Of a DNA stretch of 64,000 nt, positions 1-64,000 are shown in pieces. This stretch comes from Apostichopus japonicus (taxonomy: Eukaryota; Echinodermata; Holothuroidea; Aspidochirotida; Stichopodidae). Under the pieces are notes generated by a model. That model was not told where the DNA came from. It worked only from the letters and a program-made list of their open reading frames with translations, and did not search any database. The DNA is taken from the NCBI RefSeq assembly GCF_037975245.1, contig NC_092574.1, positions 18,624,713-18,688,712 of the forward strand, written 5' to 3'. Position 1 is the first letter of the stretch; each line of letters opens with the position of its first letter. A program made the translations under genes and the position numbers.

Positions 1-94
1 GACAGTGCACCATTTGCAATGCAGTGTCTTGCTCTACTGCCGTGCACACATGTATGTCAATCACCATTTCCCTTATGTTTTTGTAATTTCACAG

Positions 95-2801
95 AGGCGC
101 TGGTACCAACACTCGGTTTGCAATTGGTTGGCCCTTATGATGTCATCAGTGGAAAATTCAGAAAGCATAAAGGGAAGAACAAACCGTGCTATGTGCTTCA
201 TTGGAGGTATTTTTATGATCCACCTGAATTTCAGACGGTGATGATGAAATCAGATAGCACACTGCATCACCTTGGTTACTACAGGTGAGACTTCAGGCCC
301 TCACCCTATTGGTGGAGTGACATTTTCACCCTATGTCTGTGTGCCCTAAGTAATAAGCCCTTGGGTTTGCTGATCGAGAATCCCAGGTCAAGCATATCTA
401 GTCGTATGTCTTTTCTTGGGAGGTCATCTTTGTTGACTGTTTTGACATGGTCAGCCCTGATTTGTGTATGCCTTTGCTTTTCAATTGATTACTTCAATAA
501 TCGATGCAGTGCTTAACGGATGCAGCTGTGATTTCGTTTCAGAGATGACCCCAAAGAATTGCCAGCCTTTGTCGGAGTGAATTATGCAAATATGAACGGA
601 GTTATCAGACAGCAAGGAGATAATCTTTTTGCTGCCGTTAAGTAAGTATCCTTTCCTCATTTATAAAGTTAGGTATTCAGGACTTTCAAGACCAAGTGAT
701 TGCTTTAAGAAGTGTGAGAGGCAGTTAAGCAATCTTTTCGTCTTCTTTTCTCTCTGTCTCGCTCCCTCTCTCTCTCTTTTGATGATGATTTGTCAGTTTC
801 TGGAATTTTTTCAATACCCATGGGGTGTTGCTCCAGATAGGATTTCTAAGAATTGTGCTGAAACATTCTCTTTTTCTGTTCTAAGACATAAAAATCGATT
901 AGTGAGAAGTGGAAGATTCCAATTGCTTCTGAACTTTTTACTGGCCGGACATTCTTTATGTTTTGTCTTAATCACACAGAGAGCGCAAACTGAAAATTTA
1001 AAAAAATTGAACTTCATCTGTCGTTGTTTGAGAAGCTTCAACAAAGCGAGCTTCAGGATTGTTGCTATGGGATTTAAGAAGCAGGGTAGAGGTCATAGGT
1101 TGGAAACTTACTTTTAAGCAATTGTCTGAAATTTAAATCAACCTTCAGGAATGATTAACCCGGTTTGCCATTTCTCCTGCTGGAATTATAATCATGGTAT
1201 CTATTTGGAGGCTTCTGTATGGGTCATGTGACGTACCGACTCTCTACATTATTCTTGCAGATTACACATCAACAAATTGCTGCGATCGATCAAGGATGCG
1301 GACGCCATTGTCGAGATTCAGAGAGTTGACCATGCCCTAACCGAGTGGGCACAGGTTCTGGGTTATGCCCTTACCGCGGAGTCCCCCAAATTGAAGGAAA
1401 GGAACAAGAGGGTCGTGACTAAAAGTTTTCATGGAGCTGGCCTGGTTGTGCCCGTTCATGGTGACGTTGGATACAGGGAACTTCCTGAATCAGACGGTGA
1501 GTAGAAACAATTGGAATGTGCAATATAATATGTGATGGTAATGATGGGGGGTTGGGGGTTGGGGGGGGACACGCAGGGTGTGTAGGGGAAAGAGCTAAGG
1601 TATAAATGATTTCCCTTATTCTGTAGTACATCTATTGACTTATATGCGCAGAGAAAAGAAACGTTTTAATACAGAGTTGAGCTTGCCAAAACAAAAGCAA
1701 ACTCAAATATTGTATTAATAAACAAAACCAAGATCTGCCAGTTTTCACTATTTCTAAAATATTGAGCGGAACATCGTGAAATTAAAATATTTAAAGCGTA
1801 CCAATATCCAAGTAGACCCTTACACATCTGTCACTGTTTCATATAAATTCAGTGAAAAGTCTTTTTATGTAGCTGAAATTGCCTTGTTAATAGCCATTTG
1901 AAATTTTCCACAAAATTTTGCATTTTGAATGTTGAGTGCACTGTATAAGCTAGTATATGGTTTATATGCAATATTAATTAGGCACTCAGCAGCATAGCCA
2001 GAAATATGGATGTAAGGGCAGGGGGTGAGGGTGGGGGAGAGGTACAGCAATTTGAGAACATTATTTGAGCGGTCACAGAATGCAGATAATGTAAGCTAAC
2101 CTGCCATGTCGGCAAATGTTTGGTGGTTTTCATCATTTCCAGAGCAAACATCAGCTTCAGATGTGCAGAATTTGGGAGGTAAATAAATTATACAGTCAGT
2201 AGAAGTCAACTGTTTTAGTTCATAGCAAATCTCATTTGAGGGCACCAAACATTTACCCCCTTTTGGAGCGGGGACCATCTCTAAACCCTTTTAAAATCTG
2301 ATATCGCTTTTTTAGATCCTGGATACAATCTAGTGTAGTTCACCAATTGCAACCTATCTGCCTTTATATTTAATGAAAAGTATTTCATTTTTAATAAAAA
2401 ATAAAGAATGGTAGAAAGTAACTTATTTCCTTTCTGACTTAACCCTAATAGCTAATTTGAAGAAGATATTTAAGAAGATTGCGGAAGCCAAGACGGACGA
2501 GGAGAGAACCGCCTACTTCGAACCCCTGCAGGAAATAATGACGTACGTTCAGTTCGCAAATGATGAGTGTGACTATGGGGAGGGCTACGAGCTGGGGATC
2601 GACATGTTTTCGTACGGCGACCCCATTTTTCACAAGGCAATCACGAATGTGCTCCCGCTGGCCTATCATCTCCTGGATCGATCGGAATTTGCCGAAATAT
2701 TGGAACTTCACCTCAGTGATAGGAGGCACACAGACTTGAGTCAACTAGTGCTAGTTGAGAAAAGTGAGGAAACCGAGGAAAACAGTCCAGGGTTGCTTTA
2801 A
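95..2801 (+). CDS. HPF1: Histone PARylation factor 1, 3' part (four exons)
   Basis: HPF1 binds PARP1 or PARP2 at DNA breaks and donates a catalytic glutamate, so that serine ADP-ribosylation of histones can occur in the nucleus. Exons by GT-AG splicing: 95-284, 543-641, 1261-1496 and 2452-2801, all joining in frame for about 290 residues plus a TAA stop. Recognisable blocks are LGLQLVGPYDVISGK, HWRYFYDPPEFQT, VVTKSFHGAGLVVPV, VGYRELPESD and VQFANDECDYGEGYELG. The last contains the Asp-Glu pair that matches the human catalytic D283/E284. The human protein has 346 residues, so roughly the first 60-70 are encoded left of the window. The C-terminus runs about 16 residues past the human end with an acidic tail. 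Introns 1-3 hold nothing recognisable except simple G-rich runs near 1540-1570. Family assignment is from sequence; function is from the human protein. Confidence 0.97.
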
Positions 2802-2805
2802 TAAA
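2800..2805 (+). terminator. AATAAA overlapping the HPF1 stop codon
   Basis: The first polyadenylation hexamer of HPF1 shares its first two A's with the TAA stop. A second AATAAA lies at 3289-3294, after a T-rich stretch. Either could end the mRNA; the downstream one gives a more ordinary 3' UTR of about 500 bases. Confidence 0.5.
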
Positions 2806-2806
2806 G

Positions 2807-3774
2807 ACCTGGGCACTTCTTGTGAACTTGTGGAGAAAACTACATTGTAGAGAGTGCATTAAAAGTTAGAAATCAGAGTGGATTGGGAAAGAATTGAGGG
2901 TGGGGGAAAGGACACGAGGGTGAGGGGGGGAGGTACATGTGAGTTGCAACAAGTGCGAATCACAACATCTTGTAATGTCGGCATTGCACATATCAGAAGT
3001 GTTTGAGTTCTTAGCTCTGGTTGGCCTTAAAAGAAATTTCATAGAAAGAGCTTTGCTGCAATCTAGCAGTAACTCAGACATTTTGATGATTGTGTCTTGG
3101 CATTCAATTGTATGACATGTCTCCCTTGTTTTCCTTTTTCTTTGTCTGTCAGTTTAAGCCCTCTTTTTTTTCTCTTTTTTTTTTATAAACCATGGAGATA
3201 CTTTTGTTGGAAATACCTCATGTAAAATGATTATCTTCATCCTCCCAATTAAGAGGGTGGACGTCATAAACTACCATTTTATGAGAAGAATAAAATGTTT
3301 ATGTTAGATATGTTATCAAACAAGTTGAAAGCTAGCTAATTTTGTAATGATCTAACCTATGATGTCATTATACTATATTTTGTACATTTTGTTTAGTACA
3401 GTCTGATAACAGTTGCTCCCCCCAAAAAGCAAATGATACATGTTTACTAAAAAGTAGATTTGTATGTATGAACATTTGGTGTTGGTATTGCATGTAACAT
3501 TTATTATTTTCATAATTAATTTTTAACCCTTCTCAGAAGTTAACCCATCATTTTTCACGCCTGCATGAACGTCAAGAACAAACCTTGTGAAAACTCAGAA
3601 CAAGGTTGATTTTTTATGATCTATTATCATCCAGCTATTGTATCATTTATGCTTTGTTATAAATCTTACTAGATCCTCTTAAATAACTTGTCCTTTTACT
3701 CAGAGGGCATCCATGATCCATTGTAGAAGATATTTAATGAGTACAACTGCATCAGTGTAGAAGTACAATTCCTG
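2807..3774. other. HPF1 3' flank
   Basis: AT-rich sequence with a T-rich tract near 3160-3185 and the downstream poly(A) signal at 3289. The first half is probably 3' UTR. I see no coding potential. Confidence 0.5.
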
Positions 3775-4322
3775 TTAGTATGAGTAGGAATACAATTGCC
3801 GCCGGTATGAGTATGAATGCAATTCCCATTGATATGAGTTCGAATACAATTCCCGTTGGTATGAGTACGAATAGAAATACAATCCCTGTTGGTATGAACA
3901 GGATTCCAATTGGTATGAGTAGGAATACAATTCCTTCTGGAATGAGTACAAATACAAGTCCTGTTGGTATGATTACAAATGCAATTGCCGTTGGTATGAG
4001 TAGGAATACAATTCATGTATACAATTCCCCTTGGTATGAGTTCGAATACAATTCCCCCTGGAATGAGTACGAATACTATTCCTGTTGGTATGAGTACGAA
4101 TAGAATTACGAATAGAAAACAATTCCTGTTGGTATGAACAGGATTCCCCCTGGTATGAGTAGGAATACAATTCCCGTTGGTATGAGTACCAATAGAAATA
4201 CGAATAAAAATACAATTCCTGTTGGTATGAACAGGATTCCAATTGGTATGAGTAGGAATACAATTCCCACTGGTATGATTAGGTATACAGTTCCGGCTGG
4301 TATGAGTAGGAATACAATGACA
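3775..4322. repeat. 27-bp minisatellite, about 20 units
   Basis: Degenerate tandem units of the form GGTATGAGTAGGAATACAAT plus TCCCGTT, with variants carrying aacaggattc or short insertions. The period is a multiple of three, so long reading frames stay open on both strands: nonapeptides like GMSRNTIPV on plus, and a 242-residue frame rich in NRNCIPTHT on minus. These frames have no exon-like borders and I read them as by-products of the repeat. Confidence 0.9.
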
Positions 4323-7300
4323 AGGCTTTAAGCATTGGCATGAGCACTTAATCTTATACTTTCCGAAATGCTGCACGTACGCTGTGAGTGGGCGCACAGC
4401 GGCACAGGCATCGATGCTTAGCATACAAGTACAGGGAATAATATATTATTCAAAATTTGTGAAGCAGTTTGAAGGCAGTTTAGTTAGACATCTCTTATAT
4501 TAGTAATATTATGTTTCCTGGTATATCTGCTGTACATCTTTGTATAGTATTTTGCGAGTTTTTCATAGCATTCTGTGATTTGATACTGGATCAATTGTTC
4601 CCTGAAGTCAAAGTAGAGACTCCTTACATGTCTGCCTTGTACAAGCTACCTGTTGTACTGTAGAAGTCAGTTACACAGAGCAACCCAATTTCAGGCCTAG
4701 AATTTCAGGATTTTAGCCACATGCTGCAAACTGCTGATACCTTAAAAAATCGTGTGGTATTTTCCTTGAATTAATACAAAAGCAAAATTAGTTTGCACTG
4801 GCAGAAAGTTTATGTGAATCAAATAAAGGAGAAAAAGTTGTACTTAGAACAGGTGACAATAAGTATGAAGATGGTGGAGTTAAAATTACCAATAAATTCT
4901 TTATTAAGATCAAAAGTGGCTGAACTGCTACCAAAGTACAAATACTGATTAAAGGTTTTGGTTGCCTGGCAACATACATTCTGTTGGAAGGTTGATGCCA
5001 TTTCAAATTCTGCTCAAAAGTCACATGACACTGTTTGATAGTCATTTAAAGTGCATCTGTATTGTGTCCAAATATGCAAGGAAGTCTATGAATGGTGGCA
5101 ATTTTTTCTTTCCATTTACCAAGGCAATTTGTTATCTGCAAATTATTCATTTTCTTTGGAACTTCACAAATAGTTTAGTACGTTTTTGGCATGCTAATAT
5201 ACACAAGTAACATTTATGAACATTGGGGGTACTAGCAATGACCTAGAAGGTAATATGAGGTGATATATACAGGAGAGTATATTTTTCTTAGTTTAATGAG
5301 GTATGTATGTACCGTAGGAAAGTGATGGGGGAGGGGATGAGGTAGGTTTCACCAAACATTGATTTTGTACAAACCTAGCTACAAGCGGAATGTTACAACA
5401 GTTGTGTGAAATGACGCATGTGTACTAGAAAAATGTTTAATTTTCTCTTCAGAAAATTCCCAGAACCTGCTAAATTTCATGGAAGTAATGGAACTGTTGT
5501 GGTATGTCATTACAGGTTATAAATTGCGTTAATCTACACAGAATAGGCCTACTGGGTATATCTACAGCATTATGCAATGCAAAAGAAATGGCTTCACTAT
5601 AGCATCTCAGACTAAAGTATTGTGGTTTTTATCAAACATACACACCATTTGAAAATAAATTCATAACTGGAGATCTTCATAGATATAAAATCTTATTTCG
5701 ATCCTTTCAGGTTGTAGGCTTTATGATTCAATATCCTTAAAGTCACTCTCATTTCATTTGTTTCTGATAATATGTCTGTAAACAATTCAGCAGGGCAGGG
5801 GCATGCAAAGAGTTGAGGGTAGAGAAGTGCACAGGTTGCTGAATTTCCTTTGAATGTTAGTGAAGCCAAATGAGTTATCATGCCACTTTTTTGTATTATT
5901 ATCCCCCCCCCCCCCCCTTGTTATTTCATCGTTGCAAATAGCTTCTGGATGACACTATCTCTGATCTGGCAAAATGGTTAATACTGATTTAGTTGCGCAT
6001 TACTCTTGGGAAGTGGGAAGTTTTCGACAATTAATTTTGAATGGAGAGTAGCGATAATTCTTCCCACCTTGAATTCTAAATGTAATTTGAAATTGTTGAT
6101 TGGGATGACAGAGAAATTAGTTTTGTAGATCTCAGGTTTCTGATCTGCTCTATGCAGCTTGCACTGAGATGGTTATGGGATTGAAAAGTAAGTTTTGTTT
6201 ATATCTTGGATGGACAGTCCAGTAATAGTCCTTTCTCTTATAATTGGTTTCATCAATAGACATTACCTTTTATTCATTCTTCCAAAGGGTTTCCATAACA
6301 TATTAAAAGTTTATCTACATGATGGTAACTTTGACTGTATCAATCACTCTTTGTAGCACTATATGACCTTTGAAAGGAAACAAGTCACCTTAGAATTTGT
6401 TTATTCGCTTCTGTTTCTTTATTGGATATTTTTGAGTCACACTATCTTGGGACAGCATTTAACCGGTCAGTCCCCTCAGGCTTGTTTGATCTTCGGCCTC
6501 GAAGTTTTGGTGGAGCAAGATTCTTTGGGTTCTTATGCATTCTTAAATTTTGCCCAAGTTCATCAACTCCACCAAATTTAGTTTCGTGATATTTGTTTTC
6601 AATTGTAATCGCTACCAGATATCAGACACACTTTGAGGTTCGTTCAATATTATCCAAACAGGACAGTAACCACGCGGAACGACAGAAACAAACGTACAGT
6701 ACCCTTTACTACATGCGGCGATCAGTTTAGTTTCATGCTTTAGCAGATTGTTACATAATGTAAATGCATATTTTTGCACTTCGCCAATGGTCAGATTGAA
6801 ATAAACTTTACGGTGTCAAAAATGTCAGCTGATTGTCTTTTCAAAGCTAGAAATGCATTCTTCCTGAAGGCATCATTTCAAGTAGCACACCGACCAACGG
6901 TTAGTAGAAATATTGTTAACTCTCCACATTGTGTCGCTTGTTTCCAGATTGCATAACCTTGCCTAAATGTTAATGTCGGCCTGTTAGCCTAACGTTTGTT
7001 AGGCCTAGGCTAGCCAGGCATAGGCTAGCCCACAGTAGCTGGCCCTACGATAATCATATAAACTAAGCCCAGGCCATATAGGCCAAACCTTACTCTTCGT
7101 AAGGCCGCCCGTCACCTGGCCCTGTTTCACGTTAAGCCTATACTATTACTAAAGAAGGGAGCTATTACCCGATTGTAGGTTCAATAATGATGTCACCCTA
7201 GCTTTTTTACACGATAATCGATCGGTTCTTGCATTGTTGCTTGTTTACCTGATCATTGGTTTTAAATATGCCTGATGTAAAGCTGACTTTCGATATGGAT

Positions 7301-7752
7301 AGCAAACACGGTACCGGTACCAAGCCTGGATCTACGGGGTGGGATGTTCACACCTTTCCCCTCTTCAAACCCCACCCCCTCCGACACACACAAAAAAAAT
7401 AAAAGAAGTTAGAGTAATAGCCCAACCTTGCATTAAAGTTTTACCTTGCAATTATAAAACTACAGTAATTTGTACAAAGCTAAAGATGCCTCAGTATGTA
7501 GCATAAATGTCTCATCTAGATTGTTTTTTTCCCTGGAACCCTAATTTGTTCACCTATAGGCACTATATTGACAACATGGACATAAGGTCTGGCAACCATG
7601 TTTAAAATATTTTAATGAAAAAGTTTTGAAACTCTGCAAAACTTCTGTCAGAAGTATCCTTATGACAAAATAATAATGTTTGATTTATATAGCGCTTCAT
7701 ACCAGTGATAGGTTTCAAAGCACTTTACAAATGTTACTGTATATTACCCATG
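4323..7752. other. Intergenic, HPF1 to LIAS
   Basis: AT-rich spacer. A poly(C) run lies near 5905-5920. A stretch at 6960-7140 rich in aggcct/taggc words and CpG could be the LIAS promoter region, because it is the only GC-richer segment upstream of that gene. A minus-strand open stretch at 6450-6595 is discussed in the findings. I cannot support a gene here. Confidence 0.4.
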
Positions 7753-7759
7753 GTCAATG

Positions 7760-8788
7760 GGGGTGTGCCCGATATTCATAAGGTCCGCTATTCATATGGG
7801 TCATTGTTCATAAGGTTTGTTATTCATACTGTAACGTGCATTTTTTCGATAAAAAGGTTTGCTATTCATAATGAAAATAAAGGTTCGTTATTCATAATAA
7901 AAAGGGATCATAATTCATAAGGTCCGGTATTCATAATGGAAACAATGGTCCGTTATTCATAATGGGAAGAAAGGTTTGTTGTTCATAATAGGAGAAAGGT
8001 CTGATATTCATAATCGATCAAAGGGTTCGTAATCCATAATGTGAAAAAAGGTTCATTATTCATAGTAAGAGAGAAGTGCGTCATACAAGTGCAAAAGACA
8101 TCCTCCATTTTCGCGGACGCCTATAGTGTTCAACCAGTGGCCTCAAAAGACTTTATTCGGGGAGGTACAGGGGGCACAACAGTCCTATGGGGGGGCACCA
8201 CCAGATGGTGGCGGATGCATAATTTTGCAGAGAATATGAGCCACACACTATCAAGACCATGCTCCACCCTACCCCCTGCAGCAAAACCTACATTTTCGAC
8301 ATATTAACATCATAAAGTTGTACCTTTCCTAAAGGGGGTCCTTTTCCTCATTGTGAATGATACCAAACCTTTTTGGCTAGGCCTATTATGAATAACAGAC
8401 CATTTGTTCCATTTTGAGTATCAAACCTTTTTTCCTATTATGAATAACGAACCTTTTTGTCTAAATTACAAACCCTTTGCTCTATTATGAATATCGAACC
8501 CTTCGTCCTATTATGAATAAGGAGCCTTTTTCACCATTATGAATATCGAACCCTTTTACCAATTATGAACAATGAACCTTTTTCACCATTATGAATATCG
8601 AACCCTTTTACCAATTATGAACAATGAACCTTTTTTTTTCATTATGAATAATGAACCTTATGACCAATGAACCTTTTTGCTCATTATGAATAGCGAACCT
8701 TAAATGAACAATGAACCTTATGGATAATGACCCTTATGAACAATGAACCTTATGAATATAGAACCTTATGAATATCGGGCTGTCACTA
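7760..8788. mobile_element. Foldback (TU-like) element with repeat-built arms
   Basis: The left arm (about 7767-8065) is a run of short degenerate repeats of the form aaaggttcgttattcataat. The right arm (about 8375-8780) is the same family in inverse orientation, attatgaataacgaaccttt. The outer ends are an exact inverted pair, GCCCGATATTCATAAGGT against ACCTTATGAATATCGGGC. The middle 300 bases are unique. GTCAATG occurs immediately outside both ends (7753-7759 and 8789-8795), a likely target duplication. Sea-urchin TU elements are known foldback transposons with tandem-repeat arms and this has that architecture. There is no transposase, so it would be non-autonomous. Confidence 0.8.
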
Positions 8789-8795
8789 GTCAATG

Positions 8796-9595
8796 ATAAC
8801 CTGTCCCAGAGACAATCCCTCCAGACGGCTGCAGACATATACTGCACCCAATGACAAGTTACCTCACAGATACCCATTCAACCCCTGGGTGGAGAGAGAA
8901 AGCATGTTGGATGACCTGCAATGAGTAACAGTTGTATCTATACTATCCTTTGTATTATAAATAGAAAATCAGAAAGATCTGGAAAGAATAATTAGGAGAT
9001 ATTCCTTTATTTATTGCACTGATGCAACCAAGTAACAATTGAGCTAACAAGAAATTTAAGCTAACACAAAGCTACTGGAGAATGATAAATTAAACCTAGC
9101 AAATTTACTGTACATCATTGTTTTCCTCACATTGTTAAGAGACTAACTCTCTGTGGGTGGGGTTGTAGAATATTTTATTATTATTATTATGATCATTATT
9201 ATTACTATTATTATTTGCAGTTGAATCAAAACTGTCATGCACACCTACACTCAAAATATAGTTTCCAAAACTTCTCACAGCTTTTGAATCTTGCACTAAC
9301 ATGGCAAATCAATCAACAATTTAAAACAATGCAACTTCTATTTAATAAATCAAGTTTCATGACCAACAATATAATATGTACCGTACATACTTTCTAATAT
9401 GCCTTCTTTTTTGCCTTGATGGATATTTGCCATGCCATGTGTAAACATTTACATTCATATAAAAATATTGTCAATTTGCAAAAGTCAACATATGGTAAAT
9501 ACCTGCCTGGACTAGTGTCGCACCACATAAATAACGTTACAATCTTTACTTTCCTACCCTTCATTGTACTGTAGTGCATTTGCTATGCAACTCAG
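8796..9595. other. LIAS upstream or intronic spacer
   Basis: AT-rich sequence with an ATT-type microsatellite at 9175-9222. It contains the 3' end of whatever intron precedes the first recognised LIAS exon. No further exon could be identified. Confidence 0.4.
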
Positions 9596-12500
9596 AACAA
9601 TGAAAAGAAGAAGCGATTAGCTAAAGGTCCATCTCTTGCTGACTTTATTGAAGGAGAAATTGAGGTGGAAGAAGGTTCCCATGGATACAGAGGAAAGTTA
9701 GTGAAAGAAAAAGGAGATAAACGGTAGGTTATACCCTAAATGTGCAAATAGGCAATATTGTGCTTTAACTGTTGGCTTTTATATACATGTACAGTTTGTT
9801 CTGACATAGTTCTGTATAAATTTGCCTGTTGTTGTAGTTTTAGTTTTAGTAGAAGTTTTAAGTTAGTTTCTCTTGAAACGAAAACAAGTTCTGATGTGTA
9901 ATGTGTTGCTCTGCGTGGTGGGTATTTCAAGAAATTGTTGAGACTCCTGTTTAAATGTTCACATTGCTTCCAATGTAAACATTTTCCTCGATCACATAGT
10001 TCACACCCAGACTTTGGGTTGCAACACTTAACTGCAACAAATCTTTGTTCTCACTGATTTTTGTGAATAACATTTTCTTTTGCAAACACACCCAAGATCT
10101 CTGTTACAGGAGTTAATACAGATTTTAGCTAACATCTCAAATAGCGAAAGAGTTTTGATATGAAAATGTTTCAACTACTGTACTTCTTTCTGTCTGGCCT
10201 TCAGGATAAGACTTCCACCATGGCTGAAGCATGAAATACCACTTGGCCAAAGCTACTTCAACATGAAGGAGAGTCTTCGAGGCTTAAATCTACACACAGT
10301 AAGAATTTATTCCTGTTATTAAGGAAGTTTTCATGGTTTTTATTCAACAAGGCTTGAAATTGAATTGTGTTCTTTACATAGGTCTTGCAGTTCTAAATGG
10401 AATTGTAAAAGGGAGATATTGACAAAAGAAATAGGTTAAATAAAAATAGCTTTTTAGTAGATGATTGTATTTGTGATTCTGTGTATATAATATGCCTCTA
10501 GGTAAACATATATGATAGAATGAAAACGACACGTTGTAAAGCTATTGTAATGGATTATATCTTGAATACTTCTGTAGGGATCTGTAAAGGCAGGCTCTAA
10601 TTACATGTTTTTTGCTGCATACAAATTGTGAGGGTTGTTTCAATGTCGTAACTCAACAGAGAATCTGAACAGAATTTGAAACTAAACACGTTTTAGTGTC
10701 TACGTATCGGGATAATTCAGAGAGTATCCCATTGCAAAATGCCATGCAATTTTGTACAGTGCTCAGTCAAGCTGTGCACACTAACAATGTTCCATGCTAT
10801 AGAAATGACAGCATTTATGTCTTTTCTCATACCTGTCTCCATTCAAGATGTAGTATGCAGTGCCACTCCTGTTTTGATTGCCCCAATGACCCAGTTTTAG
10901 GTCATTGCTGACTTTCTCTTCTTTCCAAAGTTACAAAGTCATTCTTGAAGGCCAATGTAAAAAAATAAATTAAGCTGAATTTTTTGTTGATTTTCTATCT
11001 TTTCATGAAGTTTCTAAAGTCAGCAAGTCCCTGAATTCAAGTTTTGGTGTATAGGTCACCAGGAAATGGTATATATCTTCAGAATGTTACTGTATGCAAT
11101 ATATTGCACTTTATACAGTGTGTGCATACATGGAGCAACTTACTGTAGTGCTTAAAATTAACATTTGAGTATGTATTAGAATCAATTTACATGCATTGAA
11201 TATAATATTGTTTGTTTCTTTTACATTATACTATGAAATAACATTTTCTATTGATCACAGTAGGTCACCAGGAACCAGGAAATGGTATATATATATATCT
11301 TCAGAATGTTACTACAGTATATGCAATATATTGCTTTATACAGTGTGTGAATACATGGAGCAACTTAGTGCTTAAAATTTACATTTGAGTACATCATTAT
11401 CATTTTACAGGCATTGAATAGAAAATTCTTTGTTTCTTTTACATTATACTATGAAATAACATTTTATTTTAATCACCCAAAATGCTTTGTTTCTTAATTA
11501 AGGTATGTGAGGAGGCCAAGTGTCCAAACATTGGTGAATGTTGGGGAGGAGGTAAAGGTGAAACAGCAACAGCTACTATTATGGTGAGTTTTAAAGCAAA
11601 GATACAAAAATCTCTTTTCTGATGGGATACAAAATCAAAGAGCTATCAGCTAATCCCAATATTCACTGTTTTCGCATCCTAGGTAATTCTCTTGTTATTT
11701 GGAAATTCATTACAATCGTTACAATTTGCACCTGTAGTAGAGTATAAGCAAAATGTACATCAGGCTCTGAAATTTGATTTTATTTGAATTTACAGGTTCA
11801 TATGTATAGTTTATAAATACAGTCAAATTGAAGAAAGATCTGTAGGTGTGGGATATGGTGATATGTCATTTAAGATCTGTGAGACCATAAATCCAAGGGG
11901 CCCCTGTTTCTCAAATCCAGATATAGAGTTGAGAAACAAGAATCTTTTTTTTACTTTACTCAGATTATCAAAACAGGGTCTGTCTCTCAAGACATAAGCA
12001 CTATGTTCATTCCAGGAGGGTTGGATATAAACGTTGGCCTATCAGTTTGTAGTTCTGGAGCATAAAATAAAAATGTAAATCAATTTTGAGATGCGACATT
12101 GTTTTTGTGCTAATTTCTCATCCATTTAGCTCCTTGGGGATACCTGCACCAGGGGATGTAGATTCTGTTCTGTGAAGACAGCCAGAAAACCCCCAGCACC
12201 AGATCCCAATGAACCAGTCAACACTGCCATAGCAATAGCTAAGTGGGGTCTAGATTATGTGGTCTTGACGTCTGTAGATAGAGATGGTAAGTAATAACGT
12301 GAATGACACCAAACCAGTGTTGTAAGGAGTCATGACTCTGGTCACCAAATTTCATACGTGAGGTGACTCAAACAGGTTTGTCAACTTTTTTCCTGACAGA
12401 AATGACAGTGACTCAAGTCCATGATTCAAGTCAAGTCAGCAAAAGTCATAAAGACTCAACAGGACCTAGAAATGGAGTGACTTGTTACATCTGTACTACT

Positions 12501-15500
12501 AAACCAAATTATCTCTAAATGTTCAATAGATTGTAAGTAGCTTAATTGCTTCCATTGCAATCTTGTTTGATTAAGGTACCTACTGTATATGATTTTTCTA
12601 CCATAATATTAACAGTTTAAAATTCATTATGACTGAAATTTTTTTTATATTTTTTTTAGAAGATTTGGGATTTACACAGTATTTGTCAATGAAGTTTAAA
12701 TGTTGGTCATGTACTCATGTTTCAGTAAAAAAAAACTTGAAATATTCAGGTTGTAAAGGTCCAAAATTTATTACTTGTCTCATTCATTAAAGATTGATGT
12801 ACAGTAGACAGTGTTATCTTTATTTGCTTATCACTATGCAATCTTTTGAAGAGAATAGAAATATTTCATAACATTTATTTGTATAATTACAAATTGGCAT
12901 CAGCCTGTCAGGTCGTTCACTAATTGGCAAACGAGACAGGGATTCGTTAAGTTTGTATGATTTACAGTATAAATATAATTGGAAAGTGCATTACTTTTGT
13001 GATCAAACTTTTGTGGTGCAGTCAGTATTAGGTGAGAATGCAGTTATTTGTTCAAACCTGATAACCTTTCAATATTACCAGATGTGACAGTAAGGAATGT
13101 GGAGTCCAGAAAGTTTTTTTTTTTTTTTTTTTAAGTGCAGCTCTTTAATCTTTGAATGTTATTCATCAGTATAAGTTTGATGTACTGTAAGTTATAAATT
13201 TTATATAAAGAATGGTACAACATTATTATTTTTTATTACCCTAGTATCAAGGAAACCAAACTGATATGGTAGACAACTAAATAATTTCAAAGTATTGGGT
13301 ACCAGCATAGACAAACTTGACAAGTTTAAATTTCCAACCATTGTGATCTGGAAAAGCTTCTTGTCATACAGGAAAATATGAAAACCATGATATTTTTTAG
13401 AGCTAATTGCCATAATTTTACAACATTTGGCACATTATTTTCTTACTTTCCTTAGATCTTGATGATGGTGGCTCAACTCATTTTGCAGAAACAGTCAAAG
13501 AACTGAAGAGAAGGTGAGGAAAACAATTGTTTAGTGAAACCTTTCTCACTCTCTCACTCTCTAAGAATGACTTGAAGAAATTTAGTAAAGATCTGTTTAA
13601 TCAAAGTTACAGCTGAAGAAGGGTTGGAGAGATTCTTTGAAATACTCTGAAACAATCAGGTTTTTGTAGACTATGCTAGATTGTAATGTTTTCAAGGGAG
13701 ACACAGATGTTTCAGTACGGAACTGCAAATTTGCTAATTCAGTGATCTACCCTATTAATATGTGTTTTCAGATTATTCACTGAAAGGTTGTAATGCAAGC
13801 GCAGAACAACGGTAAATTGAAGGAGTATTTGATTAGTTTATTTCAAAGAATATTCTTTCCAAGAATGTTCAAGACCAAGTCTAGACAGCTGCCCATGGAA
13901 TAATTTTATGCAATTGTTTTTCTGGGTTAGAAGTCTTTTCTTCTTCGTTATACCCTCAATTACTCTTTCCTTGCTAGCATCCTATAAGTTGGAGTGATGC
14001 TGACTATAACGTACAGACAGCCTTCCATTGTCCCGTTGATTTCTTTACTAAACTTGACTGTTTCAAGTTTTCATTCCAAAATCATCATGAAAAATCCCTA
14101 CACTGAGAATTGAAAAACAAAATATGACTTTGGTATGTTTGTGTTCAAGAGGGCTTGAATGTGAATATTCTTAACACCAGATTTTGAGGAGGACTGGGTT
14201 TTTGGACTGGCAGCCATAAATCTTTGAGAGTCAGCTCTAAATAGACTTATATATATCCAAATTAAATATCTTTATGTTGTGAAAATGCCTGATTATTGAT
14301 TGTTGATAAAGTTTAGCACAGTTCATTCAAGTTGTTGCAATATATTGTACATTGCTCAGCAAACTCATCAGATTAAATGTCATTCTCTTTAACTTCTGTT
14401 TCCATAGAAACCCAAAGATATTAGTGGAATGCTTAACACCTGATTTTCGAGGAGATCTGAGTGCCGTTGAGAGAGTCGCTGAATCTGGACTGGATGTATT
14501 CGCACACAATATAGAAACAGTGGATAGGTTACAAATGTAAGTTATTCAGCAGGTTTTGCCCTTGTCACAGGGGCTTGAGGGTATGAGCTGTATTCATAAG
14601 GGTGCATTTAACATATATAAGGTCTATTGATAGTTTGCATGTGTGCTATGGGGATGAATGCTTGAGCTAACGTAGGGAGCACAAGCGTACACAGATAGTG
14701 TGTTCAGATGTATAAACGTTGTGGATGATTGTGCTTGCTGTGTTTGCTACATACAGGACATAAGCTAGATAGATAAATATATGAGCATGGTTGAGGCAAT
14801 AAGCTGCATAGATCTGTATATGAACTACACAGATGCTTGTATGAGTTACATCTATAGTGATTTAGTTGATTTCATGCGCTAGATGTATGGAGATAATGGG
14901 GTACTGTACATATCTCCTTTCCATAATGTTCTCAATACCAGTGTTAATAATGCTATTATTCACCACCCCTACTAGCATAATCAACCAGTCCAGTCTTTTC
15001 TCTCCTGTGTCTAGTGCACTGTTATTGCATGGAGACTTGGGCATTCGGAAGTGTTACTTGTTACACCTATATTTTATAATGAACTCTATTTAACAGAGTT
15101 ACTTGTATGCTCTGCAGTAGTCACCATACACTAGACCACAAATAAAATAGCACTGTGTAGCTTCCTAGATTCCAGGATATGCAATTTATGAAACATTTCA
15201 TTGCAAGTTTGATGCTTTACTGAAAATCATTTAAAGTGATAAAAAAAATTATACTTTAAATTGACAGTTTTGTGAGGGATCACAAAGTATAGAATTGAAT
15301 TAATAAGTACAAGTTTGATGCTTTACTTTATCTTTTAAAGTGATAAAACTTTTTTCTATAATTAAATTTGATAGTTTTGTGAGGGATCCAAGAGCAAACT
15401 ATAGACAGACGCTAACAGTATTAGAACATGCAAAGAAAGTCAACCCGAATGTCATCACAAAGTCATCCATCATGTTAGGCCTGGGAGAGAAAGATGAAGA

Positions 15501-17096
15501 AGTATTTCAAACCATGAAAGGTTAGTTTGATACATCAAATTCATCCCGTCTACATGTGATGATAGACATTTCATGGATAGAATTAAAAGCACGGGATCAG
15601 TTATTCATCTAGTCATTCATGTAGCATAATGATTGTTATTTACGGTAGGTTGATGTTGAATTCTTGCTTTTGTTGAGCATGTCCTCAACCACATACTTTA
15701 CTCCTCCTCTGTAACTCATCACCTCTTGCAAACAATAACTAGCAGTCATAGTTTTTACTGGGATTAAGTCCTTCTGCAAGAGTAGACTGTTGTTGACCCT
15801 CAGCTAATCCTTTTCGATTTCTTCTGTACTCTCTTTTTAGCTCAATTTCTTTTTTCAATAAATGGTAAATGGGCAAAGAGAGTAATTCAATTAATTTTAC
15901 CATCTGCAACATGAGTACCAAGAAATACTTTATTTCATCCAACCAAAACAAGTTTGCATCAGTTGATACCTTTACCTTCATTGCCACCAAACCATGACTC
16001 CCTTACCTTCATTAATTTCAGTTTATTCCCTGTAGGATGTTTTGTCATGGTAATATCTAATCATGTCATCTTATTCCTTCCATGATTACATTTCTCTGTT
16101 AGATTTGAGAGGTGCTGGTGTCGAGTGCCTCACTCTGGGTCAGTACATGCAACCGACCAAACGACATCTGAAGGTGTCCGAATATGTCACCCCGGAGAAA
16201 TACAAATACTGGGAGAAAGTAGGAGAGAAGCTTGGATATGCTTACACAGCGAGCGGGCCGCTGGTCCGGTCATCATATCGGGCGGGTACGTAGACCTTCT
16301 GATAAGTCGTCGGGTGGTTTATAGGTATTAGTATTGTTGAAAGAAAATGTAAGGATCAAACCTGGTAGTATTGATAATAGAAACAGTACTAGACCTAGGG
16401 TGGCCACTGAAATGATATTTACTTATGTTGGAGGACACATAGATGACTCAGGGAGAAGATGGGACAAGATGACAAGTGGGAAACCTTTCTAGGTTATGTA
16501 TTCCATGAGATACTCATAGATAAATGCAATGACTCACTAGATAAATGCAATTTCACTCAGCTCGGAAAGATCATACCATCAACTGTATAAACTTGTACTG
16601 ATTAGCACAGTGATAAATGCATCTATGTGTACATGTACCCTCATGAAGCCAATACATGACAGAAAACTACTAGTTTTAAATAATGTGTAAGCTGTAGGAT
16701 TTTGTTAATACAGAATGTCGTTGGTTTATTTTTGCTTGGATACCCTAAGTGCCTGACATATCTGCGTCCAGCGAGTGGTCATGCAGGATGGAGGACAGTG
16801 CACCAAATTGTTGGACTGGGTCCTCCCTAACTTAATCTGTTACAGGATCAAAACTGATGCACTTTATTTGCAGTTGTTCTTGTAATATCTAAATATCTGT
16901 TTCCAACAAACAATCCTTCCTTAATTTTATACCATATATATTAACTAATATATCTATTAACATCCTGAATGGAGATAAAAGAAAGCTACTTACAAGCATT
17001 GATAAGTATTCTTTCTTTTGCTTTGCAGGAGAGTTCTTCATCTCAAATCTTTTGAAGAGAAGAAAACAAGATGAGTTGATAACAAAGTCAACTTGA
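9596..17096 (+). CDS. LIAS: Lipoyl synthase, mitochondrial (nine exons; N-terminal exon not found)
   Basis: A radical-SAM enzyme that inserts two sulfurs into protein-bound octanoyl groups, making lipoate for pyruvate and 2-oxoglutarate dehydrogenases and the glycine cleavage system in mitochondria. Exons: 9596-9723, 10205-10298, 11503-11583, 12130-12286, 13456-13513, 14408-14536, 15375-15520, 16103-16285 and 17029-17096. All phases join, giving 347 residues and a TGA stop. The auxiliary 4Fe-4S cluster motif is [13 protein letters not shown] (C-x4-C-x5-C). The radical-SAM motif is CTRGCRFC (C-x3-C-x2-C). The C-terminal serine-ligand motif is RSSY within [14 protein letters not shown]. Human LIAS has 372 residues, so only the targeting peptide and start codon are missing. 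The first recognised exon has no in-frame ATG, so an upstream exon must exist somewhere before 9580. Intron 2 holds a 210-bp tandem duplication. Confidence 0.97.
11055..11480. repeat. Tandem duplication of about 210 bp in a LIAS intron
   Basis: Two adjacent diverged copies, about 11055-11261 and 11264-11480. Both begin aggtcaccagga and share cttcagaatgttact, gcaatatattgc, atacatggagcaactta and the closing acattatactatgaaataac. The second copy ends just upstream of the exon at 11503. Confidence 0.85.
15209..15400 (+). repeat. Small duplication copying a LIAS splice acceptor
   Basis: The segment from caagtttgatgctttact to the acceptor and exon start tttgtgagggatc occurs twice: the true site at 15374/15375, and a copy about 105 bases upstream with a CAG followed by ttttgtgagggatcacaaag. 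The upstream copy runs into a stop soon after, so the downstream one is the real exon. Confidence 0.75.
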
Positions 17097-17097
17097 T

Positions 17098-17595
17098 AGC
17101 AGCATTCACCAGATGCAGCATTTAGCAGATGCAGCATTCACCAGATGCAGCATTTAATAGATGCAGCATTTAGCAGATGCAGCATTCACCAGATGCAGCA
17201 TTTAATAGATGCAGCATTCACCAGATGCAGCATTTACCAGATGCAGCATTCACCAGATGCAGCATTTAATAGATGCAGCATTTACCAGATGCAGCATTTA
17301 CCAGATGCAGCATTTAACAGATGCAGCATTTAATAGATGCAGCATTTAATAGATGCAGCATTTAACAGATGCAGCATTTAATAGATGCAGCATTTAATAG
17401 ATGCAGCATTTAACAGATGCAGCATTTAATAGATGCAGCATTTAATAGATGCAGCATTCACCAGATGCAGCATTTAACAGGTGCAGCATTTAACAGATGC
17501 AGCATTTAACAGATGCAGCATTTAACAGATGCAGCATTTAACAGATGCAGCATTTAATAGATGCAGCATTTAATAGATGCAGCATTTACCAGATA
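17098..17595. repeat. 16-bp minisatellite, about 31 units
   Basis: Nearly perfect tandem units ATGCAGCATTTAACAG, with aatag, ccag and gcag variants. It starts two bases after the LIAS stop, so it lies in the 3' UTR if the poly(A) signal at 17698 is used. Confidence 0.95.
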
Positions 17596-17697
17596 AATAA
17601 TCAGTTATAAGATGAGGTGGTTCCATCGTTAGCAGGGCCTACTCCAGAGATCTACAAGCAGGTGTCCGTCTTGCGATAAATCCTCTTCTGCCATGCA

Positions 17698-17703
17698 AAT
17701 AAA
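17698..17703 (+). terminator. Poly(A) signal for LIAS
   Basis: AATAAA about 600 bases after the LIAS stop and just beyond the 16-bp array. It is the first canonical hexamer on this strand after the gene. Confidence 0.55.
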
Positions 17704-18660
17704 TGAACTTGAGAGAAAATGAAATTTGTTGGTATAGGTGCCTCTGCAGATGATCAATACCTGGGGAACATCAAAATATTTTTAAAAAATGCACCTATAT
17801 GTATGACACTTCATTAGCAGGTGCATCTAGGCCTAACATGTATGTTGTTCGTAAAACTCTGAACTGAGGTTGCTATTGTCATAGAGTGATCAAGGGGATT
17901 AATAGCTAATTGCACCCTTCATGAAGAAACAGAAAGACTTAATAACATTTTTCAGAAAAATGTTACTTCCATGAAAATGAGCTAGGTGGTGGGAGATGTA
18001 ATATGAAATAAAAGTTAAAAATAAAATCAATAGTTTTTGGCAATAACTTCTTGCCTCTGTACTGCCTATAAATGCTCTATCATATCAAAATACATTTGCA
18101 AGATGTTTCTTTCTCTCTAACGCAGCCAGTTTGGACATTGATTCAAGGACTGGTCTTAAACACCATTGAGAATGCTTTCTTTGGACATACCTATGATGCC
18201 AGAACAGTAGAAAAAAATTGTCACTGATGAATAAGCTGAATGCTACAACACTCAAAGAATTCATTCTCACTGAGACAATTATTTGAACTGACAATTGTCA
18301 ATGTCTGGGAATCATTTTATGGGTGAAGGAAAATAATCAAGAGTTACAGCAAGCTGATCCCACTACTTAAAGAATAGCCTGCCCATATTTTATTTGAAAA
18401 TTATATCTCAGTTTGTGCTCTGTGTGTTTACAGTGTTTGAAAATGGTAAAGCCATTTGCATTTTGCAAACCCATCTCTGTTACAAAAAACAAAAATACCA
18501 ATGTCATGGAGAAACTGTGACTTTTGACACTGGTTCGAGTGAGTGAACCAATGCAAGTGTTGTGAACTGATAAACCATGTCACTTCATTATATTGAGAGC
18601 AATTGTAACTGTCCCAGATTAGGTTATCAGGAAAATGTGGATAAATACTGCAAAAAACAT
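17704..18660. other. Spacer between convergent LIAS and HSPA4
   Basis: AT-rich, no recognised genes or repeats. The 140-bp tandem array follows. Confidence 0.4.
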
Positions 18661-18663
18661 GTA

Positions 18664-19740
18664 TTAATTGGAATACTTTGATATTACTATGACATTAACT
18701 ACCATGTAGACAACACTGTCTAATAACAGACAGTGATATCACTTAGAAGGAGAGATAATAATGTCATGTTGTTTTGTTGAAAGAATAAGGAGCTTGAACC
18801 GTCTGTTGAGTTGGAATACTTTGATATTTCTATCACATTAACTACCCTGTAGAAGACACTGTCTAGTAACAGACAGTGATATCACTTAGAAGAGATAATA
18901 ATGTCATCTTGTTTTATTGAAATAATGAGGAGCTGGAACCGTGTGTTAATTGGAATACTTTGATATTACTATGACATTAACTACCCTGTAGATAACCTGT
19001 TTAGTAACAGACAGTGATATCACTTTCAAAAAAAGATGATAATGTTATCTTGTTTCATTGAAAGAATAAGTAGCTCAAACTGTGTGTTAAGTGGAATAAT
19101 TTGATATTACTATGATATTAACTACCCTGTAGATAACCTGTTTAGTAACAGACAGTGATATCACTTAGAAGAAATGGTGATAATGCTATCTTGTAGCTCA
19201 AACCGTGTGTTAATTGGAATACTTTGATATTACTATTACATTAACTACCCTGTAGACGACAGTCTAAAACAGACAGTGATATCACTTAAAAGAAAAGATG
19301 ATAATGTTATCTTGTTTCATTGAAAGAATAAGTAGCTCGAACTGTGTGTTAATTGGAATAATTTGATATTACTATGATATTAACTACCCTGTAGATAACC
19401 TGTTTAGTAACAGAGAGTGATATCACTTAGAAGAAATGGTGATAATGCTATCTTGTTTTATTGAAAGAATAAGGAGCTTGAACCGTGTTAATTTGGTATA
19501 CTAATTTGATATTACTATCACATTAACTACTCTGTCCAGTAACAGACAGTGATATCACTTATAAGAAAAGATGATGTCATCTTGCTTTATTGAATTACTG
19601 AATAACTATTGAATTGGAATACTTGATAGGACTATCACATTAACTACCCTGTAGACGACACACAGTCATATCACTTAGGAGTAAATGTGAAATTGCTCAA
19701 TATTATTAAATGAGTGAGTAGCTCAAACCGTGAGTAAAGT
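18664..19740. repeat. 140-bp tandem repeat, eight units
   Basis: Units begin ttaattggaatactttgata near 18664, 18810, 18949, 19090, 19213, 19352, 19490 and 19613. Each carries cagacagtgatatcactt, a run like gataatgttatcttgtt, and a close like agctcaaaccgtgtg. Two units are about 17 bases shorter than the rest. Divergence between units is moderate. Confidence 0.92.
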
Positions 19741-20005
19741 GGAACATTCTGTCTTCCTTGTTGATGATAATGCAGAGTATGAGAGAGACAAAGAGAGGTA
19801 TTACCTCAAATGATAGGACCAACACATAATTTGCATTTTCTTCCATTTTTTTTAAATTTTATGTTATTGAAATGGGGGTTTCCCCAACATGTTAAACAAC
19901 AATAATTATACATGACAAGAAATACTCGTTGTGAGTAATTTCTAAATAGTTAGCATTGACAATACATATAGTTTCATGAAGTCCGATTACCGAAAAAATC
20001 CTCAT

Positions 20006-20039
20006 TTTATTTTGACAAATTCTTTTCACAAACTTTATT
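20006..20039 (-). terminator. Poly(A) signals for HSPA4
   Basis: TTTATT on plus at 20006-20011 and 20034-20039, meaning AATAAA on the minus strand, about 1.5 kb past the HSPA4 stop. An upstream alternative is at 20745-20750. The segment 20040-21511 is therefore probably 3' UTR; it is AT-rich and without coding potential. Confidence 0.5.
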
Positions 20040-21511
20040 AACAGTACTACACATCAATAAGAATATTTCTATGCAATGGGACGTACAAAATCACAATAAA
20101 ACTAAACGGATTAGTTTTTAATGAAAGTAAGCTTGAAATGAACTTGGAACAGGTTTTGAATAGCCACACCACCGATCAACACGTTGATTCACTTAACAAC
20201 ACCGTGGTGTTGCCTTTAGCGGTGTAGTAGTAATTACATGACTTGACCTAGCATCTAATATGGATAGAATTTGGAAGAATTTCAATTTCTCTTAGTTTCT
20301 TTTCAAACTATTTCTGAGGTAAATGACTGCTACTCTTCAAATACAAACAAGAATTGGAATATATTACAATTTCTATGGAAAATATAGAAGAAAATCAAAA
20401 AAAGTCCACTTTGAAGTGTTCATAGTATTTATCAAACATTGAAAAACACAAATCATTTGAAGCTTAACATTTTGAAGTTTGCTCTACTTTCTTTTGCTTG
20501 CTGCTACATTCAGTCCCAACAATTTCACATAGATCTTCCTTTTTTGTTTTGTTTTGCAAGAACAATAGATAAATAGACTTCTTTATAGCAAGTTGATTTC
20601 ATGGACACAGTGACTGTATAATTTGAGCGTGAATTCAACAATTATTTATATCTATGGCATAGAAACATTATTATTCTCAATAATCAATTTCACATTTGAA
20701 CTGCAGACTCTGCCATATATATTTTGTAAATTTTGTTAGGGCAATTTATTCCTACAGGAGTGAGATTTCACAGATGACAAAACTTAATTATAGAACTTGA
20801 CTTTGAACTAAAAATAAAAAGGTAATGAAAAAGAGAAAAAACTAACAGTGTGAAAATGAGATTAAAAGGAGGATAAATTAACAAATAAAATTTGCTTTTC
20901 ATGAGGTCTATTATCTCTCACTCTTTCTTTGTTTTCCTTTTAATGCATAGCTCAGAAAGGATTCTTCCACAAAAGTATCTTAAATACATCAAGAAGATGT
21001 TTTGAATAACACGACCGACCACGATCAAAGTCTCAGATTGTGAGTGGGGCGGACCCAAGATCATATAAAGGAGGGGGTGCTGCCGTGGGGTGGTTGAAAC
21101 CGACGTCACACGGTGCGTTGACACATATTAAGACCAGAAAATAGGTTCATACAACCTGACAAAGGTGTCTTTAAATTCATAATCAAATTTCTTACAAAAT
21201 GCCTTCTATGGATACCAAACATGGATTACAATACTTTTGGAAAATAATTTAATAATTATGTCGCTTCAGGATATGCCATCCTCTAGGTTTGCTTCTCTTC
21301 GGCTGACAACACTCCATCATCTTATACTCTGAACTGCACTGATGTACAGTTTACACTTTTCATATTTTCACAAAAGGTAATTTCTTAAGTTTCTTCAGAG
21401 CGATGCGACGGTAATACATTTTTTTTGTAACTTGACATCTAAATTCAGGTATTAGAGACGATGGCAGTAGCAGCTTACAAAGTCCATCTTCCTAATTTTC
21501 GAGACGTATCG

Positions 21512-40435
<18,924 letters not shown>

Positions 40436-40567
40436 TTAATGTAATTCCTTTGCTTGTAGATTGGAAGTTCTCTTTTTTGGAGATTTCTGTTTATTATAAT
40501 TTAGGCTGTACGACTGAGAAGGCTGCTTGTGTAGCGGTAAAGTATGCACATGTGCTTACAAAAGATT

Positions 40568-40625
40568 ATTTATATAGGGCTGCCCATGCTTTCACATGTT
40601 CAGAGCTAGAGAAATTTCTCGATTC
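40568..40625 (-). promoter_or_regulatory. TATA box and heat-shock element upstream of HSPA4
   Basis: On the minus strand TATATAAAT lies at 40568-40576, about 140 bases before the start codon. At 40611-40625 the sequence GAAATTTCTCGATTC contains GAA-nn-TTC-nn-GA, the alternating pentamer of a heat-shock factor site. A further TTCtaGAA lies at 41157-41164. The order (HSE, then TATA, then start) is that of an inducible chaperone promoter; binding is inferred. Confidence 0.55.
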
Positions 40626-42192
40626 ACGTTTACACTGATAGTATGGAACAGTTAAGGTGCCGTCCAAATGTTTTGTAAATAAAATGACAAACTGAGCAAT
40701 TCAACATTTTCTGACAAAATCATTATTTTATCAGATGTCAGCGGTTCAAAATAAATTGATCACTTTTATAGAGTTTACCAAATAAACATTCATGTCATCA
40801 AGTCGACAATTTGCAACAACATTTCACAGCAAGATGATGAATTGCAGCAGCAATACAGAGAGAGGTCTTCACATTTTGACAGAGGAGAGTATGTTTCCCG
40901 GTGAGTCAAGAACAGCAACAGAACAGCAAACCCCGTGACACTTTTATCCCTTGTTAAATTGTTATTTTGGTCATTTACCACGCTGTCAAGCCATTGAAAG
41001 ACCCATTTCACCCACCACAATTGACCTACATTCGTCAAGTGAAGTTTCAAGAACATGTCAAATAATTCAAGGTAAAAATTTTCGAAAGAAATTGTATTGA
41101 TATGACATTTACGGGCTACAGTAGAATACAGTAGAACACCGTGTCACACTGGTAATTTCTAGAAAAGTATGCATCAGTGGCGGATCCAGGATTTCGCCGA
41201 AGGGGGGGGGGGGGCCCAGATGGGAAATGCCTAATCGTCGTCCTGGGGGAGGGGTCTAAGGGGAGTGGGTGCCCCACTCCCCTTTGGAAAATTTCACAAA
41301 ATATGGAGGTCCTAGGTGCAATCTGGTGCTACTTTTCGTGAAAGTTTGGAGTAAAATTTATTTCCAATATATCATGTATTCATGGTTTGCCGGGCATTTG
41401 CAATTTCGAGCAATGAGCTGGGACTTACGTCTTTGGGGAGTAGGTGGTGATGCAAACTACTTTTTACCAGGCTACTCCAGGCCATTTCATCTTGGATGCC
41501 CCCTTCCAGATGGAGACTATTGATGCAGTCGGAGTACCCCTCTCACCTTCACTTTATCAGAATGATGGTGTACTCTTTTTGCAAATTTATTTTACAAAAA
41601 ATTACACGCACAGTGGCGTAGCTAGGATTTTTTGAGTGGGGGGCCATGGGGGCTGTTCTTTCTTGTGGGGGGCGGAGGTTACTGTCTAAGCGGAGCGCCA
41701 CCTTGGTTGGCGCGGAGCGTACAGAGAAAATTTGAGATTTCAGCACCCCCCAGATCGCAGGAGATGGCACCTGTGAGGCAAAATAGCAACAAAAAAGATG
41801 TGCAACTTTGGTGACAGAAATGCAAAAAAAGTTTCTTCTCTTTCATGCTGACTGGCCTTGCCAACTCAGCCAGACTTTTAACTTGAGGGAAGTTGGCATC
41901 ATTTGTCGTTTCAAGCTGTCAAGGCCTTTCTCCCAACTCAAACCCCTGTGGGCTACCGGTAGGTTTGCAGGATATGCCCACATGTGGACTTAAATAGCAT
42001 TAGAGGAAGGGGATGGAAGACTAACACGCATCGATGTTTCGGTAATGGTCCACATTGGTGGCTCGGTGCTAATTGGGCCATTTATTGGGTTTCTTGAGGC
42101 AGCTGTCATCAGAATCTGGGTTTTTGTGCACATCGATGACCGATAACATGTATTGGTATGTAAATTTCTTCTTCATATATCTAGCAACACTC

Positions 42193-42412
42193 TAAAAACA
42201 AATGAGTGGATTTCATTCCATTGGAGTGATCACTCGGCGCACTTCAAATTAAGAGTGAAATTTAACTCTATTGGAGTTAACCCTCACTCCTAATATGAGT
42301 GAATATAACTCTATTAGGAGTTAAGATTTACTCCAATGGAGTGGAAATTCACTCTTATACCGGAATGTGCTCAGTGATCACTCCCATGGAGTGAAATTCA
42401 CCTATGTTTTTA
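42193..42412. mobile_element. 220-bp inverted-repeat element of gagt/actc words
   Basis: The left half from taaaaacaaatgagtgg and the right half ending ggagtgaaattcacctatg plus ttttta are imperfect reverse complements, sharing ggagtgatcact. The interior alternates actcc and ggagt words every 15-20 bases. The whole element could fold into one hairpin. Confidence 0.65.
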
Positions 42413-43026
42413 TCAGTACAGTACAGTGCATATCATCATAGACGTACGTACGTACGTACGTTCGTATATGAGACGCACTCGATACCCACGATACGATACG
42501 GTCCTGGAGAAACTATTTCCACTCATCATTTTTTACGGCGATACAGTAGTGAGTAATAGGCACAGCCGCATGTTTGCAGGAATTTCAGAATTCCCAATAT
42601 TTTATATCTCTACCAGTAGTGAAAATCATGTTTCGACAGTTACGTGGGCGTAAAAATGTTGTTTTGTGGAATATTCAATGACATATCAGGGGCGGATGCA
42701 GGATTTGTGACAGGGGGGTCTGACTGGTTCAGCCGCGCCTGAACGTAAGACTATCTCTAAGCGGAGCGCCATCATCGGTTGGCGCGGAGCGTACAAGAAA
42801 ATTTTTGGCTTTACACACCCCCCAGATGGCCGGAAACGGCACTTCCCGAGTATTCTAAGCAGCATGCACCTAGCCTGAAAATATGGATCTCATGTCTGCA
42901 ATTTCTCAATTGATGAGAAAAAAACAATCTATGAAATATGGTATTACATATCAGATGAGTTGAGATGATGCAAAAATCATAATGCCTTTAGCCCCCAATC
43001 CCCTCCCGTTCCGTCACCACTCTTTG

Positions 43027-43399
43027 ATGCAGGGCCGGATCCAGGATTCTGGAAGGGTGAGGGGTTTGCTCATGAAAAATTCGTTAGCGCATCCTACCGC
43101 TCTGTAACCTCACCGCCCAAAAAAATTCGAACACCACCTCAATTTTGAAACTTTTCGGTCTGAAAATTGAGATCGTTAGGCATTTTTGGCACGTGTAGCA
43201 CGCGTGCACACTATATAGTCATTTGACGGAAAAGACAAACCTGGATGACTTGTGAGGATAACCGCTTTTCTGACGTCCTACATGTTTAAAATTGGCGTTT
43301 AATGTAATAATTTTTTCTCTCTTTTTTTTTCTCTATTTTTTTTTGGCCAAGAGCAGGGGGGTCCGGACCCCCTGGACCCCCCCTGGATCCGCGCCTGCA
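43027..43399. mobile_element. MITE with 18-bp terminal inverted repeats
   Basis: Left end TGCAGGGCCGGATCCAGG; the right end reads the inverse of TGCAGGCGCGGATCCAGG. About 370 bases, without coding capacity. Best delimited member of the cluster. Confidence 0.65.
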
Positions 43400-44506
43400 T
43401 ATATTCATTTGACTCGAGGCAATATATGAAAACCTGATACCTCGGCTCAGTACAAACGGAGCCAATCTTTTGATAGATTGTTGCGCTTGGTGGAAGCACT
43501 GAACATATTTTCAGCAGATATCGATATCGCGCAGCACAACAAGGTTCGTGGTATATGGTCGCAATCGTCGCATCGACCATTGCCATGCCATGCTGTGTGA
43601 CCATTCTCATGATTACTACAGATATTGTATTTTCTTATTCTGCCAGATGCAGACGAGATAATTGTGTAACTCTATTTCCCAAATTATTGAACAAAAAATA
43701 TAAGTGAATCGCACTTATTTTTTTACAACACTTTTTTTACCCCATTCCCAGTGGGGGGGGGGGGCCAGCCTATTTCATGGGGGGCCTCGTCCCCCCGTAG
43801 CTACGCCACTGATCACGCATGGGGCCCTTTCCCTCGAACGCGGTAAAAAAAAAATCAGGATTTTCAAAAAGGGGGGGGGGCCCGGGCCCCCGGGCCCAAA
43901 ATAGTCAGAGATATTTGTGATAAGCAACCCCCAAGCAGCTTAGAACAACATTGCGCGATTGCCATGCCTGGGGTAAGTCTTGTATGGACAATTATGGCTA
44001 GACGTAGAAATGGAGGGGTAGATGGAGAAGGGGGGGATGGATTTCCCCACCCCAACTTTCATCATGTGATGACGCAGGCCGGCTGAGTATGTTTCTGCCC
44101 CTCGTTATTTTAACTAGGGATGCACTCCATTATATTGAGCGTTTTCTTCTAGACGGGCTCACGCAGCAGTGCATATTTTTTTAAATGCCTCCAAATTTTG
44201 ACACAATTCGAAATTTCGACAGTTTTATGAGCGTAAAAATGGATGACACTCATACTGCTCCGACAGCATCCCTGAAGCTTAAGCTAGGATCGAGTATGCG
44301 TTATTGGGGGTACCGAGACTTAAGACAGATTTCGGGCGAAATTGCTAACTAGAGTGCATCTCTGTCAAAGAGCTGGTATCATATATTCCAATAACTTAGT
44401 GCTGATTTGTAAAACAATGCAACAAAATAGGCACGCTATGACGATAGTACGATGGTTATGACTTTTCTGCAAGTGATTCGAATCCTTTACATTATATCCT
44501 GGCAGT

Positions 44507-44863
44507 GGCGTAGGAAGGTACTTTTGAGTGGGGGCTGAAGACTGATGGCCAGTCTGGGGGAGGGGTCTAAGGGGAGGGGTGTCCCCCTCCCCTTTGGAAT
44601 TTTATGCATTTCCAGGTAGCCACAGATGCAATTTGGTGCAACATAGCACACTTCAACACCCACTCCATTTTAATTTTGTATTTTCACCAGGCCTTAGATG
44701 CAATTTGGTGCTCCAAATGAGATTTTTTTTTTTAATTGGAAATGAAAAAGGGGTTTTCTGACTTGCGAAGCGGGGGGGCAGAATGATACTTCTGCCCCTC
44801 CACATTTTTCACTGGGGGGCTGGCGCCACCCCAGCCCCCCCCCCCGGTTCCTACGCCCTTGTA
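44507..44863. mobile_element. MITE with gtggcgtaggaa ends
   Basis: The left end cagtggcgtaggaagg is matched at the right by ggttcctacgcccttg in inverse orientation. G and C runs lie inside each end, and the element shares a 50-base module with the element at 41173. Confidence 0.6.
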
Positions 44864-45344
44864 TCCTGGTATGTGATGTTCATTTAACATGTACTGCTTT
44901 AGATATTTTGAAAGACTATTAAAATTGTCGTATTTAATATTTTGTATATGCATACATGAGCATTTGTTGGTGGGGAAAGTTATAACCATTCCCCCCCCCT
45001 AATTTTATGGGAAAGGGGACACTGCCCTTCTGATCATTGCCCCTGGATAAGATGATATCTTCAACATCTCCACAACATTGTTGCCATCAGGTCTGATGAG
45101 GGGGGGGGGGTGGTTCACTGGACCTACAAGTTCTAGGTCTGGGTTAACTAAGGGGATAGACAAAACAGGATAAATAACAAATAAAAAAGTCATTTCAAAA
45201 ACATACCAAAGTAAAAATGAATAGTGTAAAAAAAAAGGGGTTCAAGTGATAATAGTTGTCCCAGCTGGACCTGACCTGGCTTTCAAACAGATACAATGAG
45301 TACCACAAAACAATCGAGGAGAGACGTTGATTGATAATGAGAGC

Positions 45345-46831
45345 AGCAAGGCTGTGATACCTTTTTATTTATTTGCACATATGATATTCATTACATAATA
45401 GCACTAAAAACATGATTCCCATAAACAATATAACTCTTAAGTTACAATCCGTTTCCATAGTTACAAGCTTCAAATGACAAAAAAAACCTTGTAATAACAA
45501 ACCTGCCCAGAGGTTACAAATACCTTACCATGACAGACCCTTCACGATTACTAAGTCATTTCATTGGGATAGATGATGCAGGAAAACAACATTCTACAGA
45601 TCATTACATAAACAAGGCAAAGGGGTTTTGTAGGTGCCCCTCTAAACTTTCATTTTAGCATGTATTTTAAAGTTCAACAAATAGTGATGTTTAGAATACT
45701 ATAAATGCTACATGCTTGGGAAAATAATGAAATCATACGTTCTTCGTGATTGGTATTACTTCACTAACGTCTGGATCAGTCGTACTCAAAGCTTAAGGAA
45801 TCATTCCTGCTGAGCAACTTGATGGATAAAATAAAGATTTCACTTCGAAAGGAACTAGCAGTTTGCACTCTTTTTTAATTAAACTTGGTTTCTAAATAAA
45901 AAATTTCATATGCATGAATTGAGGAAGAAATTAATCATATGGACCAAGAGATGTTTTCTTTTATCACCAAGCAAGAGATATCACCATATCAGTACGCAGA
46001 ATGAGGTTCTTTGCATCAATCTTTTCCTTAACATGATTCCTTAGTGATTGATGCAGTGTTCATCTTAGATGGGTATTGGCTAGTTTGTAATAGAATGCTG
46101 GAGTTTGATTCGTGTTTTAAAAAACATATATATATGACACCGTCTGACAATCATAACAAATTAGTATTTGTGCTTAATTTTCACCATGATTCAAAAAGGG
46201 AATGATAAATATGCCTGAATACACAGGAGTTCAAAAATTAATCAAAACTTAATCGGAAGATATTAGTTTCAATACATTCTATTTGCAAATAATACAAATC
46301 CATTACCCTGTGAACCTTCATTTGTCTTGAAACTTGTCATTTAACTTTAACATCTACTCTGTACACCGTGAATACTATGGAAGCTACAGTGCCTCGGAAG
46401 ATAACAAGTATAGCATAATAGACAAACAATAGGTTACAAATAATAAGTAGTTAACATCTTAAAGAATTAAGTTCTTAAAATTTTTAATATTATGTTAAAA
46501 GCAATGTTTCATATGGGTACTAATTGGATATGACTTCTGTTCATTCTTTACATACCAAAATATTCTTTGATCTAGAATTTGTTTTTATGGATTTTTATTG
46601 AGAATGATTGCAATGTCATTCAATGGCGTAATATACCAAAGCTGAAGTATGAAACTTGAAGGAGTCGAAAACTGAAATTAGATCACCTTTCATGACATGC
46701 CTAATGCATAATTAGTTTATTACCGGTAACTGTAATCAATTAATCCAATCACCTGACAAAGCATGGCGGAAGCACAAGAGACTATGCAGAAGATTTGTAA
46801 CTAAAATACGCCAAAAACTGCTGGGTTTCAT
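45345..46831 (-). other. Probable 3' UTR of the 63-residue gene
   Basis: AT-rich, no open frames of note. Minus-strand AATAAA signals overlap at 45364-45372 (tttatttatt on plus), which would end a 1.4 kb untranslated tail. Confidence 0.4.
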
Positions 46832-49800
46832 TTACAGACCTCGCAAGGATGAATCGCTGGGCCTCTTGAAGTAGACGATAGGTTCGCAGCCTGCCGTCCA
46901 ACCCTTTGTGATTAATGGAAGAGAAATGAATATAAAATGTCAGAAAAATGCATCGTTATTAACCCTTTTACTTAATAATATTTCTGGAAAACATCGATGA
47001 TAAGACCTGTGTGCAATTTGCACAAAAATAAGACATAAGGTACAGAAAAAGGAGAATATGACCATTAAATTCTGCCCACGCTGTTGTTGAATTCAATTCA
47101 ATGCAAAATGTTTGGTTGACCTAGAATGCAGTAATCAGGGCTTACCAATTTTTAGTCTGAAGCCAAAAATATTCAAACTCAACTTTGATGATTCAGATAT
47201 TAAAACTGCTTGTGATTGACATTGTGAGATGAAAACTGAATTTTAAGAAAGGTAATAACTAAAATGGAATCGTTTAAAGCAATGGTCAAACTATTATTTT
47301 TTTAAGCATCTTTCAAGAAAAGGCAATTTTGGAAAGTGTTTTCATATTGTGTCGACCAAATGTTATCACATGAAATTGATAAAAATTCAACACCAAATAA
47401 TTGTATGAAAATAAAGTTGTGTATTGGGAACAGCCTTAGTACTCATCCAAACAAACATTTTAAGCATTTGGTGGAAGTTTTTGATTGATAAGAAGGTATT
47501 TTTCAATAAAATTGAAAAACTGGAAGCGCAAACATTGTATGGAGAACAGACAGTAGAGCCCATACATATATGCATCTGTGAAATGTTAAAGATGAACAGT
47601 AGCATGACACCAATGATAGTCTTTAACAAGAGATGCAATTAGGAGTCAGCAGTCTTCTTTTTGGCCTACCCCCTCCCGCTCCCGCCCCCCCCCAATAAAG
47701 TGGACTAAACTGTGGTGTTCAGAAACAAAATATTCTTCAATACCGTATTAGTCTCTTACTACAATTTGAAATGAACCTAAAATGTACATTTTATAAATAT
47801 TTTTTTTAATGCTAGGTAGATTAAAGTTCAAACGTTGAATGGAAACAAGGTAGGAGAGAGGAGGAAATTAGCTACTGTAAACACTAACACTGAGTACTTT
47901 CAATGGATACCAAAATGAAACCCAAACCAAGACAACATGAGCACATTGTAGCAAAGTACTTTCTTTGCCAGTCCATTTGACTTTTGTTACTATTACAAGC
48001 CAATCTATCAGAGCTCGACTGTGAAAGTGTAAAAACACCTTCAAACACTGTTTATTTTGATGAAAGACCTAAGCAGATGAATGAGAATGATATCACACAA
48101 CTAGAGGTGACGGACAGCAGTATAACCCTGACATCAAAGCTGGACCAAACAGGTAAACAAAAGGGGCCTTCAGGTTGTGGCTATAATCCAAAAAGCATTT
48201 CTTCATAACATGCATACATACAAATGATAGTTTCCTTCTAATATGTTGTTGAGGTCTTTCCTTAGCAGGAGCATTTTCTGTTTGTTTGATTTGGTTTGGT
48301 TTTGCTGATGTTTTATTTCTGATTTGTGATTATTTTATATTTTTAACTTTGTACTTTCTTTATCAAGCTTATTTTGAAAAGTGGAGAGCGGTAGGTGCCA
48401 GAGAATGTTAATTATGAAGCATGGTTTGAAGACGAAAGGAACTTGATAGAGTTTTTTTACGACAAATCAAAGTGACCAAATACAACAAATTTTGACGCAT
48501 TGAAAAATACAAAAAAGAAGGAATTTCAAATGACAAACAAGTGACCTTTACATGATGAAATACTTTTACGCAAAGTTTTGCATTGTGCAAGTTTTAAGAA
48601 AATGGAAAAGTCAATTTTTGAAGAAAATATAGAAAAGTCATAGAGGCTATTAAATGATCTCCAGCATATTTCTCATCAGCAGGTTTATGAGAGTCTATTG
48701 CATATGTGTCATGTGACCTATTTCAAAATGTTAACATAAGAAAATGATGACTGTACCTTTTTCCATACTTATGAACAGAGGTGTCACAGAAGATGATTTG
48801 TTCAACCAGTGCGCCGAATTTCCAGGGCAACTAGGGGTTGGTCCCCAAATTAATTGAACCAACAGTATATGACATCCAGTCAAGTTTTTGAATAAATAAA
48901 GGAATGAGTAATCGAGATTCCCACACCATTTATATCACTACTGAACTGGGTATTTTTTTTTGGTCGACTTGAAGAATTAATTGCATAGCTCAATCTACCA
49001 GATCTATTATTTAATGTTACATTTAGTACTTTTGTGTCAAAGTGCAATTAAGATGTAACATAGTAAGGGTCCCCAATTCTCACTCTTTTAACTGGGGGTC
49101 CTAAAACCCTAGCTACTCCACTGCTAATGGAAACACTCAATCTAACACAGAAAGTTTTATAACTTTTCAACCTGATTCATTCATACCAAGAAATCATGCA
49201 AGCCAATTGACAGACAAAACCATGTTAAATACTATTTCAAGGAATTGACTTGAGTTTTAATTTTATTGCAAATTAATTTGGAGGGTTCTGGTTCCACAGT
49301 TCTGTTTATCAGGAATATTAAAAACTGAAAATACTAAGGTTGAGCAACCTCCTGAACAAGTTTCCACTTGATATCAAACTTAAAAGAAAAGGTTTAAGCC
49401 ACAGAGATTTGCATTTGTTGGCCAAACACTGTGAATATGTAAGATCAAGCTTTGTAAAAGAGTAGCAAAATCATGTAACCATGGTAATAAAAGTATATTA
49501 AGCTACTCACCTTCTAACCAGTGAGACTAAGAAATTCTAAAATTGTCTTCTGTTTTGTAAACTACCAAAGCTCTCTACATGGAAAACTTGAACCAACAAT
49601 GAAATATCAAATTTCTGTCATACAAAAATGATTGCTCAGCTGGTCCATAAATTATAAATGATAGTACTCAAAATCTTGCATTTTTGGTTTTCAAAATGAA
49701 ATATTTCTTTCCACAAATAATCACAACATTTGCTTAGAATGGTTCTATAAATTTTTATTGAGGCATCACATCTGATTTTCTGTTCTAGTTAAAAAATTTG

Positions 49801-52285
49801 ATTGCTTAAGCCTAAAGATAAGAATTTCAATCTAAGACCAACAACAACAACTATAAATTTATGAGGGGTGGTGGGTGTGGGGATAAGGAACGGCAGCACC
49901 AGTCGTCCCCGTACTCTACACCCATTCGACTAAACCCTCAACCATCCCACAAGTAATGCATCTTGTAGATATACATCATCACCTGTGCACTTGGTTTTTG
50001 GGGCGACAGTCAAACAGATATTAAGGTCTGCCTCTATGAGGAACAAGCCTTTCTTTATCTATCATAATTTCAAATTTCCACTATTTGAGGGACAACAGAT
50101 GTCACTTAATATCAGAGCATTGAGCCACAATTGCACATTTCCAACATACAATATAAAAAAACATGCATGGTTTACAAAAGTAATACCAACAATGAACTTT
50201 CACAATAGGGTTGCCTAAATATACACAAAGTTCCAGTTCCTCCATTTCCATTTGCTTTCACTAAGATCATTCACAATTGTACTTTTCAATGTTTATGCAC
50301 TATGAGCATTGAACCAACTTTACGGTTCAGACATTGTTACATCTAAGGAAAAGTCAGATGGTAGAGATTGTACATCATGTAAACCTGATATACCCATGTA
50401 CAGATAGTAATAGGGACCACTGACTAGAGTATGAGTGGTTAATACAAGGAATATGGGTACATTGAGGAGAAACAGTGATTTATCAAACCTTTGAATGCCA
50501 TGGATGGGGAATCACTGTTTTCTGGATGGAATCCTATTCTATCTTCATGGCTTTATATTTGTCAGGTTGACTGCCCCAAATAATTAATCCTCTAAAATGT
50601 ACCTGTCAAAGAATCCAAGCTCTTGTTAAAAAGGTGAACAGAAGAATGATGAAGATAACATTGAACAGTGATTACATTGAAACAATAAATCATTCGTCAC
50701 AAAAGAAAAAAATCATAGCTGCTGTCCTGATATTTGCAGAGTATCATCTCTTATGAAGTACAGTATGTGAAATAAGTATGCAATCCATGATTAAAATATA
50801 ATTTGATTGTTTATGATTAACAATTCTTGACTTTCAGCATTGCTCAAAATCTAAGAAACAGATTCCTAATTTAACTGGAACCTGCTCAATTTATCAAAGC
50901 AAACATTTTACAATTTGGAGGGCTGCAAACTCTTGAAGTCTTGCATACAATGGATTGACCATAAAAGTCAGATAAACAGCTCTGTAACTGAGCCAGATGA
51001 CAATCTGGACCTAAATAGAGTTAGAGCAGCTTCACAAGTTTGCTCAAGGTTCTTTGCAAAATTAAATGTTTTGGCCACAAGTGTGTCGCAAACTGTGGAT
51101 GAGAACCAGAAAATAACTGCAGCACATTTCAATGTGGCACAAAAGTCCATGCATTTCTGGTAAACATGTGATGAAGCAGGAATATGTGATACTTATATTA
51201 TTACCAAACATTACTTTAATAGGTTTGTCACAACCATAAAACTCTGGAGAGATATTCTTACTGAAATCCCAGAAAATGTGCATATTTGTTAGAGTGATTC
51301 CCTTGGAAACATTTACTGGTACATTCAATTTGCACAGCAATTTTTGTGGTTTATGATGGTCGTATATACTGACTCCATTAAGTTATGAATAAAATGAGTT
51401 TTTGTTTGCAAGAGCTATGATCCATCTTTGATGATGTTCAGCCATTTTGAATAACATGTTGCTATGCAATACCAGAGAAAATGATTCTGTGTCTTCCTCG
51501 TCCGTAACAACTGTAGCTGTAGGACAGTCCAAAAATATTCTCTTCTAGTCATGTGAGTTGAAATGACAATGTTAATAAGGTAAATATTTTCATAATTAAG
51601 ATATTTACTTCCAGCATATTTACATGACAGCACAGTGCAGCTTTTTGCTTGACTATGAAGATTTTCTTTGCAAATTATGTGATAAAAAAATTGAAAACCT
51701 GAGCTAGGTCTTGCATAATTGCAACAACATATAATGTCATTGACAATTTTTCTTTTCTTTTCTGCTGCTTATTAATTAGCAAATTATGCATTTAGCAAAT
51801 GTTTCAATTTTGATGAAAAAATGCTTGAACCTGATATGGAACAATAAACTTCCACATTTTTACCAACCAGATGTTAATTATGTACAGGAATACTTCAGCA
51901 ATTTGACATCTGTCTTAAACTATTTTTACAATGCCATAGTATCACCTTAACGTATAAATGCTGTATAAGCTGAGAATTCCTGTGAGAGTGGGGTGAAGGG
52001 TGCACAGGTATGAAAAAACAACACCACAGACCTCAGCAAATAAATCCAACACTGATTTTAGAGAGAAAAGGGGAAGGCTAGTCATTCATACCGTTGATGA
52101 AAATATTAAATATCAGAGGGAGAGACTTTGCCACACAACTTCTAGATGCTTTTAGGAATACTTACAAATGATCCACAAGCGACAGCTAAAGTGATACCAG
52201 CTAGTAGGACAACATTGCCAGCGATGGCGGGATTTTCATTGGCTTCCACACCCATACGCCTAACAAAAGTTGGGCGTAAGAGCAT
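46832..52285 (-). CDS. Predicted 63-residue single-pass membrane protein (two coding exons)
   Basis: Coding exon 1 is 52285-52166, behind a strong acceptor at 52288 with a long CT tract. Coding exon 2 is 46903-46832, ending TAA; the junction is phase 0. The peptide starts MLLRPTFVRRMGVEANENPA, continues with the hydrophobic segment IAGNVVLLAGITLAVACGSF (residues 21-40), and ends with a short polar tail containing EPIVYFKRPSDSSL. The basic N-terminus and single helix would suit a small organelle or inner-membrane protein. The ATG might instead be internal, with earlier codons in an upstream exon I cannot find. I do not recognise the family; a mitochondrial respiratory-complex accessory subunit is one possibility. 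The acceptor CACAAAG of exon 2 is weaker than that of exon 1. The 5.3 kb intron holds no clear gene on this strand. Confidence 0.5.
48012..48152 (+). other. Possible isolated exon, unknown
   Basis: A 141-base open segment bounded by tctatcag and by ACAG-GTAAAC. The translation begins with polar residues (LDCESVKTPSNTVYFDE) and has a normal composition. No neighbours that join it were found, so it may be chance. It lies antisense inside the intron of the 63-residue gene. Confidence 0.2.
48160..52165. other. Long intron or intergenic DNA
   Basis: AT-rich. An 82-codon plus-strand frame at 50915-51163 and a short GC-richer patch at 49860-49950 were examined and not recognised. No exon pairs could be built. 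Confidence 0.35.
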
Positions 52286-52466
52286 AGCTGTAAAAAGAGA
52301 GAGAAAAAACGTCTTGTACTTTTATTACAAATGTGAATGAAACATTTTTACAACTTTCTATGCAATAATTAGGACAGGATAAGCCATGGAAACAGATAAA
52401 ATTTTCTCTCTTATCATTTAGTAATTCTTTTCTTGATGATAAATACTCTGTCTTCATAATGTCAAA

Positions 52467-52775
52467 TAAGATTTAATAATAATAATCAGTTATCCTTACG
52501 ACGCTTAAGCAACCACAAATGTGGGAGAAACCCACAAGGGCTTATGGATTATTACCTTCATGTCAGGTGGCTTCAAATTCAACATATCAACTCAAATTTG
52601 GAATCTTTTCAATTTAGAAAGTCATTTCAGATGGGTAAACCATAGATTGCTCTTGGATGTAAAACCCACCTTACTATAACCCCTGCTGGGTATCGAACCT
52701 GTAACCTCACGATTGCTAAGCCTGATTGCTTAAAATGCCATCGCCTTTATCCACTTTGTCACAGCACGGGTATTA
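52467..52775 (-). mobile_element. tRNA-derived SINE
   Basis: Read on the minus strand it begins gtgctgtgacaaagtggata with an A-box-like aagtggataaaggc, has a canonical B box GGTTCGATACC, then a 200-base body and a terminal ATT microsatellite (plus 52475-52487). This is full-length SINE architecture with a clear 3' tail. Confidence 0.8.
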
Positions 52776-53936
52776 TCTGCATGTATCAATTGCTCCAATA
52801 TTCACACAAACACAATGAATGACATGGAAGCAAGACAAAATTTACCCCTAAAGAATGTGATTCTGTATTGTATGTATTATGGTCTACTAGTACTTGGTAA
52901 GCTGTTTTAACTTAACTTATTCACATCAGGGAATAAATTACCTGGCAGTATTCATGTTCATATAGCAAAATGCGATACGTTGCAAATTACATTATACCAG
53001 TGAAAAGATTTATAGTACTTTTGTACACAGGAACCATTGTATTTTCTAAGAGATGATTTTCAGAGGCTTCAAAGCTGTTACTGTAGTACATAAAATTAGA
53101 AAGATCACTAAATCATTCCCTGTATTTACAACTTGTAATGTGAAGTTTGAAGCTTCAAAGCTCCTAGTACACAAAATTTGAAAGATCACTACATTATTTC
53201 CTGTATTTACAACTTGTTATTTGAAGTAAAGCTAGATTTTAGCCCACAGATCATAAGTACATTTCTTGTGCATATGACAAACTGTGCACAGGAAGGACCT
53301 ACAGTTTATAAAAGAGCCTAATCATGGATTTCTATGTGTACAAGGTTCAGTAAACAATAAGTGCATTACTTATCATATCTGTTTGAGAGATGATTAGCAC
53401 TGGGGTTAATGTATAAATAACTCGGATAAAGTTCATATAAAGTGTTTGCTAGAATGTTCTGCACAAATCAAACTTAAGAAAAAAACCTCACTGTCACTGA
53501 TGGCTGCTACAGAATAAACTTTGAACTTTAGGAAAGAAACAATTTCAACAAATTTATAGGCAAAAAATGATATATTTTACATGTAGTTGATATAGTCAAT
53601 CTTCACAAACTCATAGCACATGAGTGATTGAGAAGTGAGAAACGGATTTAAGCGATCACTACCGACCGTAGGTAATCTAGACTTTTCAAAGTCCACCTTG
53701 AAACACAGTTCACCCAGGCTACTCCCGATGTGATTACAATGAATCAATCACTGCACATTATGTAGTCATCTTTTCAGTCGCTCTGTGTTCCCTAAATTGT
53801 TTCCCATAAAGGACACTTTGAACACAAAGTTCTCTGTATAGGTGAACATTTAAATCTGCCCACAGCTTTTATGAAGCAGATTTACATGTCAAAGAATGTA
53901 CCACAGGCTACTGAAGTGGTGGAAACAATACTTCTT
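52776..53936. other. Spacer left of the transposon
   Basis: AT-rich. It contains a diverged tandem pair of about 85 bases at 53070-53220, sharing gaaagatcact and cctgtatttacaacttgt. No genes seen. Confidence 0.4.
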
Positions 53937-53940
53937 TTAA

Positions 53941-53957
53941 AGGTCAAGCGACACGTA
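53941..53957 (+). repeat. Left terminal inverted repeat
   Basis: 17 bases beginning AGGTCAAG directly after TTAA. They match the right end in inverse orientation at 16 of 17 positions. Confidence 0.9.
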
Positions 53958-54510
53958 GACTTGACATTACATAATATTAAACTTAACAATTCTTACATTA
54001 ACAAAAACCCAACACCGCGATTTTTTTCCGTCTCCAAAGGGGTAGAAATCGGTAAAAAGTACTATTACGTAATAGATTCAGTGACGTCACGGGGGGGAGC
54101 GCAGAAGAGTGCAAACTGTATATGTTCTGCGCAGTGCATTGGGTATGGAGAAATCTCAAACTTCTCGGAAATATTACCTTTTTCAGCAGTCTGTTACAAG
54201 AAAGTTAAGATTTGGATTAAGATGAAAAATCACAAATTGATACATAAGACATCGAACAAAACATCCATTGACTTCTTTTTTCATAAATTCCTTGCATTTT
54301 CTTCCTATCAAGCAACATAAACTCTGCAAAAATCGGCTAGATTGACTCGTTCAGGGAAAGCCGAAAACAAATGACGTCATTTGTTTACCAAGTCGAAAGT
54401 GCATGATATCGTCGCTTGGAACTGCTTATTGCTATACCACATACAGTTTCTATACACGCACTGTAGTACACATATATACACAGCACAGCATAGCTTATAC
54501 ATATCGCAAA

Positions 54511-56330
54511 ATGGCTGCCGGTGGCATTGACACACAGTATTTAGATAGCAATGGCGAAGAAGTAAGGGAAATGGAGGACTTGGTGGACGATCGTGGGGAA
54601 GTTTTTCCCTACATGTTCGAACCGGAGACCAGCGAAGAGGAAGCGGGATCGGACAGCGATGTCGAAATTGATCGTCTTGACGGAATATAACGGTAACGTT
54701 ACGCCAAGCGTACTATACTGTATATAGGATAGTTGTGTCACTAGTTAGGCCTAGAACCGATAAATGTTTCCTAACTTTGCTCATACACTTAGCTAGCCAA
54801 TTTGTTGATGGGGCAGCAAAATAAACATGAATGTGCGGTCGAGTTAAGTTAAGGAAGTTACTATTTTCCTTAAAAGTTGTGGCAGCACATGCCCCAGGAA
54901 CATGTCACACAGACATATTTCATTTGGTTAGTAGATTGAAGGAGCCAATTGGAAGAGTGCACAACAAATTCAGAGGTGGCCTATTATTAATTTCCTAGCA
55001 GTTGTAGGCCTAGTGGCAAATTAGTGAAGTTACCACAAATCAGGGAAAGGGTGGGGGGAGGGAGGTGGCACCTCACACCAGCTTTTTGTCATTTCCGCTT
55101 GAGCTAATTTCATAACCAGATTTTCTCAATCTAGGGAATGTTCAGAAGTGGGAAAGAGTTGGAAACGAGGCAACATCGGCCTGTTTTATTTTCCTTTGCA
55201 GCATTGTCCCAACAGAGGCAAGACTTCTAAGAAGAGGCTACCCCCTCCTTGCTAGTGATGTTACTTGTAAGGAGCTTCAACGGTAGATTGCCCTTCAGAG
55301 GTACCCCTTTTCTATTTTGACATGTTAGTACAGTATGCCCCAATAATTGAGGATGGTATGAATTAATTGAATTGGCTCTTTACTATTTGAACTGGTTTGT
55401 ATTGTTTACAGGTGTCATTGTGGCCAATGTGCTGTGATGCCTACAGCAAGGCAGTGTAGATGCTGCAGCGAAATAGATAAGTAAGGACTGTGATGGATGA
55501 AGAAGGTGCTGCATGCATCACCTTACACCCAGGTTTTGAAGCTATGTGCCTGAACCCATTGTTTCTTCAGACAGCCTACTACATGTACCGTCAACAGTAT
55601 GGTGGACGTGCACAGGAAAACAGGATCTAAGAGTAAGTATAGAATACATTATTTTTGTTGTATACCTTTATTCATTGCTCTGACCTGCTGTTGAAAGATG
55701 TAACAATACAGAGGGTGTATTCATAGTTTAGTTTTGTTGCGTTGTGAAAGGAATAACATTAAGATATAGATTTGATCAAGAAATTTTGTGCACCATGTTC
55801 AAAACCTGCTTCTGATTAGGTCATTTTGTCCAAAAACTGGTGTAATGCCCTTGAGGTTAACCCTTATCATGCTGACTGACATAGTAGTCATTAACACTGA
55901 GCCATGGAACCAAATGCCACACAAAAAATGTCCACCATGCTTGTGCACGATCCATTTACAAATTTTAGTCCCCGAGATACAATGATCAGTTTGTATAAAT
56001 GGCATAGCTAGGCTTACTTTAGGGGAGGCAGATTTAGGGGCCAAGCAAATTCTGGAAATCATATAGAAATTTATTTTAAAATTGACGTCCCCAGATGGCA
56101 ACCAAGCTTTTGTGTGTCTTCATCTTTTATAGCTGGTTTTCATATGATTATTTTACAGGAAATACAGACACACAGCATACAGACAACTTGCACGGATGAG
56201 CTAGCAGTTTTTAGGGAAGGAGATTTGTGTTGTTCTCCCATCCTATGCATTAAGGAGGATTAGAGAAGCTTTACCATCTGAACAGTATGAAGGATTTAAA
56301 TTATCAAGACTGAGAATGTGGACTGTTTAA
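54511..56330 (+). pseudogene. P2X7 C-terminal (ballast) domain protein, broken
   Basis: Three exons: 54511-54690 (ATG in a good context; acidic region with YMFEPETSEEE), 55412-55632 and 56159-56330. Exon 2 carries the cysteine cluster CHCGQCAVMPTARQCRCC and then CITLHPGFEAMCLN and QTAYYMYRQQYGG. Exon 3 carries YRHTAYRQLAR, LGKEICVVLPSYALRRIRE and EGFKLS. These are the conserved blocks of the cytoplasmic C-terminal domain of P2X7 receptors, here without any channel domain. The lesions are a TAA at 54688, a one-base frame break near 55481, a TAA at 55628 and a TAG at 56202 where the family usually has Trp. AATAAA follows at 56521. The Cys/His pattern suggests metal binding. The gene lies inside the TTAA transposon, convergent with the THAP gene. 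Confidence 0.85.
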
Positions 56331-57156
56331 GTGTTTATGCCAAGTCATAGTATCATTTCTGCAAAGTTTTATAGAAACAGGGTTCAGTCCTGTCTGTTTT
56401 GTGGCTGAATGGTGAACATTTTGGAATTCCAGCTTACATTTTTCTGGTTCATGGTATTAACTACAATCTTGGATGAAATTTTACACTTTCAAGTTTGGGA
56501 AGTACATAACAGTCATAAATAATAAAAACTCAAGTTAATTTTTTGTATGTATTCTCTCTTGTAAGCAAAGCTGTCACTTCTAGTAGCCTGCCAACAAAAT
56601 CTGGATGATTGAAATCTCAAATATACTAGGTTAAAATAGAAGAATAGTTTGAATAAAGTACCCTAAACCACTATGTCAATGGGATCTGGAGAGCTTAGGC
56701 TTTCATTTTAATAAAAGTGTAATGAGAATCAATCTGAAATTGTTCATTAATCCATGGAATATCAAGGTTACTTGATCATAAATGAGATAAAAAAAAATCA
56801 CATTTTATCCCATGTGGGGAACAAACAGCAAATTTCTGTAAAAAAAAAAAAATAGTAAGTCAGCATGAAATTTATATTTATGAAATCTAAGCTCTCTAGA
56901 AAGGAATACTTGTCATTGGAACTTTTTTTTAAATATAATGTTATCATTACTAATAGTTAGTTACAATGGAAACCAGATGTAAGTAAAACTTGAATGTAAA
57001 ACTTTAGCAACTTCCCTAAAGGCTGGTAGCGACCTGTTAATTAACACTGCTCTGCAGCTGTGCCATACACCATGTGAACAGACGATTCACAGAGTCGATT
57101 GCTCCCCACTACAATGAAACAAAATTAGAACTTGGGAGGCCATCAACTACAGTACT

Positions 57157-59740
57157 TCAGCAAAGCTTTTGAAATCTGCTTCGGTGTTGTTTTATGGCAT
57201 CCTCATTGTTCGGATGAACATAGGAGCTTGCAAGGGGTGGGGGCTCTTTTCTGACAGGAACAGGACACTCCTCTCCCAGAGTTCCACTTCTGCAGAAGTT
57301 GTTGCAAGCAGTCAAGAAGTTCCCATACATAATCTGTAGAATAGTAAAGATATGAAGAATAATATAATAATAGTTCATAAAAACATACCATTTAGATAGA
57401 GGCATTCCAATCACTCCATTTCGGTCAATAGGCATGGCACAGTTGTCGGTCAAGTCTTTGGATGCCCAACTAAGGCGACAGCTGAGTACACCTCAATTGG
57501 TGTGGATACATGGGTCAGGTTTTACCTGACAACTTGTGCCTGAACAATTCCAATATATTTTTTACTGATTACAACAAAAACCCTACACCTGTTTGTGCAC
57601 CTAATATTATGGATTATGTAATCTTCAGCAGGATGTGTGGTCATTGTCTCAGTAGCTTAACCACTGATTATGTAGTAAAGTAAACATGTGGACAGAGTAA
57701 CATCCTGTCCCATCCCCTTGTAATCCATGGTAAAAGAGTGTATAAGATGCAACTTTCACCATTTGTATTCAGTAGCAGATATCCAGCCAAGTGAAGATAT
57801 AATATACTCTGTTAAATCCAACTACTTGTTTGTGCCTTTATTTCTTGTTCACATACAGCTGTGACAACTCTACCACATACAGTATGTATATGCTAATTGA
57901 AGTAAAGACTGATGGCCTCACCACACATTCCAGACTGCCCCACAGTGTTGGTGTCAAAATTAATAATGATCCTCTTTCCAGAAAGTTATGGCACCAATTG
58001 ATTTTCCAGACTAATCTACTGTCAATCTTGAAAATTACCTTGAAGGGTCATCTTTGTCATGTTCAGATGAGTTAACTGATGGAGTGTAGTCCGGACTACC
58101 TGGCGGTTTTTCGGTGTATCCCGATGTGGATGCCACAGCAGCAGACGGACCATCATCGCCACTGTGAGATGGCCCTGGTTGCTTTGATGGTGTTCTTGTC
58201 TCTGTTGGTCCAGTCAGCAACTTCAATGGTGGTAGGGGGACCAGTGAACACTGGACTTCTACATGTGTTACATTCACTGAAAATTAGAATAAACGCTTAT
58301 TATACCACACACATATAGTAGGCTGCTCTTGGACAGGGGTCAGCTGCCTAGATGGTTCACTTATCTTTTCTGAAGGAGAGCATATCCTCCTGCTTTATGT
58401 GGCTGCAAAAATATGGGCCACTCACACCATGAGCATTGCAAATGACTTCAGCTTGGTTTCATATAGTATAACTACAATGTAATCTCCCTTCTCTCAGTAA
58501 CTATAGCTGTAGCCTTTATATTTTCCTGTGAAGCCATCAAGTATAGCCTCCTCAACCACTCTCGTCAGGCAGGCGGATATGATGGATAAAATACAATGTA
58601 TATTATCCCCTAGTCAGCCTGCCCGATGTGCAGTTTTAATTGCTATTTTGCTTTCAACGAGTACTGTTTCTAAAATTTTGGCCCCTGTACTCACTTCTGC
58701 TATAGAATACTCTATAGATGTATGAAAGTTTTCCATTCTTCCTTGTATTATCCTAGCTTACACTTCTCTACCACATTTTCTCCCCCCAACCCCCCTGCCT
58801 CCTTTTTGTCTGGTAGCTTGCCCCCCCCCCATATACATGCCTCAATGTTTTACTGGTGGAGATTCCTTGTATCCCGTTCAAAACTGGCTACTTAAATCTT
58901 TAATGCCTGTCACCACCCTCCCCCCCCCCCTTACTTTCCCAACTGTTTTTCGGTAATTACAAGCACATGTATATAAGATCATGCTACCTTTAGATGGAGA
59001 TGTACATTCTGCAGAATCCTGCCTTTATTTTCACTGCAGTTGGTTGGGGAACAGCTTCTAGATTAATCTAAGTATTGAAAATTGGGAAAGAAAATAACAA
59101 GGAAGTTATGAAAGTTCATTTAAGAAAGTAGTTTGATATGTTTGAAAGTACCTGTCACAAGCGTTTTCTCTTGCAACAAAAATTGCAGCTCTACCAAAAA
59201 AATGGCAAAATATAAGGATGTCATTTACTGTGAAACATATGAGCTATGACTCTGAGTATATAGATAGGTGGGAGCACATTATAATATTGGGCAAAATGAC
59301 ATGTAAACATCTTATGCTTGTTATTCTGGATTTTTCATGATGTACCACAAATGAAAGTTAATATAGCCCTAGCCTACGCCTAACTTTATCGTCGCCATAC
59401 CTAATTTAGGGCCTAACTAACTGAACGAAATTATAAGAATTAGCCTACTGTAAGATAGTAATAATACCAAGTTAGTTATTGTTGTAGTAGGCCTAGGCCA
59501 GAAAATACACTTACTCTTTTCCGATCCAGCTTCGCAACTACTGGTCTACTTGTTTCTATATCTCCTCGAGATTTGAAGATACTTTCTCCAAATAGAGAAG
59601 GAACGGCATTGTCTTGTAGACGGCGAGCCGTTGGTGTTCCAAGTCCAAGTTGCGCGGATAGGCGATAGGAATCGAAACTTTAACTGGTGAAGGGCGCACT
59701 GCACACATAAGATTCGCTCGAAGGTCCAAGCCAATCTTTA
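57157..59740 (-). pseudogene. THAP-domain transposase remnant, catalytic core missing
   Basis: Minus-strand pieces are as follows. Exon 59740-59515 carries the second half of a THAP zinc finger: DWLGPSSESYVCSAPF, then after a TAA at 59682-59680, SFDSYRLSAQLGLGTPTA and the typical closing LQDNAVPSLF. The expected C-x2-H is C-x2-P, so the zinc ligand His is lost. Exon 58276-58039 is a polar linker with GPSHSGDDGPSAAVAST and SPDYTPSVNSS. The terminal exon 57333-57157 ends PPPLASSYVHPNNEDAIKQH plus RSRFQKLC and a stop, resembling the C-terminus of THAP/Kolobok-type transposases. Its first half reads better in another frame (DYVWELLDCLQQLL), implying a frameshift. The several-hundred-residue DDE core that should lie between linker and C-terminus is absent from the 700 bases available. 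Confidence 0.7.
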
Positions 59741-60083
59741 CTTATAGGCAGCTAGGCTGGCTGAGTGCACTGGTACTAAGCTATCGCTGTATACAGTGTT
59801 TGACGAACACGAAACTTTCTTGTACAGTTGTGCACCCATTCTCATCTGATATTTTGTTTACTGTTCGTGACGTATTGTTTACGGCTTTGATCTCCGTTAG
59901 CATATTAGGCATACTTAGTTTTGGTAACATTGGCGGTTCCCTCCGTGACGTCATTATCTTTCGGAATTAGCTTGGTTATTAACTTAATTAAAACAGAAAA
60001 GAAACAATTGTGGAACTCCAAATTTGGAATATAGGGTTTTGATATGTAGCTTTTCAATTTGTGTAAGTTTGAAGGAAATCTGT

Positions 60084-60100
60084 TACGTGTCACTTGACCT
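60084..60100 (-). repeat. Right terminal inverted repeat
   Basis: 17 bases ending CTTGACCT directly before TTAA; inverse partner of 53941-53957. Confidence 0.9.
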
Positions 60101-60104
60101 TTAA

Positions 60105-61534
60105 GCAGTCAGTCATAACTTCCACCAAAATACTAAGAGCAGTGGATAATCAAAAATACAATGCAGCTTTTTGTTATTTATTTTCCAATTGTTACTATCA
60201 CAACTCAAAAAGTTCTTCATAAGAAAACCATTTAAATTTAATGTTTAATTTAAAAAGACTACAATAACATCTTATTTAATTATGACATACTGAGTACTAT
60301 AAACCTACAGTAATAAAATGAGGCATTAAAATATCTCACTAGTTGGGTACCTGCTAGGAAATTTTGTCAAAATTAGAAAATAAATCTATAGGAACTGCCT
60401 GCTTCTGTCCATAGTAGGTGGCTTTAACTTTTATGTTCTTGTTTATTTTCTAAAAAGTTAAAAATATCCATTCAGCCAACTTCCTTGAATTACGCTCCTA
60501 GGTCCTTATAACAGTATTAATCCTGTGACGGCACATGAAATCCAGGACTGCCCTCTGAAATCAGGGACGTCTAGTCATCATGACGTGGATGGTCCCAGTC
60601 TTTTTCATTAAATAACATTACGCTCAGTGACCAAATCCATTCAAATTTCCTGTCACTTCTGATTTGATATCATCAAGGCTATTGTAAGTTTTGGAACATT
60701 TTAAGACATGCTATAATGATGGGATCAAGATTCCATACTATTAAGTACTGCACATACACAAGATAAGGTAATATCAGTTGTTGTTTGAAGTTTGGCTAAG
60801 TCTTAAACTCAATTCCAGGCATTCTTTGTAGCACTTGATCAACAGTGGTCTATAAGATAGTACTGTGTGGTTTACCTTTTTCTTTAAACGTTAGGGTTTG
60901 CTTTGAACAATGCAGTCACAAGCCTTTAAATATATGCAAACTGTCGTGGGCAAAAGCCTAAAAGGGTTGACGATCTTCCTACACGACAATCGTGAACATA
61001 ATTGCTTTTGTTTCAAATGCAAACATTTTCTTTGCCAATCTGGCCCAATAGACGGCCAAATGGGAGCTGAATTTCTGCCCACCCAGTAACCTCCCTGGTT
61101 ACTGTTAGTTGTATTTTGTAAAATCTGGAGCATAGGCCGATCCTGTTGCTGGGTATCAGAGTAAGGGGTTTCCCCTTCCCACCCCCCCCTTACACATTGG
61201 CGTATAACCTTACTTTGGCGTACGCGGTTGATAGTGTATACATTACGATTGCCTAATAATAGTCTCAGGCCTAACGTGGTATATACAGTATAACTTATAA
61301 GTGAATAAATCTAGCGTAGGTTAGGTAGGATGGTGACTTCGAAGTTCGGCCACTTAAGACTTAAAACACCCCAAAACTAAATCTTCTGGTCTAAATCACC
61401 AGAAAATATACTTCATATGGTGGGAGAATTGTGTTTTAGTACGATACACGGCCAAACTTTCTTTCCTGCAAACTGTTTTCACGTTGTTTTCCAAGAAAAT
61501 TCTTCGTGATTGTGGAACTGGTATTTCTTGCTAG
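60105..61534. other. Spacer right of the transposon
   Basis: AT-rich with no recognised gene. An inverted copy of the cgaagttcgg word at 61340 suggests a second, more decayed relative of the element that follows. Confidence 0.35.
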
Positions 61535-61810
61535 AGTATTGCGAAGTTCGGACACGCAACCTACAGTGTGGCGCTGGTAAAAATTGGTGGCGCTGTTGCT
61601 CTTTCAGTAATTATAACAGACTTCATAGATCTTCGTCATTTTATTGACAAATATGTAAGTAATTTCTTGCACACGGGTCATTTTGGAGAGAAAATAACTG
61701 TAGCTTCGTACTTTTTGGTGAAATTTGGCTCTTCCTGTAGGTTTTCATGGTGAAAATCGTGTATTTCTTAGGGTGCCCGAACTTCGCAGTATGGCGAACT
61801 TCGCAATACT
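61535..61810. mobile_element. MITE-like inverted-repeat element
   Basis: AGTATTGCGAAGTTCG at 61535-61550 is matched exactly in inverse at 61795-61810, and a second inverse word cccgaacttcgcagtat lies just inside the right end. 276 bases, no coding capacity, no clear target duplication. Confidence 0.65.
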
Positions 61811-62223
61811 GACTATACTAGGCTGAATCTCAGTCACACTACTTGTACATAGCCTAACACTACAGAACGGTAAAGGACACCACACGAAATTGATATGGCC
61901 TGGCCTAACATTAGGCCTAGAGGCTAGACTAGATTTAATGCACCATTTCACTTTTCGGTAAAGTTAGCAGAATTTATTTGAAAATACGATTTAGGTCATT
62001 TTCATTTACCACCACGTGTGAGAAGACTTCTATTAACGAGGCCCAACATCTTGCTGAACGGTTTACTACAACGAGTTTGTTTGGAGAAACGCCTGTCGAC
62101 AGCTAGAGGCCTAAGCTTAGTACTCAGAATATACAGTCGCCACCAACATCAGACAATAACACTATATTACACACTATAACGGTTTATCACAACAGCGGGC
62201 AAATGTGCAACTTATCACGCAAG

Positions 62224-63613
62224 TATGGCAAGCCATTTTCTTTTTTATTCAGTATTTATTGATATCAACAATTATTTAATGATATCAACAATTATTTAAT
62301 GATATCATGAATTATTTCATGATATCTGAAATTGTTTTAATGATATGTACGTCATATTTGATGATATCATTAATTGGTGCAATTATTGATATCATTATTT
62401 TATTTGATGATATCATGATATCAAGAATTGAATTTGTGATATCTTAAAATAGATGAACTATTATAGATATCAATAATTCACTTCAAGATATCATAAATTC
62501 AATTTCAGATATCTGTATTTAAATTAATGATATCAAAAAGTATGACGTACATATCACGAATTCGGCCATATTTAATGATATCATAAATTCCAATTATTGA
62601 TATCATCAAATATGGCGTACATATCACGAATTCGGCCATATTTAATGATATCATTAATTCGAATTTTTGATATCATAAATTCCAATTAATGATATCATCA
62701 AATATGGCGTATATATCACGAATTCGGCCATATTTAATGATATCATCAATTACGCCCTCAGTTTGAGCGCCTGGGATTATGTGGCGGGAAGTACAGTGCA
62801 GTGCGGTTAGTGCATTATATTCTGTCTAGAACTGATTGAGCTTCAATCCCCGCCATATTAAGAGCAGTTTTACGTATTGAGCCTACCGTATAACTAATGT
62901 AATGTATACTGCACTGCACTAGACCCATACCAACTACCACCAGCTTAGTTCCATAAGGCCTATGTACGGATGAGTTACTGAGACTACGCCGTATAACCAG
63001 ACATATCGCAGCCATATTTAATGATATCATTAAATATGGCCGAATTCTTGATATGTACGTCATAATTGTTGATATCATTAAATCGAATTAGTGATATGTA
63101 CATATCATTAATTCGAATTAGTGATATCAGTAAATATGACGTCATATTTACTGATATCACTAATTCGAATTAATGATATGTACATATCACTAATTCGAAT
63201 TAGTGATATCAGTAAACATGACGTAATATTTCATGATATCAGTAATTCGAATTAGTGATATGTACATATCACCAATTCGAATTAGTGATATCAGTAAATA
63301 TGACGTCATATTTGTTGATATCATTAAATCGAATTAGTGATATGTACATATCACCAATTCGAATTAGTGATATGTACATATCACAAATACATTTAAAGAT
63401 ATCTTTAAATCATTTCTTGATATCACTAATTCATTTAATGATATCAATAAATTAATTATTGATATCAAGAAATGAACTGAATTAATGATATCATTAATTG
63501 ATTTAATGATATCAACAATTCGAATTCTTGATATCAACAATTGATTTAATGATGTCATCAAATAATTAAAGATATCATTAAATATTGAATAAAAAGTAAA
63601 ACGGCTTGCCATA
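62224..63613. mobile_element. Foldback element of GATATC palindromic repeats
   Basis: The ends are inverted: TATGGCAAGCC at 62224-62234 and GGCTTGCCATA at 63603-63613, with similarity continuing inward through ttttattca to ttgatatc. CGCAAG borders both sides (62218-62223 and 63614-63619) as a likely target duplication. Each arm is a dense array of words such as aattcgaattagtgatatca, atttaatgatatcatcaa and gtgatatgtacatatcac, with GATATC every 15-30 bases. The central 240 bases (about 62760-63000) are unique. There is no transposase. Confidence 0.85.
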
Positions 63614-63619
63614 CGCAAG

Positions 63620-64000
63620 AGCAATAGCTGGGTTCTTCTATTTTATTTTTTATTTACATTAATGGAGGTAGGCTATTTGTGGGACCTGAACAACCAGAAA
63701 AGAGAAGAGACACTCCACATTCACGACGTGTCATGGGTCCACCATCGGAAACAATTATTTCTTGACCAAAAAGCAAAAATGACCATTAACATCACTACCG
63801 CCGTTTCAAACTCGAGAACATCCTAAATTTAAGCAAAAGAGCCTACAAAATACACACTCAGCGGGGTAGACAGTAGAGAGATAGACAGGTAGATCATCGG
63901 CGGGCAACTTTTTTACTGGGGTGCCAAATTTATGACGTCCGATATCCTGGCGGGCAGCGCGAACATTAAAGCAGGTTTTTCTAATGTCCACCACCGCCAC
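63620..64000. other. Right edge
   Basis: Less AT-rich sequence with an open minus-strand frame running off the window edge. I do not recognise it, and splice borders cannot be judged here. Confidence 0.3.

Follow-up and report, generated by a model that had tools for sequence, protein, structure and literature searches.

A stretch of 64,000 nucleotides from contig NC_092574.1 of Apostichopus japonicus, hereafter the window, contains at positions 53937 to 60104 a unit in which sequence related to the C-terminal (ballast) domain of P2X7 lies between inverted repeats bordered by TTAA. The locus raises the question of whether the ballast gene is there by chance or is a regular gene of a transposon lineage. 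Our analysis identifies the unit, almost certainly, as a Kolobok DNA transposon that is non-autonomous and belongs to the type with KolX (Kol0), an assignment in which the ballast fold of KolX was judged by sequence and the lineage by the presence of that second gene. The features of the window copy are the following.

53937..53940, no strand: left TTAA target-site duplication, placed by copy comparison
53941..53957, plus: left 17-bp terminal inverted repeat, beginning AG (RR)
54512..54690, plus: putative KolX exon 1, acidic N-terminus starting MAAGG; no domain match, frame runs into a stop
55202..55282, plus: putative KolX exon 2, GT-AG borders placed by eye
55412..55632, plus: KolX exon 3, zinc-cysteine part of the ballast domain; frame broken, private stop near the end
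56159..56330, plus: KolX exon 4, encoding the C-terminal portion of the ballast domain; stop common to 11/11 main-group copies
57157..57492, minus: open frame resembling the C-terminal end of the transposase, by eye against L021 and L037; unreported by tblastn
58035..58283, minus: open frame that may be a linker exon in the transposase gene; no Pfam match
59515..59751, minus: damaged THAP piece with an in-frame stop and an AVPSLF box at its end; probably what is left of the N-terminal, DNA-binding portion of a lost transposase
60084..60100, minus: right 17-bp terminal inverted repeat
60101..60104, no strand: right TTAA target-site duplication

The exact TTAA flanks and the 17-bp inverted termini claimed in the preliminary description were both present: positions 53937-53957 and 60084-60104 are 95% complementary over 21 nt (20/21 bases with TTAA counted), and inside TTAA the terminal inverted repeats pair at 16 of 17 bases, with one mismatch. 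TTAA was found at both termini in all 15 copies compared, which had been chosen with a TTAA-containing pattern. AG was found at each terminus read in families A to E, the right E end and the ends of L002/L003 and L037/L038 being unread. The rule for Kolobok termini is 5'-RR and YY-3' (PMC9587614); the same paper lists A. japonicus under KolobokP, a lineage other than Kol0. In KolobokP elements the termini carry long direct repeats (about 450 or 660 bp). No repeats of this type were found in 53500-60600, the longest being 37 nt among the 20 of 38 families listed.

Elements sharing the ends of the window copy were defined as family A. A genome-wide search for these ends, with up to three mismatches, gave 148 + 144 matches compared with 16 + 32 for the reversed pattern, and a 30-base left-end pattern with at most one mismatch gave 35 + 30 matches and 0 + 0 in the control. 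At least 19 pairs of facing ends 6.06-6.25 kb apart, the window's own included, were counted by eye among the 100 of 292 ends listed. Fourteen pairs (six of canonical size and eight others; spacing 5.6-9.6 kb) were fetched from this family of at least 65 left ends, and all of them aligned with the window element. Pairwise identity among the window element and the six canonical copies was 97.1-99.0%, gaps ignored. The 150-bp flanks of the 15 copies were unrelated, except for those of L013 and L014, whose identity marks a single duplicated locus, and for the two flanks of L017, which are related to each other; the left end of L017 is truncated, with additional sequence outside.

When single frames of the window element were compared with domain profiles, one of seven matched, and weakly (P2RX7_C, E = 0.17). 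Reading through exons 3 and 4, with X at the breaks, gave a match to P2RX7_C above the cut-off (E = 1.2e-8). Hence, the plus-strand P2X7 C-terminal-domain gene reported earlier is real, though split into exons and broken. Each of the 11 main-group copies (window, L007-L012 and L016-L019) has the stop in exon 4, which is missing from the four copies of the other group (L013, L014, L015 and L020), representing three loci. In L020 exons 3 and 4 share one frame, and their read-through matched P2RX7_C with E = 3.8e-9. Other lesions are particular to some copies: exon 2 is missing from L015 and shorter in some others, L015 has an insertion within exon 4, and part of exon 3 is missing from L007. As had been predicted for further copies with the same ends, ballast sequence was retained in 15 of 15 family-A copies examined (the window and the 14 fetched, from at least 65 left ends). 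A stop common to all 11 close copies is most simply read as a sign that the loss of KolX preceded the dispersal of the main group.

The minus strand carries remnants of a second gene. The THAP piece of the window scored 16.2 bits (E = 0.018), below the Pfam cut-off of 23.9; its counterpart in L020 was above the cut-off (E = 2.9e-5). The AVPSLF box in which the window piece ends resembles the AVPTIF box of Kolobok transposases (PMC6004289). The THAP protein proposed for this strand is thus reduced to a THAP-like fragment with an in-frame stop and a score below the cut-off, and its tail-to-tail order with the ballast gene was described correctly. A tblastn search with the L021 transposase (see below) found a transposase core in none of the family-A copies examined (window and L007-L020). 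The longer copies L016-L019 were considered as candidates for an autonomous family-A element and rejected: their extra sequence is of another kind and contains no transposase core by tblastn. By eye, no transposase match was found within 12 kb of the 65 family-A left ends, among the 79 of 311 candidates scored. With both genes broken and no transposase core found, the window copy and its close relatives are defective passengers rather than working two-gene elements.

A genome search with P2RX7_C yielded 471 candidates, of which 150 were scored, all above the cut-off; 14 control genomes gave no match. By eye, none of the 150 scored matches lay within a family-A pair among the 100 of 292 ends listed. 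This is due to the state of the family-A ballast genes, which are split and broken, fall below the reach of the genome search and become visible only with their exons joined.

The scored matches lie largely with other Kolobok families. Family B (3.2 kb; L025-L027) has the exact ends TTAA-AGWGGCCATGAC, found 218 + 211 times and 1 + 0 times in the control. On contigs C1-C7, for which the listing of family-B ends is complete, there are 34 ballast matches: 18 inside B pairs, three near one B end and two near a family-C end. These 23 of 34 compare with a mean of 0.07 and a maximum of 1 in 100 shifted controls. Five further matches were found at most 8 kb from family-D ends (100 of 103 ends listed; shifted controls, mean 0.03, maximum 1), and three more adjoin a transposase. 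In total, 31 of the 34 ballast matches on C1-C7 lie by Kolobok ends or a transposase, within distance limits (5, 8 and 12 kb) that were our own choice. C2:5853532, C3:30828082 and C7:10566508 account for the remainder; the C7 match has a family-E-like score pattern, and family-E-like ends gave 536 + 544 matches compared with 0 + 0 in the control. Ballast genes are thus often near TTAA-flanked ends, and the contrary outcome, that they never are, was not seen. With at least 150 matches in the genome and those on C1-C7 mostly by Kolobok ends, the view that transposition lies behind the expansion of ballast genes passed this check.

In families other than A the KolX frames are open. The family-C element L021 (10.77 kb) contains a KolX frame of 183 aa, matching P2RX7_C with E = 1.2e-33 and the solved P2X7 with E = 2.2e-23, and, tail to tail with it, a transposase frame of 548 aa. 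Its TTAA-AG left end also occurs in L022, and its right end agrees with the left one at 19 of 23 bases. The L021 transposase had no Pfam match and no THAP exon was recognised in the element; its class is therefore based on motifs read by eye, on the ends and on the partner gene. The motifs, GDAR/GDGR, VTDAH and DVWH followed by E, were seen in the transposases of both L021 and L037; DVWH would correspond to the C/DxxH expected in Kolobok transposases between the second D and the last E. L037 carries frames of 550 aa (transposase) and 169 aa (KolX), again tail to tail. L037 and L038, on two contigs, are 99.8% identical over nearly the entire 7 kb, so that their ends were not reached.

In family E (L035 and L036) KolX and transposase are both in pieces, tail to tail, probably because the genes are split by introns. 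With the L021 transposase as query, tblastn found pieces 32-65% identical in L002, L024 and L033-L036. The ends of families C, D and E were placed where two copies cease to match; an automatic search for terminal inverted repeats returned pairs in L026 and L027 only, and none in L021-L025, L031-L036 or L037-L038. Two family-C ends 16.7 kb apart on C16 suggested a giant element, which was rejected because the stretch is a palindromic inverted duplication with mirrored frames. C16 has another family-C end pair of similar size.

The association of the two genes was analyzed for 50 merged transposase loci, obtained from 53 transposase rows of the 107 given by the search (79 of 311 candidates scored; the rest were, by eye, further pieces of the same loci), and for 55 ballast rows, taken mainly from the top scores among the 150, the other 95 adding no partner by eye. 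Of these loci, 41 reached an identity of 43% or more with a transposase that is in frame, a line set after inspection of the data; 33 of them had a ballast match tail to tail, with gaps of 0.5-10.3 kb, and the other eight had no scored ballast partner. None of the nine loci below 43% identity had a tail-to-tail ballast gene, and one of them had a ballast match about 10 kb away on the same strand. The linkage (33/41 compared with 0/9), together with the 31 of 34 matches on C1-C7, identifies the ballast gene as a second gene that one Kolobok lineage carries regularly, which the preliminary description had supposed.

Ballast-domain genes of many animals are presented in PMC7016195 as genes of the host, and two such host genes, one for a ballast and one for a THAP protein, might have come by chance to lie between TTAA inverted repeats. 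The recurrence of the 6.2-kb unit with mostly unrelated flanks, and the stop common to 11 of 11 main-group copies, make such a coincidence virtually inconceivable. An element of the piggyBac type would likewise duplicate TTAA on insertion, and piggyBac relatives of KolX have been published (PMC9587614); this assignment is nevertheless extremely improbable, given ends that start with AG and follow the RR rule for Kolobok (PMC9587614), the THAP remnant within the element, and linked transposases that have, by eye, DVWH between the second D and the last E.

It is also very unlikely that the ballast gene still functions under selection in the amplified copies, for example through other splicing. 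The single frame of exons 3 and 4 in L020 and the open KolX frames of other families would agree with such a function. The shared exon 4 stop of the 11 main-group copies speaks against it, and dN/dS for KolX was 0.72 between L002 and L003, which belong to a family other than A, weak evidence of selection at best; in between-family comparisons the synonymous sites of KolX are saturated.

For the preferred reading, a defective Kolobok passenger, we propose movement by cut-and-paste, in which the transposase of an intact relative would recognise the family-A ends and drive the element in trans. In other Kolobok lineages present in the genome, KolX lies tail to tail with a transposase of putative DDE type, which indicates that it serves the transposon as an accessory protein. 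Our best guess is that it may be a zinc-stabilised partner of the transposase, one that could act in trans, given that elements whose KolX is broken have nevertheless spread. More tentatively, and as a generalization that we consider possible but somewhat doubtful, nearly all ballast genes of this genome could be Kolobok genes or their debris, in well over 100 copies, largely elements mobilised in trans with KolX already dead.

That the ballast gene is a second gene of Kolobok, and that P2X7 originated when a receptor gene fused with KolX, is already in print: in PMC9587614 (Kojima and Bao 2022), KolX of Kol0 has the fold of the cytoplasmic ballast, and P2X7 derives from a P2X4-like gene fused with KolX. 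By title or abstract, no other paper linking KolX with P2X7 was found among the literature matches listed for P2X7, ballast domain, Kolobok and Apostichopus. New here are only the host, the numbers of copies and the finding that elements whose KolX is broken have spread, as against an earlier statement of no expansion. A further animal genome provides independent confirmation that a Kolobok lineage has the P2X7 ballast domain as its second protein; in the family of the window at least, what spreads is broken copies. The in-frame KolX-transposase pairs provide material for work on KolX function. If the more tentative reading above is general, the "ancestral synteny" reported for invertebrate ballast genes could partly reflect their linkage to the transposase of the same transposon, and what has been taken for a free-standing "ancient host domain" would everywhere be a protein of transposon origin.

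Kolobok Kol0 (Kolobok-1_XT type) has the TTAA target, the RR...YY ends and the ballast-fold second gene that were found here, and its DDE transposase has a putative counterpart in the linked frames. The window copy differs in being defective, and its host is an echinoderm, whereas the hosts that PMC9587614 names for Kol0 include vertebrates, annelids, cnidarians and sponges. The Xenopus T2-MITE / XKol system (PMC6004289) is alike in its TTAA target, AG ends and non-autonomous relatives, and its THAP + DDE transposase has putative counterparts here; neither "KolX" nor "P2X7" occurs in the main text of that paper. The ZCD/ballast proteins and the P2X7 C-terminus (Rump et al. 2020, PMC7016195) share the domain and its zinc cysteines with KolX. 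In the main text of that work, from which the string "transpos" is missing, ballast genes are host genes, one or few (<10) per species, without large families; in the present genome, by contrast, they exceed a hundred, with at least 150 scored matches that are largely tied to transposons.

The two outer 150-bp flanks of L017, one of the fetched copies of family A, were 98.6% identical to each other over 140 bp. The left end of this copy was found to be truncated, with additional sequence lying beyond it.

The genome-wide search with TTAAAGCAGCATTTTGCGTCATTTT, the end located near position 1650 in the family-E copy L035, yielded 1080 matches with at most 3 mismatches, and none for the control. 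Most of the matches listed differed from TTAAAGCAGCATTTTGCGTCATTTT by one base; these could be short non-autonomous copies.

The C16 locus of a pair of family-C ends (L028-L029, C16:19310134-19327005) was a palindromic inverted duplication of approximately 16.7 kb, the mirrored frames of which resembled, by eye, reverse transcriptase. This palindrome could be either a true foldback or an assembly artefact. Another pair, of similar size, was located at C16:19481523-19498215.

A short-period repeat array, visible as repetitive frames, occupied positions 1646-2149 of L025, a locus of the 3.2-kb family B, and preceded the family-B left end (near 2455). In the window itself, the following features were recorded:

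17099-17594, tandem array, period 16, 31 copies
18660-19575, tandem array, period 141 and a 262-base variant
27851-28339, minus strand, open frame with a Pfam hit to the Hsp70 family (E = 2.2e-6)

The last of these, the only host gene recognised in the window, and incidentally so, belongs by its appearance presumably to a large protein of the Hsp110/HSPA4 type.
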